From positions 7,509,501-7,573,500 of the forward strand of contig NZ_CP101137.1 in assembly GCF_028473745.1 (NCBI RefSeq): DNA of 64,000 nt, given 5' to 3'. The notes under the pieces were generated by a model that saw nothing but the letters and a program-made list of their open reading frames with translations, did no database searches and was not told the DNA's origin. How positions within the stretch are numbered: the stretch's first letter is position 1; every line of letters starts with the position of its first letter. Source of the DNA: Streptomyces sp. M92 (GTDB taxonomy: Bacteria > Actinomycetota > Actinomycetes > Streptomycetales > Streptomycetaceae). The translations under genes and the position numbers were made by a program. Below are positions 1 through 64,000 of the stretch, piece after piece.

Positions 1-126
1 TGGAACCAGTAGGTATGTCGTTCTCGTCTACCGCGTGGGTTCCACCCGTACACAGGACACTGGTACATGGTTCCGGTACGGGTTCGGTAGCGCACACGAG
101 GCGTGCGGCGCATGGAGGAGGCATCG

Positions 127-3006
127 GTGGCGGGCGAGTCCCCCGACAGGTCGAAGCAGCACGGGTCGTCGGAAGAACCGACGTCGGGGAGCGCGGGTCC
201 GGTTCCCGAAGCCAGGACCGGGGCGAGCGAGACGCGTGATCCGCGGCTGTCGGTGGTGCGGGAGGACGCGAAGCCTTCGGCGTCCGCCGGGTCCGGGGAG
301 TCGCGCGGCGGGGTCGACACGGCCACCCGGGTGCTGTCGGTCCGCGACACGCAGGACGGCGACGCGGCGAGCACCGGGGGCGGTTCCTCCGAGGAGTCCG
401 GCGACTCCGCTACGTCCGGGAGCGCCGGGTCCTCCACCGCGGCCGAGGACTCCGACGCCGCCGAGGACGAGCCCGCGGGTCCCGCCGCCGCGAGCGACGG
501 ACGGCTCAGGGACGCCGTCGCGGCGTGGGTGGCGACCGCCGAGGAACGGGCCGCCGCGAACGCACGGCACGGGGACGCGGAGGGCGACGACGAGGACCCG
601 CCCGGCGCGGGGGCCGCCGGGGGCGTCAGGGCTGACGCCGACGAGGCCCCGGACAGGTCCGGCCGCACGGCTGCGGACGCCGGCACCCCCCGGGGCACCG
701 GCGCGCTCACCACCGCCGGGCAGAAGACCGACGGCGAGAACGGCACGCCCGGCGACGACAAGACCGCCGCCAGCGGCGGGCGGGACACCGCCGCCGCCAC
801 GCACGCCGACACCCCCCGGGACACCGACGCACTCACCACCGCCGGGCAGAAGACCGACGGCGAGAACGGCACGCCCGGCGACGACAAGACCGCCGCCAGC
901 GGCGGGCGGGACACCGCCGCCGCCACGCACTCCGACACCCCCCGGGACACCGACGCACTCACCACCGCCGGACAGAAGACCGACGGCGAAACGCCTGCAG
1001 GCGAGCGCGCTGTCTCGGACGCCGACGAGGCACCGGACGGTGGCGCGGTCGCGGACGCCGGTGCGGGCTCCGAGGCGCCGCGGGACGGGGCGAAGCCCGC
1101 GGTCGGCGCTGGTGCCACGGCGGACGACGAGCCGGCCCCCGAGAACGACGCCGCCCGCCCCGCCGACGGCGAGAGCAGCCAGGGGACCCACTCGGACGGT
1201 GCCGCCCCCCGGGACACCGGCGCGCTCACCACGGCCAGGCAGGAGACCGACGGCGAGACCGCCGCCGCCACGGACGCCGACGAGGCCCTGGATGGGTCAG
1301 GCGGCACGGCTGCGGGCGCGCTCACCACCGCCGGACAGGAGACCGACGGCGAGACGTCCGCAGGCGGGCGCGCCGCCTCGGACGCCGACGGGAAGCCCGG
1401 CGACGGCGCGACGCCCGCGGTCGGCGCAAAGCCGGACGGTGACGGTGAGGCCGCCGGCAAGGCGGCCGGTGGGGATCAGCCCACCGCCGTCTTCAAGGCG
1501 CCGCGGCCCCCCGCGCGCGAGGTCGACCAGCCGACGACCATGCTGAGGCTCGGCGGGAGCGCCGAGAGCGACGCCGAGCGGACCAGCAAGTTCGTGGCCC
1601 TCCGGCAGCCGGACGACCCGGCGACCCGCAAGCCCCCGCAGAGCGCGCCGCAGTCTCCCCGTACCGGAACCACCACGGCCGTACCGCAGGTCGGGCCGGA
1701 GCGGACCACGCAGCAGCCGCTGCCGCCGAAGCCTCCGCTGGACCTGCTGGCGGAGCTGACGAACACCCCGCCGCCACCGGAGACCCCGCTGCGCACGACG
1801 GTGCGCCGGGTCAAGATCTGGACGCCGCTGGTCCTGCTCCTGGTGGTCATCCTCGGCGTGGTGCAGTCCATGCGCCCGCTGCCCGCGCCGGAGCTGGACC
1901 TCACGGCGCAGGAGAGCTTCACCTTCGAGGGCGGCAAGCCCGAGATCCCGTGGCCGTCCAGCGGGCAGGCGGCGCTGGACGTGCAGGGCATCGGCACCTT
2001 CGGCTCGTCCGGCGAGCAGAAGCCCGTGCCGATCGCGAGTGTCGCCAAGGTCATGACCGCGTACGTCATCCTGCGCGACCACCCGCTCAAGAGCGGCGCC
2101 GACGGCCCGATGATCGAGATCGACCAGGCGGCCGAGGAGCAGTCGGACGCCGGCGACGAGTCGACCGTGCAGGTGTACGCGGGCGACAAGATCTCCCAGC
2201 GCGAGGCCCTGGACGCCATCCTCATCGCGTCCGCGAACAACGTGGCGCGGCTGCTCGCCCGCTGGGACGCCGGGTCGGAGAAGGCGTTCGTGGAGAAGAT
2301 GAACGCCGCCGCGAAGGATCTCGGCATGACCAACACCACGTACACCGATCCGTCGGGTCTGAACAACACGACGGTGAGCACGGCCGTGGACCAGGTGAAG
2401 CTGGCCAAGGCGGCGATGGAGTCGGTCGCCTTCCGCGAGGTGGCCCAGAAGATGTCGTACAACGACTACAAGGGCGTCAACCACTCCAACTGGAACCATC
2501 TGGTCGGGCACAACGGCGTCGTCGGCATCAAGACGGGCACCACCACCTCCGCGCTCGGCAACCTCGTCTTCGCGGCGAAGAAGGAGGTCGGCGGCGAGAC
2601 CCGGACCATCGTCGGGGCCGTGGTGCGCCAGCCGGCGACCGCGGACAAGGGCATCCTCGCCGCCGCGCTCGACTCCAGCGACAAGCTGATCCGGGCCGCG
2701 CAGGACGTCCTGGAGTCGTCGACGATCCTGAAGAAGGGGGACGTCGTCGGCTACGTCGACGACGGCCTCGGCGGCCGGACGCCGGTCGTCGCCACCGAGG
2801 ACGTCAAGGCCGTCGGCTGGCCGGGTCTGACCGTGAAGCTGACGTTCGAGGCGGACGAGGTGCCGCACACGGCCGCCGCCGGCACGAAGGTCGGCACCCT
2901 GACCGTGGGCGACGGCGACGCGGCGGGCGCGGTGAAGGTTCCCGTCGCCCTCCAGAAGGATCTCGTGGAGCCCGCCTTCACGGACAAGCTGACCCGGCTG
3001 GGCTGA
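127..3006 (+). CDS. D-alanyl-D-alanine carboxypeptidase (peptidase S11) with long disordered N-terminal tail
   Basis: Penicillin-binding D,D-carboxypeptidase of 959 residues; the family trims the terminal D-Ala of peptidoglycan stem peptides outside the membrane. The catalytic motifs are visible: SVAK (S638, K641), SAN (702-704) and KTG (802-804). One membrane segment lies at about residues 563-583, so the first 560 residues should be cytoplasmic. They are acidic, rich in Ala, Asp, Thr and Gly, and contain a 42-residue tandem repeat. Ordinary S11 enzymes are about 400 residues, so the tail is the odd part. The GTG at 127 was chosen because GGAGGAGG sits 5 bases upstream; GTG 103 and ATG 112 are in frame but have no such site. 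A strong hairpin follows the stop. Confidence 0.9.
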   Translation: MAGESPDRSKQHGSSEEPTSGSAGPVPEARTGASETRDPRLSVVREDAKPSASAGSGESRGGVDTATRVLSVRDTQDGDAASTGGGSSEESGDSATSGSAGSSTAAEDSDAAEDEPAGPAAASDGRLRDAVAAWVATAEERAAANARHGDAEGDDEDPPGAGAAGGVRADADEAPDRSGRTAADAGTPRGTGALTTAGQKTDGENGTPGDDKTAASGGRDTAAATHADTPRDTDALTTAGQKTDGENGTPGDDKTAASGGRDTAAATHSDTPRDTDALTTAGQKTDGETPAGERAVSDADEAPDGGAVADAGAGSEAPRDGAKPAVGAGATADDEPAPENDAARPADGESSQGTHSDGAAPRDTGALTTARQETDGETAAATDADEALDGSGGTAAGALTTAGQETDGETSAGGRAASDADGKPGDGATPAVGAKPDGDGEAAGKAAGGDQPTAVFKAPRPPAREVDQPTTMLRLGGSAESDAERTSKFVALRQPDDPATRKPPQSAPQSPRTGTTTAVPQVGPERTTQQPLPPKPPLDLLAELTNTPPPPETPLRTTVRRVKIWTPLVLLLVVILGVVQSMRPLPAPELDLTAQESFTFEGGKPEIPWPSSGQAALDVQGIGTFGSSGEQKPVPIASVAKVMTAYVILRDHPLKSGADGPMIEIDQAAEEQSDAGDESTVQVYAGDKISQREALDAILIASANNVARLLARWDAGSEKAFVEKMNAAAKDLGMTNTTYTDPSGLNNTTVSTAVDQVKLAKAAMESVAFREVAQKMSYNDYKGVNHSNWNHLVGHNGVVGIKTGTTTSALGNLVFAAKKEVGGETRTIVGAVVRQPATADKGILAAALDSSDKLIRAAQDVLESSTILKKGDVVGYVDDGLGGRTPVVATEDVKAVGWPGLTVKLTFEADEVPHTAAAGTKVGTLTVGDGDAAGAVKVPVALQKDLVEPAFTDKLTRLG
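703..1000 (+). repeat. 126-bp in-frame tandem repeat in the carboxypeptidase tail
   Basis: Two complete, nearly identical 126-bp units (703-828 and 829-954) are followed by a partial third (955 to about 1000). Each encodes 42 residues beginning ALTTAGQKTDGE. Diverged short copies (ALTTARQETDGE, ALTTAGQETDGE) recur near 1225 and 1318. The unit length is a multiple of three, so copy-number change keeps the reading frame. Confidence 0.9.
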
Positions 3007-3039
3007 CGGCCCGCCCACCCGGGCGGTAGCGATGTGACG

Positions 3040-3065
3040 CCCCCGCGGCCGCCCGGCCGCGGGGG
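3040..3065 (+). terminator. Hairpin terminator after the carboxypeptidase gene
   Basis: A perfect 12-base inverted repeat, CCCCCGCGGCCG (3040-3051) and its complement (3054-3065), begins 33 bases after the stop codon. There is no T-run, which is usual in Streptomyces. Confidence 0.7.
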
Positions 3066-3196
3066 TGTTCCCTTTCCACAGGGGAACAAGCCACGGTGCG
3101 GGCGTGCGTGCTAGCGTCACGAAACGGGGCAGGTCGCCGGTCGCGGGAACGGGACCCGGCCGATATCAGAAGACGGGACACGGGGAGTGCCTTCAG

Positions 3197-5098
3197 GTGG
3201 CCACTGCGGAGCCGACACGCGCCGACGACGCCGATCCGGGCCCGGGAGCCGGCCCGCGACCACGCGTACCCGCGCCCCGCGCGGACGGCGGTCGTGGCGC
3301 GGACCGTGCCGGTGCCGATGACGGTGGCAGTGGCGGTGACGGGCGTCGCGAGCCGGAAGCGCCGTCCGCGGTGAAGGCGGCGTTCCTCGCCCTGCGCGAG
3401 CGCATGCTGCGCCACCCCGTGCTGTCCGTCACCGCCCTCGCCGGGGTACTCCACATCGCCTGGTTCTTCACGTTCGCGAACAGTGGTGGCGACCTCGCGG
3501 CGCAGGACGCGTGGGCGGAGTTCGTCGGCCGGCACCCGGCCTCGGCGTACAACCTCGCCTGGTACGGCGGTATGCACCCGGTGTCGTACAGCGTGGTCTC
3601 GCCGTACCTGATGTCGGTGCTCGGCGTGCGCACGACGATGATGATCGCCGGGACGCTGTCGGCCGGGCTGCTGACGATGGTCCTGATCCGCAGCCGGGTG
3701 GTCCGCAATCCGCTGTGGGCGTCGCTGGCGGGCCTGTTCGGGCTGATGGGCAACGCCGCGTCGGGCCGGGTGACGTTCGGGCTGGGCATGATGTTCGGGC
3801 TGGGCGCGGTCGCCGCGGTGTTCTGCTGGCCGCACCGCTGGCGGGACAAGCGCTGGGCGAAGGGGCTGTGCGCGGCTCCGCTGGCCGCGCTGTCCACCAT
3901 GGCGTCCCCGGTCGCGGGCCTCTTCGTGGGCCTGGTGGCGGTCGCCCTGTTCCTGCAGAAGCGCCGTCCGGGCGCCTGGTCGCTGGGGCTGGCGCCGGCC
4001 GCGGTCGTGGCGCTGTCGGCCGTGCTGTTCCCCTTCTCCGGCACCCAGCCGATGGCCTTCGGCTCGGCGGTCCTGCCGGTCCTGTTCGCGGGGCTGGTGT
4101 ACTGGTTCGTGCCGAGCACCTGGACCACGGTGCGGATCACGTCCGCGGTCTACGGCCTGTCCGTGCTGCTGGTCTGGCTGATCAGCTCCCAGATCGGCTC
4201 CAACATCACGCGCCTGGCGATGCTCTTCGCCGGGGTGGCGCTGGTGGCCGCGCTGCCGTTCACGGTGCCGAAGTCCCGCAAGTGGTACGCGCTCGTGGTC
4301 TCGCTCGCCGGCTTCGCCGGCTGGATCGGCTTCAAGTCGGCCGACGACGTAATCCACACCCAGCCGACCGCGTCCTGGGCGCGCGAGCTGGCGCCGCTCC
4401 TCAACGAGCTGCAGGAGGTCGGCGCGGAGAAGGGCCGGGTGGAGGCCGTGCCCGCGCGTTCCCACCGGGAGGCCTCGGCGCTCGCGCCGTACGTGAACCT
4501 GGCCCGCGGCTGGACCCGCCAGGCCGACATGGAGCGCAACCCGCTCTTCTACGACGACACGCTCAACTCGGCGAACTACCACGAGTGGCTCAAGCGCTGG
4601 GCCGTGCACTACGTGGTGCTGCCCAAGGGCGAGCCGGACGGCGACGGCGGCAAGCGCGAGCGGGAGCTGCTGCAACGGGGCCTGCCGTATCTGAAGCAGG
4701 TCTGGGGCGACGCCAACTGGCAGCTGTTCCAGGTGCTCGACCCGACGCCGCTGGCCGAGCCCAACGCCGTCGTCCAGAGCGCCGGACAGGACAAGTGGAC
4801 GATCGACGTGACGGAACCGGGCCGCATCCTGATCCGGATGCCGTACTCGCCGTGGCTGAGCCTCGTCGACGACGAGGGCAACAAGCTGGAGCCGCCCCAG
4901 GAGACCGAGGCCTCCAAGAACGCTCCGGAGGGCACGCCGAAGACGTACGACAACGTCAACGGCTGTCTGACGGAGACGGAGGAGACCGCCGAGGGTGACA
5001 AGTGGACGACGTTGGTCGCACCCGAAGCGGGCACCTACCGGCTGGCTTCGCCGTACGGGCTCAAGCGCGGCACGCCCTGCCCCGACGAGCTGGAGTAG
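3197..5098 (+). CDS. Polytopic membrane protein, GT-C-like or transporter-like
   Basis: A 633-residue protein. A Pro/Asp/Arg-rich cytoplasmic start of about 70 residues is followed by some ten hydrophobic segments (about residues 75-400) and a C-terminal soluble domain of about 230 residues. The first extracytoplasmic loop carries GGDLAAQDAW and then a Tyr/His/Pro-rich stretch. That arrangement recalls GT-C-fold membrane glycosyltransferases, but I cannot assign a substrate; it could also be annotated as a transporter. The GTG at 3197 was chosen because GGGGAG lies about 9 bases upstream; the longer in-frame opening from 3065 has no ribosome site. It follows the carboxypeptidase terminator, so it is probably transcribed separately. 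A cell-envelope role is inferred from its neighbour only. Confidence 0.75.
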   Translation: MATAEPTRADDADPGPGAGPRPRVPAPRADGGRGADRAGADDGGSGGDGRREPEAPSAVKAAFLALRERMLRHPVLSVTALAGVLHIAWFFTFANSGGDLAAQDAWAEFVGRHPASAYNLAWYGGMHPVSYSVVSPYLMSVLGVRTTMMIAGTLSAGLLTMVLIRSRVVRNPLWASLAGLFGLMGNAASGRVTFGLGMMFGLGAVAAVFCWPHRWRDKRWAKGLCAAPLAALSTMASPVAGLFVGLVAVALFLQKRRPGAWSLGLAPAAVVALSAVLFPFSGTQPMAFGSAVLPVLFAGLVYWFVPSTWTTVRITSAVYGLSVLLVWLISSQIGSNITRLAMLFAGVALVAALPFTVPKSRKWYALVVSLAGFAGWIGFKSADDVIHTQPTASWARELAPLLNELQEVGAEKGRVEAVPARSHREASALAPYVNLARGWTRQADMERNPLFYDDTLNSANYHEWLKRWAVHYVVLPKGEPDGDGGKRERELLQRGLPYLKQVWGDANWQLFQVLDPTPLAEPNAVVQSAGQDKWTIDVTEPGRILIRMPYSPWLSLVDDEGNKLEPPQETEASKNAPEGTPKTYDNVNGCLTETEETAEGDKWTTLVAPEAGTYRLASPYGLKRGTPCPDELE

Positions 5099-5137
5099 CC
5101 CGCCGCACTCACCGGCGTTGTTCATGTAGATGAACCG

Positions 5138-5158
5138 AGGTCAGCTAGGCGAACCTTT
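5138..5158. promoter_or_regulatory. Possible iron-box-like site upstream of the symporter
   Basis: The sequence AGGTCAGCTAGGCGAACCTT resembles the DmdR/IdeR iron box around its TAGGC-AACCT half (12 of 19 positions match TTAGGTTAGGCTAACCTAA by eye). It lies 150 bases before the symporter start. The left half-site is poor, so this is only a candidate. Confidence 0.25.
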
Positions 5159-5311
5159 TTACTCGCTCTTGACCTTCCCCTTCCTTGTCGTGCCCGCGTC
5201 GTCGCACCCACGATGAGCGGGCACTTCGCGGCCTGCCACGCCCCTACCCCGCTCGTGCGAAGTGCCAACCGGCTGAGCGGAGTTCACAAGGCGGACCCCG
5301 GAAGGGGGCAC

Positions 5312-6895
5312 ATGAACGGTCTCGACTGGTCCGTGCTCATCGGCTACTTCGCCGTGATGGTGGCGATCGGCGTCTGGTCGCACAAACGCGTGGACAACGT
5401 CAGCGACTTCTTCACGGCCGGCGGCAAGATGCCCTGGTGGCTCTCCGGCATCTCGCACCACATGTCGGGCTACAGCGCGGTGATGTTCACCGGGTACGCG
5501 GGCATCGCCTACACCTACGGCGTGACGTCGTTCGTGACGTGGTCCTTCCCGATCGCCCTCGGCATCGCCATCGGCGCCACCCTGTTCGCGCCGCGCATCA
5601 ACCGGCTGCGGTCCCGGCTGCACGTGGCCTCCCCCCTGGAGTACCTGAAGAACCGGTACAACCTGCCCACCCAGCAGGCCCTGGCCTGGTCCGGGATGCT
5701 GCTGAAGATCGTGGACGTGGCCGCGAAGTGGGCGGCCATCGCCACCCTGCTGTCGGTCTTCACCGGCATCACCCTCAACCAGGGCATCCTGATCACCGGC
5801 GTCGTCACGGGCGTCTACTGCACGATCGGCGGCCTGTGGGCGGACGCGCTGACCGAGCTGGGCCAGTTCGTCATCCAGCTGCTGGCCGGCGTCGCGATGT
5901 TCGTCGCCGTCGTCGTGAGGCTCGACGACCACGGCGGCTTCTTCGGTGTCTGGGACCAGCCCGAACTCCAGGGCCACGCCGAACCGCTGGTCGGTCCCTA
6001 CGGGGCGGTCTTCCTGCTCGCCTACCTCTTCATCAAGCTCTTCGAGTACAACGGCGGCATGCTCAACCAGGCCCAGCGCTACATGGCCACGAGCAACGCC
6101 CGCGAGGCCACCCGCTCCGCGCGGCTGTCGGCGGTGCTGTGGCTGGTCTGGCCGCTGGTGCTGTTCTTCCCGATGTGGATGTCGCCGCTGCTGGTGGAGT
6201 CGCACAAGCCCGACGGCTCCGACTCGTACGCCCTGATGACCGAGCAGCTGCTGCCGCACGGGCTGCTGGGCCTGGTCATCGTCGGCTTCTTCTCGCACAC
6301 CATGGCCATGTGCTCCTCGGACGCCAACGCCATCGCCGCCGTCTTCACCCGTGACGTGGCGCCGGTGCTGTCGGCGCGGGCGCGGGCCTGGGGCACCCGG
6401 TCCGGGCTGCTGGCGGCCCGCCTGACCACGGTGGTCTTCCTCGGGCTGTCCATGGCGGTGGCCACGCAGGTCGACTCGCCGACGTTCAAGGACATCATCA
6501 CCGTCGTCATCAAGTGGGTGGCGGGGCTGATGGGCCCGATCGCGATCCCGATGATGCTCGGTCTGCTGCGGCCCTTCCGCCGCTCCGGTCCGACCGCGGC
6601 GCTCACCAGCTGGGCGGCCGGTCTGCTCGCCTTCTGGCTGGTCAACTACCCGATCCACTGGAGCGTGGAGGGCGGGGTGCCGCTGGAGTACCAGGTGTCG
6701 ATCCCGCTGGCCGTGTCGCTGGTCCTGTACGTCCTGATCGGCTACCTCAAGCCGGAGGACACCCCGGAACGGCTCGCGATCATCGAGAAGGTCAACACCG
6801 ACGGCGACGACGACGCCTCGGGCGCGGCGGCCGCGATCCCGGCGCCGGCGGGCGGCGCGGGCGAGTCGGTGGCGCGCTCCCGGGTGGGTGACTAG
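5312..6895 (+). CDS. Sodium:solute symporter (SSS family)
   Basis: A 527-residue protein with about 13 hydrophobic segments across nearly its whole length, the size and pattern of the SSS/SLC5 family, which couples solute uptake to sodium entry at the cytoplasmic membrane. The early stretch GYFAVMVAIGVWSHKR, then DFFTAGGKMPWW, and GYSAVMFTGYAGIAY matches the conserved start of this family. The last 40 residues are a hydrophilic Ala/Gly-rich tail. The ATG at 5312 is preceded by GAAGGGGG; longer in-frame openings to 5213 lack a site and lengthen the N-terminus without a membrane segment. The substrate cannot be read from sequence. The gene stands alone and ends at a hairpin shared with the convergent VOC gene. 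Confidence 0.88.
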   Translation: MNGLDWSVLIGYFAVMVAIGVWSHKRVDNVSDFFTAGGKMPWWLSGISHHMSGYSAVMFTGYAGIAYTYGVTSFVTWSFPIALGIAIGATLFAPRINRLRSRLHVASPLEYLKNRYNLPTQQALAWSGMLLKIVDVAAKWAAIATLLSVFTGITLNQGILITGVVTGVYCTIGGLWADALTELGQFVIQLLAGVAMFVAVVVRLDDHGGFFGVWDQPELQGHAEPLVGPYGAVFLLAYLFIKLFEYNGGMLNQAQRYMATSNAREATRSARLSAVLWLVWPLVLFFPMWMSPLLVESHKPDGSDSYALMTEQLLPHGLLGLVIVGFFSHTMAMCSSDANAIAAVFTRDVAPVLSARARAWGTRSGLLAARLTTVVFLGLSMAVATQVDSPTFKDIITVVIKWVAGLMGPIAIPMMLGLLRPFRRSGPTAALTSWAAGLLAFWLVNYPIHWSVEGGVPLEYQVSIPLAVSLVLYVLIGYLKPEDTPERLAIIEKVNTDGDDDASGAAAAIPAPAGGAGESVARSRVGD

Positions 6896-6916
6896 GGGCC
6901 TTCGGCTTTCCGATGC

Positions 6917-6955
6917 GGACGGTGTCCCGGTTCGGTCGCGGCCGGGGCACCGTCC
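6917..6955. terminator. Bidirectional hairpin between symporter and VOC genes
   Basis: GGACGGTG (6917-6924) pairs with CACCGTCC (6948-6955), and inside it CCCGG (6926-6930) pairs with CCGGG (6942-6946). It sits between two convergent stop codons and can serve both genes. Confidence 0.65.
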
Positions 6956-6959
6956 GGGC

Positions 6960-7370
6960 TCAGCGCAGTTCCTGGATGCGGATCTGGTTGCCGGCCGGGT
7001 CGCGGAAGGCGCAGTCGCGGACGCCGTACGGCTGCTCGGTCGGCTCCTGGACGATCTCGGCGTCGTGACTCCGCACCTTCTCGAAGGTGCCGTCGAGGTC
7101 CTCGGTGGCGAGCAGGATCCACCCGTAGGTGCCCTTGGCCATCATCTCGGTGATGGTGCGGCGCTCGGCGTCGGTGATACCGGGGTCGACGGCCGGCGGC
7201 GCCAGGAGCAGGGAGACGTCGGGCTGGTCGGCGGGACCGACCGTGATCCAGCGCATGTTGCCCTGTCCGACGTCCTTGCGCACCTCGAAGCCGAGGGCGT
7301 CCCGGTAGAAGGTGACCGCCGCGTCCGGGTCGTCGTGCGGGAGGACGGTGGTGTGGATGCTGAGGTTCAT
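6960..7370 (-). CDS. VOC-superfamily (glyoxalase/bleomycin-resistance fold) protein
   Basis: A 136-residue single-domain protein. The N-terminal half, HTTVLPHDDPDAAVTFYRDA and LGFEVRKDV, and the C-terminal CAFRDPAGNQIRIQEL are the paired beta-alpha-beta-beta-beta motifs of the vicinal oxygen chelate fold. The family includes glyoxalases, dioxygenases and antibiotic-binding proteins; metal ligands suggested by position are the early His and the late Glu. The substrate is unknown. The ATG at 7370 has no clear ribosome site; an in-frame GTG 9 bases upstream is an alternative, and a leaderless message is possible. It ends at the hairpin shared with the symporter. Confidence 0.85.
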   Translation of the reverse strand: MNLSIHTTVLPHDDPDAAVTFYRDALGFEVRKDVGQGNMRWITVGPADQPDVSLLLAPPAVDPGITDAERRTITEMMAKGTYGWILLATEDLDGTFEKVRSHDAEIVQEPTEQPYGVRDCAFRDPAGNQIRIQELR

Positions 7371-7435
7371 GACCGTCACGCTAGCGGCGGCCGGCGGCCG
7401 GTGCTTCTCGGTTCCCGGCCCGTCCGCCGCCGCGT

Positions 7436-8551
7436 TCAGCCGCGCGGGTAGCGCGCCAGCCACGCCGGGGACGACCCCGCCGGGCCGTGCAGGGCGGGGC
7501 CCTGGGTCATCTCCATGGCGAAGTCGTCGGCCAGTTCCAGCATGGTCGGGCGGCCCTCCAGCTCGGCCAGCCAGGCGGGCGGGAGCGCCGTCTCGCCGTG
7601 CAGGGCGCCGAGCAGCCCGCCGGTCAGGGCACCGGCCGCCGCGGAGGGACCGCCGTGGTTGACGGCGAGCCGCAGCCCGTGCCGTACGTCCTCCCCGACG
7701 AGGGAGCAGTACACGGCGGCCGCGACGAGGCCTTCCGCGGCCCCCTCGCCGATCAGTTCGGTCACCCGCTCCGCCGTCGGCAGCCCTTGCCGGACCGCGC
7801 CCAGCGCGTGCTGGAGGGCGGTCGCGACCGGCTCGTGTCCGGGCCGGGCGGCGAGCAGGGCGAGCGCCCGCTGCACCGCCGCGTCCAGGCTGTCGCCCCG
7901 CGCCAGCCCGTGCACGATCACGGCGTACGCGCCCGCCGCCAGGTAGCCGACCGGGTGGCCGTGGGTCTGCGCCGCGCATTCCACGGCGAGCTGGTCGACC
8001 AGTTGCGGCTCCCAGCCGACCAGCAGTCCGAACGGCGCCGATCGGGCGGCGGCCTCCGCACCGCGCTCACCCGGGTTCTTCGGCGCCTGGGGCGTGCCCA
8101 TCGTCTCGTCGCCGAGTCCGAGCAGCAGGGCCCGGGGCGCGTCCCGGCGGGCGTACAGCCACTCCTCGCGGGCCAGCCAGCCGTCCTCCTTGCGTCGCAG
8201 GTCAGGGCCCCAGTCGCGCTGGGTGGCGGCCCAGCGCCGGTACGCCCGGTGCAGGTCGGTCGGCGGGTGCCAGGCGCCGGTGTCCCGGCGTACCTGGGCG
8301 CGGATCAGCCCGTCCACGGAGAACAGGGTGAGCTGGGTGAGGTGGGTGACCGCGCCGCGCCGGCCGTGGGCGGGGGCCGGGTCGGTCAGGCCCTCCGCGC
8401 CGTGCTCCTGGCGGATGCCGTCGAGGTCCAGCCCGTCGACGGGGGCGCCGAAGGCGTCGCCGACGGCCACGCCGAGCAGTGTCCCGCGCACTCGGCTGCG
8501 GAAGTCCTGCTGTTCGGCACGTCCCCAGACGGCACCGGTTGTCGCGCCCAC
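7436..8551 (-). CDS. ADP-ribosylglycohydrolase-fold protein with degenerate metal site
   Basis: A 371-residue protein with the DraG/ARH fold signature: RVRGTLLGVAVGDAFGAPVD near residue 15, alternating helical segments, and a late Gly/Ala-rich helix. Active members hold two Mg ions with Asp residues in a TDDT motif and a late GDSDS-like motif. Here the first reads THLT and the second NHGGPSAAAG, so the expected aspartates are missing at both places. It may bind ADP-ribose or a modified protein without hydrolysing it, or the active site may have shifted; either is inference. The GTG at 8551 was chosen for its AAGGGAGG site 5-6 bases upstream. It lies head-to-tail downstream of the LysR gene. 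Confidence 0.8.
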   Translation of the reverse strand: MGATTGAVWGRAEQQDFRSRVRGTLLGVAVGDAFGAPVDGLDLDGIRQEHGAEGLTDPAPAHGRRGAVTHLTQLTLFSVDGLIRAQVRRDTGAWHPPTDLHRAYRRWAATQRDWGPDLRRKEDGWLAREEWLYARRDAPRALLLGLGDETMGTPQAPKNPGERGAEAAARSAPFGLLVGWEPQLVDQLAVECAAQTHGHPVGYLAAGAYAVIVHGLARGDSLDAAVQRALALLAARPGHEPVATALQHALGAVRQGLPTAERVTELIGEGAAEGLVAAAVYCSLVGEDVRHGLRLAVNHGGPSAAAGALTGGLLGALHGETALPPAWLAELEGRPTMLELADDFAMEMTQGPALHGPAGSSPAWLARYPRG

Positions 8552-8625
8552 CCGGGCCTCCCTTCGGCACCGACACGGTCCGTACGTACGACGTCCAGCA
8601 CTGTATTCGAACGAGGGCGGTCGGT

Positions 8626-9525
8626 TCAGGGCCGGGCGCCGTGTGCTTCGCGGCAGCAGCGGACGAAGTCCTGGACGACGGGATCGTCGTCGGCGGCGGG
8701 TGCCCAGGCGACCGCGACCTCGCTGGGGCCGACTCCGGTGACGGGGCGGTAGACGACGCCGGGACGGGTGTAGAAGCGGGCGGCGGACTCGGGTGCGAGG
8801 GCGACGCCGTAGCCGTTGGCGATCGCGGTGAGCCAGTCGTCCGGGTGCTCGGTGACGGCGCCGACGCGGGCGGGCCGGCCGTCGCGCTCGTCGGCGGCCA
8901 GCCAGTACTCCCGCCAGCGGCCGGTCTCGGGCGGGGCGGCCACGAATGGTTCGTGGCGCAGTTCGTGGAAGCCGATCGTCTCGCGGTCCGCCAGGGGGTG
9001 GGTCTCGGCCAGTGCGACGCAGCGCGGTTCGCTGAACAGCGGCAGCACCCGCAGTGCCTCCTGGCCGGGGAACGGCAGGCGCACCAGGGCGACGTCGACG
9101 TCCGAGTCGGCGAGTCCGGCGGACGGGTTCGACCAGGCGGCCTGCCGCATCTCGGCCCGCCAGCCCGGGCGGCGCCGGGAGAACTCGGCGATGATCGGCT
9201 GCGTCGCCTCGTTGGCGGCGCTGGCGAGGAAGCCGACCCGCAGGACGCGGGCCGCCCGGCTCGCCACGGCCCTGGTCTCCCGCAGCGCCGCCTCCCACCC
9301 GGCCAGCAGGGCGGGGACCCGTTCCGCCAGCGCCCGGCCCGGCCCGGTGAGCGTCATGCCGTTCCGCGAGCGGGTGAACAGGTCCGTGCCCAGCAGGGTC
9401 TCCAACTGCCGGATCTGCTTGGTCAGCGCGGGCTGGGACACGTACAGCCGCTGGGCGGCCCGGGTGACGCTGCCTTCCTCCGCCACGGCCGCGAAGTACC
9501 GCAGCAGACGCGTGTCGACATCCAT
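8626..9525 (-). CDS. LysR-family transcriptional regulator
   Basis: A 299-residue protein of typical LysR length. Residues 1-60 form the winged helix-turn-helix (RLLRYFAAVAEEGSVTRAAQ, then VSQPALTKQIRQLETLLG), and residues about 90-290 the periplasmic-binding-like effector domain. LysR proteins usually regulate a divergently transcribed neighbour; here that is the DoxX-like membrane gene starting 96 bases away at 9621, with the shared promoter region 9526-9620. The effector is not known. The ATG at 9525 begins directly with the conserved HTH segment. Confidence 0.92.
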   Translation of the reverse strand: MDVDTRLLRYFAAVAEEGSVTRAAQRLYVSQPALTKQIRQLETLLGTDLFTRSRNGMTLTGPGRALAERVPALLAGWEAALRETRAVASRAARVLRVGFLASAANEATQPIIAEFSRRRPGWRAEMRQAAWSNPSAGLADSDVDVALVRLPFPGQEALRVLPLFSEPRCVALAETHPLADRETIGFHELRHEPFVAAPPETGRWREYWLAADERDGRPARVGAVTEHPDDWLTAIANGYGVALAPESAARFYTRPGVVYRPVTGVGPSEVAVAWAPAADDDPVVQDFVRCCREAHGARP

Positions 9526-9620
9526 GCCGCCAGGTTATGGGTGCGGGTATTGGACGGCGCGGGAGGGCGGCGACGAGGCTGGCCGCAAGGGGTTCGAGGG
9601 AGCCGCCGGAAGGAGCATCC

Positions 9621-9968
9621 GTGTACACCGCCTACGTGATCGTCACCGTCGTCGCGATCACCGCCGATGCCGGGATCGCCGTCGCGGACCTGATGCGGGC
9701 CCGGTTCGTCCTCGCCAACTCGGCCGAGGTGGCGGTCCCCGAGTCGTGGCTGCCGGGGCTCGCGGTGCTCAAGGCCGCCGGAGCCGCCGGACTCCTCGCC
9801 GGCCTCCTGGGCTTCCGGCTCCTGGGCATCGCCGCCGCGGCCGGCCTGGTCCTCTTCTTCGTCGGCGCGGTCGCCGCGCACGTCCGCGCGGGGGTCTTCC
9901 ACAACATCGCGTTCCCCGCCGGGTACCTGGCTCTGAACGCGGCCGCGCTCGTCCTGGTGGCCGGGTGA
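9621..9968 (+). CDS. DoxX-like four-helix membrane protein
   Basis: A 115-residue protein with four hydrophobic segments (about residues 3-23, 45-65, 68-88 and 95-113) and an internal VPESWLPGLAVLKAAGAAG, the layout of the DoxX-like family. Members are small quinone- or redox-associated membrane proteins of poorly known function. The GTG at 9621 follows GGAAGGAG, 5-6 bases upstream, better than the upstream in-frame ATG at 9537. It is divergent from the LysR gene and is its probable target. Confidence 0.82.
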   Translation: MYTAYVIVTVVAITADAGIAVADLMRARFVLANSAEVAVPESWLPGLAVLKAAGAAGLLAGLLGFRLLGIAAAAGLVLFFVGAVAAHVRAGVFHNIAFPAGYLALNAAALVLVAG

Positions 9969-10059
9969 GCGGAAAAGCGTGAGCACTTGGGCCGGATCTG
10001 TCCTCTAGGCGCTCATATGAGGGGGCGGAGGACAGTTTCCGGCCGGATGTTCGCGCTTT

Positions 10060-10893
10060 TCAGGCGGCAAGGTGTGCCGGAGCGGACTGCTCACGGCAGT
10101 CACGGCAGCGGCCCGGACCCGGCGCCCGGAAGGCACGTTCGCAGCCGTCGCAGGTCTGGAGGGGATCGGGGCGGCGCGGGGCGGAAACCGATGGGCGGGG
10201 AGCGGCGGGCAGGGCCGGGGGGAGGTCGGCGGTGAGCCGGCGTTCCAGGAAGGCGGCGGGGTGACGGATGGGTTCCTGGGGCAGTCCGGCCGTCAGAGTC
10301 CGCTCCACGGCCGTCGCGGGTACACCGCGCCCCAGCCACTCCGTGACCGCCGGGGCCAGGCGCCGGACGTCGCGTTCGGTCAGCAGCAGACGGGAGTCCA
10401 GCAGGCGGAGTCGGGCGAGCAGGACCGCCGCCGGGTCGGCCGGGTCCGTCGCCGGAACAGGGTCGACACGCCCGGCCGGGGCCGGGGAGGCCGGCCCGTC
10501 GGCGGCCGGGCGGGCGGCCTCCGCCACGGTCGCGAACGCCGCGCGCGGCTTGCTGCGGAAGACCGTCCGGGTCACGACTCGCCCCGATTGAAGACGCTCC
10601 TTGGTGCGTGCGAGGTAGCCGTGCTCCTCGAGTTCCCGCAGGGCGGCGGCGATCCGGATCTCGCCCTCGGGGAACTTGCCCGCCAGCGTCTTGATCCCGA
10701 CCGGCGCCCCCGCGGGCAGCGACTGGATGTGCACGGCCAGACCGATCGCCGTCAGGGACAGCTCCGGGTGCTGGAGGAGGTGGTTGCCGACCACGGTGAA
10801 GTTGTCGTGGTGGGGGTGGTGCTCGTGCTCGACGCCGCCGGGGCGACGGCCGGACGCGGGGCGCGCGTGCGCGCTAGGGTTCTGCTCAGTCAT
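10060..10893 (-). CDS. Helix-turn-helix protein with C-terminal zinc ribbon
   Basis: A 277-residue protein. After a His-rich start (EHEHHPHHDNF), residues about 30-110 form a winged HTH similar to replication-initiator or phage-type DNA-binding domains (LSLTAIGLAVHIQSL, then IAAALRELEEHGYLARTKER). A Pro/Ala-rich linker and a second helical domain follow. The C-terminus has CDGCERAF and CRDCRE, two CxxC pairs that look like a zinc ribbon. It probably binds DNA; its target is unknown. The ATG at 10893 is preceded by AGGAGG. The family is common in Streptomyces. The 230 bases upstream hold no further gene. Confidence 0.8.
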   Translation of the reverse strand: MTEQNPSAHARPASGRRPGGVEHEHHPHHDNFTVVGNHLLQHPELSLTAIGLAVHIQSLPAGAPVGIKTLAGKFPEGEIRIAAALRELEEHGYLARTKERLQSGRVVTRTVFRSKPRAAFATVAEAARPAADGPASPAPAGRVDPVPATDPADPAAVLLARLRLLDSRLLLTERDVRRLAPAVTEWLGRGVPATAVERTLTAGLPQEPIRHPAAFLERRLTADLPPALPAAPRPSVSAPRRPDPLQTCDGCERAFRAPGPGRCRDCREQSAPAHLAA

Positions 10894-11120
10894 CAGGAAG
10901 CCTCCTACTTCCTCGGTGATTAGGCCCTCGCGGTGGGATTGCGCTCCCGGCGGGGGCCGCATCATGTCTGGGGTTTGCTGCGGCCGACGCTGCACCATGA
11001 ACGCCCTGCCACGCCAGCCGAGTTGGTGATATTCACTCCGGAGAGTGACCGACGGGGGCGGCGGGGGCGGGTCCGGTTCTTTCCCCGGTTCTTTGGTCTT
11101 TGGCGTCGCGTCCGACCGGG

Positions 11121-11555
11121 TCACGTCCGGCCACGATCCGGTGCCAGTTCGGCCCAGACGGTCTTGACGGGAGCGGGCCCCTCGTCGACGCCCCAACGGT
11201 CCGCGTACGCCGCCACGATGACCAGTCCGCGTCCGCCCTCCGCGCCTTCGGCGACCGGGGCGTGGGGGCGCGGGACCCGGTCACCCCGGGCGTCGGTGAC
11301 CTCGACACGGAGTACACCGCCGGGCAGCAGTCGCAGGGCCAGCCGGAAGTCCCGCCCCGGCACCCGCCCGTGCAGCACCGCGTTCGCCGCCAGTTCGGCG
11401 ACGACCTGAACCGCCGCTCCGGACGGCACACCCCAGTCGTCGAGTTGCCGCTCGGTGAGCAGCCGTGCGAGCCGGGCGCCCCTTCGCGTCGCGGACAACT
11501 GGACCGCGAAATGCGGTGCGTTCGGGGTGGTCGGTGGGTCCAATTTCTGCATCAC
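11121..11555 (-). CDS. HATPase_c anti-sigma-like ATP-binding protein
   Basis: A 144-residue single-domain GHKL ATPase of the RsbW/SpoIIAB type common in Streptomyces. The N box (VAELAANAVLHG) and G box (GGRGLVIVAAY) are present. Such proteins act as serine kinases or anti-sigma factors. It lies divergently beside an XRE/DUF397 pair, the classic whiJ/abaA-like association, which suggests that the three genes act together in developmental or antibiotic control. The ATG at 11555 is kept; a second Met follows directly. Confidence 0.85.
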   Translation of the reverse strand: MMQKLDPPTTPNAPHFAVQLSATRRGARLARLLTERQLDDWGVPSGAAVQVVAELAANAVLHGRVPGRDFRLALRLLPGGVLRVEVTDARGDRVPRPHAPVAEGAEGGRGLVIVAAYADRWGVDEGPAPVKTVWAELAPDRGRT

Positions 11556-11638
11556 GTCACCCAGAGTGGCCGTCCGTCCCTACCCTGAACAGCGACGAGC
11601 ACGGTACCGAGGGTGACTGTCCGAGTCCCCACCGTGGT

Positions 11639-11653
11639 CGTACGGTTCGTACG
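11639..11653. promoter_or_regulatory. Inverted repeat before the XRE gene
   Basis: CGTAC-5 bases-GTACG lies 15 bases before the GTG of the XRE-family gene and within the divergent promoter region shared with the HATPase gene. It is a candidate autoregulatory operator; no experimental match is known to me. Confidence 0.35.
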
Positions 11654-11667
11654 CCGGGAGGGATGAC

Positions 11668-12480
11668 GTGGAGGACGAGGAGGCCGCAGCCGTACTGAAG
11701 GCGGTCGGGCGGCAGATCAAGATGTGGCGCGAGGCGGCCGGGATGCGCCAGGCGGAATTGGGCGCCGCCATCGGGTACGGCGAGGACATGGTCTCGTCGG
11801 TCGAACGCGGACGGCGCGTACCCAAGCCGGACTTCCTGGACAAGGCCGACGAGGTACTGGGCGCGGGCGGCAAGCTCTCGACCATGAAGGAGGACGTGGA
11901 GAAGGCCCGCTACCCGAAGAAGGTCCGCGACCTGGCCAAGCTGGAGGAGGAGGCGGTCGAGCTGGGCGCCTACGCCGGCCACCATATCCACGGGCTGTTG
12001 CAGACCCCCGAGTACGCACGCGCCCTGTACGCGATGCGGCGCCCGGCGTTCACCGAGGAGGAAGTCGACCGCTACGTCTCGGCCCGCATGGCCCGGAAGG
12101 CCGTATTCGAGCGCGTCCCCCGGCCTCAGCTCACCTTCGTCCAGGAAGAGGTGACGCTACGACGCCCACTCGGCGGCAGAATGGTGCTACGCCAACAGCT
12201 CGAACATCTCCTGGAGGTCGGCAGGTTGCGGCACGTCGAGATCCAGGTCATGCCGACGGACCGCGAGGATCACGCGGGGATGGCCGGGTCGCTGCGACTG
12301 CTCAAACTCCTGGACGGCAAGACGCTCGGGCACCTGGAGGCCCAACTGCACAGTCGGCTCGTCAGTGATCCCCGGGACGTCCAGGTCCTCGAGATGCGCT
12401 ATGGAATGATCCGGGCGCAGGCTCTCGCGCCCCGTGAGTCACTGGCCTTCATCGAGAAAGTCATGGGAGAAGAGACATGA
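11668..12480 (+). CDS. XRE-family regulator with DUF5753 (WhiJ-like)
   Basis: A 270-residue protein. Residues about 8-65 form an XRE helix-turn-helix (VGRQIKMWREAAGMRQAELG, then YGEDMVSSVERGRRVP). The remainder is the DUF5753 domain with TFVQEEVTLRRPLGG and a LRHVEIQVMP-type strand. This is the WhiJ-like family, greatly expanded in Streptomyces, usually paired with a DUF397 protein that counteracts DNA binding. The GTG at 11668 has GGGAGGG about 7 bases upstream. Its stop overlaps the ATG of the DUF397 gene by 4 bases (ATGA), so the two are translationally coupled. Confidence 0.92.
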   Translation: MEDEEAAAVLKAVGRQIKMWREAAGMRQAELGAAIGYGEDMVSSVERGRRVPKPDFLDKADEVLGAGGKLSTMKEDVEKARYPKKVRDLAKLEEEAVELGAYAGHHIHGLLQTPEYARALYAMRRPAFTEEEVDRYVSARMARKAVFERVPRPQLTFVQEEVTLRRPLGGRMVLRQQLEHLLEVGRLRHVEIQVMPTDREDHAGMAGSLRLLKLLDGKTLGHLEAQLHSRLVSDPRDVQVLEMRYGMIRAQALAPRESLAFIEKVMGEET

Positions 12481-12683
12481 CCGCCGCCTTGCAGTGGTTC
12501 AAAAGCAGCTACAGCAGCAACGACGGCCCCGACTGCGTCGAGGTCGCCATAGCCCCCGCCACCCCCACCGTCCACGTCCGCGACTCCAAGACCCCCGACA
12601 CCGCCCGCCTGGCCTTCGCCGACGCCGCCTGGACCGCGTTCGTGCACACCGTCGCGGCGGACGGCCGACGGGCAGCCGACTGA
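12477..12683 (+). CDS. DUF397 small protein, partner of the XRE regulator
   Basis: A 68-residue protein with the DUF397 signature: WFKSSYSSNDGPDCVEVA at the start, VHVRDSKTPD in the middle and WTAFVHTV near the end. DUF397 proteins are thought to act as small antagonists of their WhiJ-like partners, much like an antitoxin pair. The ATGA overlap with the upstream gene supports co-translation and equal stoichiometry. Confidence 0.93.
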   Translation: MTAALQWFKSSYSSNDGPDCVEVAIAPATPTVHVRDSKTPDTARLAFADAAWTAFVHTVAADGRRAAD

Positions 12684-12697
12684 CGGCGCCTGCGGCG

Positions 12698-13348
12698 TCA
12701 CCGCCCGGCGCGGAGGGACCGCCGGTAGGCATCGGCCAGTGCGTCGAGGTCGCGCCGCCGCTCGTTCCGCAGGTCGCGGGCCTCCTCGGTCGCGGGGTCC
12801 ATGAGGTGGCCGAGCGGGTTGGCGCGACGCCGGAAGCCGACGCTCTCCCACAGCGGGTCGGCGGCGAGGACGGCGCAGCAGCCGTCGGCCAGGGTCCAGA
12901 CGGCCTCGGAGACGAGGACCGGCTCCAGTCCGAAGCCCCGCCACGCGTCGTCGAGGCGGACGTCGAAGAGGACCAGGAGGTCCCCGTCGGCGGACGTCAT
13001 CGCGTCGCGGAACTCCTGGCGGTAGCCGCCCCTGCCGAGGTCGTAGACGCCCAGGGCCAGGTTGGACAGGTCCGTGTCATAGCTCTCGGCGTCGGCGAAC
13101 GGGAAGGGACTGAACCTGTCGTCCATCCGCAGGCGGAACAACCGCATCGAACCGATGTCGTCCTGTGCGGTCTTCGCCGCGGACCACTTGGGCCGGTCCA
13201 GGAAACGGTTCGACCAGATCGACACGTGCCATTCGTCGAACCCGTTCTCGTCCCCCTCCGAGCCGACGAAGTGCCAGGTGCGGTACTCCAGGTTCAGGCG
13301 GCGCGGGTCGCCGGGCAGTTCGTCGGCGGAACGCTTCGAAGAGATCAC
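12698..13348 (-). CDS. Conserved hypothetical protein, convergent to the DUF397 gene
   Basis: A 216-residue soluble protein that I do not recognise. It is rich in Trp, Arg and Asp (RTWHFVGSEGDENGFDEWHV) and has no signal peptide, membrane segment or known motif; the C-terminal 30 residues form a charged helix. Codon use is normal for the region, which supports real coding. The GTG at 13348 was chosen because the longer opening runs into the promoter region of the divergent gene at 13401. The stop is 15 bases from the DUF397 stop, so the two converge. Confidence 0.65.
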   Translation of the reverse strand: MISSKRSADELPGDPRRLNLEYRTWHFVGSEGDENGFDEWHVSIWSNRFLDRPKWSAAKTAQDDIGSMRLFRLRMDDRFSPFPFADAESYDTDLSNLALGVYDLGRGGYRQEFRDAMTSADGDLLVLFDVRLDDAWRGFGLEPVLVSEAVWTLADGCCAVLAADPLWESVGFRRRANPLGHLMDPATEEARDLRNERRRDLDALADAYRRSLRAGR

Positions 13349-13400
13349 GTTCTCGCACCCTACCCGCCCCGCCCGCACCGCACTTCGCCATAGTGCTCCC

Positions 13401-13907
13401 ATGGCCAACACCCAACGCACCCTGCCCCTGGCAGCCACCGTCCTCACCGGCGTCCTCGCCCTCTACATCGCCCTCGTCGCCTTCGGGAACATCACCGACT
13501 TCGGCACCAACCAGCAGTTCGTGCGCCACGTCCTCGCGATGGACACGACGTTCAAGGACGACGACCTGATGTGGCGGGCGATCACGAACGAGGGCGTGCA
13601 GGACGCCGCGTACGTCGCGATCATCGTGTGGGAGACGGTGGCCGCGCTCGTCCTGGTCTACGCGACCTGGCTGTGGATACGCCGGGACCACGCGGCCGGG
13701 CGGCGCATGACCACGTACGGCACCCTCATGCTGATGCTGCTCTTCGGGGCCGGGTTCATCGGGATCGGCGGGGAGTGGTTCTCGATGTGGCAGTCGGAGG
13801 ACTGGAACGGGCTGGACGCCGCCACCCGCATCTTCCTGATCAGCGGTGTCGTGCTGATCGTCGCCCAGCTCACGCCCGGTGACGCGGACGCTACCCGACG
13901 ACCGTGA
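13401..13907 (+). CDS. DUF2165-family small membrane protein
   Basis: A 168-residue protein with four hydrophobic segments at about 10-32, 72-95, 108-128 and 143-162. The loops NITDFGTNQQFVRHVLAMDT and GIGGEWFSMWQS are hallmarks of DUF2165, a family of predicted inner-membrane proteins without known function. The ATG at 13401 directly precedes the first membrane helix. It is divergent from the gene at 12698, and its last 17 bases overlap the convergent L,D-transpeptidase-like gene. Confidence 0.85.
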   Translation: MANTQRTLPLAATVLTGVLALYIALVAFGNITDFGTNQQFVRHVLAMDTTFKDDDLMWRAITNEGVQDAAYVAIIVWETVAALVLVYATWLWIRRDHAAGRRMTTYGTLMLMLLFGAGFIGIGGEWFSMWQSEDWNGLDAATRIFLISGVVLIVAQLTPGDADATRRP

Positions 13908-14460
13908 CCTTCGTGCCGGACGTCGCGAAGGCCCAGACCGCCGCGCCGTCCTCCTTGGTCAGCCGTATGCCGCCCGTCTTCGCACCGGAGGCGGGCGGAG
14001 GGGGCGAGGAGCCGTCCACGGCGTTGGAGAAGGCGACCGAGACGCCGTCCTCCAGGGCGAAGTAGACGATCTGCTCGATCCGCACGCCGTCGGAGCCGGT
14101 CGTGGCGCCCTTGCTGCGGCTGCCGACCGTGTAGGTGCCCGGGTCGGGGTCGACCGTGCCCGGCCACACCTCGAACGTCCGCCGCGTGGCGTCGCTCGCG
14201 TCGACCAGCCAGACCCGCTTCCGGTCGAGGGAGTACACGATGCGGCGGCCGGTCCCGGAGCCGTCCGGCACCGGGGCCGGTGCGGTCTCCTTCGGCGTCG
14301 GCTTCGCGTCCGCCGAGGCCGACGGCCGGGGTTTCGTGGCCGCGGCGGTGGGGTGGGGGCCCTGGTCCGCCTGGACGGTCAGGACGCTCACCGCCGCGAT
14401 CGCCCCCACGGTCAGACCGGAGACCCAGGCCCACGAGGGAAGTCGGGCTGGCACGGGCAC
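13891..14460 (-). CDS. L,D-transpeptidase-like (YkuD-fold) protein lacking catalytic residues
   Basis: A 189-residue membrane-anchored protein: one hydrophobic segment (about 9-30), a Pro/Ala/Lys linker, then a domain of about 115 residues. The domain order matches YkuD: IVYSLDRKRVWLVDAS, WPGTVDPDPGTYTVGSRSKG, YFALEDGVSVAFS and AKTGGIRLTKEDGAAVW. In active enzymes the last two carry the His and the Cys of SHGCVRL. Here the positions read Val-Ala and Gly (TGGIRL), so both are missing. It should be exported and may bind peptidoglycan or act as a regulator without cross-linking; that is inference. The gene overlaps the DUF2165 gene tail to tail by 17 bases. Confidence 0.72.
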   Translation of the reverse strand: MPVPARLPSWAWVSGLTVGAIAAVSVLTVQADQGPHPTAAATKPRPSASADAKPTPKETAPAPVPDGSGTGRRIVYSLDRKRVWLVDASDATRRTFEVWPGTVDPDPGTYTVGSRSKGATTGSDGVRIEQIVYFALEDGVSVAFSNAVDGSSPPPPASGAKTGGIRLTKEDGAAVWAFATSGTKVTVVG

Positions 14461-14564
14461 GCATCTCCTCAGCTACGAGAACCCCGAACACACCGGGGGC
14501 CCGATCATCGTACTGCGCCCGTGCCCGACCCCCCGCTGCCGCTGCCGCCGCCGGTGGGGATTGG

Positions 14565-17159
14565 TCAGTCCAGTACCGGCAGCAGCTCGGGCAGGTGGCC
14601 GTCGGAGGCCATTGCCGCGCGCTGCCGTTCCTCCGGTACCGGGCCGTACAGCGTGGTGCGCGGCTTCGCGGGGCGGCCGGCCGCGTCGGCGACCGCGATC
14701 AGGTCCTTGACCGACTTGTACGAGCCGTACGACGAGCCCGCCATCCGCGAGATCGTCTCCTCCATCAGGGTCCCGCCGAGGTCGTTCGCACCGGAGCGGA
14801 GCATTTCCGCCGCACCCTCGGTGCCCAGTTTCACCCAGCTCGTCTGGATGTTGGGGATGTGGGGGTGGAGGAGGAGGCGGGCCATCGCCGTCACCGCGCG
14901 GTTGTCCCGGAGGGTGGGTCCCGGCCGGGCGATGCCCGCCAGGTACACCGGCGCGTTGGTGTGGATGAAGGGGAGCGTCACGAACTCGGTGAAGCCGCCG
15001 GTGCGCTGCTGGATGCCGGCCAGGGTGCGCAGATGGCCCAGCCAGTGGCGGGGCTGGTCGACGTGGCCGTACATCATCGTGGACGAGGAGCGGATGCCCA
15101 GCTCGTGGGCGGTCTCGATGACCTCGATCCAGGTCGCCGCGGGCAGCTTGCCCTTGGTGAGGATCCAGCGGACCTCGTCGTCGAGGATCTCCGCCGCGGT
15201 GCCGGGGATCGAGTCGAGGCCCGCCTCCTTCGCGGCGGTCAGCCACTCGCGGATCGACATGCCGGTGCGGGTCGCGCCGTTGACGACCTCCATCGGCGAG
15301 AAGGCGTGCACGTGCATGCCGGGGACCCGGGCCCTGACCGCCTTCGCGATGTCGAAGTAGGCCGTGCCGGGCAGGTCGGGGTGGATGCCGCCCTGCATGC
15401 AGACCTCGACGGCGCCCACGTCCCACGCCTGCTGGGCGCGGTCGGCGACCTGGTCGAGGGAGAGGGTGTAGGCGTCGGCGTCGGTGCGGCGCTGCGCGAA
15501 GGCACAGAAGCGGCAGCCGGTGTAGCAGACGTTGGTGAAGTTGATGTTGCGGGTGACGATGTAGGTGACGTCGTCACCGACGGCCGACCTGCGCACGTCG
15601 TCGGCGACCTCGCACAGGGCGTCCAGGGCCGGGCCGTCGGCGTGCAGCAGGGCCAGGGCCTCGTCGTCGGTGAGCCTCGTCGGGTCGTCGGCGGCCGTCG
15701 TCAGCGCGGCGCGTACGTCGGTGTCGATGCGCTCGGGGACCATGCCGGGGGCGGCGGCCTCGCGCAGGGCGCTCCAGTCGCCGTACACCTCGTCGAAGTC
15801 GTCGCGGCGGTCCGAGGTGCGACCCTCGGTGTCGATGGCGGTGTGGAGGTCGGTGCGGCCGGTGGCGGTGAAGACCTCGTCCGGTTCCTGCCAGGGGTGG
15901 CCCTCGACCACGGCGTCCTCGCGGGCGAGGCCGGTGGCCGGGTCGGCCAGGGCCGTCACGTGCGGTCGCAGGCGCGGGTCCAGCCAGGGTTCGCCGCGGC
16001 GGACGAACTCCGGGTAGACGCAGAGCCGTTCGCGCAGTTCGAAGCCGACGGCGCGGGACTTGGCGGCGAGTTCGTCGATCTGCGGCCAGGGACGCTCGGG
16101 GTTGACATGGTCGATGGTGAGCGGGGAGACGCCGCCCCAGTCGTCGATGCCGGCGCCGATCAGCCGCTCGTACTCGGCGTCCACCAGGTTGGGCGGGGCC
16201 TGGAGGCAGGCGGCGGGGCCCATGATGTGCCGGGCGACGGCGACCGTGGCGACCAGCTCGTCCAGTTCCGCGTCCGGCATGCCGCGCATCGCGGTGTCGG
16301 GCTTGGCGCGGAAGTTCTGGATGATCAGTTCCTGGATGCCGTGGTAGGCGCGGGAGACCTTGCGGAGGGCGAACAGGGACTCCGCGCGCTCCTCGTAGGT
16401 CTCGCCGATGCCGATCAGCAGGCCCGAGGTGAAGGGGACGGAGGAGCGGCCTGCGTCCTCCAGGACGCGCAGGCGGACGGCGGGTTCCTTGTCCGGGGAG
16501 CCGTGGTGGGGGCCGCCGGGCTCGGACCACAGGCGGGTGGCGGTGGTCTCCAGCATCATGCCCATGGAGGGCGCGACGGGCTTGAGCCGCTGGAAGTCCG
16601 TCCAGCTCATCACGCCCGGATTGAGGTGGGGCAGCAGGCCCGTCTCCTCCAGGATGCGGATGGAGATCGCGCGGACGTAGGCGATCGTGTCGTCGTAGCC
16701 GTGCGCGTCGAGCCATTCGCGCGCCTCGGGCCAGCGGTCCTCGGGCTTGTCGCCGAGGGTGATGAGGGCTTCCTTGCAGCCGAGGGCGGCGCCCTTGCGG
16801 GCGATGTCGAGGACCTCGTCCGGCGACATGAACATCCCGTGGCCGGTGCGGCGCAGCTTGCCGGGGACGGTGACGAAGGTGCAGTAGTGGCACTTGTCCC
16901 GGCACAGGCGGGTCAGCGGGACGAAGACGCTCTTCGAGTACGTGATGACGCCGGGGCGTCCGGCGGCCTCAAGGCCCGCGTCCCGGACCCGGGCCGCGGA
17001 CGCGGTGAGGTCGGTCAGGTGCTCGCCGCGCGCCTGGAGCAGCACGGCGGCCTCGGAGACGTCGAGGGCGACGCCGTCCCGGGCGCGTTTGAGGGCGCGA
17101 CGCAGGGCGTTCTCGGTGGGGCCCGTCGAGCCGGTTCCGGGGGTCGCGGAAGTCGTCAT
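14565..17159 (-). CDS. fbiC: Bifunctional FO synthase (CofG/CofH fusion)
   Basis: An 864-residue fusion that makes 7,8-didemethyl-8-hydroxy-5-deazariboflavin, the chromophore of coenzyme F420, from tyrosine and 5-amino-6-ribitylaminouracil. It holds two radical-SAM domains. The CofG half has the iron-sulfur motif CRDKCHYC (C86, C90, C93); the CofH half has CYTGCRFC near residue 550. Archaea and cyanobacteria split these halves into two genes; actinobacteria fuse them. The ATG at 17159 follows GAAGG only closely, so a leaderless start is possible; the longer opening from 17213 adds a basic stretch not expected in the family. An F420-type nitroreductase lies 4 kb away. Confidence 0.96.
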
Positions 17160-17355
17160 CCTTCGAGCATACGAGCGGCATGATCGAAGCGCCGGGCCGT
17201 CCCGCTCGCCCACCCTCCGGTTTCCGGCCCGCTATGCGCGTACCCCCTTCTCTTGTACGGGAGTTCACGGCTCAATACGAGGGTTGCACGCGCCACCCAC
17301 GCACCACCCCCGCACCGCCCGTGCCAGTCACCGACGACACCTTGGGAGCAGCAGC

Positions 17356-18882
17356 ATGTGCGAGGACGACCACGCAGGAATCGGCAGACGCGCGGTGTTC
17401 GTGACGGGAGCCGCCGCCGCGCTTACGTTGGGAACCGTGAGCTTCGCATCGGCGGCACCCCGTGAGCGGCGGACGAGAACGGTGCGGGGCACACTGCCCA
17501 CCGGCTCGCCCGACTTCGTGTACGTCCCCGTCGAGATCCCCTCCGGGGTCCGTGAACTCCACGTCGCCTACACCTACGACCGGCCCGCCGTCCCGGCCGG
17601 CACCGCGGGCAACGCCCTCGACATCGGCCTCTTCGACGAGCGCGGCACCGCACTGGGCGGCCGGGGCTTCAGGGGCTGGTCGGGCGGGGCGCGCACCGAG
17701 TTCTTCGTGCGGGCGGACGACGCGACGCCCGGGTACCTGCCGGGTCCGGTGCGGCCGGGCACGTGGAACATCGCGCTCGGCCCGTACACGGTGGCGCCGC
17801 AGGGCCTGTCGTACGAGATCACGATCACGCTGACGTACGGGGAGCAGGGCGAGACCCCGCGGCCGGTGTACCCGCCGGAGCGCGCGAAGGGGCGGGGCCG
17901 CGCCTGGTACCGGGGCGACTGCCACCTGCACTCGGTGTACTCCGACGGCCGCTACACCCTCGCCGAGATCGCGGAGCTGGCGCGGGCGGCCGGGCTGGAC
18001 TTCATCAACTCCTCGGAGCACAACACGCACTCGGCGCACGCGCACTGGGGACCGGAGGCCGGGGACGACCTGCTGATCATGCTGGGCGAGGAGGTGACGA
18101 CCCGCAACGGGCACGTCGTCGCCCTCGGCACCGACCCCGGCACCTTCGTCGACTGGCGCTACCGGGCCCGGGACAACCGTTTCGGGCGGTTCGCGCGCCA
18201 GATCCGCCGCGCCGGGGGCCTGGTCGTCCCGGCCCACCCGCACGCCACCTGCATCGGCTGCAACTGGAAGTTCGGGTTCGGGGAGGCGGACGCGGTCGAG
18301 GTGTGGAACGGGGCCTACACGCCGGACGACGAGGTGGCGCTCGCCGACTGGGACGGCATGCTGGTCGCCGCCGTACGGGAGGGGCGCGGCGGGCGGCACC
18401 GGGGGGACTGGATCCCGGCGATGGGCAGCAGCGACTCCCACCGCTCCCCCGACGTCATCGGGCGCCCGCAGACCGTCGTCCTCGCCGACGACCTGACCCG
18501 GGAGGCGATCCAGGAGGGCATCCGGGCCGGGCGGTCGTACGTCGCCGAGTCGGCGAAGCTGTCGCTGGCCTTCACCGCCTCCGGCGGGCGGGGCGAGCAC
18601 GCCGGCATCGGTGAGCGGCTGCGCGTGGACGACGACACCCCGGTCACCGTCCGCCTGGAGGTGACGGGCGCCCCGCGCTGCACGGTGCGGTTCGTGACGG
18701 ACCAGGGCGTGCTGTTCACCGGCGGTCCGCTGCCGGTGTCCGGCGCGGACGTCGTGGAATGGCGCACGACGGCGTCCTACGCGGCGTACGTGCGGGCGGA
18801 GCTGCGGCACGAGGCGGCGGCGGGGCCGTTGCCGGGGGCGCTGGCCGCGTTCACGAATCCGATTTTCCTGGGGCGGGGCTAG
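17356..18882 (+). CDS. Exported PHP-domain metal-dependent phosphoesterase
   Basis: A 508-residue protein. GRRAVFVTGAAAALTLG near residues 10-26 followed by ASAAP looks like a twin-arginine (Tat) signal with a cleavage site near residue 35. A beta-rich domain of about 150 residues follows, then a PHP domain starting with DCHLHSVYSDG (D-x-H-x-H), SSEHNTHS and a late SSDSHR. PHP domains hydrolyse phosphate esters with two or three metals. Export through Tat fits a metallo-enzyme folded in the cytoplasm. The ATG at 17356 has GGGAG about 7 bases upstream. It is divergent from fbiC. Confidence 0.88.
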   Translation: MCEDDHAGIGRRAVFVTGAAAALTLGTVSFASAAPRERRTRTVRGTLPTGSPDFVYVPVEIPSGVRELHVAYTYDRPAVPAGTAGNALDIGLFDERGTALGGRGFRGWSGGARTEFFVRADDATPGYLPGPVRPGTWNIALGPYTVAPQGLSYEITITLTYGEQGETPRPVYPPERAKGRGRAWYRGDCHLHSVYSDGRYTLAEIAELARAAGLDFINSSEHNTHSAHAHWGPEAGDDLLIMLGEEVTTRNGHVVALGTDPGTFVDWRYRARDNRFGRFARQIRRAGGLVVPAHPHATCIGCNWKFGFGEADAVEVWNGAYTPDDEVALADWDGMLVAAVREGRGGRHRGDWIPAMGSSDSHRSPDVIGRPQTVVLADDLTREAIQEGIRAGRSYVAESAKLSLAFTASGGRGEHAGIGERLRVDDDTPVTVRLEVTGAPRCTVRFVTDQGVLFTGGPLPVSGADVVEWRTTASYAAYVRAELRHEAAAGPLPGALAAFTNPIFLGRG

Positions 18883-18982
18883 CACGAAGGCCGGCCGGCG
18901 GCAGGCGTATTCACGTAATCGGGAAACGGGCCGAAATACCCTTCGCCGCCTCGGTCCGTGCAGTGCTCATGTAGACTTGTCG

Positions 18983-19065
18983 TGCGTTATCGCAAGGGGA
19001 AGGAAGCCTCAAGGCGATCTGACAGGCGTGGAAACCGAAGGTCCCTCGGACTTCCTTCCCCGATT
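18983..19065. repeat. Structured repeat element, copy 1
   Basis: An 83-base element whose ends pair perfectly: GGGGAAGGAAG (18996-19006) with 19051-19061. Inside are a small hairpin GCC-TCAA-GGC (19006-19015), the conserved core GATCTGACAGGCGTGGAAAC, and a third stem CCGA/TCGG. A small flanking hairpin TGCG-TTAT-CGCA precedes it. The same architecture and core recur at 19874-19963 in the same orientation. Copy 1 lies about 50 bases beyond the stop of the three-helix membrane gene. I cannot match it to a known RNA family; the coding strand of the element is unsettled. Confidence 0.75.
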
Positions 19066-19113
19066 ACCGCTCTTGTCCCTCGACGGAGAATGCACAGCCG
19101 TGCAATTCCCGCG

Positions 19114-19389
19114 CTACTGGCGGACGAGGGCGATCACATTCCAGACGAACGCCCCGTGGGCGAGAAGACACGTGGCCCATGCCCCGCCCGTGCGGGTTCC
19201 GTGGCGCAGCACCGTGCTCCACCCGGCCGCCACCAGGGCGGCGGACAGGGCCACAAGCACCCAGGAAGCGGCGAGCCACGGCGTGGAGGGCTCCGTGAAG
19301 AGCCTTACCAGCGCCGCGGGGGCGAGCGCGAGCAGAGGCAGGGCCCACGTGCCTTCCGTGGCGGCGCGGGGGGACATGGTGTCGGTCAT
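19114..19389 (-). CDS. Small three-helix membrane protein, possible immunity partner
   Basis: A 91-residue protein with three hydrophobic segments at about residues 14-33, 40-60 and 70-89. No family is recognised. It lies 44 bases downstream of a gene for a secreted cationic protein, on the same strand, so the two probably form an operon. Small membrane proteins encoded directly after bacteriocin-like genes are often immunity proteins; that role is inferred only from context and size. The pair sits between two copies of a structured repeat. Confidence 0.6.
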   Translation of the reverse strand: MTDTMSPRAATEGTWALPLLALAPAALVRLFTEPSTPWLAASWVLVALSAALVAAGWSTVLRHGTRTGGAWATCLLAHGAFVWNVIALVRQ

Positions 19390-19433
19390 ACCGAGTACTC
19401 CGTGTCTTCGTGTTCGGCCGAGCGGGGCCCGCG

Positions 19434-19862
19434 TCAGCGGAGGGCGTTGTAGATCTCAAGGAGCGTCAGGCCCGGGGTGATGGCCTTGAGCGGGGCCTTC
19501 ACCCACCAGGACAGCCCGTCGTACCACTTCTTGAAGTCGCTGTACTTGCCCTTGATGGCCTTCGCGAAGCCGCCGATCTTGCTGAACGCGGCCTTGATGG
19601 CACCCCACTTGCCGGCCGCCGCGTACTGACCGCCGGCGACGGCACGCATCTCCGAGCGCTCGGCCGCGGAGAGTTCGGCTGCCAGCGGGCTCGCCAGCAG
19701 GGTGCGCGCCGCCTGCTGGGCCTCGGCCTGCTGCGTGGCGGAGACGGTGACCCGTGCCGGGCCCGGTGCGGGCTGGGCCGCCTGGGCCAGCCCGGCGGTC
19801 CCGCCGAGGACGACGGCCGTGACGGCCGAAACGGCGGCCATACGCAGTGCATTGCTGTTCAT
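19434..19862 (-). CDS. Secreted small protein with cationic amphipathic C-terminus (bacteriocin-like candidate)
   Basis: A 142-residue protein. Residues 1-29 are a Sec signal peptide (MNSNALRMAAVSAVTAVVLG, ending AQA). A helical Ala/Glu/Arg-rich segment runs to about residue 85, ending AVAGGQYA. The last 60 residues are Lys/Trp/Gly-rich and amphipathic (GKWGAIKAAFSKIGGFAKAI, then FKKWYDGLSWWVKAPLK), resembling class II or leaderless bacteriocins in composition. No family is recognised and toxicity is not shown. The ATG at 19862 has AAGGAGAC upstream. The ribosome site overlaps the right arm of a hairpin (CTTGCG-4-CGCAAG on this strand) that ends the structured element at 19874-19963, suggesting translational control. 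Confidence 0.65.
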   Translation of the reverse strand: MNSNALRMAAVSAVTAVVLGGTAGLAQAAQPAPGPARVTVSATQQAEAQQAARTLLASPLAAELSAAERSEMRAVAGGQYAAAGKWGAIKAAFSKIGGFAKAIKGKYSDFKKWYDGLSWWVKAPLKAITPGLTLLEIYNALR

Positions 19863-19873
19863 TCGTGTCTCCT

Positions 19874-19963
19874 TGCGTCGTCGCAAGGGGAAAGAAGCCC
19901 GTACATGGGCGATCTGAACAGGCGTGGAAACCGACGGTCCCCCCGGTACTTCTTCCCCCGATT
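19874..19963. repeat. Structured repeat element, copy 2
   Basis: A 90-base relative of the element at 18983. The outer stem GGGGAAAGAAG (19887-19897) pairs with 19949-19958 with one bulged A. The inner hairpin is longer here (GCCC-6-GGGC, 19897-19910), and the core GATCTGAACAGGCGTGGAAA is nearly identical to copy 1. The helices are kept while their sequences change, which points to a selected structure. On the minus strand it forms the leader of the secreted-protein gene and ends with a hairpin that includes the start of its ribosome site. On the plus strand it would precede the 31-codon ORF at 20003. Confidence 0.75.
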
Positions 19964-20002
19964 CGGTCTGCCGTCATCCCTCTGGTCAGGAGGGAAAACG
20001 AC

Positions 20003-20098
20003 ATGTACCGGAACTCCATTGGTCGGTGGAGCGCCAGGCACACCAGCATGCTACCCACGATTCGATCACTTGACCACCGGCACATACACGCACGGTAA
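20003..20098 (+). CDS. Possible 31-residue small ORF
   Basis: An ATG at 20003 follows AGGAGGGAAAAC, a near-ideal ribosome site, and opens a 31-codon frame rich in Arg, His and Ser (MYRNSIGRWSARHTSMLPTI) ending in TAA. It has no recognisable motif, signal or membrane segment. It lies just beyond structured element copy 2 in the plus direction. The strong ribosome site is the only real support; it could be chance. Confidence 0.3.
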   Translation: MYRNSIGRWSARHTSMLPTIRSLDHRHIHAR

Positions 20099-20147
20099 TT
20101 GAGCATTCATCGAATTCACGCCGGGCGGCCGTTCCCGCTCTCCCGCG

Positions 20148-20942
20148 TCAATTCCCGGCCAGGTCCACGACGACCGCCGCGTGGTCGGAGGGCCACACCC
20201 CGCCCACGGGTCCGTCGCCCGCCCGTCGCGCGGCGCGGACCCGGCCGAGTCCGTCCGGTCCGGGCGGTCCCACGTGGACGTAGTCGATCCGGGCGCCCGG
20301 CACCGGCGGGTCCGGGATGTACGGGTTGGCCGGGTCCCAGGTGGCGCCCGGGGCAGCCGGGTCGGCGTGCTCCCAGGCGTCGTGCAGTCGCCCCGCGCGC
20401 AGGAGGCGGACCTCCGGCGACTCGGGGCGGGCGTTGAGGTCGCCGGTGACGACGGGCGGGAATGCGGTGCCGTGGCGGTGCGCGGCGACGAAGGCCGCGA
20501 GGGCGGCGGCCTGGTCCCGGCGTACGGCGGCGGCGTGGTCTTTGGAGTTGAGGTGAGCGGTGAAGAACGGGACCGGGTGGCCCGGCGCGTCCAGGCGGGC
20601 GTAGAGCGCGAGGCGTCCGTCGTCGAGCTCCTCGGGGGCGGGCAGCCGCAGCGCGGCCCGCTCCGTCACGGGCCAGCGGCTCAGCACCGCGGTGCCGATG
20701 GCCACCGTGTCGTCCCCGATCCGCCGCTGCCACCGCTCGGGGGCCTCGGAGGCGGCCCAGGCGCAGTGCAGGCCGAGTTCACCGGCCAGCCACTCGGCGA
20801 GGTTCGCGCCGTCGTCGGCGGCCCACACCTCCTGGAGCCCGACGACATCGGGACGCAACTCCGCCAGCACGGCGAGGATCGCCTTCTGCCGTTCGGCCCA
20901 CGGCCCGAACCGCCACCACAGATTCCAGGTCACGACCCGCAC
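20148..20942 (-). CDS. Endonuclease/exonuclease/phosphatase-family protein
   Basis: A 264-residue protein with all core motifs of the EEP metallo-hydrolase fold: VTWNLWW at the start, VGLQEVW (catalytic Glu), FTAHLNS, TGDLNARPES (Asp-x-Asn) and the final PSDHAAVVVDL (Asp-His pair). Members cleave nucleic acids, inositol phosphates or sphingomyelin; no substrate can be chosen here. The GTG at 20942 starts one codon before the first conserved strand; an in-frame ATG at 21005 would add 21 residues. It is divergent from the nitroreductase gene. Confidence 0.87.
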   Translation of the reverse strand: MRVVTWNLWWRFGPWAERQKAILAVLAELRPDVVGLQEVWAADDGANLAEWLAGELGLHCAWAASEAPERWQRRIGDDTVAIGTAVLSRWPVTERAALRLPAPEELDDGRLALYARLDAPGHPVPFFTAHLNSKDHAAAVRRDQAAALAAFVAAHRHGTAFPPVVTGDLNARPESPEVRLLRAGRLHDAWEHADPAAPGATWDPANPYIPDPPVPGARIDYVHVGPPGPDGLGRVRAARRAGDGPVGGVWPSDHAAVVVDLAGN

Positions 20943-21037
20943 GACCGCACCACCCGTCTCTCGGCCCCGCCCACACCTTCCCCCCTGAGGTTTTCCGGGG
21001 AACATGGAGGCACACGAGACGGGAGCGTGAACGAACG

Positions 21038-21454
21038 ATGTCGAAGCCGCCCTACGCCGAGAAGAAGTACCGGGCCGTCACGGCCGTCCAGCGCCGGCTG
21101 AACGCCGTGACGCGCCGCCTGCCCGCCCAGACCCTGCTGGAGACCACCGGCCGCGTCTCCGGCCTGCCCCGCCGCACGCCGGTGGGCGGGCGCCGGGTCG
21201 GGGACTCCTTCTGGCTGGTGTCGGAGTTCGGTGAGCGCTCCCAGTACGTCCGCAACATCCGCGCCGACCCGCGGGTACGGGTACGCCTCCGCGGCCGCTG
21301 GTACCCGGGCACGGCCCGCCTCCTGCCCGACGACGACCCGGTCGCCCGCCTCCGTCTCCTCCCCCGACTCAACAGCCTGGCGGTGCGGGCCATGGGCGTC
21401 GGGACGGGGCACCTGACGGTGCGAGTGGACCTGGACGAGGGTGAAAGCAGGTGA
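21038..21454 (+). CDS. Deazaflavin (F420)-dependent nitroreductase-family protein
   Basis: A 138-residue protein of the Ddn/DUF385 split beta-barrel family. The signature LLETTGRVSGLPRRTPVGG, FWLVSEFGERSQYVRNI and RADPRVRVRLRGRWYPG is complete. These proteins bind coenzyme F420 and reduce diverse substrates, or act as small binding proteins. The nearby fbiC gene, which makes the F420 chromophore, fits this cofactor. The gene starts 91 bases before afsR and runs in the same direction. Confidence 0.88.
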   Translation: MSKPPYAEKKYRAVTAVQRRLNAVTRRLPAQTLLETTGRVSGLPRRTPVGGRRVGDSFWLVSEFGERSQYVRNIRADPRVRVRLRGRWYPGTARLLPDDDPVARLRLLPRLNSLAVRAMGVGTGHLTVRVDLDEGESR

Positions 21455-21544
21455 GGGACCTGTGATCGGCGTCTCCCGCGGCTGACGCGGTCGGCATGAA
21501 CAAGGCAAACTGGCCTGGTTGCTCAGGATGTCTAGGGGGACGGC

Positions 21545-24517
21545 ATGGACGGTGTACCGCGGGTTCCGGAGCAGCGGCATCCGGGAAGCCCGGCGGAACC
21601 CGAACCGCCGGCCGCGCTGCGCTTCGGCGTGCTCGGACCGGTACGGGCCTGGCGCGGCGATGAACCGCTGGCCACCGGCTCCCCCCAGCAACGAGCCCTG
21701 CTGGCGGCCCTGCTGCTCCGCGAGGGCCGGACGGTCACCGCGCCCGAGCTGATCGACGCCCTGTGGGGCGAGGAACCGCCGTCGCAGGCACTGGCGGCGG
21801 TACGGACGTACGCGTCGCGGCTGCGGAAGATCCTGGACCCCGGCGTGCTGGTGAGCGAGTCGGGCGGGTACGCGGTGCGGCTGCCGGGCGAGGGCGCCCT
21901 GGACCTGATCGCGGCCCAGGACCTGGCCGCCGAGGCGGAGAAGGCCCGGGGCGCCGGAGACCTGTGCCGCGCCCGTGACGTACTGCGCCGCGCGCTGGCG
22001 CTGTGGGACGGCGAGGTACTGGCGGGCGTACCGGGCCCGTACGCGGAGGGGCAGCGCGTACGCCTGGAGGAGTGGCGGCTCCAACTCCTCGAGACCTGCC
22101 TCGACATGGATCTGGAACAGGGCTGCCACGCCGAGGCCGTCTCGGAGCTGACGGCGCTCACCGCGGCCCACCCCCTGCGCGAACGCCTGCGCGAGCTCCT
22201 GATGCTGGCCCTCTACCGCAGCGGACGCCAGGCGGAGGCCCTCGCGGTCTACGCGGACACGCGCCGCCTGCTGGCCGACGAACTCGGCGTCGACCCGCGC
22301 CCCGGCCTCCAGGAACTCCAGCAGCGCATCCTCCGGGCGGACCCGGCCCTGGCCGAACCGTCGGCACCGGCCGAGGAGACGGCGACGGCCCCGGCCCGCC
22401 CGGCCCAGCTCCCCGCCACGGTGCCCGACTTCACCGGCCGTACGGCCTTCGTCCGCGAGCTGAGCGACGTACTGGCCTCGGCGTCCGGGGACGGGCCGTC
22501 GGGCCGCGTCATGGCGGTCTCCGCGCTGGCCGGCATCGGCGGCGTCGGCAAGACGACCCTCGCGGTGCACGTCGCCCACCGGGCGCGGGCGGCCTTCCCC
22601 GACGGGCAGCTCTACGTCGACCTCCAGGGCGCCGGCGCGCGGGCGGCGGAACCGGAGACGGTGCTGGGCTCCTTCCTGCGCGCCCTCGGCACGCCCGACT
22701 CGGCCGTCCCCGACTCCCTGGAGGAACGCGCCGCCCTCTACCGGTCCGTCCTGGACGGCCGCCGCGTCCTCGTCCTCCTCGACAACGCCCGCGACGCCGC
22801 GCAGGTGCGGCCCCTGCTGCCCGGCACGGACGGGTGCGCGGCGCTCGTCACGTCCCGGGTGCGGATGGTGGACCTCGCCGGGGCGCACCTGGTCGACCTG
22901 GACGTGATGTCCCCGGACGAGGCGCTGACTCTCTTCACCAGGATCGTGGGCGAGGAGCGGGTGGCCTCGGAGCGGGAGGCGGCGCTGGACGTGGTCGGGG
23001 CGTGCGGTTTCCTGCCCCTCGCCATCCGCATCGCCGCTTCCCGGCTGGCGGCCCGCCGCACCTGGACCGTCTCGGTCCTCGCCGCGAAACTGGCGGACGA
23101 GCGGCGCCGGCTGGACGAACTGCGGGCCGGCGACCTGGCGGTCAAGGCCACCTTCGAACTGGGCTACGGCCAGCTGGAACCGGCCCAGGCCCGTGCCTTC
23201 CGGCTGCTGGGGCTGGCGGACGGCCCGGACATCTCCCTGGCGGCCGCGGCGGCGGTACTGGACCTCCCGGTCGAGGACACGGAGGATCTGCTGGAGTCCC
23301 TGGTCGACACGTCCCTGCTGGAGTCGGCGGCCCCCGGCCGCTACCGCCTGCACGACCTCGTCCGCCTCTACGCGCGTGCGTGCGCGGAACGGGACGAGCA
23401 TCCGCCGAGCGAGCGGGGGGCGGCGCTGTCGCGGTTGCTGGACTTCTACCTGGCGACGGCGGCGGGGGTGTACGCGATCGAGCGGCCCGGGGACCGGCTG
23501 GTGGACGGCCTGGAGCCGACGGAGTACCCGGGACTGTCGTTCACCGAGGGATCGGCCGCGCTGGACTGGCTGTACTCCGAGGCGGCACCGTTGCTGGCGG
23601 GTGTGCGGCAGGCCGCGGGAACCGACAGGTTGCGCCGCGCGGTGGACCTGCTGTGGGCGGCGAAGGACCTGGCGGAGTCCGGGGCGAACTCCCACCAGTA
23701 CGAGACGACGGCGAGTGCGATGTGCGAGGCCACCGCGGCCGCCGGGGACACTCGCGCTCAGGGCAGGGCACTGACCACCCTCACCAACGTCCTGCTGGTG
23801 TCCGGCCGCATCCAGCAGGCCGCCGAGCAGGCGGCACTGGCCATGAAACTGGCGGAGTCGGCGCTGGACACGACGGCTGTCAGCTGGGTCGCCAACGACC
23901 GCGGGCTCATCTCACTGCACCAGGGGCGGTATGCGGACGGCCGGGCCTTCCTGGAGCAGGCCATCGACGGGTACCGCGCCGCCGGGAACCGGGCCGGTGA
24001 GGCGCTGAGTCTTTGCAATCTCTCCCGGGCCCACCTGGGCATGGGAAACACCGCCAAGGCCGTGGCCATCGCACACCGCGGGCTGACCGCGCAGCTCGAC
24101 ATCGGCCGGACCATGCGGCTCGCCAACGGGCACTTCACCCTGGGCATCGCGCTGACCCAGGCCGACCGCCACGGCGAAGCCCTCCAGCAGTTCTCCGACG
24201 CCCTGCTCATCTTCGAAGCCCACCGGCAGCGGCTCTGGCAGGGGACGACCAACTTCCGCATCGCCGAGGTCCACCTGGCCGCCCGCCGCCCCGCGCAGGC
24301 GGCCCAGCACGCCGAACAGGCTCTGGCCCTGGGGTGCATCGGGGGTGACCGCATGCGCGGGAACGTGCTGACCCTGTTGGGCCGCGCCCTCTCCGCGCTC
24401 GGTCAGGCGGATCGGGCCAAGGCGTGCTGGCAGGAGGCCCTCAACATCTTCCAGCAGATCGGCGCTCCGCAGGCGGACGACGTGAGGGCACTCCTCTCCC
24501 CTCTGTCAGCGGCCTGA
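21545..24517 (+). CDS. afsR: Global regulator AfsR (SARP with NTPase and TPR domains)
   Basis: A 990-residue protein, close to the 993 residues of S. coelicolor AfsR. Residues about 22-110 form the OmpR-like winged HTH and 115-270 the bacterial transcriptional activator domain; together these make the SARP module. An NB-ARC-type ATPase follows, with Walker A GIGGVGKTT (330-338) and LVLLDNARD as Walker B. The C-terminal third consists of TPR repeats. In S. coelicolor AfsK phosphorylates AfsR, which then activates afsS and so raises actinorhodin and undecylprodigiosin production. The ATG at 21545 opens the known N-terminus. Its target afsS lies 213 bases downstream. Confidence 0.97.
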   Translation: MDGVPRVPEQRHPGSPAEPEPPAALRFGVLGPVRAWRGDEPLATGSPQQRALLAALLLREGRTVTAPELIDALWGEEPPSQALAAVRTYASRLRKILDPGVLVSESGGYAVRLPGEGALDLIAAQDLAAEAEKARGAGDLCRARDVLRRALALWDGEVLAGVPGPYAEGQRVRLEEWRLQLLETCLDMDLEQGCHAEAVSELTALTAAHPLRERLRELLMLALYRSGRQAEALAVYADTRRLLADELGVDPRPGLQELQQRILRADPALAEPSAPAEETATAPARPAQLPATVPDFTGRTAFVRELSDVLASASGDGPSGRVMAVSALAGIGGVGKTTLAVHVAHRARAAFPDGQLYVDLQGAGARAAEPETVLGSFLRALGTPDSAVPDSLEERAALYRSVLDGRRVLVLLDNARDAAQVRPLLPGTDGCAALVTSRVRMVDLAGAHLVDLDVMSPDEALTLFTRIVGEERVASEREAALDVVGACGFLPLAIRIAASRLAARRTWTVSVLAAKLADERRRLDELRAGDLAVKATFELGYGQLEPAQARAFRLLGLADGPDISLAAAAAVLDLPVEDTEDLLESLVDTSLLESAAPGRYRLHDLVRLYARACAERDEHPPSERGAALSRLLDFYLATAAGVYAIERPGDRLVDGLEPTEYPGLSFTEGSAALDWLYSEAAPLLAGVRQAAGTDRLRRAVDLLWAAKDLAESGANSHQYETTASAMCEATAAAGDTRAQGRALTTLTNVLLVSGRIQQAAEQAALAMKLAESALDTTAVSWVANDRGLISLHQGRYADGRAFLEQAIDGYRAAGNRAGEALSLCNLSRAHLGMGNTAKAVAIAHRGLTAQLDIGRTMRLANGHFTLGIALTQADRHGEALQQFSDALLIFEAHRQRLWQGTTNFRIAEVHLAARRPAQAAQHAEQALALGCIGGDRMRGNVLTLLGRALSALGQADRAKACWQEALNIFQQIGAPQADDVRALLSPLSAA

Positions 24518-24545
24518 ACGGCGCCGTAGCCGGGGCCGGGTGGGC

Positions 24546-24567
24546 GTTCAGCGTTTGTTTATGCCCC
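24546..24567 (+). promoter_or_regulatory. AfsR/PhoP-type direct repeat upstream of afsS
   Basis: Two adjacent 11-base units, GTTCAGCGTTT (24546-24556) and GTTTATGCCCC (24557-24567), fit the direct-repeat spacing used by PhoP boxes and by AfsR at the afsS promoter in S. coelicolor. They lie about 165 bases before the afsS start. AfsR and PhoP are known to compete at this promoter; the exact transcription start here is not determined. Confidence 0.65.
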
Positions 24568-24730
24568 TCGGGCACTGTCGTTGCTGTCACACCGTCGCGT
24601 CGGGGGGCAGACGGGGTGGCCGGGAGCCCGAGAAGTATCGTGCGGCTCCGAACGCCCGTCCGGCGGCCCACGGGGGAGCTACCGGACGGGCGTCGCCAAC
24701 TCGCTGACACAGCAGCAAAGGACCGAAGAC

Positions 24731-24919
24731 ATGAGCGACAAGCAGAAGGAAGCGGCGGCCACCCCGCAGGACAACGCCATGCCCACGCCGCCGGCGAACG
24801 ACGAGACCGTCACCACGCTCGACAACGCCATGCCCAGCGGCCCCGCCGACACCATCACCACGATGGACAACGCCATGCCGGCCCCGCCCGCCCTGGACCT
24901 GGACGGCGACGGCAAGTAG
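24731..24919 (+). CDS. afsS: AfsS, small regulator of antibiotic production
   Basis: A 62-residue acidic protein with three repeats centred on DNAMP (residues 14-18, 31-35 and 46-50), each preceded by Thr-rich residues (TPQ, TTL, TTM), and an acidic tail DLDGDG. This is the defining repeat pattern of AfsS (63 residues in S. coelicolor), the AfsR target that stimulates secondary metabolism by an unknown mechanism, perhaps through sigma factors. The ATG at 24731 has AAAGGA 9 bases upstream. A perfect hairpin follows 19 bases after the stop. Confidence 0.96.
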   Translation: MSDKQKEAAATPQDNAMPTPPANDETVTTLDNAMPSGPADTITTMDNAMPAPPALDLDGDGK

Positions 24920-24938
24920 ACCTTCCTCCACACGGGGA

Positions 24939-24976
24939 TCGGCCGCGGCGGCGCGGAGGGGAGCCGCCGCGGCCGA
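24939..24976 (+). terminator. Terminator of afsS
   Basis: A perfect 14-base stem, TCGGCCGCGGCGGC (24939-24952) with 24963-24976, and a 10-base loop. It begins 19 bases after the afsS stop. Confidence 0.85.
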
Positions 24977-24981
24977 CGTGT

Positions 24982-25018
24982 GTCCGGGCGCCGGCGACGA
25001 TGCCGCCGGCGCCCGGAC
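24982..25018 (-). terminator. Terminator of afsK
   Basis: A perfect 15-base stem, GTCCGGGCGCCGGCG (24982-24996) with 25004-25018, and a 7-base loop. It touches the afsK stop codon. With the preceding hairpin it insulates the two convergent genes. Confidence 0.85.
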
Positions 25019-27439
25019 TCACGTCGTACGGGCCGTCCCCGTGCCCTTCTCCGCGTCCAGCGCGTACACGCAGCGATCCTTGCTGCACGCGTACACGATG
25101 CCGTCCCGCACCACCGGTGAGCCGGTGATCTCGCCGCCCGTGGCGAGCTTCCAGCGCAGGCGGCCGTCGTCGGACTTCAGGGTGTAGAGGAGGTGGTCCG
25201 TGGAGCCGAAGTGGATGCGGCCCTCGGCGACCGCGGGGGCGCCCACGATGTCGCCGCCCGCCTGGAAGCGCCACTTGGGCGTGCCGGTGACCGCGTCCAG
25301 GGTGTAGAGGCCCTTGCCGCTGCCGACGTGGACGTGCCCGGCGGCGACCAGGACGGGGTCGGTGGAGGAGCGGGCCTCGGTGGCGATGCGCCAGCGGTCG
25401 CGGCCGTCGGTGGCGTCGAGGGCGTAGACGGTGCCGAGGTAGTCGGCGAGGTAGACGCCGCCGCCGGTCACCGCGGGGCCCGGCACGAAGGCGGGCGGGG
25501 CGAGGAAGACCGCCGGGGCCTCGAAGTGCCAGCGGACGTGCCCGGAGGCGACCTCCAGGGCGAGGACCCGGGTGCCGGCCGAGACGTAGACGTAGCCGTC
25601 GGGGGCGGGGGCGACCCGGACCGGGACCCCGCCGCAGGAGGCGGCGTCGCCGATCGGGTACGACCAGCGCTCGTCGCCGGTACGGGCGTCCATGGCCCGC
25701 AGCCGCGCGTCCTGCCAGACGTACACCGTCCCCTCGTGGAGCGCGGCGCCCGCCTGAGGGGACTCGAAGTCGGTCTGGCAGCCGGTGATCTCCCACAGCT
25801 TCTGGCCGCCCGAGGCCTCCCAGCCCTGCACGCCGCCGCCCCGGGTGGCGGTGACGACGGTGCCCCGCTCGGCCTGGAGCGAGTACACCCACGCGTCGGT
25901 CTGCACGCGCCACAGGTCGGCGCCCTCGCGGGCGTCGAGGGCGAAGAGGGTCGGGCCGTCGGAGGCGTGGATACGGCCGTCGGCGACCGACATCGACCAG
26001 GCGACGTCCCGGGTCTTGAAGCGGCGCCGGCCGGTGGCGACGTCCAGGGCGTGCACCTCGAAGGAGGTGACGTAGACCAGGTCCTCGGCGACGGCGGGGG
26101 TGCCCCACACGTCGTTGGACATGCGGAAGCGCCAGGGCCGCCAGCCCGCCGGCGACGCCTCCGGGGGCGTGGCGGGGGCGGGCGGCGCGGCCGGTACGGC
26201 GGGTTCGGCGCCGTTGACGCCGGGGCGCGGGCGGGACCAGGACGCGGCGAGGGCGGACTCCGGCGGGGGCGCGGCGACGGCGGCGGCGCGCATGTCGGCG
26301 ACGCGCGGCCCGGGGCCGATGGGCACGGATACCCCGGCCAGCCGGACCGGGGAGTCGGGCGAGCCGACGGGCGCGGGCACCGGCGGCGCGTGTCCGGGCG
26401 GTGCCGGTACGACGGGGTCGTGGGAGGGCGGGGGCGGGAGCGGGGGCGCCGGTACGGCGGAGGCGGGGCCCGCGGGGCCGCCGTGCGCTCCTCCTCCGGC
26501 ACCGCCCCGGCCGCCGGCGGTCGTGGCGAGCTTGGGCGCGGGGCGGCCGCCCCGGCGGCTCTCGATCAGGCCCACCGCCCGCTCCGGCAGCCACGCCGAC
26601 GCCGTACCGCTGTCGTCCGAGCCGGAGCCGAACAGGTGCGGGGCGAGCTGGGCCTGGAGGTCGGCCGGGTTGGGGCGGGCCGTGGCCTCCATCTGCATGC
26701 AGGCCTCGATGAGCGGGCGCAGCTCGTCGGGGAGGCCTTCGAGGTCGGGGCCCTCGCGCAGCAGCATGAAGACCGTCTCGACCGGGTTGGCGCCGTGGAA
26801 GGGCGGGTGCCCGGTCGCGGCGAAGACCAGCATCGAGCCGAGCGAGAAGACGTCGCTGGCGCCGGTGACGCTGCGGGAGTCCTTGGCCTGCTCCGGCGAC
26901 ATGTAGGCGGGCGTGCCGACGGCGACGTTGGTCATCGTCAGCCGGGTGTTCGAGACGCCGGACGCGATGCCGAAGTCGATCACCCGGGGGCCGTCCTCGA
27001 CGACGAGGACGTTGGACGGCTTCAGGTCGCGGTGGACCAGGCCCGCGCCGTGGATCGAATGGAGCGCCTCCGCGACGCCCGCCGCCAGCCAGCGCACCGC
27101 CTGCGCCGGGAGCGGCCCGCACTCGTTCACTATCTCCTCGAGGGAGGGAGCGGGCACGTAGGCCGTGGCCAGCCACGGCACCGCGGCGCGCGGGTCGGCG
27201 TCGACCACGGCGGCGGTGTAGAAGCCGGAGACCGCGCGGGCCGCCTCCACCTCCCGCGTGAAGCGGACGCGGAACAGCTGGTCCTCCGCCAGCTCCGTGC
27301 GGACCGTCTTGATCGCCACGCGCCGCCCGGACGCCGAGCGCGCGAGATAGACCAGCCCCATGCCGCCGGCGCCGAGCCGCCCCAGCACCTCGAACGGCCC
27401 GATCCGCCGCGGATCGTGCTGCGTCAGCTGATCCACCAC
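25019..27439 (-). CDS. afsK: Serine/threonine protein kinase AfsK
   Basis: An 806-residue kinase; S. coelicolor AfsK has 799. The kinase domain (about 14-280) shows LGRLGAGGMGLVY, the ATP-binding K44, HRDLKPSN (136-143), DFG (155-157) and the activation segment with T168, the autophosphorylation site known in S. coelicolor. A Pro/Ala-rich linker and about seven PQQ-like beta-propeller blades fill the second half. AfsK phosphorylates AfsR and, in hyphal tips, DivIVA. The GTG at 27439 (GTG GTG GAT) matches the known N-terminus and has GGGGAGG about 10 bases upstream; the longer opening from 27529 adds no domain. Confidence 0.96.
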   Translation of the reverse strand: MVDQLTQHDPRRIGPFEVLGRLGAGGMGLVYLARSASGRRVAIKTVRTELAEDQLFRVRFTREVEAARAVSGFYTAAVVDADPRAAVPWLATAYVPAPSLEEIVNECGPLPAQAVRWLAAGVAEALHSIHGAGLVHRDLKPSNVLVVEDGPRVIDFGIASGVSNTRLTMTNVAVGTPAYMSPEQAKDSRSVTGASDVFSLGSMLVFAATGHPPFHGANPVETVFMLLREGPDLEGLPDELRPLIEACMQMEATARPNPADLQAQLAPHLFGSGSDDSGTASAWLPERAVGLIESRRGGRPAPKLATTAGGRGGAGGGAHGGPAGPASAVPAPPLPPPPSHDPVVPAPPGHAPPVPAPVGSPDSPVRLAGVSVPIGPGPRVADMRAAAVAAPPPESALAASWSRPRPGVNGAEPAVPAAPPAPATPPEASPAGWRPWRFRMSNDVWGTPAVAEDLVYVTSFEVHALDVATGRRRFKTRDVAWSMSVADGRIHASDGPTLFALDAREGADLWRVQTDAWVYSLQAERGTVVTATRGGGVQGWEASGGQKLWEITGCQTDFESPQAGAALHEGTVYVWQDARLRAMDARTGDERWSYPIGDAASCGGVPVRVAPAPDGYVYVSAGTRVLALEVASGHVRWHFEAPAVFLAPPAFVPGPAVTGGGVYLADYLGTVYALDATDGRDRWRIATEARSSTDPVLVAAGHVHVGSGKGLYTLDAVTGTPKWRFQAGGDIVGAPAVAEGRIHFGSTDHLLYTLKSDDGRLRWKLATGGEITGSPVVRDGIVYACSKDRCVYALDAEKGTGTARTT

Positions 27440-27646
27440 TTGCCTGCCACCTCCCCGTACGAGCCGCGCCACCCACATATGTACGCGACCGAAGTGCAGC
27501 GTCTCACCACCGCACCCCAGTGGCGGCACGCACCCCGATTCTTCCTGTCCGGAGCGCTGGTGGCGAACCTGGGGACAATCGGGGTGTGTCTCCCGATCTC
27601 GGACAAAGGCGTCCGGGTGGCGGCTCGCGTCCCTCGCTGTCTCCGC

Positions 27647-28393
27647 TCAGCGCTGCAGCAGCGCGAACGACGCGCCCTGGTCGTCGGAGACCACGGCCAC
27701 CCCTCCGTACGACGTCTCGAACGGAGGCACCCGTACCCGCCCGCCGAGCCGGGCCACCCTGCCGAGCGCGGCCTCGACGTCACCGGTCAGGAAGTGCACG
27801 AGGAAGTGCGGGGGCATCTCGGCCGGGAAGACGGAGGAGACGGGGGCGCGGCCGAAGTCGGGAGCGGCGTCCGGCCCGAAGAGGGCGTCGTGGAACAGGT
27901 CGCCGTAGAAGGCGTTGGCGGCCTCGGTGTCCCGCGTGTACAGCTCGGCCCAGGTGAAGGCGCCCGGCTCGTGCCGGCGTCCGAAGCCGCGGTGGCGGTC
28001 CGGCTGCCAGAGGGCGAAGACGGCGCCGTCCGGGTCGGCGGCGAGCGCGGTGGTGCCCTGGTCGCCGACCGGGTGGGGCGGGGTGACGATCTGACCGCCG
28101 CCCGCCCGGATGCGCCCGGCCAGCGCGGCGGCGTCCGAGGTGTGGAAGTACACGGACCACACGGTGGGCATCCGGCCGTCCGTCTTGCGGACCAGCGCGG
28201 CGACGGGCTCGCCGTCCAGCCGCGCCCGTACGGTCTCCTCCTCCGGTGCGTCGAAGGTCCACCCGAAGAGCTCGCCGTAGAAGCGCTTGCCCGCCTCCAG
28301 GTCCGGCAGCTGGGCGTCCACCCAGCAGGGTGCGCCTTGAGGGAGTTCCGGACGAGCGGACGACGTCCTCTGTGATGCCCCGTTTTCGGCCAT
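27647..28393 (-). CDS. Two-domain VOC-superfamily protein
   Basis: A 248-residue protein with two glyoxalase-like halves. The first starts CWVDAQLPDLEAGKRFYGEL and GWTF; the second starts FTWAELYTRDTEAANAFYGD. Each half ends with a strand such as DPDGAVFALWQPD or DDQGASFALLQ. This duplicated VOC arrangement is common in Streptomyces; relatives include hydroxylases and antibiotic-binding proteins, and no substrate is assigned. The ATG at 28393 was preferred to an in-frame ATG about 65 bases upstream because it begins just before the conserved domain. It is divergent from the TetR gene. Confidence 0.85.
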   Translation of the reverse strand: MAENGASQRTSSARPELPQGAPCWVDAQLPDLEAGKRFYGELFGWTFDAPEEETVRARLDGEPVAALVRKTDGRMPTVWSVYFHTSDAAALAGRIRAGGGQIVTPPHPVGDQGTTALAADPDGAVFALWQPDRHRGFGRRHEPGAFTWAELYTRDTEAANAFYGDLFHDALFGPDAAPDFGRAPVSSVFPAEMPPHFLVHFLTGDVEAALGRVARLGGRVRVPPFETSYGGVAVVSDDQGASFALLQR

Positions 28394-28515
28394 GCCGTCA
28401 AAGTAACCGCGCCGCCCGCACCGCGCAGACCAGGCACACCAGCCTCTTGGCGCCCGCACACCCCATTTGCAGTCGGCCGAATCGCGCTGGGATCACCCGT
28501 CGGTAAGCTGACGGC

Positions 28516-29163
28516 ATGACAGGACAAGTGCGTACCGTCGACGGCCGCGTGGCCGGTCGACGTGGGCAGGCGACCCGGCAGAAACTGCTCGACTGCCTCA
28601 GCGACATGCTCAGCTCCTCCCCCTATCGCGATGTCAAGGTCATCGATGTCGCCCGCAAGGCCGGCACCTCGCCCGCGACGTTCTACCAGTACTTTCCGGA
28701 CGTCGAGGGCGCCGTCCTGGAGCTCGCCGACCACATGGCCGCCGAGAGCTCCGGGCTGTCCGAGCTGACGGCGGGCCGCTCGTGGACCGGCAAGGCGGGC
28801 TGGCAGACGGCGCAGGAACTGGTCGACGGGTTCCTGGACTTCTGGCGGAAGAACGACGCGATCCTCCGGGTCGTCGACCTGGGTGCGGCCGAGGGGGACA
28901 AACGGTTCTCCAAGATCCGCATGAAGGTCCTGAACTCGGTGAACTCCTCCCTCACGGAATCCGTCGCCGAGTTGCAGGCCAAGGGCAAGGTCGACAAGGA
29001 CGTGAACCCCGCGGCGATCGCCGGTTCCCTGGTCGTCATGCTGGCCGCCGCCGCTTCGCACCAGAAGGGCTTCTCCTCCTGGGGCGTCAAGCAGGCCGAA
29101 CTCAAGCCCGCCCTCTCGCTGTTGATGCACCTCGGCGTCACCGGCAAGAAGCCCGCCAAGTAG
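28516..29163 (+). CDS. TetR-family transcriptional regulator
   Basis: A 215-residue protein. Residues about 17-65 form the TetR HTH (GQATRQKLLDCLSDMLSSSP, VIDVARKAGTSPATFYQYFP), and the remaining all-helical part is the ligand-binding and dimer domain. The ligand and targets are unknown. The start ATG lacks a strong ribosome site, so the message may be leaderless. The divergent VOC gene 122 bases away is a plausible target. The Gly/Lys-rich end (GVTGKKPAK) is unstructured. Confidence 0.92.
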   Translation: MTGQVRTVDGRVAGRRGQATRQKLLDCLSDMLSSSPYRDVKVIDVARKAGTSPATFYQYFPDVEGAVLELADHMAAESSGLSELTAGRSWTGKAGWQTAQELVDGFLDFWRKNDAILRVVDLGAAEGDKRFSKIRMKVLNSVNSSLTESVAELQAKGKVDKDVNPAAIAGSLVVMLAAAASHQKGFSSWGVKQAELKPALSLLMHLGVTGKKPAK

Positions 29164-29278
29164 CCCGCAGAACAGTCCGCGGAACAGCTCGCAGAGCGGC
29201 TCGCGGAACAGTCCGCCGGGCAGAGCCGGTCCGTCCGGCGCCGGAAGCGGCAGCCTGTCATCTCCGTCGCGCCCCGCA

Positions 29279-29731
29279 CTACGCCGGCAGCGGCCGGTCC
29301 CGCACCACGTGCTTCATCACCAGCGTCGACGTCAGCCGCAGCACCCCGGGCAGGGTGGCGAGCCGCTCGTCGTAGAGCCGCTGGTAGGCCGCCAGGTCGG
29401 CGGCGACCACCCGCAGCAGGTAGTCCGGCTCCCCGAACAGCCGCTGCGCGTCCACCACCTCCTCCACCTCGCCGACCGCCCGCTCGAACTCGGCGACCGT
29501 CTCCCGGTCCTCCTGCCGCATCGACACGAAGACCAGCGCCTCGAAGTTCAGGCCCACCGCGGCCGGGTCCACCACCGCCCGGTAGCCGCCGATCGCCCCA
29601 GACCGCTCCAGCTCGCGCAGCCGCCGGTGGCACGGCGAGACACTCAGCCGCACGCGCGCGGCCAGTTCGGTCACGGTCAGCCGCCCGTCCTGCTGGAGCT
29701 CGGCAAGAATCTTCCGGTCCATGTCGTCCAT
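29279..29731 (-). CDS. Lrp/AsnC-family transcriptional regulator
   Basis: A 150-residue protein with an AsnC-type HTH (MDDMDRKILAELQQDGRLTV, VRLSVSPCHRRLRELERSG) and a C-terminal RAM domain (about 65-140) that binds amino acids. Divergent LysE-type exporters are typical targets: such regulators induce the exporter when the amino acid is abundant. The ATG at 29731 is followed three codons later by a second Met; both are possible. The divergent exporter begins 83 bases away. Confidence 0.93.
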   Translation of the reverse strand: MDDMDRKILAELQQDGRLTVTELAARVRLSVSPCHRRLRELERSGAIGGYRAVVDPAAVGLNFEALVFVSMRQEDRETVAEFERAVGEVEEVVDAQRLFGEPDYLLRVVAADLAAYQRLYDERLATLPGVLRLTSTLVMKHVVRDRPLPA

Positions 29732-29734
29732 GGA

Positions 29735-29746
29735 GGAAATTCTTCC
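29735..29746. promoter_or_regulatory. Near-palindrome between AsnC and LysE genes
   Basis: GGAAATTCTTCC lies just before the AsnC start in the divergent promoter region; a related GGAAAACTTC follows about 25 bases further on. These AT-richer sites in GC-rich DNA are the likely AsnC operator region. Confidence 0.4.
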
Positions 29747-29813
29747 ACCAAAGGTGCCGTACGGGGAAAACTTCGGGAACACCTTCGGGGCATCTGCCCC
29801 TAATCTTCCCGGC

Positions 29814-30470
29814 ATGGACTCGGCACTGCTTCTCTCCTTCCTCGCCCTCGACCTGCTGCTGGTGTGCGTGCCGGGCGCGGACTGGGCGTACGCCATCGCG
29901 GCGGGACTGCGCGAACGGTCGGTGACGTGGGCGGTGGGCGGCCTGGTCGCCGGGTACGCGCTGCACACGCTGCTGGCGGCGGCGGGGCTGGCGGTCCTGG
30001 TGGCCGGGTCGCCGGAGCTGCTCACGGCGCTGACGGTGGCGGGCGCGGCGTACCTGGTGTGGCTGGGGTGGGGGGTGCTGCGGCGGCCGGGCACTCCCGG
30101 TGGAGCGCGGGAGGAGGGGCCGGCCGGCGCGGAGGGTTCAGCCACCGCGCAGGGCGGTTCCCGCGCCCGGGTCTTCCTGCGCGGCGCGACGATCAGCGGG
30201 CTCAACCCCAAGGGCCTGCTGCTCTACCTGTCCGTACTGCCGCAGTTCCTGGTCACCCGGGGTGCGCACCTGCCGGTGCCCGTGCAGACTGTCGTCCTGG
30301 GGCTGCTGCACATGGCGTGCTGTGCCGCCGTCTACCTGACGGTGGGTCTCGCCGCCCGTGCCGTCCTGGGCGCCCGGCCGGCCGCCGCGCGTGCGGTCAC
30401 CCGTACGTCGGGGGCCGCGATGCTGGGCATCGGCGCGTTCCTGCTGGTGCAGCGCCTGGCGCTGTCCTGA
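29814..30470 (+). CDS. LysE/RhtB-family amino acid exporter
   Basis: A 218-residue membrane protein with six hydrophobic segments. The start LLSFLALDLLLVCVPGADWAYAI and GLLVAGY-like Gly motif, and later GATISGLNPKGLLLYLSVLP with the NPK motif, identify the LysE/RhtB family. It exports amino acids or their derivatives; the exact substrate is unknown. The loop between helices 3 and 4 is unusually long and Gly/Glu-rich (residues about 95-120). It is divergent from the AsnC regulator, its probable controller. Confidence 0.9.
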   Translation: MDSALLLSFLALDLLLVCVPGADWAYAIAAGLRERSVTWAVGGLVAGYALHTLLAAAGLAVLVAGSPELLTALTVAGAAYLVWLGWGVLRRPGTPGGAREEGPAGAEGSATAQGGSRARVFLRGATISGLNPKGLLLYLSVLPQFLVTRGAHLPVPVQTVVLGLLHMACCAAVYLTVGLAARAVLGARPAAARAVTRTSGAAMLGIGAFLLVQRLALS

Positions 30471-30572
30471 TCCCGTCGGCCGCCGGGCGCCGGGGAACAG
30501 CCGCCGTCCCGACCGGCGTTGACGCGGTACCGAGGAAGCGACCGACGCCCGTACCCGCTGGAGGAGACCGCA

Positions 30573-30998
30573 ATGGCCCTGACCCGCGAAGAGCGTGAGA
30601 AGTTCCTGGCCGAGCCCCACATCGCCGCCCTCGCGGTGGACGCAGGAGCGGGCCGCGCACCGCTGACCGTGCCGATCTGGTACCAGTACGAGCCCGGCGG
30701 CGACGTCTGGATCATGACCGGACTGGACAGCCGCAAGAACCAACTGATCAAGGCGGCCGGGCGGTTCTCGCTGATGGTCGACCGGCTGGAGCCCACCATC
30801 CGGTACGTGTCGGTGGAGGGGCCGGTCGTCGAGACGGTCACCGCCACGGAGGAGGACCTGCGGGAGATCTCCGCCCGCTACCTCCCGGCCGACAAGGTCG
30901 ACGGCTACGTCGCCTTCGCCTCCGCCAACCACGGCGACCAGGTCATCGTCCGGATGCGTCCCGAACGGTGGGTGTCCTCGGACCTCGGCTCGGTCTGA
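30573..30998 (+). CDS. Pyridoxamine 5'-phosphate oxidase-family (split-barrel FMN/F420) protein
   Basis: A 141-residue protein with the split beta-barrel fold: EKFLAEPHIAALAVD, PLTVPIWYQYEPGGDVWIMT and the late RYVSVEGPV strand. This subfamily binds FMN, F420 or heme and includes small reductases of unknown substrate. It is not the vitamin B6 PdxH enzyme, which is encoded near 62 kb. The ATG at 30573 follows GGAGGAG. A second protein of the same fold starts 20 bases after its stop, so the two probably form an operon. Confidence 0.87.
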   Translation: MALTREEREKFLAEPHIAALAVDAGAGRAPLTVPIWYQYEPGGDVWIMTGLDSRKNQLIKAAGRFSLMVDRLEPTIRYVSVEGPVVETVTATEEDLREISARYLPADKVDGYVAFASANHGDQVIVRMRPERWVSSDLGSV

Positions 30999-31018
30999 GC
31001 GCACGTGACAATCGGGGC

Positions 31019-31705
31019 ATGGAAACCGAGCCGACCGATCTCCACGAGCTGCTGAGGTCGCTGCGGGTGTGGGACCCCGCGGTCACCGAACTGCCGCCCT
31101 TCGACCCGGCCGCCGCGCCCGGCGACCCGCTGGTCCTGTTCACGCGGTGGTTCGCCGAGGCGGTGGCGGCCGGGCAGCGCGAACCGCACACGGTGTCGCT
31201 GGCGACCGCGGACGCGGAGGGGCTGCCGGACGCGCGGATCGTCATGCTGCACGGGGCCGACGAGGACGGCTGGTCCTTCGCCACGCACGCCGGCAGCCGC
31301 AAGGGCCGGCACCTGGCGGCCCGCCCGTACGCCGCGCTCGTCTTCCACTGGCCGGTGCTGGGCCGCCAGGTGCGGGTGCGCGGCCCGGTCACCGTCGCAC
31401 CGGCCGAGGAGGCGCGGGCCGACCTGCGCGCGCGGTCGACCGGCGCCCTGGCCGCCGCGCTCACCGGGCGGCAGAGCGAGGACCTGGGGTCACTGGAGGA
31501 ACTGGCCCGCGCCTCCGAGGCGGCCTGGGAACGGGCACGCCGCGAGCCGGAGACCCCGGCCCCGTCCTGGACGCTGTACCGGCTGCGCCCCGACGAGGTG
31601 GAGTTCTTCCAGGGCGACCCCCACCGCCGCCACGTACGGCTCGCCTACCGGCGGACGCGGCACAACGGGGGCGCCACCTGGCGCACCGGCCTGCTGTGGC
31701 CCTGA
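31019..31705 (+). CDS. PdxH-like pyridoxal 5'-phosphate synthase family protein
   Basis: A 228-residue protein of PdxH size. It has the order expected for the family: FTRWFAEAVAAG, TVSLATADAEGLPDARIVML, SRKGRHLAARPYAALVFHWP, LGRQVRVRGPV, and a C-terminal domain ending WTLYRLRPDEVEFFQGDPHR. The central FMN-binding segment is kept, but the end of the enzyme (normally ENRLHDR near the substrate) is changed, so it may act on another substrate. A bona fide PdxH is present at 62 kb. It starts 20 bases after the preceding split-barrel gene. Confidence 0.85.
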   Translation: METEPTDLHELLRSLRVWDPAVTELPPFDPAAAPGDPLVLFTRWFAEAVAAGQREPHTVSLATADAEGLPDARIVMLHGADEDGWSFATHAGSRKGRHLAARPYAALVFHWPVLGRQVRVRGPVTVAPAEEARADLRARSTGALAAALTGRQSEDLGSLEELARASEAAWERARREPETPAPSWTLYRLRPDEVEFFQGDPHRRHVRLAYRRTRHNGGATWRTGLLWP

Positions 31706-32096
31706 CCGGCAGGCAGCCACGGTCCGCCGGGGACGCCCGTCAGCGGCGGGCGGGCAGGGGACGGCCCCCGGCACGCCCGCCCGCTGCGGCGACCGCGCAC
31801 CGCACCGGCCGGAAACCGCGCCCCGGCCGGCCGCACACCCACCCGCCCACGCACCCACCCACACCCCGCGCGACACCGCCCGCCGGGCAAGGCAGGCGTC
31901 CGCCCGCGGTCAGCGCGTACCGGGCATCGGAAACGGCCCCGCACACGTCCGCCGGTCACGGTAAGCGCACACCGGACTGAACGGACAACGGCGCCCCGGC
32001 CGGCCGCACACACCCATGCGTACCGGGCGGGGTGGAGCGGCCTCCCCCACGGCCTCCCCACGGCCTCCCCCGCCGCCGCGCACCCGCGCGCGGCGC
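31706..32096. other. Noncoding region with C-rich tract and partial duplication
   Basis: I see no convincing gene in these 391 bases. They hold a C-rich tract (about 31836-31876) with repeated CCCA units, able to form a G-quadruplex on the minus strand, and a direct repeat GCGCCCCGGCCGGCCGCAC at 31818 and 31991, about 173 bases apart. Short openings on the minus strand have unusual composition (Cys/Arg/Gly-rich) and no ribosome sites. Confidence 0.6.
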
Positions 32097-32711
32097 TCAG
32101 CCCCGCCCGCGCGGCGGGGCCGGCTCCGTGTCCGTCGCCAGCCGGGCGTGCAGGTGGGCGTCGCGGAACGCGTCGTGCCGGCCGGTCTCGAACATCGCGC
32201 CCCGCATCGTGCCCTCGTGGGCGTACCCGCACCGTTCGGCGACGCGGCAGGAGGCGTCGTGGCCCAGCGCGTGGCCCAGTTCCAGGCGGTGCAGGCCGAG
32301 TTCCGCGAAGGCCCAGCGTGAGGCGAGGAGCAGGGCGCGGGTGGCGACGCCCCGGCCGCGGGCCTCGGGGAGCACCCAGTAGCCGACCCGCGCCAGCCGC
32401 AGCGGCAGGTTGATCTCGTTGACGCCGATGTGGCCCAGCGTCGTACCGCTCTCCCCGTCCGTGATCCGGAACGACGCGGCCCGGCCCTCTCTCGCCTCCC
32501 GGGCCCGTGCGCGCAGCGACTCGCGGGCGCCGGCGAGGTCGGTCCACAGCTTGAGCGGGGTGTTCCAGCGCTGGAACTCGGGGTCCAGGCAGCCGCGCAG
32601 CCAGCTCTCCGCGTCGGCGTCGGACCCGGCGTCCCAGGGACGCAAGCGCAGTCCGTGTCCGCGGGGTTGGGGCAGGGAGGAGAGCAGGGTGGGCATGCGT
32701 GTGGAGGCCAT
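32097..32711 (-). CDS. GNAT-family N-acetyltransferase (RimJ-like)
   Basis: A 204-residue acetyltransferase. The acetyl-CoA-binding motif A is present as VGYWVLPEARGRGVATRALL, followed by WAFAELGLHRLELGHALGHD and SCRVAERCGYAHEGTMRGAM, the pattern of RimJ/RimL-type enzymes that acetylate protein N-termini or small amines. The substrate is unknown. The ATG at 32711 is kept. The Met at the fifth codon (residue 6) is an alternative start. It is divergent from the monooxygenase gene. Confidence 0.9.
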   Translation of the reverse strand: MASTRMPTLLSSLPQPRGHGLRLRPWDAGSDADAESWLRGCLDPEFQRWNTPLKLWTDLAGARESLRARAREAREGRAASFRITDGESGTTLGHIGVNEINLPLRLARVGYWVLPEARGRGVATRALLLASRWAFAELGLHRLELGHALGHDASCRVAERCGYAHEGTMRGAMFETGRHDAFRDAHLHARLATDTEPAPPRGRG

Positions 32712-32809
32712 CGGGCCATTGAAGCCGACCGCCGCGGCCGTGACCGTTCCGCAACCGATTCCGGTCTTGACCGAGACCCATCAAGCCGAGCCTTGATTAC
32801 GCTCGCGGC

Positions 32810-34018
32810 ATGGCCGACTCCACAGCGTCCGCTCAGCCGCAGCCCGCCCACCCCGCGGAGCGCCCCGTGTACGTCATCGGCGCCGGCCCCGGCGGCCTCG
32901 CCGTCGCCCACGCGCTGCGCGCCCGCGGCGTACGGGCCGTCGTCCTGGAGCGCGCCGACCACGTCGGAGCCTCCTGGCGGCGCCACTACGACCGGCTGCG
33001 TCTGCACACCACCCGCCGCCTGTCGGCGCTGCCCGGCCTGCCGATGCCGCGCCGCTTCGGGCGGTGGGTCGCCCGGGACGACGTGGTGCGGTACCTGGAG
33101 AAGTACGCCGAGGTCCACCAGTTGGAGATCGTCACCGGCGTCGAGGTCTTCCGCGTCGAGCACGCGTCCGACGGTGCCGGCTGGACGCTGCACGCCTCCG
33201 GGGGCCGTGAGCTGACCGGCGCCGCGGTGGTGGTCGCCACCGGCTACAACCACACCCCGCGGGTGCCGGAATGGCCCGGGCGTGAGACGTACACCGGCGA
33301 GTTCCGGCACGCCGCCGAGTACCGGAACGCGGCCCCCTACGCGGGCCGCGACGTCCTGGTCGTCGGCGTCGGCAACACGGGCGCCGAGATCGCCGTGGAC
33401 CTGGTGGAGGGCGGGGCCGGCCGGGTCCGGCTGTCGGTGCGCACCGCGCCGCACATCGTCCGCCGCTCCACCGCGGGCTGGCCCGCCCAGTACAACGGTG
33501 TCCTGGTCCGCCGCCTGCCCGCCCGTCTCGTGGACCGGCTCGCCCGGCCGCTGGCCCGGATCAGCACGCCCGACCTGTCGGCGCACGGGCTGCCCCGCCC
33601 GGAGACCGGCCTGCTCACCCGCGCCGCGGAGGGCGCGATACCGGTGCAGGACGTCGGTCTGATCGACGCGGTGCGCAAGGGGCGGGTGGAGGTCGTGGCC
33701 GCCGTGGAGGGCTTCGAGGACGGCAAGGTGGTCCTCGCCGACGGCACCCGCACCGCCCCGGACGCGGTGATCGCCGCCACCGGCTACCGCCGGGGGCTGG
33801 AGGCCCTGGTCGGCCACCTCGGCGTACTCGACGCCCGCGGCAGGCCGACCTCACGGGGCGCCCGCACCCCGCCGGACGCCCCCGGCCTGTACTTCACCGG
33901 CTTCACCAACCCGATCAGCGGCATGCTCCGCGAACTGGGCCTCGACGCCGGCCGTATCGCCGGGGCGGTGGCGAAGCGGGAGGCGGGGCGGGTGGCGCGG
34001 CTGCCGGACAGGCCTTAG
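32810..34018 (+). CDS. Flavin-containing monooxygenase-like FAD/NADPH oxidoreductase
   Basis: A 402-residue protein. An FAD-binding GxGxxG motif (VIGAGPGGLAVAHAL, residues about 22-36) is followed by a GASWRRHYDRLRLHT segment typical of FMO and YUCCA-like enzymes. A second Rossmann motif for NADPH reads VLVVGVGNTGAEIAVDL (about 183). An ATGY motif (VIAATGYRRG) occurs near residue 325. Members oxygenate amines, sulfides or indole compounds; the substrate is not known here. Its last 4 bases overlap the end of the convergent MFS gene. Confidence 0.9.
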   Translation: MADSTASAQPQPAHPAERPVYVIGAGPGGLAVAHALRARGVRAVVLERADHVGASWRRHYDRLRLHTTRRLSALPGLPMPRRFGRWVARDDVVRYLEKYAEVHQLEIVTGVEVFRVEHASDGAGWTLHASGGRELTGAAVVVATGYNHTPRVPEWPGRETYTGEFRHAAEYRNAAPYAGRDVLVVGVGNTGAEIAVDLVEGGAGRVRLSVRTAPHIVRRSTAGWPAQYNGVLVRRLPARLVDRLARPLARISTPDLSAHGLPRPETGLLTRAAEGAIPVQDVGLIDAVRKGRVEVVAAVEGFEDGKVVLADGTRTAPDAVIAATGYRRGLEALVGHLGVLDARGRPTSRGARTPPDAPGLYFTGFTNPISGMLRELGLDAGRIAGAVAKREAGRVARLPDRP

Positions 34019-35331
34019 GCGGTGCCGCCGGGCACCGCGGCCGGACGGCGCCGGATCACCAGGGCCATCAGGGCCGCCGCCGCGCACAGGGCGCCGGAGG
34101 CGACCCAGACGACGTCGTAGGAGCCGAACTCGTCGCGGGCGACGCCGCCGAGGAAGGCGACGAGGGCGGCGCCGACCTGGTGGGAGGCGAGGACCCAGCC
34201 GAAGACGATGGCGCTGTCCTCGCCGTACTGCTCCCGGCACAGGGCGAGGGTGGGCGGGACGGTGGCGACCCAGTCGAGGCCGTAGAAGACGATGAAGAAG
34301 ACCATCGGGGGGTGGACGCTGGGCGCGAGCAGGAGGGGGAGGAAGAGGAGGGAGATGCCGCGCAGGGCGTAGTAGACGGCGAGCAGGCGGCGCGGCTCGA
34401 AGCGGTCGGTGAACCAGCCGGAGGCGATGGTGCCGACCACGTCGAAGACCCCGATGACGGCGAGCAGCGCGGAGGCGGTCGTCAGCGGCATGTGGTGGTC
34501 GTGGGCGGCGGGGATGAAGTGGGTCTGGATCAGGCCGTTGGTGGAGGCGCCGCAGATCGCGAAGGTACCGGCGAGCAGCCAGAAGGGGCCGGTGCGGGCG
34601 GCGGAGAAGAGGACCGTGAGGGCGCGGCGGGCGGCGCCGGGCACGGGGGCGGGCTTGGGGACGAACTCGTCGGAGCCGTACGGCGCGAGGCCGACGTCGG
34701 CGGGGTGGTCGTGCAGGAGGAGCCAGACGAAGGGGACGACGGCTAGGGCGGCCAGGGCGACGGTGACGGCGGCGGGGCGCCAGTCGTACGTCTCGACGAT
34801 CCAGGACAGCAGCGGCAGGAAGATCAGCTGCCCGGAGGCGGAGGCGGCGGTGAGGACGCCGGTGACCAGGCCCCGGCGTGCGGTGAACCAGCGGTTGGTG
34901 ACGGTGGCGGCGAAGGCCAGTGCCATGGAGCCGGAGCCGAGGCCCACCAGCAGGCCCCAGCAGAGGATCAGCTGCCACGCCGACTCCATCCAGACCGTCG
35001 CGCCCGAGCCGAGCGCGATGACGGTCAGGGCGACGGCGACCACGCGGCGGATGCCGAAGCGGTCCATGAGCGCGGCGGCGAAGGGCGCGGTCAGCCCGTA
35101 GAGCGCGAGGTTGACGGAGACGGCGGCGCCGATCGTGCCGCGTGACCAGCCGAAGTCCTGGTGGAGCGGGTCGATGAGGATGCCGGGCAGGGAGCGGAAG
35201 GCGGCCGCGCCGATGATCGTCACGAAGGTGACGGCGGCGACCCACCAGGCGCGGTGCACGCGGGGGCGGCGGCGCGGGCGGTCGGGCTCCGGCTGGTGAA
35301 CGGCTGCTGCGTCGTCGGTTGTCTGGGTCAC
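34015..35331 (-). CDS. MFS transporter
   Basis: A 438-residue membrane protein with 12 hydrophobic segments, matching the major facilitator superfamily. The cytoplasmic loop between helices 2 and 3 reads ALMDRFGIRRVV and the equivalent in the second half GWFTDRFEPRRLL, both forms of the MFS loop motif. The pattern resembles oxalate/formate or monocarboxylate-type carriers, but no substrate can be set. It is divergent from the GlxA-type regulator at 35403, which may control it; 71 bases separate the starts. Confidence 0.9.
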   Translation of the reverse strand: MTQTTDDAAAVHQPEPDRPRRRPRVHRAWWVAAVTFVTIIGAAAFRSLPGILIDPLHQDFGWSRGTIGAAVSVNLALYGLTAPFAAALMDRFGIRRVVAVALTVIALGSGATVWMESAWQLILCWGLLVGLGSGSMALAFAATVTNRWFTARRGLVTGVLTAASASGQLIFLPLLSWIVETYDWRPAAVTVALAALAVVPFVWLLLHDHPADVGLAPYGSDEFVPKPAPVPGAARRALTVLFSAARTGPFWLLAGTFAICGASTNGLIQTHFIPAAHDHHMPLTTASALLAVIGVFDVVGTIASGWFTDRFEPRRLLAVYYALRGISLLFLPLLLAPSVHPPMVFFIVFYGLDWVATVPPTLALCREQYGEDSAIVFGWVLASHQVGAALVAFLGGVARDEFGSYDVVWVASGALCAAAALMALVIRRRPAAVPGGTA

Positions 35332-35402
35332 GTCATTGAGCTTCGGGGACGGGTCCCGGCCGATCGAGTGGCCCGAAGGACAGCGTTCGCTAGGATCGGG
35401 CC

Positions 35403-36428
35403 ATGACGTCCGACCGTACGTCCCCAGCTCTCCCCGCCCCCCGGCCGCACCGCGTCGTCGTGCTGGCCCTCGACGGCGCGCTCCCCTTCGAACTGGGCAT
35501 CCCGCAGCGGATCTTCAGACTCGCGCGCGACGAGCGGCGGCGCCGCCTGTACGAGGTCGTCACCTGTTCCGTCCGCCCACCCGGGCCCGTCGAGACCGAC
35601 GCGGACTTCGCGATCATGGTGGAGAACGGCCCCGAGGCCCTGGCCACCGCCGACACGGTCGTCGTCCCGGCCTCCTACGAGCTCGGTCCGGTCCACGACG
35701 AGGGCGTGCTGACGGAGGAACTGGCCGCCGCGCTCGCCCACGTCCGGCCCGGCACCCGGCTGGTGGCGATCTGCACGGGCGGGTACGTCCTGGCCGCCGC
35801 CGGTCTCCTCGACGGGCGCCCGGCGACCACCCACTGGGCCTCCGCCGAGCACTTCCAGCGGCTCTTCCCCAAGGTGCGGGTGGACGCCGACGTGCTGTTC
35901 GTCGACGACGGCGACGTACTGACCTCGGCCGGCGTCGCGGCCGGCATCGACCTGTGCGTGCACATCGTGCGCCGTGACCACGGCACGGCGGTCGCCAACG
36001 AGGTGGCCCGCCGCACGGTCGTACCGCCGCACCGCGACGGCGGACAGGCTCAGTACATCGAACGGCCGGTGCCCGATCCGGGGCAGTCCTCCACGACCAA
36101 CGCCCGTGCCTGGGCACTCGCCCGGCTCCAGGAGCCGATCCAGCTGCGGGACATGGCCGCGCAGGAGTCGATGTCGGTGCGCACCTTCACCCGTCGCTTC
36201 CGCGAGGAGGTCGGCGTCAGTCCGGGCCAGTGGCTCACCGGGCAGCGCGTCGAACGAGCCCGGCACCTGCTGGAGTCCACCGCCCTCTCCGTCGACCAGG
36301 TGGCCTCCGACGCGGGCTTCGGTACGGCCCAGTCGATGCGGCAGCATCTGCAGGCGGCGCTCGGGGTCACCCCGACCGCGTACCGGCGGACCTTCCGGCC
36401 CGACTTGTCCACAGCCTGTGGAGAATGA
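35403..36428 (+). CDS. GlxA-family AraC-type regulator with DJ-1/PfpI domain
   Basis: A 341-residue protein. The N-terminal part (about 17-190) is a DJ-1/PfpI-like glutamine-amidotransferase fold with AICTGGYVLAAAGLLDGRPA holding the nucleophile-elbow Cys and a later THWA. The C-terminal 100 residues carry two AraC helix-turn-helix motifs (IQLRDMAAQESMSVRTFTRR and VDQVASDAGFGTAQSMRQHL). This is the GlxA architecture. It lies divergent to the MFS gene, a common target arrangement. Confidence 0.93.
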   Translation: MTSDRTSPALPAPRPHRVVVLALDGALPFELGIPQRIFRLARDERRRRLYEVVTCSVRPPGPVETDADFAIMVENGPEALATADTVVVPASYELGPVHDEGVLTEELAAALAHVRPGTRLVAICTGGYVLAAAGLLDGRPATTHWASAEHFQRLFPKVRVDADVLFVDDGDVLTSAGVAAGIDLCVHIVRRDHGTAVANEVARRTVVPPHRDGGQAQYIERPVPDPGQSSTTNARAWALARLQEPIQLRDMAAQESMSVRTFTRRFREEVGVSPGQWLTGQRVERARHLLESTALSVDQVASDAGFGTAQSMRQHLQAALGVTPTAYRRTFRPDLSTACGE

Positions 36429-36794
36429 GGGGCGGCGGACGGAACTCGTCGGCCGGCGGCGCGGCGCCGACCGCCCCGAGCATGGCATCGCGCGCCGCCA
36501 CCCGACTCCGGCGCTCCCGCCCGGCTCCCGTCGCCCCCGAGGGAACCGCCGCCGAAACACGACCCACACTCGTCGAGGGCTCCGTCACCGAGCCCTCGAC
36601 GTCCCCTCACGGCGAATCGTCGCCTCCAAGCGTGAGGAAACGGTGACGATCCGTCAACCGGCGGCGGGCCGTTCACCACTTACACCCCGTTCGTACGGGA
36701 CGCGCACGGAAGCACGGCCCGGCGCACTGCCGCACCGGCCCCCCGGGGGCGACGGCCTCCGTGCACCGGGCGCCTCCGCGTTCCGCGCCGGCCG
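36429..36794. other. Intergenic region without a recognised gene
   Basis: These 366 bases lie between the GlxA-type gene and the end of the convergent HATPase gene. Long openings exist in both directions, but they are Arg/Pro/Ser-rich frames without ribosome sites and do not resemble protein families. I see no clear terminator or repeat. Confidence 0.5.
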
Positions 36795-37286
36795 CTACAC
36801 CACTTCGTACGCGTACCCCTCGTACGCGACCGCGCCGGTACCGCGGCCACGGACCGACGCGGTGTCCTCCGGCCCGGCGCAGCGGTCCAGTTCGCACCAG
36901 ATGCGCTTGCCCGTGCCCTCGCGGCTCCAGCCCCAGCGGTCGGCCAGGCCGTCGACCAGGGCGAGACCCCGGCCGCCCGTCTGATCGCCGTCCACGCAGC
37001 GGGGCACCGGAGCCCGGTCGCTCGCGTCGTCCACCTCGAGGCGGACGGTGGCCTCCCCGGCCCCCTCCGTCACCGCCCCCGGGAGCACCAGCCGCAGTAC
37101 GGCCGAACGGCCGGTGTGCACCACGGCGTTGGTGACGAGCTCGGAGACGAGGAGCACCAGCGTCTCGGCGAGTGGTTCGTCGGCCTGTATCCCGGACCCG
37201 GCGAGCCGTGAGCGCGCCCACCGCCGGGCCCGCCCCACTTCCGAGGGGTCGGGCCGGACCTCCAGCTGCACTTGAAGCACCTGCAC
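36795..37286 (-). CDS. HATPase_c anti-sigma-like ATP-binding protein
   Basis: A 163-residue GHKL protein with N box LVSELVTNAVVHTG and G box TGGRGLALVDGLADRWGWS, followed by the strand GKRIWCELD. This is the RsbW-like serine kinase/anti-sigma type abundant in Streptomyces. The partner is unknown; a STAS-domain anti-anti-sigma gene lies 1.2 kb away at 38441 and is a plausible substrate. The final 30 residues (Gly/Tyr-rich, EGYAYEVV) extend beyond the fold. Confidence 0.88.
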   Translation of the reverse strand: MQVLQVQLEVRPDPSEVGRARRWARSRLAGSGIQADEPLAETLVLLVSELVTNAVVHTGRSAVLRLVLPGAVTEGAGEATVRLEVDDASDRAPVPRCVDGDQTGGRGLALVDGLADRWGWSREGTGKRIWCELDRCAGPEDTASVRGRGTGAVAYEGYAYEVV

Positions 37287-37812
37287 CGCTCACACCATCC
37301 GAACCGGCGGACACAAAGGCTCGCGCCTCATGAGGGCCACGATCGTAGCCATTCTCTGCATGGCCAGAACAACGGCCGGGGCAGGGATCACGGAACGTGA
37401 ATCCCATGTGGGACAGCATGGTTGACGTACAGTCACGCCAACAAGCGCTTCGGGCATATTCCAGCGCGAAGGAGTACCCCTGCGGCATACTGTGCGACGC
37501 CCGCTCCGGGGAGTCGAACAGGCGGCGGCCGACGGCCGTTCCGCCCTGCGGGGCAAGGCGCACATTCCCGGTTCCGGAGTCGCCCCAGGGGCAACTCCGG
37601 CACGGCCGGCGCTCAGGACCACTCGCATCCCACACAAGGTACCGGAGTGTGGCGCCGACTCCGGGCCGTGACGGGTCACACGGCGGGCACAACCCGGTAT
37701 CGACGCTCCGTGACGCCGCCGTGCCACGATCCGTGACATCCCGCGCGGCGACGGGTGGAGAGGGGTGGGGAGGGGTGGAGACGGGTGGCGGCGCCCGAAG
37801 GCGCGTGGCGCG
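37287..37812. other. Long intergenic region with a G-rich tract
   Basis: These 526 bases separate the HATPase and EF-hand genes and contain no convincing gene. The stretch 37752-37790 has repeated GGGG/GGG runs separated by 1-7 bases and could form a G-quadruplex. Because the EF-hand gene is on the minus strand and ends at 37813, the tract is C-rich in its 3' untranslated region. Isolated TTGAC sequences occur near 37422 without a matching -10. Confidence 0.55.
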
Positions 37813-38325
37813 CTACTCCGGGACCGTGAAGTAGCGGGCGAAGGCCGGGACGATCTCCGCCTCCCCCACCTTGCCGTCGCCGTCGGTGTCGAGGGCGGCG
37901 GCGACCGGCCGCGCGGTCTCGTCCGGCACGCCGAGCACGGCGAGGACCCGCGCGACGTCCTCGACGCCGACCGCTCCGTCGCCGTCGGTGCCGGCGACGT
38001 CCAGGGCCGCGTGCAGGAAGGGGCGGGCGATCTCGGCGAACCGGTCCGGGTTGTCCCGCAGCCGCTTGACCGCCGCGGTGACGAACTCCTCACGGGTGAT
38101 GCGCTGGTCGCCGTCCCGGTCGGCGATGCCCGCCATGCCCTGCCAGAGCGCCTCCGCGCCGCCGTACAGGGCCTGCCCCTGCTCGGAACGGGCGGCGGTG
38201 CCGAACTCGGCGAGCAGCGCCTTGGCCGCCGCGTTGAAGTCCGCACGGTCGATGTAACCGTTGCCGTCCTGGTCGAAGGTGGCGAAGCGCGCGGCGATCC
38301 TGCGCTCGTACTCGCTGTTGACCAT
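37813..38325 (-). CDS. EF-hand calcium-binding protein (calerythrin-like)
   Basis: A 170-residue soluble protein with four EF-hand loops: DQDGNGYIDRAD (about 19-30), DRDGDQRITREE, GTDGDGAVGVED and DTDGDGKVGEAE. Three have Asp at the first calcium-ligating position; the third begins with Gly and is probably weak. This is the sarcoplasmic-type calcium buffer or sensor known in Streptomyces, where calcium influences aerial growth. The ATG at 38325 starts the known N-terminus; the longer frame beyond it is not needed. Confidence 0.93.
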   Translation of the reverse strand: MVNSEYERRIAARFATFDQDGNGYIDRADFNAAAKALLAEFGTAARSEQGQALYGGAEALWQGMAGIADRDGDQRITREEFVTAAVKRLRDNPDRFAEIARPFLHAALDVAGTDGDGAVGVEDVARVLAVLGVPDETARPVAAALDTDGDGKVGEAEIVPAFARYFTVPE

Positions 38326-38440
38326 GGTTCTCTCCGGCCGCCTCACGTCGGTGTCGGTGGTCTGCGTCTCGCTCGGAGAGTATGACGCCGGCCGCGGCCG
38401 CGGGCGGCATACGGGCCGACGGGCCGGGCGGGCCCGCGGT

Positions 38441-38842
38441 TCAGGCGGACAGCGGGCGGGGCCTGTCGCCGGTCGCCGAGGCGAGGTCGGGGTGGACGTC
38501 GAAGAGGCGGCGCACACCGAGCGCGCCGAGGACGCGGTTGACGTGGGAACCGTCGACGGCTCCCTGGGCGGGCAGTATCAGGCGCAGCCGCCCCTGACAG
38601 GAGCGGATGAGCCGCCTGGAGGCGATGAGCACACCGACCCCGCTGGAATCGCAGAACAGGACCTCGGAGAGGTCCAGGACGAGGCTGTGCCGCCCCTCGG
38701 CCACCTCGTCGTGCACCCGCTGCCGCAGCACCGGTGACGTCACCAGGTCCAGCTCACCCGACACCTGGAGCACGGCCCATTCGCCCTGCTCGCCGCCGGT
38801 CACATTGAACGTCACCACCATGCCCTTCAGTCGCCGGTACAT
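38441..38842 (-). CDS. STAS-domain anti-sigma factor antagonist
   Basis: A 133-residue protein of the SpoIIAA/RsbV/BldG type. The STAS fold and phosphorylation motif are visible as LVLDLSEVLFCDSSGVGVLI, where one Ser of DSSG is the likely target of an HATPase_c kinase. In the dephosphorylated form such proteins release a sigma factor from its anti-sigma factor. The first ATG (38842) has a weak ribosome site; the Met at 38821 is an alternative start. The ECF sigma gene 336 bases away is divergent. Confidence 0.9.
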   Translation of the reverse strand: MYRRLKGMVVTFNVTGGEQGEWAVLQVSGELDLVTSPVLRQRVHDEVAEGRHSLVLDLSEVLFCDSSGVGVLIASRRLIRSCQGRLRLILPAQGAVDGSHVNRVLGALGVRRLFDVHPDLASATGDRPRPLSA

Positions 38843-39177
38843 CGGACGTCCGGAATCACCCGAAATTCACCCGAAACGGAAGCCATGCTTACGCTTCTTG
38901 GGCGCGCGCCTGCCCACCGGCCGTTCCCGCAAACGCCGACCCGGAAACGGGGAACGATCGGAAAAGGCTTGTTTCAGACGGTTTCGATCCTGTTCGATCG
39001 GTTCCGGTCGCACGATAGAGGGTAGGCGAGGCGCCTAGCACGTGCGGGCCGCCGGGGGCGCGCATTGAGACAAAGGGGCGTGCGGTGTCGGACGTGCCGA
39101 CTACATTCGGGGAGACGTCGGCCGCAGGCTGGAGTGCGACTACGGGTACGCACAGGTGCAGGGGGTGAAGAGGCCGC

Positions 39178-39768
39178 ATGGCGCAGAGGGACGTACCGCC
39201 GCGCTGGGACCGGAAGATGCAGCAGCGGCTGGCACGCGGCGAGGCCGCCGCCCTGGGTGAGCTGTACGACCGGTTCGCGTCGATGGTGCACGGTCTGGCG
39301 CACCGCGTGCTCGACGACGAGCGCGCCGCCGACCACCTCACGCGCGACGTCTTCGCGCACGTCTGGGAGCATCCGGACGCCTACGACCCCCGCCAGGGCC
39401 CGCTGCGCACCTGGATCGCCGCGCTGACCCGCCGGCTGGCCGTGCAGCGGCTGCGGGCCACGGAGACGGCCGCCCTCGCCCGCGGCGGCTCCGGAAGCGT
39501 GGAGGAGCTGGAGACGAAGGTGCGGCACGCCTCGGTCGCCGCGCGCGCCGACTACATCGTCCAGTCCATGCCGGCCCCGCTGCGCGCCGCCCTGGAGCTG
39601 GCCTACTTCCAGCGCCGCGACTACCGCCAGACCGCCGCCGACCTGGGCGTCACGGAGGACGAGGCCCGCCGCCGCCTGCGCCTGGGCCTCCAGCTCCTGG
39701 CCACGGCCCGCGACGCCGGCTCCCCGGGGGCGCCGGGCGCGCCGCCGGGATACGGGGGTGCGGCGTGA
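39178..39768 (+). CDS. ECF (group 4) RNA polymerase sigma factor
   Basis: A 196-residue sigma factor. Region 2 is visible in LGELYDRFASMVHGLAHRVL and DVFAHVWEHPDAYDP...LRTWIAALTRR, and region 4 in LRAALELAYFQRRDYRQTAA with LGVTEDEARRRLRLGLQLL. It carries only these two regions, as ECF factors do. The end is Gly/Pro/Ala-rich. Its stop overlaps the GTG of the next gene by 4 bases (GTGA); that gene encodes its probable zinc anti-sigma factor. The stimulus is unknown. Confidence 0.95.
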   Translation: MAQRDVPPRWDRKMQQRLARGEAAALGELYDRFASMVHGLAHRVLDDERAADHLTRDVFAHVWEHPDAYDPRQGPLRTWIAALTRRLAVQRLRATETAALARGGSGSVEELETKVRHASVAARADYIVQSMPAPLRAALELAYFQRRDYRQTAADLGVTEDEARRRLRLGLQLLATARDAGSPGAPGAPPGYGGAA

Positions 39769-41225
39769 AGGGGGCCCACGACGAGGACGGGGACGCGGGC
39801 ACTCCGGAGAGCGGAGGCTCCGGGGACAACGGCCCGGCGCCGCGGGGCGGCCACGACGCACCGGCGCACCCCGCCACGCCCTCGCCCGACGGCACCGCCG
39901 CCGCCTCGCCGGGCCCCGGCGACCCTTCCGGCGGGCCCGGGAGCCCGCCGCGCGACGAACCACCGGGCGGACCGGACGGACCGACGCCGAGCGACGCACC
40001 AGGCGGCCCCAGCGCCCCCGACGCCCCGAACGACCCCGCCCCACGCATACCGCTCCCCCGCGCCTCCGTCGAGGACACCGGGCGGGCGTTGCCCGACGTG
40101 GCGCCGGGCGGGCCGGTCGCGCTGGAGCACCACGTGCTGACGTCGCTCCTCGGGGCGTGGGCGCTGGCCGCCTGCTCGGCCGAGGAGGCGGCGGCGGTCG
40201 AGGAGCACATCGGCGAGTGCGCCCCCTGTGCCGACGAGGCGCTGCGGCTGCGCGACGCCGTCACCCTGCTCCAGCGGCCGGAGAGCCTCGACCTGGACCC
40301 GGCGCTGCGCACCCGCGTCCTGGAGGGGTGCCTGGAGCGGCGCCCGCCGCGCATCCCCGTGCCCGAGTGGGCGACGCCGTACGACGCCGAGACCGCGAGG
40401 CTGGACGCCCTGCTGCAGGACATCGGCGACGCCGAGTGGCACGCCCCGGTCCGGCTGCGCTGGTTCGAGGCCGACGGTGCCGCGAGCCGCCGTACCACCG
40501 TCGCCGGGGTCATCGCGCACCTGCTGACCGTCGACGGACTGGTCGCGGTCGCCCTGGGCCTCGCCGATCCGCTGGGGGACATCACCGCGCCCACTTCGGC
40601 GCCGGGCAGCCGCACGGAGGCGTACTGGCGTACCTCGCACTACCCGCCCACCCGTGCGGTGCGGGCGCCCTGGCGCGAGCTGAGCCACGGCATCGTCCGG
40701 ACCGTGTCCTTCACCGGCGACTCGGGCGGGATGCCCGTGTCGTACGGCGACTTCGAACTGCCGCTGCGGGACGCCATGCTGGACCGGGCGTTCGAGTGCT
40801 GGGTGCACGCCGAGGACATCGCGGACGCGGTGGACTACCCGTACGAGCCGCCCTCCGCCCGCCATCTGAACCGCATGATCGACCTCGCGGCCCGGATGCT
40901 GCCGGGTGCCCTGGCCCAGCGCCGCCGGGCCGGGCTGACCGCGCCGGGCGCCCGCCCGCACCTGGTCACCGCGGGTGAGCCGGGGCGGAGTCTGCGGCTG
41001 GAGATCGAGGGCTCGGGCGGCGGCGAGTGGCTGATCCCGCTCGACTCGCCGGGCGCCAGGGGCTCCGCCGACCACGAGGTGGCCCATGTCGCCCTGGACG
41101 GCTTGGAGTTCTGCCGGCTGGCCGCGGGTCACGTGCCTCCGGCGGAGGCGGCGGCCGGTCAGGTGGGCGACCGCGAGGCGATCAGGGACGTCCTGTTCGC
41201 GGCGGCCAGCCTGAGCCGGATGTAG
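39765..41225 (+). CDS. Zinc anti-sigma factor fused to an MDMPI-like domain
   Basis: A 486-residue soluble protein. The first 120 residues are Pro/Gly/Asp-rich and probably disordered. Then a short zf-HC2/ZAS-type domain with HIGECAPC (H148, C152, C155; H-x3-C-x2-C). It should bind zinc and hold the sigma factor encoded just upstream. The remaining 300 residues resemble the mycothiol-dependent maleylpyruvate isomerase/DinB-fold (W-x-Ap-t, TVAGVIAHLLTVDGL). No membrane helix is seen, so the complex is cytosolic. A link to mycothiol or metal state is plausible but inferred. The GTG overlap makes co-translation very likely. Confidence 0.85.
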   Translation: MKGAHDEDGDAGTPESGGSGDNGPAPRGGHDAPAHPATPSPDGTAAASPGPGDPSGGPGSPPRDEPPGGPDGPTPSDAPGGPSAPDAPNDPAPRIPLPRASVEDTGRALPDVAPGGPVALEHHVLTSLLGAWALAACSAEEAAAVEEHIGECAPCADEALRLRDAVTLLQRPESLDLDPALRTRVLEGCLERRPPRIPVPEWATPYDAETARLDALLQDIGDAEWHAPVRLRWFEADGAASRRTTVAGVIAHLLTVDGLVAVALGLADPLGDITAPTSAPGSRTEAYWRTSHYPPTRAVRAPWRELSHGIVRTVSFTGDSGGMPVSYGDFELPLRDAMLDRAFECWVHAEDIADAVDYPYEPPSARHLNRMIDLAARMLPGALAQRRRAGLTAPGARPHLVTAGEPGRSLRLEIEGSGGGEWLIPLDSPGARGSADHEVAHVALDGLEFCRLAAGHVPPAEAAAGQVGDREAIRDVLFAAASLSRM

Positions 41226-41267
41226 GGCGGATTCCGGCCACTCCGTACGGCCGGGTCCGCTGCGGGG

Positions 41268-42002
41268 TCACTCGGCGCCGTCCGGGGGCGTGGCGGGTGC
41301 CGTGTGGAGGACCTCGCGGGCCTGGTTCGCGGCGCGGACGATGCTCTCCGAGATGAAGTCCAGGAACCGTGCCATGTTCTCCAGGCGCGCGGCGGCCGGC
41401 GTGCCGGAGCCGAGGACGCCGACGCCCTGGCGTGCGGTTTCGGCGATCTGCAGGGTGCCGCGGGCGCTGGCGACCATGGACTGGTACCAGACGTCGTCAT
41501 CGATGACGTAGCGCTCGCGGCGGGACTCGTCGCGTTCCCGGCGGACGAGGCCCTGCTCGTCGAGGAACGCGACCGCCTTGGAGACGGACGCCGGACTGAC
41601 CTGGAGGCGCCGGACGAGTTCGGAGGCGGTGAGGCTGCCGGTGTCGCTGACGAAGAGGCAGGCCATCACCCGGGCCATCATCTTCGGCGTGCCCGACTGC
41701 ATGAAGACGGTGGTCAGCGTCTCCTCGTACTCGCGCACCGCCTCGGCGTCGCGCCCGTGGGCCTGCGGGAGCGTGTGGGGTCCCCGGGGCGCGGCCTGCC
41801 TGCGCCGGTGGGCGCGGCGCTCGGTGGCCCGGTGGGCGAGGTCGGCCCGGTACGCGGTGGGGCCGCCGTTGCGCATGACCTCACGCGTGATCGTCGAGGT
41901 GGGACGGTCGAGGCGTCTGGCGATCTCCGCGTAGGCGAGGCCGTCGGCCAGCCCCAGGGCGATCTGCTGACGTTCCTGCTGGGTGAGCCTGCCTCCCGGC
42001 AT
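41268..42002 (-). CDS. MarR/GbsR-like regulator with IS30-type HTH
   Basis: A 244-residue regulator. Residues about 4-45 (RLTQQERQQIALGLADGLAY, IARRLDRPTSTITREVMRNG) match the HTH found at the start of IS30-family transposases. A second winged HTH (LTASELVRRLQVSPASVSKA, LDEQGLVRRERDES) is MarR/GbsR-like. The regulator is divergent from a DUF4097/ABC export operon, its probable target. The ATG at 42002 has AAGGAGATCACG upstream. A -35/-10 pair overlaps a TTGCAACG operator candidate, which suggests autorepression. Confidence 0.88.
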   Translation of the reverse strand: MPGGRLTQQERQQIALGLADGLAYAEIARRLDRPTSTITREVMRNGGPTAYRADLAHRATERRAHRRRQAAPRGPHTLPQAHGRDAEAVREYEETLTTVFMQSGTPKMMARVMACLFVSDTGSLTASELVRRLQVSPASVSKAVAFLDEQGLVRRERDESRRERYVIDDDVWYQSMVASARGTLQIAETARQGVGVLGSGTPAAARLENMARFLDFISESIVRAANQAREVLHTAPATPPDGAE

Positions 42003-42036
42003 CGTGATCTCCTTCGCGCGCTCCCTTGGTGCCGCC

Positions 42037-42066
42037 ACTATAGCGTTCACCCTTACTCCATTGCAA
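42037..42066 (-). promoter_or_regulatory. Promoter of the MarR/GbsR-like regulator
   Basis: Read on the minus strand: -35 TTGCAA (42061-42066), an 18-base spacer, and -10 TATAGT (42037-42042), which resembles a HrdB promoter. The -35 is part of the TTGCAACG site. Confidence 0.6.
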
Positions 42067-42112
42067 CGTCTGACTAGCCAGCGTTGCATTGCCTCACAGT
42101 TTTGTTGCAACG
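42061..42112. promoter_or_regulatory. Three TTGCAACG half-sites between regulator and ABC operon
   Basis: TTGCAACG occurs at 42061-42068, its complement CGTTGCA at 42082-42088, and GTTGCAACG at 42104-42112. The first two form a 7-base inverted repeat; the third includes the palindrome GTTGCAAC. They lie in the divergent region and are the best candidate operators of the regulator at 41268-42002. Confidence 0.6.
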
Positions 42113-42229
42113 AAATAGCGCATGTGACCTGTGATTTAACCGTGCAGGCGCAACAAGCTTATTGAGGAAATCGTGAAGGCAACGTAGCGTTTCTCTCGTC
42201 AGAAAGACCGACGAGCACAGGAGACCACC

Positions 42230-42895
42230 ATGCAGACCTTCGAAACCCCCGCCCCGATCTCCGCCGTCCTCGCCATCCCCGCGGGACGCGTCCGGCTCAT
42301 CGCCGCCGACCGGGCAGACACCACGGTGGAGGTCCTGCCCGCGAACGCCTCGAAGGGCCGCGACGTGCGGGCGGCCGAGCAGACCGGGGTCGAGTTCGGC
42401 GACGGCGTCCTGCGGGTCGTGGCGCCGGAGAACAACCAGCTCATGGGAGCCTCCGGGTCCGTCGAGGTGACGGTCCGGCTGCCGGCCGGTTCCCGCGTCG
42501 AGGCGAGGGCGGCCGCCACCGAGTTCCGGGGCGCAGGACGGCTCGGCGACGTCGAACTCGAGGGCGCGCACGGACCGGTCGAGCTCGACGAGGCCGCGAG
42601 CGTCCGGGTCACCACCGCCGCCGGCGACGTCACGGTCGGCCGGCTGGGCGGGCCCGCCGAGATCAGCACCCAGAAGGGCGACATCCGGATCGCCGAGGCC
42701 GCGCGCGGCCGGCTCGTGCTGCGCACCCAGTCCGGTGACGTGGCGGTCGGTGCCGCCACCGGGGTCTCCGCCTCGCTGGACGCCGGCACCGGCTACGGCC
42801 GTATCGACAACGCGCTCAGGAACACCGACGGCACCCCCGGCCTGACCATCCACGCCACCACCGCCCACGGCGACATCACCGCCCGCAGCCTCTGA
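42230..42895 (+). CDS. DUF4097-family beta-repeat protein
   Basis: A 221-residue cytoplasmic protein made of repeated short beta-strands (for example VTVRLPAGSRVEARA, VRVTTAAGDVTVGRLGG, LVLRTQSGDVAVGAATG), a right-handed beta-solenoid typical of DUF4097. Function is unknown, but these genes are often followed by DrrAB-type ABC transporters, as here. The ATG at 42230 follows ACAGGAGACC. The stop is 12 bases from the next start, so it opens a three-gene operon. Confidence 0.9.
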   Translation: MQTFETPAPISAVLAIPAGRVRLIAADRADTTVEVLPANASKGRDVRAAEQTGVEFGDGVLRVVAPENNQLMGASGSVEVTVRLPAGSRVEARAAATEFRGAGRLGDVELEGAHGPVELDEAASVRVTTAAGDVTVGRLGGPAEISTQKGDIRIAEAARGRLVLRTQSGDVAVGAATGVSASLDAGTGYGRIDNALRNTDGTPGLTIHATTAHGDITARSL

Positions 42896-42907
42896 GGAGC
42901 AACGACC

Positions 42908-43882
42908 ATGACCGACCTGGCCATCGCGGCGAACGGACTGCGCAAGTCCTACGGCGACAAGACCGTCCTCGACGGTGTCGACCTGGCCGTCCCCGAAGGA
43001 ACGATCTTCTCCCTGCTCGGCCCGAACGGCGCCGGCAAGACCACCGCCGTCAAGATCCTCTCCACCCTCGTGTCCGCCGACGCCGGCACCCTCCGCGTCG
43101 CCGGACACGACCTCGCCACCCACCCCCAGGCCGTACGGGCCGCGATCGGCGTCACCGGACAGTTCTCCGCCGTCGACGGACTGATCACCGGCGAGGAGAA
43201 CATGCTCCTCATGGCCGACCTGCACCACCTCTCCAAGCAGGAGGGCCGGCGGGTCGCCGCCGGACTCCTGGAACGCTTCGACCTCACCGAGGCCGCTAAG
43301 AAGCCCGCCTCCACCTACTCCGGCGGCATGAAGCGCCGCCTCGACATCGCCATGACCCTCGTCGGCAGCCCCCGGATCATCTTCCTCGACGAACCGACCA
43401 CCGGCCTCGACCCGCGCTCCCGCCACAACATGTGGCAGATCATCCGCGAACTGGTCTCCGACGGCGTCACCGTCTTCCTCACCACCCAGTACCTGGAGGA
43501 GGCCGACGAACTCGCCGACCGCATCGCCGTCCTCAACGGCGGCCGCATCGCCGCCGAGGGCACGGCGGAGGAGCTGAAGCGGATGATTCCCGGGGGCCAC
43601 GTCCGTCTCCGCTTCACCGACCCCGCCGCCTACCGGTCCGCGGCCGGCGCCCTGCGCGAGGTCACCCGCGACGACGAGTCGCTCACCCTGCAACTCCCCA
43701 GCGACGGCAGCCAGCGCGACCTGCGCACCCTCCTCGACCGGCTGGACTCCGCCGGCATCGAGGCCGACGAACTCACCGTCCACACCCCCGACCTCGACGA
43801 CGTCTTCTTCGCCCTCACCGGCGGCGCCGCCGTCCCCGCCCAGACCACCCAGACCGACCAGCCGAAGGAGACCGCCCGATGA
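42908..43882 (+). CDS. ABC transporter ATP-binding protein (DrrA type)
   Basis: A 324-residue ATPase with Walker A GPNGAGKTT (about residues 38-46), ABC signature TYSGGMKRRLDIA, and Walker B IIFLDEPTTGLD. The C-terminal 100 residues are the extra domain of daunorubicin-resistance-type DrrA subunits. It powers an exporter of drugs or lipids at the membrane. GAGGAGC precedes the ATG. Its stop overlaps the permease start by 4 bases (ATGA). Confidence 0.95.
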   Translation: MTDLAIAANGLRKSYGDKTVLDGVDLAVPEGTIFSLLGPNGAGKTTAVKILSTLVSADAGTLRVAGHDLATHPQAVRAAIGVTGQFSAVDGLITGEENMLLMADLHHLSKQEGRRVAAGLLERFDLTEAAKKPASTYSGGMKRRLDIAMTLVGSPRIIFLDEPTTGLDPRSRHNMWQIIRELVSDGVTVFLTTQYLEEADELADRIAVLNGGRIAAEGTAEELKRMIPGGHVRLRFTDPAAYRSAAGALREVTRDDESLTLQLPSDGSQRDLRTLLDRLDSAGIEADELTVHTPDLDDVFFALTGGAAVPAQTTQTDQPKETAR

Positions 43883-44664
43883 GCAACCTCGCCCTCGCCG
43901 TACGCGACTCGTCCACCATGCTGCGCCGCAACCTCCTGCACGCCCGGCGCTACCCCTCGCTCACCCTGAACCTGCTGCTCACACCGGTCATGCTGCTACT
44001 GCTCTTCGTCTACGTCTTCGGCGACACCATGAGCACCGGCATCGGCGGCGGCGACCGCTCCGACTACATCGCCTACATCGTGCCGGGCCTGCTCCTGATG
44101 ACCATCGGGTCCACCACGATCGGCACCGCGGTCTCCGTCTCCAACGACATGACCGAGGGCATCATCGCCCGGTTCCGCACCATGGCCATCCACCGCGGCT
44201 CGGTACTCGTCGGACACGTCGTCGGCAGCGTGGTCCAGTCGGTCCTGAGCGTGGTCCTCGTCGGCGCCGTCGGCGTCGCCATCGGCTTCCGCTCGGCGGA
44301 CGCCACCGCCCTGGAATGGCTGGCGGCCTTCGGGCTCCTGGTGCTCTTCACGCTGGCACTGACCTGGATCGCCGTCGGGATGGGCCTGGTCAGCCCGAAC
44401 GCCGAGGCCGCCAGCAACAACGCGATGCCGCTGATCTTCCTCCCGCTGATCTCCAGCGCCTTCGTCCCGGTCGACTCCATGCCCGGCTGGTTCCAGCCGA
44501 TCGCCGAGTACCAGCCCTTCACGCCCGCCATCGAGACCCTGCGCGGCCTGCTCCTCGGCACCGAGATCGGCCACAACGGATGGCTCGCCCTCGGTTGGAG
44601 TGTCGCCCTCACCGCACTCGGCTACTTCTGGGCGACCGCCAAGTTCAACAACGACCCGAAGTGA
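43879..44664 (+). CDS. ABC transporter permease (DrrB type)
   Basis: A 261-residue permease with six hydrophobic segments and the ABC-2 family signature (RNLLHARRYPSLTLNLLLTP, PGLLLMTIGSTTIGTA, and a late FQPIAEYQPFTPAIETLRGL). It pairs with the preceding ATPase to form a DrrAB-like exporter. The start overlaps the ATPase stop, so expression is coupled. Control is probably by the divergent MarR/GbsR-like protein. Confidence 0.93.
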   Translation: MSNLALAVRDSSTMLRRNLLHARRYPSLTLNLLLTPVMLLLLFVYVFGDTMSTGIGGGDRSDYIAYIVPGLLLMTIGSTTIGTAVSVSNDMTEGIIARFRTMAIHRGSVLVGHVVGSVVQSVLSVVLVGAVGVAIGFRSADATALEWLAAFGLLVLFTLALTWIAVGMGLVSPNAEAASNNAMPLIFLPLISSAFVPVDSMPGWFQPIAEYQPFTPAIETLRGLLLGTEIGHNGWLALGWSVALTALGYFWATAKFNNDPK

Positions 44665-44727
44665 CCGTGCACGACCGTGAACGACCGGAACGACCGTCGT
44701 CCTCGCCCGGGGCCTGCCCGACAGCCC

Positions 44728-45621
44728 CTAGGCGAAGACGACGGTCCGTCGGCCGTTCAGCAGGATGCGGTGCTCCGCGTGCCACTTGACCGCCCGCGCC
44801 AGCGCCTGGCACTCCACGTCCCGTCCGACGGCGACCAGCTGGTCCGGCGTGACGTCGTGGCCGACCCGCTCGACCTCCTGCTCGATGATCGGGCCCTCGT
44901 CGAGGTCCGCGGTCACGTAGTGAGCGGTCGCGCCGATCAGCTTCACGCCCCGCGCGTGCGCCTGGTGGTAGGGCTTGGCGCCCTTGAAGCTCGGCAGGAA
45001 CGAGTGGTGGATGTTGATGATCCGGCCACTGAGCCGCTTGCACAGGTCGTCCGAGAGGACCTGCATGTAGCGGGCGAGGACGACGAGTTCGACGTTCTCC
45101 TCGCGCACGATCTCCAGCAGCCGCGCCTCGGCGTCCGCCTTCGTGTCCCTCGTCACGGGGATGTGGTGGAAGGGGATGCCGTAGGACCCCACCAGCTCGG
45201 CGAAGTCCGTGTGGTTGGAGACCACCGCCGCGATCTCCACCGGCAGCGCGCCGATCCGGGCCCGGAAGAGCAGGTCGTTCAGGCAGTGCCCGAACCTGCT
45301 GACCATGAGCACGATGCGCATCTTCCGGTCGGCCCGGTCGATCTGCCAGTCCATCTGGAAGGCGTCACCGATCGCCGCGAAGCTGGCCCGCAGCTTGTCC
45401 ACGGTCACCGGATCGTCGGCCGAGAAGTGGACCCGCATGAAGAACAGTCCCGTGTCGTGGTCGCCGAACTGCTGGCTGTCCTCGATGTTGCAGCCGGTCA
45501 TGAACAGGTAGCTCGACACGGCGTGCACGATGCCCTGCTTGTCCGGGCAGGAGAGGGTGAGGACGTACTGGTCGGCCTGGGCGGCGGCCGACGGGACGGC
45601 GGCGGAGGACTGCTCGTTCAT
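44728..45621 (-). CDS. purU: Formyltetrahydrofolate deformylase
   Basis: A 297-residue protein that hydrolyses 10-formyl-tetrahydrofolate to formate and tetrahydrofolate, supplying formate for purine synthesis and balancing one-carbon pools. The N-terminal ACT domain (YVLTLSCPDKQGIVHAVSSY) and C-terminal formyl-transferase-like domain are both present. Catalytic motifs: SNHTDF (Asn), IINIHHSFLPSFKGAKPYHQ (His) and TADLDEGPI (Asp). The gene stands alone between convergent and tandem neighbours. Confidence 0.96.
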   Translation of the reverse strand: MNEQSSAAVPSAAAQADQYVLTLSCPDKQGIVHAVSSYLFMTGCNIEDSQQFGDHDTGLFFMRVHFSADDPVTVDKLRASFAAIGDAFQMDWQIDRADRKMRIVLMVSRFGHCLNDLLFRARIGALPVEIAAVVSNHTDFAELVGSYGIPFHHIPVTRDTKADAEARLLEIVREENVELVVLARYMQVLSDDLCKRLSGRIINIHHSFLPSFKGAKPYHQAHARGVKLIGATAHYVTADLDEGPIIEQEVERVGHDVTPDQLVAVGRDVECQALARAVKWHAEHRILLNGRRTVVFA

Positions 45622-45668
45622 GCAGGACAGGGTCCCATATCCGGGCCCGCCGTCCGAGCGTCGTCCCG

Positions 45669-46169
45669 TCAGGCGGACCTGGTCAGAATCTGCAGCAGCT
45701 CCAGCGTGCGCGGCGCCGCCTCCGGGTCCTCACCGTCACTGGCGGCCAGCCGCACGTGCGCGTCGCGCGCCGCCCGCACCGCGTCCGGCCAGTCCGGGTG
45801 GTCGAGGTACGCGGTCACCGGCGCGTCCGGCCCCACCTGGTGCATGATCCTCAGTACGCGCAGCACGGCGGTGTCGACGAGCGCCGCCTCCTGCGAGTCC
45901 CGGAAGACGGTGCCCACGTACTTCTCCGCGGACCAGTGGTCCAGCCAGGTGTCCTCCACCAGCCGGTACACCGCGTCGGTGACGTCGCCGTAGCCGTCGA
46001 CGCCGGCCAGCCAGACGTCCCGCTGGAAGGCGGGGGCGGAGAGCATGTGCAGCGCGGAGCGCACGTTGCTGCGCCAGCGCCACCACGGCATGTCGTTGAG
46101 GGGCATGCCGCCCATGGTGGAGGAGCGACGGCCACGACGGGAAGAGTTCTCCGAACCTTGCACGGTCAT
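45669..46169 (-). CDS. Conserved actinobacterial protein of unknown function (SCO4402-like)
   Basis: A 166-residue soluble protein. A basic leader of about 20 residues is followed by a Trp-rich conserved block (MPWWRWRSNVRSALHMLSAP, VEDTWLDHWSAEKYVGTVF) and helices rich in Ala/Val. I believe it belongs to the small conserved family found next to purU in Streptomyces, without known function. The ATG at 46169 has AGGGGA upstream; an internal Met near residue 22 is an alternative start nearer the conserved block. Confidence 0.78.
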   Translation of the reverse strand: MTVQGSENSSRRGRRSSTMGGMPLNDMPWWRWRSNVRSALHMLSAPAFQRDVWLAGVDGYGDVTDAVYRLVEDTWLDHWSAEKYVGTVFRDSQEAALVDTAVLRVLRIMHQVGPDAPVTAYLDHPDWPDAVRAARDAHVRLAASDGEDPEAAPRTLELLQILTRSA

Positions 46170-46286
46170 CGATCGTACGTTCCCCTCCCGGTGCTCCTCA
46201 CCGGCCCCCGTAATTCACCTCCGTGTCACCGTGCATTGACCGCAGGTCACCGCCGGGTTGGCCGTGTGACGGAATCGTGCGGGCAC

Positions 46287-47603
46287 ATGACCGGCAGGCG
46301 ACCCATCCGCAGCAGCTTCCTCCGCCGCCCGAGCGGCCGCTCCCGGGCCACCCGCACCGGCGCACTGTCGGCGGGCGCGCTGGTGGCGTGCGTGTCGCTC
46401 GCCGTCGGCTGCGGCGTCCTCCCCGGTACCACGGGGGGTTCGGGGGACGGCCCGATCACCGTCATGACCTGGGCGCCGCAGGAGACGAACGCCACCAACA
46501 AGCCGGGCATGCCCGCCTTCGCTCAGGCCTACGCCCGCTGGGTCAACGCGAACGGCGGCATCGGCGGCCGCCGGCTCAACGTGCTGACCTGCAACGACCA
46601 CAACGACAGCGTGGCCGCGGCCAAGTGCGCCCGCCGCGCCGTCAACGAGGAGGCGGTCGCGGTCGTCGGCTCCTACAGCCAGCACGCGGACTCCTTCTTC
46701 CCCGTGCTGGAGGGCGCCGGCATCCCCTACATCGGCGGCTACGGCATCACCAACGCGGAGTTCACCAGCCCGCTGTCCTACCCGGTCAACGGCGGCCAGC
46801 CCGCGCTGCTGGCCGGCCTCGGCAGCGCGCTCGCCGACTCCTGCGGACCCGTCACCCTCGTCCGTCCCGACACCATCGCGGGCGACCAGCTCCCCGTCCT
46901 GCTCGACTCGGGGCTCACCTCGGGCGGACACGAACGCGCCGAGGACCAGCGGGCGGCGGAGGACGCCACCGAGTACAGCGGCCAGGCCGAGCGGGCCCTT
47001 CGGAGCACGACCGGCGACCCGGCGGACCCGGGGTGCGTGGTACCCGTCCTCGGCGACCGCACCGGCACCTTCATGGACTCCTTCCGCCGGGCCCGCGAGG
47101 ACTACCCCGACGTACGGACCGCGACCGTGCTCGGCAGCGTCGACCAGTCCACGGTCAACGCGAGCGGCGGGGCGTCCGGGCCCTACGAGGGGGCGTACGT
47201 CACCGGCTGGTACCCGGAGGCGGGCGACCCGGCCTGGAACGGGATGAAGAAGGTGATCAAGGAAGAGGCGTTCGGCGACAACGACGTCGACGCGGCCGAC
47301 GCCGGGGTGCAGACCACCTGGATCGCGTACACCGTCTTCAAGAAGGTCGTCGAGTCGCTCGACGACGGCGAGGTGAGCGCCGGCACCGTACGGCGGGCCC
47401 TGGACGGCGGCCTGGAGGTCGGCACGGGCGGACTCACCCCCACCCTCCGGTGGACGTTCGCCGCCGAGCTGGCCTCGGTCGGCTTCCCGCGCCTGGTCAA
47501 CACCGAGGTCACCCTCCAGGTCGTACGGCAGGGCCGGCTGACCTCCGCCCACCAGGGCACCGTGGACACCACCCGCCTCCTGCAGAACGCCCACGTGGCC
47601 TGA
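46287..47603 (+). CDS. Branched-chain-amino-acid-type substrate-binding lipoprotein
   Basis: A 438-residue exported protein. The N-terminus is a basic signal peptide ending in the lipobox AVGC (SLAVGCG, Cys at about residue 40), so it should be lipid-anchored outside the membrane. The rest has a type I periplasmic-binding fold with ARWVNANGGIGGRRLNVLTC, VGSYSQHADS and a late YVTGWYPEAG, like LivJ proteins. No permease or ATPase genes adjoin it, so it may be a sensor or an orphan receptor. GTG 46266 is an alternative start. A hairpin (47609-47625) follows. Confidence 0.87.
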   Translation: MTGRRPIRSSFLRRPSGRSRATRTGALSAGALVACVSLAVGCGVLPGTTGGSGDGPITVMTWAPQETNATNKPGMPAFAQAYARWVNANGGIGGRRLNVLTCNDHNDSVAAAKCARRAVNEEAVAVVGSYSQHADSFFPVLEGAGIPYIGGYGITNAEFTSPLSYPVNGGQPALLAGLGSALADSCGPVTLVRPDTIAGDQLPVLLDSGLTSGGHERAEDQRAAEDATEYSGQAERALRSTTGDPADPGCVVPVLGDRTGTFMDSFRRAREDYPDVRTATVLGSVDQSTVNASGGASGPYEGAYVTGWYPEAGDPAWNGMKKVIKEEAFGDNDVDAADAGVQTTWIAYTVFKKVVESLDDGEVSAGTVRRALDGGLEVGTGGLTPTLRWTFAAELASVGFPRLVNTEVTLQVVRQGRLTSAHQGTVDTTRLLQNAHVA

Positions 47604-47608
47604 GCGGA

Positions 47609-47625
47609 CCCCGGCCGGGCCGGGG
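47609..47625. terminator. Hairpin between the lipoprotein gene and convergent gene
   Basis: CCCCGGC-3 bases-GCCGGGG lies just after the stop codon at 47603 and just beyond the end of the convergent gene at 47642. Confidence 0.55.
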
Positions 47626-47641
47626 CCGTCGGGCCGCCCTC

Positions 47642-49722
47642 TCAGAGCTGGGTGGGGCCGCGCTCGGTGAGGCCGTATTGCTTGGCGATGGCGTTCCAGA
47701 GGGCGGCGGCCTTGGTCTTCTCCTTGCTCGCCGTGCCGCTCGCCCGGTTGGCCTCCTTGGGCTGGGTGGCGGCCTTGCCCTTCTTGCAGCCCTTCTTGCC
47801 GGCCGTCCGGTCGGCCCAGGCCGCGTAGTGGTTGTCGGCCGACGCGGAGGCCTGCCACGCCTTGGTGAGGGCCGCGGTCAGCTCGGCGTGCCGCGGCAGC
47901 TTGTCCACGGGCAGCTTCGAGAGGCTGGTGACCAGCCCGGTGCGCTGCTTGGCGGCCTCGCGCAGGTCCTTGGCCGCCTGGGGCAGGTTGTCGCACTTCT
48001 TCACGTCGGCCACGGCGTTGATCACGGTGGTCCGGCCGGTGCCGCTCTCGGCCAGCAGCTTGTCCAGTTCGACGGCCTGCACGCGGGCCGGGTCGACCGA
48101 CGGCGACGGTGACGCGGACGCCGACGCGGACTCGGAGACGGGGGCCGTCGCGGACACGGGCTGGTTGCCGCCCTTGTCCTCCTCGCCACCGCCCCCGGCC
48201 AGCATCGCGCCCGCGCCGATGCCGACGACGGCGATGCCGACGCCCACGGCCGCGAGCATGGGCACGCGCGAGCCGGTGCGCCCGCCGCCGGTCCGGCCGT
48301 CGTCGTGGCCCCCGCGCCGGCCGCCGCCGCCCGGGGCCGGAGATGCGGGCCCTGCGGGGCGTAGGCGGAGGGGCCGCCGCGGTGCGCGGCCTGCGGCTCG
48401 TCGAAGGCGGGCAGCTGCTGGGTCGACGAGGCCGGCCCGTCGGCGCCCGTGGCGCTGCGGAAGAGGCTGTCGAATTCGGCGGGGGGCTGCCGTCCCTCGT
48501 CACCGCCGGGCGCGCCGCCGTACGGGGCCGGGGCGGCGGGGCCGCCGGGCACGGGCGCGATGAACTGCGTGGCCTCGGCGTCGGAGTCGGGGCCGGGCCG
48601 CGCCGAGTACTGCGGTGCCGCCGTGCCGAGGAACTGCGTCGACTCGGCGTGCGGCTGGGCGGGGCTCTCCGGGGGCAGGGCGCCCGGGGAGACCGGGGCT
48701 ATGTACTGCGTGGCGCCCTCGTCGGCCGGGTTCCCGGCCGGGGGCACCGGGGGTATGTACTGCGTCGCACTCTCGTCGGCGGCCGACGCGACGGGCGGCA
48801 GGTACTGCGTGGCGCCGTCGTCGCCCGCGGACCCCTGCCCGGGGAGGCCGGGGTGGAGGTGCGGCCCGGCCTGACCCAGCTGGCCGTGCGGGCCCAGCTG
48901 ACCGGGGTTCCCCGACTGGCCCTGAGGCACGGGCTGGCCGTGCGGCCCGGCTTGCCCGTGGTGGCCCTGCGGGCCCGACTGGCCGAACTCGCCGGGCTGA
49001 CCCTGCGGACCGGACTGAGCACGGTGACCGGCCTGCTGACCGTTCTGAACGTGCTGGCCGGCCTGAACCTGCTGACCGTGCAGCCCCGACTGGCCATGGT
49101 GACCCTGCGGGCCCGACTGGCCGAACGGACCTGACTGCCCCTGCGGACCAGCCTGACCCTGCGCACCGGCCTGAGCGTACTCACCGGCCTGCTGACCGCT
49201 CTGGCCGTGCTGTCCCGACTGGCCGTGAAGCCCCTGCGGGTCCGACTGGGGGTACTGCCCCTGCGGGCCCGGCTGCCCGTACGACGGCCCCGAGCCGTAC
49301 GTCTGGCTCCCGGCCGGCCCGCCGTAGGTCTGCGCGCCGGACGAACCGCCGTACGCCTGCCCGTGGGACGACGCTCCGTACGTCTGCCCGCCGTACTCGG
49401 CCGTGGCCTGCGCGCCCTCCGGAGGCAGCGGGCCGGGGCCCGCCTGGGGCGGCAGGGCTCCGGGCTCCGGGGAGCCCCAGGGCTGGGCGGCGGGCGGAGT
49501 GGACCAACCCTGCTCAGGGGCCGGGCTCTGCTGCTCGGGCCCCCACGGCCGGTCCCAGGCCTGGCCGCCGGGTGGCGCCGAGGCGGGCGCGGGTGCGGGA
49601 CCGGCCGGCGCGCCCGCGCCGGTCAGGCCCGGTACCAGCGGATCGCCACCGTCCGAGGGCAGCACGATGCCTTCGCGCGCTTGTCGCGGCGAGGGCTCCT
49701 CGCCCTGTCCACTCTGCGTCAC
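47642..49722 (-). pseudogene. Frameshifted Gln/Gly-rich single-pass membrane protein
   Basis: Two adjoining frames on one strand together look like one protein of about 690 residues. The N-terminal part (49722 to about 48340) is a Pro/Gln/Gly-rich cytoplasmic region with collagen-like QSGPQG/HGQ repeats and five TQY/TQF motifs (ATQYLPPV, ATQYIPPV, ATQYIAPV, STQFLG, ATQFIAPV). The C-terminal part (frame entered before about 48265) has one membrane helix (MLAAVGVGIAVVGIGAGAML) and an extracellular helical domain. The frames join only if one base was lost near 48337-48349. The loss could be real or a sequencing error. TQ motifs are plausible kinase or FHA-binding sites; function is unknown. Confidence 0.7.
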
Positions 49723-49889
49723 CGGGACTCCTGTGAATGGGGGACCTTCGGAATCGTCGGCTCACGCTACCGGGTCCCCGGAGCCCGCTGCCACGCCCCA
49801 TGGGGCGTGAACTCCTTCCCTGTGACTGCGGTAACAAAACCGTGCCGCGCCACGCTGTTCATGGCACTTCGCTCACACCGCACCGGAGT

Positions 49890-51275
49890 TCACGCGGCGG
49901 CCCGCAGATCCAGCCGCGCCCCGAACTCCCTCACCACCGCCTCCTCCCGGTACGGTTCCAGCCGCGCCTGGAAGTCGTCCAGGTACTCGGCGCCCCGGTT
50001 CGACCGCAACGTCCCGAGCAGTTCCACGGCCTTCGTCGCCGTCGTGCAGGCCTGTTCGATCTCGCGCTGCTGCACCTGGGCCGTGGCCAGCAGCACATGG
50101 CCGATGGCCCGCCTGCGCGCCCGCGTCTCCGGGTGCCCGTCCAGCGACTGCCGGGCGCACCGCGCCGCCGCGTCGGCTTCCCCCAGGTCCCGGTGGCAGT
50201 GCGCCAACTCGTCGGCCAGGTAGGCCTCGTCGAAGTGCGCGATCCACACCGGGTCGTCCCCGGCCGCCGGTTCGGCGGCGTCCATCGCGGTGACCGCCCG
50301 CCCGGCCGCCGTGTGGGCCGCCCGTACGTCGCCCAGCAGCGCGTGCCCGCGGGCCTCGGCGGCGTGGAACATCGCCTCCGCACGCGGCGTCACCCGCCCG
50401 CGTGCCCCCTCCTGCGCCGCGCGCGCCAACTGCGCGATCTCCCGGGGGTTTCCGAGCTGTGCGGCGAGGTGGCTCATGGACGCGGCCAGCACGTACCCGC
50501 CGTAGCCGCGGTCGCCGGCCGCCTGCGCGAGCCGCAGCGACTGGATGTAGTACCGCTGGGCGAGTCCGGGCTGGCCGGTGTCGACGGCCATGTACCCGGC
50601 CAGCTCGGTCAGCCGCGCCACCGTGGCGAACAACTCCCGGCCCACCGCCTCCCGGTAGGAGCCCGCGAGCAGCCCCGAGACGACGCTGTTCAGGTAGTGC
50701 ACGACGACCGGGCGCACGTGCCCGCTGCCGTACTGGTGGTCCAGGTCCACCAGCGCCTGCGTCATCGCCCGCACCGCCGCCACGTCGGAGGGCCCCACCC
50801 GTGGCCCGGCCGAGCGCGACACCTGGGAGTCGGGGGCGGAGATCAGCCAGTCCCGGCTGGGTTCGACGAGCGCCGAGGCGGCGACGGACGACCCGGACAG
50901 GAAGTCCCGCCGCCCGACATCACTGCGCCACAGCTCGCAGACCTGCTCGATGGCTCCCAGTACCGTCGGCGAGAACTGGAGGCCGACACCCGAGGCGAGG
51001 TTCTTGCCGTTGGCCATGCCGATCTCGTCGATCGTGACCGTGCGGCCGAGCTTGCGTCCGAGCGCCTCGGCGATGATCGCCGGTGCCCGGCCGCGCGGTT
51101 GCTGCCCGCGCAGCCAGCGGGCCACCGAGGTCTTGTCGTACCGCAGGTCGAGTCCGTGCTCGATCCCGCACACGTTGACCCGGCGGGCGAGGCCCGCGTT
51201 CGAGCAGCCCGCTTCCTGAATGAGCGCCTGCAGTCGTTCGTTCGGCTGCCGCGCGACGAGAGGCCTTGCGGCCAT
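49890..51275 (-). CDS. NsdA-like regulator with HTH and TPR-like repeats
   Basis: A 461-residue protein. The N-terminal 90 residues hold a helix-turn-helix (NERLQALIQEAGCSNAGLAR, DLRYDKTSVARWLRG, PAIIAEALGRKLG) related to XRE and NsdA-type regulators, negative regulators of sporulation and antibiotics in Streptomyces. Residues about 160-450 are TPR-like helical repeats. Effector and targets are unknown. The ATG at 51275 starts 12 residues before the HTH, with a GGGGG stretch upstream; the longer frame to 51350 runs into an unstructured start. It is divergent from the primase-domain gene. Confidence 0.8.
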   Translation of the reverse strand: MAARPLVARQPNERLQALIQEAGCSNAGLARRVNVCGIEHGLDLRYDKTSVARWLRGQQPRGRAPAIIAEALGRKLGRTVTIDEIGMANGKNLASGVGLQFSPTVLGAIEQVCELWRSDVGRRDFLSGSSVAASALVEPSRDWLISAPDSQVSRSAGPRVGPSDVAAVRAMTQALVDLDHQYGSGHVRPVVVHYLNSVVSGLLAGSYREAVGRELFATVARLTELAGYMAVDTGQPGLAQRYYIQSLRLAQAAGDRGYGGYVLAASMSHLAAQLGNPREIAQLARAAQEGARGRVTPRAEAMFHAAEARGHALLGDVRAAHTAAGRAVTAMDAAEPAAGDDPVWIAHFDEAYLADELAHCHRDLGEADAAARCARQSLDGHPETRARRRAIGHVLLATAQVQQREIEQACTTATKAVELLGTLRSNRGAEYLDDFQARLEPYREEAVVREFGARLDLRAAA

Positions 51276-51412
51276 GGCGTAACCCCCATGCGGTCTCATA
51301 CGGTCTCGATGCTGTCCCGGCGGACGAGAAGATCCGGCCGTGAAGATCAATGCCCAGTCGATGTGCCGACAATGCGAGACTTGCGAAGCTTGCGAGGATT
51401 GCCGGGGATGAC

Positions 51413-51436
51413 GGCCGACGCCGGCCGGCGTCGGCC
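51413..51436. promoter_or_regulatory. 24-bp perfect palindrome in the divergent region
   Basis: GGCCGACGCC (51413-51422) continues into its exact complement to give a 24-base palindrome. It lies between the divergent NsdA-like and primase-domain genes, where a terminator is not expected, so an operator is the likelier role. Nearby TTGCGA occurs at 51382 and 51391, with the related TGCGAG at 51373. Confidence 0.5.
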
Positions 51437-51556
51437 CCAGACGTGGCTACCCAGCTCCGGCGGCGAATCCTCCCGCGCGCCCCCGTACATGCACCCATGC
51501 GCCCCGGATGCGGAACCGATGCTCCTCCCCCGCGCGCGCAACCGCCGTAACCCCCG

Positions 51557-52234
51557 GTGAGCACGGGAGTTGAGTTCCACGTGACAGAGACCATCCCCGG
51601 CACCGAAGCCACCCAGATCCCGCAGCAGCGAGGCGCGTCGCTGCTGGAGACCGCCGTACGCTACGCCGAGGAACGCCACTGGGACGTGTTCCCCGGCACC
51701 TGGCTGGAAGCAGCCGACGGGGAGCAGCGCTGTTCCTGCGGGGACCCGGTGTGCGCCGCCCCGGGCGCGCACCCGGCGCGCGAGGACTGGGCGACGCAGG
51801 CGACGGGCAGCGCGACCGTCGCCCGCAGGATGTGGCAGAAGCAGCCGGCGGCCTCGATCCTGCTGCCCACGGGGCGGACGTTCGACGCGATCGACGTGCC
51901 GGAGACCGCGGGGTTCCTGGCGCTGGCGCGGATGGAGCGGATGGATCTGACGCTCGGGCCGGTGACGCTGACGCCGGACCGGCGGATGCGGTTCTTCGTC
52001 CTTCCGGGGGCCGCCGCGAAGGTGCCGGAGCTGGTGCGGAAGCTGGGCTGGGCGCCGCGGCTGCTCGATCTCACGGCGCTCGGGGAAGGGGCGTACGTGG
52101 CTGCGCCGCCTACGCGGTACGGGACGCGGGGGGCCGTGCAGTGGGCCTGCCGGCCTACGCCGGCGAATCGGTGGCTGCCGGATGTGGAGGAGTTGGTGTC
52201 GCCGTTGGCGTATGCGTGCGGCAGGGATCGTTAG
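51557..52234 (+). CDS. Bifunctional DNA primase/polymerase-domain protein
   Basis: A 225-residue protein that matches only the N-terminal Prim-Pol domain (LLETAVRYAEERHWDVFPGT, CSCGDPVCAAPGAHPAREDW, ATGSATVARRMWQKQPAASI). The Cys-rich loop CSCGDPVCAAPGAHP is typical. The standard catalytic DxD is not obvious (FDAIDVP is the nearest), so DNA synthesis is uncertain. Such short copies are common in actinobacteria outside replicons. Start GTG 51557 was kept; GTG 51581 has GGGAG 12 bases before it and is an alternative. Confidence 0.75.
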   Translation: MSTGVEFHVTETIPGTEATQIPQQRGASLLETAVRYAEERHWDVFPGTWLEAADGEQRCSCGDPVCAAPGAHPAREDWATQATGSATVARRMWQKQPAASILLPTGRTFDAIDVPETAGFLALARMERMDLTLGPVTLTPDRRMRFFVLPGAAAKVPELVRKLGWAPRLLDLTALGEGAYVAAPPTRYGTRGAVQWACRPTPANRWLPDVEELVSPLAYACGRDR

Positions 52235-52352
52235 GGGCGCCTGTTCATCTGCCTGGTCGAGGTCTTGTGGCGGCTGCCGGCTGCGCGTGGCTGATCGCGC
52301 CCGCGCGGCGGAGCCGCATATCGGCACAGCCCCGCGCCCCTTTCAGGGCGCT
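52235..52352. repeat. Common Streptomyces intergenic repeat
   Basis: The sequence between the primase-domain gene and the next ABC gene contains GGCTGCCGGCTGCGCGTGGC, GATCGCGCCCG and the hairpin GCGCCC-6-GGGCGC (52334-52351) flanked by CCCCGCGCCCC. This combination is the ubiquitous short intergenic repeat that I associate with Streptomyces genomes. It may act as a terminator. Confidence 0.55.
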
Positions 52353-52388
52353 GCTCCCCCGTAGGGTTCAAGTGACGGAGGGAGAGAC

Positions 52389-53165
52389 GTGGTGGGTGCG
52401 AGTGCCGTACGCGTGCAAGGGCTCTGGAAGCGGTTCGGGCAGCAGGTCGCCGTTGGCGGGATCGATCTGGAGCTGCCCGCGGGCAAGTTCATCGGGCTCG
52501 TCGGGCCGAACGGGGCGGGGAAGACCACCACTCTCTCCATGGTGACCGGGCTGCTGCGGCCGGATCAGGGGACGGTCGAGGTCGTCGGGCACGACGTGTG
52601 GCGGGACCCGGCCGAGGTGAAGGCGCGGATCGGGGTGCTGCCGGAGGGACTGCGGCTGTTCGAGCGGCTGTCCGGGCGGGAACTGCTCGGCTACACCGGG
52701 CGGTTGCGCGGTCTGCCCGGTGACGAGGTGGACCGGCGGGCGACCCAGCTGCTGGACGTGCTGGACCTGGCCGGGGCCCAGCACAAGCTGGTCGTCGACT
52801 ACTCCACCGGCATGCGGAAGAAGATCGGGCTGGCCACCGCCCTGCTGCACAATCCCGAAGTGCTCTTCCTGGACGAGCCGTTCGAGGGCGTCGACCCGGT
52901 GTCGGCGCAGACGATCCGGGGCGTCCTTGAGCGTTACACCGCCTCCGGCGCCACCGTCGTCTTCTCCTCCCACGTCATGGAGCTGGTGGAGTCCCTGTGC
53001 GACTGGGTGGCCGTGATGGCCGCGGGCCGCATCCGCGCCACCGGCACGCTCGCCGAGGTGCGCGGCGAGGCGGCCTCCCTGCAGCAGGCGTTCCTCGAAC
53101 TCGTCGGTGCCGGGGCCCTGGACGCCGGGCCGGGCCTGGACTGGCTGGGCGGCGGGTCCCGGTGA
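52389..53165 (+). CDS. ABC transporter ATP-binding protein
   Basis: A 258-residue ATPase with Walker A GPNGAGKTTT (about 38-47), the signature YSTGMRKKIGLATALLH, and Walker B VLFLDEPFEGVD. The compact size and sequence match ABC-2-type exporter ATPases. The GTG at 52389 has GGAGGGAGAG upstream. The stop overlaps the permease GTG by 4 bases. Confidence 0.93.
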   Translation: MVGASAVRVQGLWKRFGQQVAVGGIDLELPAGKFIGLVGPNGAGKTTTLSMVTGLLRPDQGTVEVVGHDVWRDPAEVKARIGVLPEGLRLFERLSGRELLGYTGRLRGLPGDEVDRRATQLLDVLDLAGAQHKLVVDYSTGMRKKIGLATALLHNPEVLFLDEPFEGVDPVSAQTIRGVLERYTASGATVVFSSHVMELVESLCDWVAVMAAGRIRATGTLAEVRGEAASLQQAFLELVGAGALDAGPGLDWLGGGSR

Positions 53166-54742
53166 ACGCGTCGGTCACCTCCGTCTTCGTACGGCTGAAA
53201 CTGTCGCTCCTGCGCAACGGGCTGCGCCGGTCCGGCGGGCGGCGGGCCGCCTACATCGCCTCCGCCGTCGCCGTGCTGCTCTTCGCCGCGCTCCAGCTGA
53301 TCGGTCTGATCGCCCTGCGCGGGTACGACCACGTGGACTCGCTGGTCGTCCTGCTGGCGGCGGTGCTGGGTCTCGGCTGGGCGGTGATGCCGCTGTTCTT
53401 CCCCGGCGGCGACGAGACGCTGGACGCGACCCGGCTGGTGATGCTGCCGCTGCGGCCACGCCCGCTGGTCCGGGCCCTGCTCACGGCGTCGCTGGTGGGT
53501 ATCGGGCCGCTGTTCACGCTGTGCGTGCTGGCCGGTTCGGTGGTCGCGGTCGCGCACGGCTGGGCGGCGTACGTCGTCGGCGTCGTCGGCGGTGTCCTCG
53601 CGCTGCTGGTGTGCGTGACCCTCGCGCGGGCCGTCGCCGCCGCCAACGTACGGCTGCTGACCAGCCGCAAGGGCCGCGACCTGGCGGTGCTGAGCGGGCT
53701 GGTCGTCGCGGTCGGGGCGCAGGTCGTCAACTTCGGTGCACAGCGGCTGGGTTCGTCCGGGCTGGAGCAGCTCGACCCGGCGGCCGACGTACTGCGCTGG
53801 GTGCCGCCCGCCTCGGCCGTCGGCGCGATGCACGCGGCGAGCGACGGGTCCTGGGCCACCGCGCTGGCGCAGCTGGCCCTGACGGCTGCGGCGCTGGTGC
53901 TGCTGCTGCGGGTGTGGGAGCGGCACCTGACGCGGCTGATGACCGCGCCGGACGGGTCCACCCTCCCGAGCGACACCCGTCCGGTGCGCGAGCGCGGCGC
54001 CCCGGGCCTCTCCCGGCTGCTGCCCGCCGGCCGCACCGGTACGACGATGGAGCGCACCCTGCGCTACGTGTGGCGCGATCCGAAGACGAAGGCGGCGTGG
54101 GTGACCTCGCTGGCCATCGGCCTGATCGTGCCGGTCTTCAACGCCTGGCAGGGCACCGGCTCGGTGTACTTCGCCTGTTTCGCCGCCGGGATGCTCGGCA
54201 TCCAGATGTACAACCAGTTCGGGCAGGACACGTCCGCCTTCTGGATGGTGGCGCTGACCATCTCCTCGACCAGGGACGCCTACGTGGAGCTGCGCGCCCG
54301 CGCGCTGGCCCTGCTGCTGATCACCCTGCCGTACGCGACCCTCGTCACCGTCCTGACCACGGCGATGCTCGACGACTGGCGGACCCTGCCCGAGGCCCTG
54401 GGCCTGTCCTTCGCGCTGCTCGGCGCGATGCTGGCGACCGGGGCGTGGACCTCGGCGCGCTTCCCGTACTCCATCCCGCAGGAGGGCCACAAGAACGTCG
54501 CCCCCGGTCAGGTCGGGCTGGCCTGGATCTCGATCCTCGGCGGCATGGTCGGCGCGGCCCTGCTGTGCGCACCCGTGATCGCGCTGGCGATCTGGCTGAA
54601 CGTACGCGGTGACGGGAGCCCGCTGCTGCTTCCGGTGGGCGCGGTGTACGGCGCGGGGCTGACGCTGGCCGGCCTGCGGCTGGCCGCGCCGCGCACGGCC
54701 GGGCGGCTGCCTGAGATCCTCACGGCGGTCAGCAAGGGCTGA
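53162..54742 (+). CDS. ABC transporter permease
   Basis: A 526-residue membrane protein with about twelve hydrophobic segments in two halves separated by a cytoplasmic loop (near 265-300, with DTRPVRERGAPGLSRLLPAG). The second half starts RTLRYVWRDPKTKAAWVTSL, typical of large ABC-2-type permeases. It works with the preceding ATPase. The substrate is unknown. The GTG at 53162 overlaps the ATPase stop. Confidence 0.9.
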   Translation: MNASVTSVFVRLKLSLLRNGLRRSGGRRAAYIASAVAVLLFAALQLIGLIALRGYDHVDSLVVLLAAVLGLGWAVMPLFFPGGDETLDATRLVMLPLRPRPLVRALLTASLVGIGPLFTLCVLAGSVVAVAHGWAAYVVGVVGGVLALLVCVTLARAVAAANVRLLTSRKGRDLAVLSGLVVAVGAQVVNFGAQRLGSSGLEQLDPAADVLRWVPPASAVGAMHAASDGSWATALAQLALTAAALVLLLRVWERHLTRLMTAPDGSTLPSDTRPVRERGAPGLSRLLPAGRTGTTMERTLRYVWRDPKTKAAWVTSLAIGLIVPVFNAWQGTGSVYFACFAAGMLGIQMYNQFGQDTSAFWMVALTISSTRDAYVELRARALALLLITLPYATLVTVLTTAMLDDWRTLPEALGLSFALLGAMLATGAWTSARFPYSIPQEGHKNVAPGQVGLAWISILGGMVGAALLCAPVIALAIWLNVRGDGSPLLLPVGAVYGAGLTLAGLRLAAPRTAGRLPEILTAVSKG

Positions 54743-54757
54743 CGGCACCCGGCCGGC

Positions 54758-55714
54758 TCAGCCGCCGTCGCGGAGGCTGTCGAGGAACGGTTCGATGGCC
54801 GCGCGCCACGCCTCCGGCTGGTCGTAGTGGACGAGGTGGCCGGCGTCGGCGACCTCCGCGTACCGGCCGTGCGGCAGGACTCGGACCATCTCCTGGGCCT
54901 CGGCGCGGCCCAGCTCGCCGTCGAGGCCGCGGACGACCAGCGTGGGGCAGCGGACCTGGGCCAGCTCCTCCCAGTGGGCGTCGTAGACCCATGTCTCGCG
55001 GGAGCGCAGCATCTGCTCCGGCTCGAAGACCGGCCGCCAGCCGTCCGGGGACTCGGCCATCACCTCGGCGTAGAACTCCCCCCGGGCCGGATTCGGGCGC
55101 TCCACCCACGGGTCGTCCTCGCCGAACCACTTGCGTACGTCGGCGAGGGTGGCGAAGGGGACCGGCCAGGCGCGGAACCACTCGGTCCAGGTGTGCTGGG
55201 ACGCGGCGCCGAGGGCGGAGGCCCGCATGTCGCAGACGACCAGGCCGCGGACCAGGTCGGGACGTTTGGCGGCGAGCTGCCAGGCGGTCAGCGCGCCCAT
55301 GGCGTGGCCGATCAGGACGGCCGGGCCGAGACCGAGCTGCTCCAGGGCGGCCTCGGCGTCCTCCACGTAGGCCTCCCGGGTGTAGGCGCCCCGCGGTGGC
55401 TTGTCGCTGCGGCCGTGGCCGCGCTGGTCGAGCGCGACGGCCCGGTGCCGGGCGGCGAGCCAGCGGGCGGTGGGGGCCCAGTGGGAGGCGCGGCCCATCA
55501 GGCCGTGCAGTAACAGCACACCCGGCAGCTCACCGGCCGGGTCGGCGGAGCCGCCACCGCGGTCCACGAGATCCACGGGGTCGATGGGGCCGATGGGGTC
55601 GATGGCGTCCACGGGGTCCGTGCGGTCGGTCCGGTCCGTCTTGGGAGGGTCGCCGAACTCCCAGGCCGCGAGCCGTACGCCACCCGCGCCGGTCACGTCG
55701 ATGCGTCGCGCCAT
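54758..55714 (-). CDS. Alpha/beta hydrolase-fold protein lacking the nucleophile serine
   Basis: A 318-residue protein with a clear alpha/beta-hydrolase core: LLLHGLMGRASHW (oxyanion region), LDQRGHGRSDKPPRG, then the nucleophile elbow and LVVRGLDGELGRAEA (acid region) and DAGHLVHYDQP (catalytic His). The elbow reads GHAMGA instead of the usual GHSMGG, so the nucleophile is Ala. The inserted tract with TDRTD and DPVD/DPIG repeats (about residues 25-50) is unusual and encoded by short DNA repeats. It is probably a non-catalytic relative or binding protein, but that needs assay. The ATG at 55714 starts the conserved frame. Confidence 0.82.
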   Translation of the reverse strand: MARRIDVTGAGGVRLAAWEFGDPPKTDRTDRTDPVDAIDPIGPIDPVDLVDRGGGSADPAGELPGVLLLHGLMGRASHWAPTARWLAARHRAVALDQRGHGRSDKPPRGAYTREAYVEDAEAALEQLGLGPAVLIGHAMGALTAWQLAAKRPDLVRGLVVCDMRASALGAASQHTWTEWFRAWPVPFATLADVRKWFGEDDPWVERPNPARGEFYAEVMAESPDGWRPVFEPEQMLRSRETWVYDAHWEELAQVRCPTLVVRGLDGELGRAEAQEMVRVLPHGRYAEVADAGHLVHYDQPEAWRAAIEPFLDSLRDGG

Positions 55715-56224
55715 GATCCTGGCACCCCCAAGCTCCGCTCGGACCGCCCGCCCCACCGGGCCGGCCGGTCCTGTGAACCGTGTCCTGCCTGTCGTGCCTG
55801 TCGTTGTCGCCGTGACGGGCCGGCATCCGCTCAGGGCCGTCCGACGCTCGCAGAGTATCGAATGCGTATTCGAGAATGCTGATCCGGCGACCAACACCCC
55901 TCGTTCGAGTGACCCCCGTCAGGGATTGATCGCCGCCGCCGGGGGGAGATCTTCAACGGGAGGCGGGCCGCTCGGGGAAAACGGTCCGAGGGGATTGACC
56001 CTGAGAGCTCGGGGCTCCGGGTCAGCACAGGGGAGGACAGGCCCCGGCGCCACAGGGCGCCGGGGCCCTCTCCGTCTCAGCAGCACGCCCCTCCCCCTCT
56101 CCGGCCGGGACGACATCGCTGTCACACCACGGCCCAGAGCCCTCACGTCGTACGCTCACGCCACAGCCTTGCACGCGCGGTGGCCGGGCGCTGCGATTCG
56201 GCGCACCGCGCCGGCGAGGACCGG
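55715..56224. other. Intergenic region between hydrolase and iron repressor genes
   Basis: No gene is convincing in these 510 bases. The right part holds the hairpin 56041-56066. Long plus-strand openings continue into the repressor gene as its antisense and are discussed as a finding. Confidence 0.5.
56041..56066. terminator. Hairpin downstream of the iron repressor gene
   Basis: GCCCCGGCGCC (56041-56051) pairs perfectly with 56056-56066 over a 4-base loop. It lies 158 bases beyond the repressor stop, on the side expected for its terminator. Confidence 0.55.
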
Positions 56225-56917
56225 TCAGCGCTTGGCGACGAACACGTGCGAGGCGGTCTCCGTCTCCAGCTCCGCCGCCTCGCCGCCGCTGCCCACCAGC
56301 ACGCCGCCGGCCGACTCGGTCACGCTCACCACCGAGCCGGGCTGCACGCCCGCCCGGCGCAGCGTGTACATCAGCTGCGCGTCCGTCTGGATCGGCTCGC
56401 CGATCCGGCGCACCACGACCGTCTTGCCCTCCATGCCCGGGTCCAGGTCGGCGAGGGACACCATGCCCTCGTCCAGGAACGGATCGGCGCCGTCCGCCTC
56501 GCCCAGCTCCTCCAGGCCCGGGATCGGGTTGCCGTACGGCGACTCGGTCGGGTGCCGCAGCAGCTCCAGCACCCGGCGCTCGACGGCCTCGCTCATCACG
56601 TGCTCCCAGCGGCAGGCCTCGGCGTGCACCTGCTCCCACTCCAGGCCGATCACGTCGACGAGCAGGCACTCCGCGAGCCGGTGCTTGCGCATCACCCGCG
56701 TGGCCAGCCGACGGCCCTCGTCGGTCAGCTCCAGGTGCCGGTCGGCCGCCACGGACACCAGGCCGTCGCGCTCCATCCGCGCCACCGTCTGGCTGACCGT
56801 CGGGCCGCTCTGGTCGAGCCGCTCGGCGATCCGGGCGCGCATCGGGACCACACCTTCCTCCTCCAGCTCGAGAATGGTGCGGAGATACATCTCCGTGGTG
56901 TCGATCAGTCCGGACAT
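56225..56917 (-). CDS. desR: DtxR-family iron-dependent repressor (DmdR1/DesR type)
   Basis: A 230-residue protein, the length of S. coelicolor DmdR1 (also called DesR). It begins MSGLIDTTEMYLRTILELEE, with the DtxR winged HTH (VVPMRARIAERLDQSGPTVS, MERDGLVSV), the dimer and metal domain (HRLAECLLVDVIGLEW, EACRWEHVMS), and a C-terminal SH3-like domain. It represses siderophore genes when iron is sufficient. In S. coelicolor an antiparallel gene (adm) overlaps dmdR1; a long plus-strand frame is open here too. The start ATG follows GGGGCAGG. Confidence 0.94.
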   Translation of the reverse strand: MSGLIDTTEMYLRTILELEEEGVVPMRARIAERLDQSGPTVSQTVARMERDGLVSVAADRHLELTDEGRRLATRVMRKHRLAECLLVDVIGLEWEQVHAEACRWEHVMSEAVERRVLELLRHPTESPYGNPIPGLEELGEADGADPFLDEGMVSLADLDPGMEGKTVVVRRIGEPIQTDAQLMYTLRRAGVQPGSVVSVTESAGGVLVGSGGEAAELETETASHVFVAKR

Positions 56918-57046
56918 ACCTGCCCCTTGATGAGATTGCCGGAGGCTACGGCCCACCGGCGCGTGCGCTGGCCCTGACCCAATTCTGACGCATACCACCG
57001 ACAACCGTGCCGCGCCGCGGAATGCCGGGCCCGCGCGGCCCGTCCG

Positions 57047-57073
57047 GCGGTGTCGACGCCGTATTGACACCGC
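57047..57073. promoter_or_regulatory. Operator-like inverted repeat overlapping the SIS gene promoter
   Basis: GCGGTGTC (57047-57054) and its exact complement GACACCGC (57066-57073) flank 11 bases. The repeat overlaps a consensus -35 TTGACA (57064-57069); the -10 is less clear. It lies 54 bases before the SIS gene. Confidence 0.6.
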
Positions 57074-57126
57074 ACTGGTCCAGACCGCACGGTGATCGCG
57101 ACGCAGCCACACCGAAGGGGTCCCGC

Positions 57127-57882
57127 ATGAGCGACCGCAAGCCGGCCGGGCGGTTCATCGACGCCGCGATCGACCTCCTGCGACGGGTCCGCGACGAGGA
57201 GGCCGACTCCGTCGAGGCGGCCGGCACGCTGCTCGCCGACACCGTGGCCGACGGCGGCCGGCTCTTCGCCTTCGGCGCCGGCCACTCCTCCCTCGCCGCC
57301 CAGGACGTCGTCTACCGCGCCGGCGGCCTCGCCCTGATGAACCTGCTCTCCGTGCCCGGCGTCGTCGGCGTCGACGTCATGCCGGCCACGCTCGGCTCCG
57401 CGCTGGAGCGGGTGGACGGCCTCGCGAGCGCCGTACTGGACTCCTCGCCGATCCGCGCGGGCGACGCCCTGGTGATCATCTCCCTGTCCGGGCGCAACGC
57501 GCTGCCCGTGGAGATGGCCATCAACGCCCGCGCCCTCGGCGTCCGCGTCATCGGCGTGACCTCGGTGGCGTACGCCTCCGAGACCAGGTCGCGGCACGCC
57601 TCCGGCACCTTCCTCAAGGACCACTGCGACATCGTGCTGGACTCGAAGATCGCCGTCGGCGACGCGGAGCTCACGCTCGACACCGTCCCCGCGCCCTTCG
57701 CGCCCGCCTCCACGGTCGTCACCAGCGCCCTGATGCAGGCCATGACGGCCACGGCGGCCGCCGCCCTCGCCGACCGCGGCATCGAACCGCCCCTGCTGCG
57801 CTCGGGCAACGTCGACGGCGGCCACGAGTGGAACGGGCGGGTACTGGACCAGTACGGGGACCGGATCTTCTACCGCCGCTGA
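57127..57882 (+). CDS. SIS-domain sugar-phosphate binding protein
   Basis: A 251-residue protein with the SIS fold: GGRLFAFGAGHSSLAAQDVV, GDALVIISLSGRNALPVEMA and RVIGVTSVAYA. The family isomerises or binds phosphosugars. Relatives are often annotated as sugar isomerases next to the DtxR-family gene, without a known substrate. The ATG at 57127 follows GAAGGGG. Divergent from the iron repressor. Confidence 0.92.
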   Translation: MSDRKPAGRFIDAAIDLLRRVRDEEADSVEAAGTLLADTVADGGRLFAFGAGHSSLAAQDVVYRAGGLALMNLLSVPGVVGVDVMPATLGSALERVDGLASAVLDSSPIRAGDALVIISLSGRNALPVEMAINARALGVRVIGVTSVAYASETRSRHASGTFLKDHCDIVLDSKIAVGDAELTLDTVPAPFAPASTVVTSALMQAMTATAAAALADRGIEPPLLRSGNVDGGHEWNGRVLDQYGDRIFYRR

Positions 57883-57907
57883 GCGGGCACCCGGCCAGGA
57901 CCGACCG

Positions 57908-59335
57908 CTACCGCTCGTCCACCGCCCCGGCGAGATCCAGCGCCGCCGCGATGCGCACCGCCACGTCCTCGGCGTACACCGCGTCCGAGCGCTCGAACGC
58001 GCTGCGCCCCGAGCCGCGCAGGAACGTCACGACGCCCAGCGTCCGGCCCCGGCTGCGCAGGACCGCGCACAGGCCGTGCACCGTGTCCGCCGGCCACTGC
58101 CGGGCCGTCGCCCACTGGCGCACCCGCTCCGCCGGCACCGCGCGGACACCGGCACTGGCCCGCACCGAGCCCGCCCGCTCCACGCACTGCACCGCCGGGT
58201 GCCCCTCGGCGTAGCGCACCGGCATGCCGGACGTCCCGGTCGGCACGCTCGGCCCCGGTGCTCCGGACGGCGTCGCCGCCACCCGCACCAGCCGCACCGG
58301 TCCCGGCGCTTGTGGCTCCGCCGCCTCGGACTCGCCCGCCCGGGGCCCGCCCCCGCCCGCCACCCGGTCGATCAGGGCGTGGTCGGCGAACCCGGCGAGC
58401 GCGAAGTCCAGGTGGACGACCGCCGCCTCCGCGGGATCCTCGCACTCTGCCGCCGCCCGCGCCGCACGGTGCAGCTGGTTGGTGCGGAAGCGCAGCAGCG
58501 CCGCCTCCTGCTCGGCCTGCTTGCCCTCCGTGATGTCCTGGAACAGCCAGCCCACGCCCAGCGGCACCGGTTCCTCCGCCAGCGGCGACGCCAGCCGCAC
58601 GAACCCGCTGCGCCAGCACCGGCGCCGCTCGCCCTCCGGCGTGCGCACGCTCACCCAGACCTCGGCGGGGCCGGGCGGCGCGCCCTCCGCCAGCACGTGC
58701 GTCAGCGCGCTCTCCAGCTCCTCCACGCCCTGCGCGAGCAGATCGCCCAGCGGCCGCCCCAGTACGGACGTACGCCCGGCGCCCAGGGCCCGCGCCGCGT
58801 GCTCGTTCACCACCGCCGGCCGCAGATCCACGTCCACCAGTACGACGCCCCAGCTCGCGTCCTCCAGCAGGGCCTCGCTCAGCGCGATGGAGCGCTCCAG
58901 GTCGATCTGCGTGTGCACCTCGCTGAACGCGCAGTACACCCCGGCGGGCCGGCCGTCGGGACCGCGCACGGCCGCGGACTGGGTGCGCACCAGCACCCGC
59001 CCGCCGTCCTTGGTCAGCAACGCGAACTCGTGCACCTGCCGGCCCGGGGCGCGCATCGCGGACAGCAGCCGCTCCTCGACCTCCCCGGCGTCCGCCCGCC
59101 GCACGGCCCACCCGGCGAATCCCTGCCGCCCCACGGCCTCGGCCGCGCTCCAGCCGAGGATCCGCTCCGCCTCGCGGTTCCAGTGGGTGACCACCCCGTC
59201 CGCGTCGAAGGCGCACAGGGCCGCGTCCATGCCGTCGAGCAGCGCGGCCAACAGGTCCGCGCCGTCCCGCTCGGGCTGTTCCGGCTCGTCCGGCCCCAGC
59301 TCGTCGGTGGTCCCACTACGCCGGGAAGCACTCAC
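57908..59335 (-). CDS. PAS/PAS/GAF-domain sensor protein without visible output domain
   Basis: A 475-residue protein. A first PAS domain (about 25-145; ALCAFDADGVVTHWNREAER, ILGWSAAEAVGRQ) is followed by a second (about 145-280, ending FQDITEGKQAEQEAALLRF) and a GAF-like domain (about 290-470). In Streptomyces these modules usually precede a PP2C phosphatase (RsbU type), which regulates STAS/anti-sigma networks; none is found here. It may signal through interactions. The ATG at 59335 begins with a Ser/Arg-rich tail. Confidence 0.85.
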   Translation of the reverse strand: MSASRRSGTTDELGPDEPEQPERDGADLLAALLDGMDAALCAFDADGVVTHWNREAERILGWSAAEAVGRQGFAGWAVRRADAGEVEERLLSAMRAPGRQVHEFALLTKDGGRVLVRTQSAAVRGPDGRPAGVYCAFSEVHTQIDLERSIALSEALLEDASWGVVLVDVDLRPAVVNEHAARALGAGRTSVLGRPLGDLLAQGVEELESALTHVLAEGAPPGPAEVWVSVRTPEGERRRCWRSGFVRLASPLAEEPVPLGVGWLFQDITEGKQAEQEAALLRFRTNQLHRAARAAAECEDPAEAAVVHLDFALAGFADHALIDRVAGGGGPRAGESEAAEPQAPGPVRLVRVAATPSGAPGPSVPTGTSGMPVRYAEGHPAVQCVERAGSVRASAGVRAVPAERVRQWATARQWPADTVHGLCAVLRSRGRTLGVVTFLRGSGRSAFERSDAVYAEDVAVRIAAALDLAGAVDER

Positions 59336-59455
59336 CTGGACCCCCTGCAGGCTGCGTCACTGGCCTTCATTCAACTCGAACGTGATGCAGCACACACCGA
59401 GTTCCCACAAGATTGCGGAAATCGTTGTACTGCGGAAACTCGGCATACGCCCCCG

Positions 59456-60322
59456 TCATGACGGGTGCGCGGCGAGCCTCAGGTCGACCCACTCGTCGCT
59501 CTCGCCATCCAACACGTACCGCTCCCGTTCCACGAACCCACGCCCCTCGGCGAACCGCAACCCGTCACCGTTGGCCGCCAGCACCACGGTCTCCACCGCC
59601 CCGGCGCCGAGCGCGGCCGCCTCCGCCATGCCCGCCTCGTGGAGCGCCGTGCCGATCCCGCGCCCCCGGAACGCGGGCAGCACCCGGGCGATCACGGTCG
59701 CCACCCGCTCCTCCCCCTCGGGCGGCCGCACCGTGGAACACCCGACGAGCACGTCCCCGAGGTAGGCGTTGGCCAGCCGGTACCGCCCGGCCCGCTCCCG
59801 CGCCTGTTCCGGGGTCATCGCGGCGGGCGGCACCACCTCGTCGTGGACGTGCCGCCACTCCTCCACCATGGCGTCCCCGGCCACGGCCTCGACGCGCAGC
59901 CCGGCGCCCGGACCGACCGGCCCGCGCCGCGCGTCCGCCTCGATCTCGATCCGCATCCGCTCGTCCGCGAGCCCGCACACCATCATGGTCGCGGCCGGCC
60001 GCACCTCGCCGAACGCCCGCCGCAGCACCGGCCAGCACGGCTCGAAGTCCTCCCGCGCGGGCAGCAGGTACCGCACCCGCACGACGTCCGCGAACGTGCA
60101 CCCCGCCTCGGCCAGTGCCGCCCCGACGTTGCGCAGGCACTGCCCGGCCTGCTCCACCACGTCCTCGGAGATGGTCATCGACGCGTAGTCGAACCCGGTC
60201 GTCCCCGACACGTGCACCCGGTCCCCGTCGACGACGGCCCGGGCGTACCCGATCCGCTCCTCGAACGTCGACCCACTGACTATCGCCCGCCTGACCGGCG
60301 GTTCCCCCTGGTGCTTCGTCAT
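59456..60322 (-). CDS. RidA-family domain fused to a GNAT acetyltransferase
   Basis: A 288-residue protein made of two known folds. Residues about 10-135 are RidA/YjgF-like (RAVVDGDRVHVSGTTGFDYA, AGCTFADVVRVRYLLPARED, RIEIEADA). Residues about 145-288 are a GNAT domain (ARVLPAFRGRGIGTALHEAG, with LRFAEGRGFVERERYVL). RidA deaminates reactive enamines; GNAT transfers acetyl groups. The fusion suggests handling of one reactive amino compound in two steps, which is inference. It is divergent from the small ORF at 60467. Confidence 0.88.
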   Translation of the reverse strand: MTKHQGEPPVRRAIVSGSTFEERIGYARAVVDGDRVHVSGTTGFDYASMTISEDVVEQAGQCLRNVGAALAEAGCTFADVVRVRYLLPAREDFEPCWPVLRRAFGEVRPAATMMVCGLADERMRIEIEADARRGPVGPGAGLRVEAVAGDAMVEEWRHVHDEVVPPAAMTPEQARERAGRYRLANAYLGDVLVGCSTVRPPEGEERVATVIARVLPAFRGRGIGTALHEAGMAEAAALGAGAVETVVLAANGDGLRFAEGRGFVERERYVLDGESDEWVDLRLAAHPS

Positions 60323-60405
60323 GGGCGAAACGGTAGGTGGCCAGCGCGGACGCGTCCATGGGTGATCGTCGGCGGAGGGTGGCGGGCGGGTTCGGAAAAA
60401 AGGCG

Positions 60406-60434
60406 TTGATGGGCGGGCGGTCAGTTCCTAATGT
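60406..60434 (+). promoter_or_regulatory. HrdB-like promoter before the 12-codon ORF
   Basis: TTGATG (60406-60411), a 17-base spacer and TAATGT (60429-60434) make a good housekeeping promoter on the plus strand. Transcription should begin near 60441, 26 bases before the small ORF. Confidence 0.6.
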
Positions 60435-60466
60435 GGGGAGCACACAGAAGGGAGGTGGTTCGGCAG

Positions 60467-60505
60467 ATGTATGACTACCGGACGCGTGAGGTGACTGCGG
60501 GCTAG
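60467..60505 (+). CDS. Possible 12-residue peptide ORF
   Basis: ATG 60467 to TAG 60505 encodes MYDYRTREVTAG. It has the strong ribosome site AAGGGAGGTGG (60448-60458) and the promoter at 60406-60434. No gene follows on this strand; the next strong structure is the inverted repeat at 60587-60647. It may be a small peptide or part of a dual-function RNA. It does not match the typical cysteine-leader peptides of Streptomyces. Confidence 0.45.
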   Translation: MYDYRTREVTAG

Positions 60506-60586
60506 CGGCTCGCCACCACACCCAGTGCGGTGCCGGACCAGTGCGTGAAAGACGCGCGCAGCCGGCCCAATCCCAAGCAGTCACCC

Positions 60587-60647
60587 GACCCGCGAGTCGC
60601 CGGTACGTCCGGCCGGCTCCTCTCCGGAGGAACCAGACTCGCGGGTC
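60587..60647. terminator. Long inverted repeat downstream of citrate synthase gene
   Basis: GACCCGCGAGTC (60587-60598) pairs perfectly with 60636-60647; the interior contains smaller hairpins (CCGG-TACGT-CCGG). It begins 23 bases beyond the stop of the citrate synthase gene and could also end the plus-strand transcript carrying the 12-codon ORF. Confidence 0.65.
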
Positions 60648-60670
60648 GTCTGCGTGTACGGCGCGGTCCG

Positions 60671-61771
60671 TCAGCCCGCGATGTCGGCGTAGCCCTCGAT
60701 CGAGCGCGGGTCGCGGGGGCCCGGGCCGACGTAGCGGGCCGAGGGGCGGACCAGGCGGCCGGTGCGCTTCTGTTCCAGGATGTGCGCGGACCAGCCGGCC
60801 GTGCGGGCGCAGGTGAACATCGAGGTGAACATGTGGGCCGGGACCTCGGCGAAGTCCAGCATGATGGCGGCCCAGAACTCGACGTTGGTGGCGAGGACCC
60901 GGTCGGGGCGGCGGGCGTGGAGTTCGGCCAGGGCGGCCTTCTCCAGGGCCTCGGCGACCTCGTAGCGCGGGGCGCCCAGTTCGCGGGCGGTGCGGCGCAG
61001 GACGCGGGCGCGGGGGTCCTCGGCGCGGTAGACGCGGTGGCCGAAGCCCATGAGGCGTTCGCCCGCGTCGAGGGTCTTCCTGACGTAGGCCTCGGCGTCC
61101 CCGGTGCGTTCGATCTCCTCGATCATGTGCAGGACGCGGGAGGGGGCGCCGCCGTGCAGCGGGCCGGACATGGCGCCGACGGCTCCGGAGAGGGCGGCGG
61201 CCACGTCGGCGCCGGTGGAGGCGATGACGCGGGCGGTGAAGGTGGAGGCGTTCATGCCGTGCTCGGCGGCGGAGGTCCAGTAGGCGTCGACGGCGGCGAC
61301 GTGCCTGGGGTCGGGTTCGCCGCGCCAGCGGATCATGAAGCGTTCGACGACGGACTGGGCCTTGTCGATCTCGCGCTGCGGGACCATGGGCAGGCCCTGG
61401 CCGCGGGCGGACTGGGCGACGTAGGACAGGGCCATGACGGCGGCGCGGGCGAGGTCGGCGCGGGCCTGCTCGGCGTCGATGTCGAGGAGCGGTTTGAGGC
61501 CCCAGACGGGGGCGAGCATGGCGAGCGCCGACTGCACGTCGACGCGGATGTCGCCGGAGTGCACGGGGATGGGGAAGGGTTCGGCCGGGGGCAGGCCGGG
61601 GTTGAAGGCGCCGTCGACGAGCAGGCCCCAGACGTTCCCGAAGGAGACGTGCCCGACCAGGTCCTCGATGTCGACGCCGCGGTAGCGGAGGGCGCCGCCC
61701 TCCTTGTCGGGTTCGGCGATCTCCGTCTCGAACGCGACGACTCCTTCGAGCCCGGGTGCGAAGTCGGACAT
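60671..61771 (-). CDS. Citrate synthase-family protein (type 2)
   Basis: A 366-residue protein. It shows the family's substrate-binding motifs: GPLHGGAPSRVLHM (catalytic His), GFGHRVYRAEDPRA (His), and FTSMFTCARTAGWSAHILEQ. Where most enzymes have NVDFY, it has NVEFWAAIMLDF, replacing the catalytic Asp with Glu; I recall the same in actinobacterial CitA-type proteins. It should condense acetyl-CoA with oxaloacetate, or a methylcitrate-type substrate. The ATG at 61771 starts the conserved frame; the longer opening adds an unrelated leader. Divergent from pdxH. Confidence 0.92.
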   Translation of the reverse strand: MSDFAPGLEGVVAFETEIAEPDKEGGALRYRGVDIEDLVGHVSFGNVWGLLVDGAFNPGLPPAEPFPIPVHSGDIRVDVQSALAMLAPVWGLKPLLDIDAEQARADLARAAVMALSYVAQSARGQGLPMVPQREIDKAQSVVERFMIRWRGEPDPRHVAAVDAYWTSAAEHGMNASTFTARVIASTGADVAAALSGAVGAMSGPLHGGAPSRVLHMIEEIERTGDAEAYVRKTLDAGERLMGFGHRVYRAEDPRARVLRRTARELGAPRYEVAEALEKAALAELHARRPDRVLATNVEFWAAIMLDFAEVPAHMFTSMFTCARTAGWSAHILEQKRTGRLVRPSARYVGPGPRDPRSIEGYADIAG

Positions 61772-62058
61772 CAGGCGGCTCCTCGTGATCGTATGTGTGG
61801 CGACCGGCCCGTCTCGGAACACCGGAACACCCGGTTCCTGTGGATCCGCGGTCGGTCGACGACTCGCGGTCCCGGTCTCCGGTCACCCCTGTGATGCCCC
61901 GTTCGGCCTCGGGTCATCCAACCGGGACGGGATCAGCACGATATCTCCGAGTGCCACCTTTGGGGAGGGGTGGCGGCACTGAGTGCCACTTTCTGCCCGG
62001 AGGGCGGGGCGGAGGACGTGACGAAGGACGCAGTGGAGGGCGCGGTGGATGCGGCAGG

Positions 62059-62736
62059 ATGGCCGCTGTGACCGACCGCGATGCCGTCCCCTTCGATCTC
62101 GCCTCGATGCGCAAGCAGTACCGGGCCGAGGGGCTTGCCGAGTCCGAGCTGGCCGCCACGCCCCTGGAGCAGTTCGCGCGCTGGTTCAAGCAGGCCGCGA
62201 CGGAGGGCGGGCTGTTCGAGCCGAACGCGATGGTCGTCTCCACGGCGGACGCCGAGGGCCGGCCCAGCTCCCGCACGGTGCTGCTGAAGCACTTCGACGA
62301 GCGGGGCTTCGTCTTCTACACCAACTACGAGTCGCGCAAGGGCCGTGAGCTGGGCGGGAATCCGTACGTGTCGCTGCTGTTCCCGTGGCATCCGATGGCC
62401 CGGCAGGTCATCGTGACGGGGACGGCGCGGCGGACCGGGCGGGACGAGACCGCCGGGTACTTCCGGACCCGGCCGCACGGCTCCCAGCTGGGTGCCTGGG
62501 CCAGCGCCCAGTCGTCGGTGGTGGCCGGCCGGGACGCCCTGGACGCCGCGTACGCCGGGCTGGCGGCGCGCTATCCGGAGGGCGAGCAGGTGCCGGTGCC
62601 GCCGCACTGGGGCGGGTTCCGGGTGGTGCCGGACGCGGTGGAGTTCTGGCAGGGGCGGGAGAACCGGCTGCACGACCGGCTGCGGTACGTGGCGGGGGCG
62701 GGCGGGGGGTGGCGGGTGGAGCGGCTGAGTCCGTGA
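62059..62736 (+). CDS. pdxH: Pyridoxine/pyridoxamine 5'-phosphate oxidase
   Basis: A 225-residue FMN enzyme that oxidises pyridoxine or pyridoxamine 5'-phosphate to pyridoxal 5'-phosphate, the last step of vitamin B6 synthesis and salvage. Conserved parts: [72 protein letters not shown] and [15 protein letters not shown], the complete PdxH C-terminal signature. ATG 62059 or GTG 62068 could start it. It is divergent from the citrate synthase gene, with 287 bases between starts. Confidence 0.97.
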
Positions 62737-62741
62737 GATCC

Positions 62742-62778
62742 GCAAGCACTTCGCTCGCTCTGGGACTAGAATGCTTGC
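62742..62778 (+). promoter_or_regulatory. Operator and leaderless promoter of the VapBC-like module
   Basis: GCAAGCA (62742-62748) and its complement TGCTTGC (62772-62778) form an inverted repeat ending right before the ATG. A -10 TAGAAT (62767-62772) overlaps the right arm and leads to transcription from about the start codon, suggesting a leaderless message autorepressed by the antitoxin. Confidence 0.6.
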
Positions 62779-63015
62779 ATGGCTACGATCCACGTGCGGG
62801 ACGTCCCGGAGGACTCACTGCGCACGCTGAAGGCGAGAGCGGCGCGCACGGGGCAGTCCCTGCAGAACTACGTCCTGCAGCTGCTGGTGAGTGAGGCGGC
62901 GCTGCTGTCGCCCGCCGAAGCGGCGGCCGAAGCGCGTGCGATCGCCTCGCGCGGCAACGTGTCGGCGGACGACGTCACCGACGTCCTGCGTGATCTGCGC
63001 GAGGCCCGCGGGTGA
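62779..63015 (+). CDS. FitA-like (VapB-type) ribbon-helix-helix antitoxin
   Basis: A 78-residue protein. The start MATIHVRDVPEDSLRTLKAR is the beta-strand and first helix of a FitA-like ribbon-helix-helix DNA-binding domain, and the helical C-terminus (AASR...ADDVTDVLRDLREARG) should bind the toxin. It overlaps the toxin gene by 4 bases (GTGA), so the two are co-translated, as in classical VapBC-type modules. Confidence 0.9.
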   Translation: MATIHVRDVPEDSLRTLKARAARTGQSLQNYVLQLLVSEAALLSPAEAAAEARAIASRGNVSADDVTDVLRDLREARG

Positions 63016-63416
63016 GCGTGCTCGTCCTGGACACCTCCGCTCTCGTGGAGTTCCTCGTGGGCGGCGACGAACTCGCCGAGCGGGTCCGGGCCCGCACCCT
63101 GGACCACCGGCTGGCCGCACCGCACGCCGTCGACCTGGAGTGCGCGTCCGTCCTGCGCGGCCTCGTACGCGGCAACAAGCTGCCCGAGGGCGAGGCGGAG
63201 CGTGCGCTGCAGCTTCTGGGGCGGATGCCGCTGAGGCGCTACGACCATGTGCCGCTGCTGCCCCGCGTCTGGGAGCTGCGGCACAACATGTGGCCCTACG
63301 ACGCCTCCTACGTCGCTCTCGCCGAGACCCTCGACGCCGCGCTCGTCACCGTGGACGCCAAGTTCGCCGGTGCGCCGCACTTGCGCTGCCGCGTCGACAA
63401 CCTGCGGCTCGGCTGA
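63012..63416 (+). CDS. PIN-domain (VapC-type) toxin
   Basis: A 134-residue protein. VLVLDTSALVEFLV (first Asp), then Glu in HAVDLECASVLRG, and YDASYVALAETLDAALVTVD AK give the acidic residues of the PIN nuclease site. VapC toxins cleave tRNA or rRNA and stop growth. The preceding ribbon-helix-helix protein is the antitoxin. Start GTG 63012 overlaps the antitoxin stop. Confidence 0.92.
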   Translation: MSVLVLDTSALVEFLVGGDELAERVRARTLDHRLAAPHAVDLECASVLRGLVRGNKLPEGEAERALQLLGRMPLRRYDHVPLLPRVWELRHNMWPYDASYVALAETLDAALVTVDAKFAGAPHLRCRVDNLRLG

Positions 63417-63428
63417 CGGCCGGGCACG

Positions 63429-64000
63429 TCAGTCCAGTACCACGCTCAGCAGCCGCGCCCACTGCTCCACGACCCGTTCCCGGCGGGCCGTGTCGTCGGT
63501 GAGGAGGTTGGCGAGGCCGAGACCGCGGGCCATGTCGAGGAGGCCCTGGACGGTTTCGCGGGCACCGGGGCGGCTCTCGTCGGCGCCGAGGAGGTCGACG
63601 GCGATGCGGTGGGTCTCGCGGCCGACGCGGGCCTCCAGCTCGGTCACCCGGCCCCGCAGCTGCTCCTCGTTGGAGGCGGCCACCCACAGGTGGAGGGCGG
63701 CGCGGAAGAGGGGGCCGGTGTAGAGGTCGACGAGCGCGGCGACGACGGCGTGCCGGTCGCCGGGGCCGGCGCCCTCGGGGAAGAGGGCGCGCAGCGCGAC
63801 GGAGCGCTGCTCGGCGACGTACTCGACGGCGGCGGTGAAGAGGTCCTCGCGGGTCGGGAAGTGGTGCTGGGCGGCGCCCCGGGAGACGCCGGCGCGTTCG
63901 GCGACGACGGAGACCGTGGAGCCGGCCCAGCCGTGCTCGGCGAGGCAGGCCACGGCGGCTTCCAGGAGCCGCTGCCGGGTGGCCCGGCTGCGGTCCTGCT
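63429..64000 (-). CDS. TetR-family transcriptional regulator (5' end beyond the window)
   Basis: At least 190 residues; the N-terminus lies past base 64000. The HTH is complete: RSRATRQRLLEAAVACLAEH, then VSVVAERAGVSRGAAQHHFP and TREDLFTAAVEYVAEQ. The C-terminal helical domain follows. The frame stays open without a stop to the window end, and the residues before the apparent Met at 63953 belong to the same HTH, so 63953 is not the true start. Its target and ligand are unknown. Confidence 0.9.
   Translation of the reverse strand, partial: QDRSRATRQRLLEAAVACLAEHGWAGSTVSVVAERAGVSRGAAQHHFPTREDLFTAAVEYVAEQRSVALRALFPEGAGPGDRHAVVAALVDLYTGPLFRAALHLWVAASNEEQLRGRVTELEARVGRETHRIAVDLLGADESRPGARETVQGLLDMARGLGLANLLTDDTARRERVVEQWARLLSVVLD

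Follow-up and report, generated by a model that had tools for sequence, protein, structure and literature searches.

Aureocin A53-like leaderless bacteriocins of Actinomycetota are short, cationic, Trp-containing helical peptides which are encoded together with membrane proteins. According to the outline given in the source cited here, they have been reported from Streptomyces too and are active as translated, that is, leaderless (PMC11580447). Other systems with which a small secreted peptide and its neighboring genes can be compared are: (i) Sec-exported unmodified (class II type) bacteriocins, accompanied by a membrane immunity protein; (ii) lantibiotic-protection ABC transporters; and (iii) riboswitch-like cis-regulatory RNAs. 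The locus described here lies in a 64,000-nucleotide stretch of the genome of Streptomyces sp. M92 (hereafter, the window) and is read, with moderate confidence, as a horizontally acquired bacteriocin and immunity operon under a duplicated, structured and probably switch-like leader.

On the minus strand, the locus runs from leader 1 through a secreted-peptide gene (142 aa; 19434..19862, ORF 19437-19862) and a membrane-protein gene (91 aa, putative immunity; 19114..19389, ORF 19117-19389) to leader 2. The first gene is supported by the ORF list and by relatives, the second by the ORF list and by homologues, and 44 bases (19390-19433) separate the two ORFs. The inserted block that contains them, to which no strand is assigned, has approximate limits at 18883..20147 and lies between two convergent genes: a CehA/McbA-type metallohydrolase gene, called the PHP gene in the original prediction, which ends at 18882, and an exo/endonuclease-family gene, which ends at 20148. 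Leader 1 (19860..19970, minus strand; covariance model 103.7 bits, with covariation) comprises the helices P1, P2, P3 and P4 and has its 3' end on the ATG, while its paralogue, leader 2 (18968..19072, minus strand), scores 94.9 bits. In the repeat comparison, the two copies have the same orientation, are 891 bases apart and share 80% identity (E=1.8e-14), with no third match in the whole genome; the repeat families D4 (26 nt at 88%) and D5 (24 nt at 96%) belong to them. Both copies recur at the same places in related genomes and, hence, go beyond chance. The two minus-strand genes 44 bases apart and the two same-orientation copies about 890 bases apart are thus present as the original prediction had described them.

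Upstream of leader 1, a TAGCAT hexamer (20048-20053, minus strand), found by eye, is a possible promoter, and TANNNT-like hexamers and a GATC were seen by eye at a similar distance in relatives. As for the wider surroundings, a gene for the global regulator AfsR (window 21545-24517; NF053617, 1736 bits against a cut-off of 1430) lies some 1.5 kb from the inserted block, and the site is flanked by CofGH, of F420 precursor synthesis (14568-17213), and by a deazaflavin-dependent nitroreductase-family protein (21038-21451).

The secreted precursor can be divided into three parts, with presumed cleavage sites between them: (i) a putative signal peptide (residues ~1-28), recognized by eye and by conservation from a hydrophobic N-terminus and an AQA motif; (ii) a pro-region with helices at 42-76; and (iii) a cationic C-terminal domain (~83-142). 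Taking an assumed cleavage point, the last 62 residues of the window precursor have a net charge of +7.8, a pI of 10.1, four Trp and no Cys, which bears out the Lys/Trp-rich C-terminus noticed earlier. The same stretch carries a net charge of +2.9 to +8.8 and 3-5 Trp in 17 of the 18 precursors measured, L054 being the exception (+0.9, one Trp), and Cys is absent from it in all 18. The pro-region is neutral or acidic in 15 of them and basic in L052, L053 and L054. The structural model places helices at 42-76 and five short helices at 86-141, with a pLDDT of about 64-86 by blocks and 61.7 overall. As anticipated, neither the precursor nor the membrane protein of the window reaches the cut-off of any Pfam or NCBIfam family, and the relatives' precursors match no family of either library. 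The fold search with the precursor model yielded nothing significant (Foldseek, best E 3.9; VIA, best Z 4.4 over 104 chains), a negative that says little given the low confidence of the model, and the sequence profile met solved structures only at E values of at least 0.3.

The precursor family occurs, at scattered positions, in the window strain and in 12 of 198 other Streptomyces genomes (13/199 in all); scanning of genome contigs yielded 20 named loci, all in Streptomyces. The nearest relative, in Streptomyces sp. E2N166, is 92% identical. There was no precursor match in the plasmid collection, and none of the 158 stretches of viral contigs that matched a pattern was a precursor relative, so that these two collections point to no carrier. 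The same leader and gene order are also found with two precursors that have no detectable similarity to that of the window (L054 and L055; BLASTP E 6.2 and 0.23, respectively), each with a membrane-protein ORF behind it. At L055:7360-8721, the gene behind the leader encodes a secreted protein of 315 aa that matches no family, and a 90-aa membrane ORF comes next. A second precursor type under the same leader was observed at L054, L109 and L115; it has 176 aa in L054 and L109, where a membrane ORF of four to five segments follows.

The model of the 91-aa membrane protein has helices at 8-14, 16-32, 36-63 and 68-90, with modest confidence (mean pLDDT 64.6). A small membrane ORF lies behind the precursor, on the same strand, in all 13 loci first compared; in these loci it has one to three predicted hydrophobic segments, and some of the ORFs are homologues of the 91-aa protein. 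Leader 2 is present in 13 distinct loci, ten of which (L016, L017, L049, L050, L051, L058, L061, L062, L063 and L064) carry an ABC ATPase and a permease behind it; in L016 and L017, the ATPase gene follows the second repeat immediately. The window, L057 and L060 have leader 2 without a transporter, and L052, L106 and L111, with a second precursor type, have a transporter and one leader seen. Because most leader-2 loci (10/13) carry a transporter, its absence from the window is most simply read as a loss, which E2N166 shares. The best NCBIfam score of the L050 ATPase is to TIGR03740 (lantibiotic protection), followed by DrrA; with 151 bits, it falls short of the cut-off of 310 and is not a formal member of TIGR03740. 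The relatives' permease matches no Pfam or NCBIfam family. At L064:6936-8375, ATPase and permease form a single 480-aa frame from which part of the ATPase is missing.

Since leader 2 precedes the ABC transporter genes in relatives, the repeats are better understood as structured leaders than as cassette ends, and they look like copies of a previously undescribed folded leader RNA, so far found only in Streptomyces. A covariance model made from eight copies (R1) and searched against 392 genomes gave 19 matches in 13 genomes, all of them at peptide loci, which implies a fixed place before genes of one function. With a second covariance model and a looser limit, 391 genomes of the order were searched and 19 gave matches, from one of the ten genera covered; L115 and L116 are weak matches of this model, and the last three (L117, L118 and L119; E 0.0056-0.019) were judged false on inspection. 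Some handles denote the same genome (L059 and L049; L107 and L057; L112, L120 and L062). When 42 distinct rows, derived from 47 matches and including weak ones of 16-27 bits, were aligned, 15 of the 26 pairs were found to change on both sides (38 cells), compared with shuffled means of 5.9 and 9.1 (0/500 shuffles as high) and with 3-7 pairs when the partner was slid; as the model structure guided this alignment, the count leans towards that structure. In a plain MAFFT alignment of 32 rows, P1 is uneven (7, 9 and 9 of 32 rows paired at three positions), partly due to misplaced gaps.

The invariant core strand TTTCCACGCC is present in 30 of the 32 main-type rows, L062_A and L064_A having GTTCCACGCC in its place. 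Folding of the copy at 19866-19970 was no better than that of shuffles (z -0.79). Rfam 15 holds no family for the leaders, the best match being RT-19 (E 0.41), outside them, and no Rfam family reached its gathering score in eight related loci; a scan of literature listings, mostly outside subscription journals, returned no report of the peptide family or of the leader. Upstream of leader 1, the window has two minus-strand hairpins with a GACC loop, read in the sequence and by locus comparison: hairpin 1 (20014..20031) and hairpin 2 (19978..19994; CCCTC-CTGACCA-GAGGG). A loop containing GACC, on a stem of at least six pairs, was found at this place in 20 of 32 loci (100 shuffles: mean 2.3, maximum 7); as several of these loci are close kin, some of the rows depend on one another. 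A possible pairing between the GACC loop and the leader core, examined by eye, was abandoned since it does not hold in the window.

The 3' end of leader 1 falls on the start codon of the precursor gene, also in relatives with one copy only, and its P4 hairpin lies over the ribosome-binding site. In the window, this hairpin (CCTTGCG-ACGA-CGCAAGG; 19871..19888, minus strand) has seven pairs and stands 8 nt before the ATG. Of the 19 leader-1 copies, 16 have a P4 of at least seven pairs at the ribosome-binding site, versus one of 13 leader-2 copies (Fisher p=2.9e-5), the leader-1 copies of L024, L054 and L055 being the three that lack the extended form. The extended P4, of seven or eight pairs, uses C residues that otherwise close P1, and its 5' arm is the shared one. 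The extended P4 is also kept, with other letters (e.g., CCCTTTGTG/CACAAAGGG), by seven of the ten copies of a divergent class whose core is different (L065-L074). The codon that follows leader 2 is ATG in seven of 13 copies, and CTG, CCG or ACG in the rest. On the basis of these pairings, leader 1 probably acts in a switch-like manner on translation of the peptide. Single-strand folding gives the ribosome-binding site an unpaired probability of 0.22-0.76 in the main-type leader-1 copies; by folding alone, the site is not firmly hidden and the winning state is not evident.

Regarding the origin of the block, 11 of the 29 relatives fetched have an empty site, with 15-171 bp between the two flanking genes; in one of these comparisons (L077), the distance is 26 bp and the flanking proteins are 86-92% identical. 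The metallohydrolase gene falls outside the fetched flank in 13 of the 29. The cassette is absent from all 29, and E2N166 has the same block in the same place. Judged by this comparison, the whole block is an insertion. Presence of the cassette varies between related strains, as the original prediction had proposed to check, and, with the precursor gene in 13/199 genomes and the site empty in relatives, the genes are not ancient and syntenic throughout Streptomyces without the repeats. In five relatives (L082, L094, L096, L098 and L105), 534-1195 bp of different sequence are found between the same flanking genes, and the site may therefore be an insertion hot spot.

Alternatively, a mobile cassette could have the genes as its cargo and the two repeats as its ends or recombination sites, which would fold as single-stranded DNA in the manner of integron attC sites; such an element would account for two structured copies with one orientation, for the site being empty in relatives and for the different genomic places occupied in different species. 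But the insertion extends beyond the repeats by ~100 and 184 nt, so that the block is larger than the stretch between them; several loci have a single copy, sited on the start codon; and no target-site duplication was seen by eye. Furthermore, the leader tree, from which the two very divergent leaders of L054 and L055 were left out and whose inner support is mostly weak, sorts the copies by position and not by locus (17 + 13 rows, two label changes, 0/500 shuffles as low), which means that leaders 1 and 2, as placed by this tree, are old paralogues with separate histories. Mobile-element ends were rejected on these grounds and on the empty-site comparison, and such an element is very improbable. 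Of the moveable cassette bracketed by repeats that had been proposed, the insertion stands; the bracket falls, as the repeats are paralogous leaders inside the limits. With the repeats taken as leaders, another alternative, which deserves real weight without being probable, concerns leader 2 in the window: it may be a mere terminator or a decaying relic, given its place between convergent genes and its long P1 stem, and with a 19-codon frame but no transporter behind it. Against this, leader 2 differs between the window and E2N166 by one substitution in 87 bases, compared with 19/93 in the gap beside it (Fisher p=1.5e-5), 22/233 at third codon positions (p=0.005) and 28/429 and 18/276 in the precursor and membrane-protein genes (p=0.03 versus the coding regions), and this count takes in loops, which a terminator could dispense with; it comes from only one species pair, so that constraint on the stem alone, together with chance, could still produce it. 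Leader 1 (19874-19963) shows one substitution in 89 bases and one deletion between the same two genomes. Because leader 2 has changed so little with no gene behind it, and the ATG that follows it is ACG in E2N166, it seems, in this species pair, to be retained on its own account.

The reading of the two genes as a bacteriocin and its immunity protein, which the original prediction had drawn from their order, gains from comparison (the order in 13/13 loci, the cationic Trp-rich C-terminus and the relatives' transporter) and stops short of proof. As an alternative, the secreted protein could be a signal, morphogenetic or surface protein, with the membrane protein as its receptor or partner. The precursor has neither a characterized relative nor a fold match, which leaves room for such a role, and patchiness alone is no proof of a weapon; nevertheless, several observations argue against it: the cationic Trp-rich C-terminus behind a pro-region, rapid divergence joined to patchy presence, the ABC transporter of relatives, which resembles those used in self-protection, and the fact that the unrelated precursors of L054 and L055 come with the same leader and gene order. 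We consider a non-toxic role unlikely.

Returning to the bacteriocin and immunity operon, we infer antimicrobial action, immunity, cleavage, RNA switching and a trigger as follows. The Sec-type precursor would be exported and its pro-region cut off outside the cell, releasing a cationic C-terminal peptide of ~60 residues that would target the membranes of competitors. Protection of the producer would fall to the 91-aa membrane protein, and the ABC transporter of most relatives would be a second layer of protection, lost in the lineage of the window strain. Leader 1 would control translation of the peptide: the C run at the 3' side of P1 would pair either with the 5' G run or, via the extended P4, with the ribosome-binding site, and, as one C run has these alternative partners, the two states of leader 1 would exclude each other. 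Their balance might be shifted by a small molecule, a protein or the state of the cell. Leader 2 would have arisen by duplication of leader 1, keeping the folded core and, in most species, losing the ribosome-binding-site switch; it may act otherwise on the mRNA, by protecting or ending the peptide-immunity mRNA or by setting expression of the transporter. A broader proposal, which is tentative and rather doubtful, is that a new class of switch-like leader RNAs governs such peptides, including unrelated precursors, with copy 1 switching translation and the duplicated copy 2 acting alone after loss of its ribosome-binding-site switch, perhaps by drawing off, as a decoy, the ligand or protein of copy 1; in the window, copy 2 would have outlived the transporter while staying almost unchanged.

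If active, the peptides would form a family of secreted, unmodified antimicrobials in Streptomyces that is not yet listed and can be mined. The leader provides a search handle, as it also led to the precursors of L054 and L055, which a sequence search from the window protein would miss, and an RNA leader common to unrelated toxin precursors would give direct access to the cue that prompts a soil bacterium to release such a peptide. The second leader, conserved with no gene behind it, is a concrete and testable oddity.

When the locus is set against the systems mentioned at the beginning, the relatives' ATPase has its best NCBIfam score with the lantibiotic-protection transporters, from which it differs by falling well below their cut-off, and the window differs by having no transporter. 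Like riboswitch-like cis-regulatory RNAs, the leaders combine covarying helices around the invariant core TTTCCACGCC with an adjacent ribosome-binding-site hairpin; unlike them, they reach no Rfam family, are not known to bind a ligand and include a second copy that persists without the switch portion. As for the aureocin A53-like peptides, in so far as the published outline describes them, the window precursor is not a leaderless member of the group, since a putative signal peptide and a pro-region, ~80 residues in all, precede its cationic region. The window peptide family may bear some sequence resemblance to aureocin A53. With Sec-exported class II type bacteriocins, the locus shares a signal peptide (putative here), a small cationic C-terminal peptide, a membrane-protein gene directly behind and, in relatives, an ABC transporter; it differs from them in that its family has no match in the family libraries, carries a long pro-region between signal and peptide, and would be regulated by paired structured leaders.
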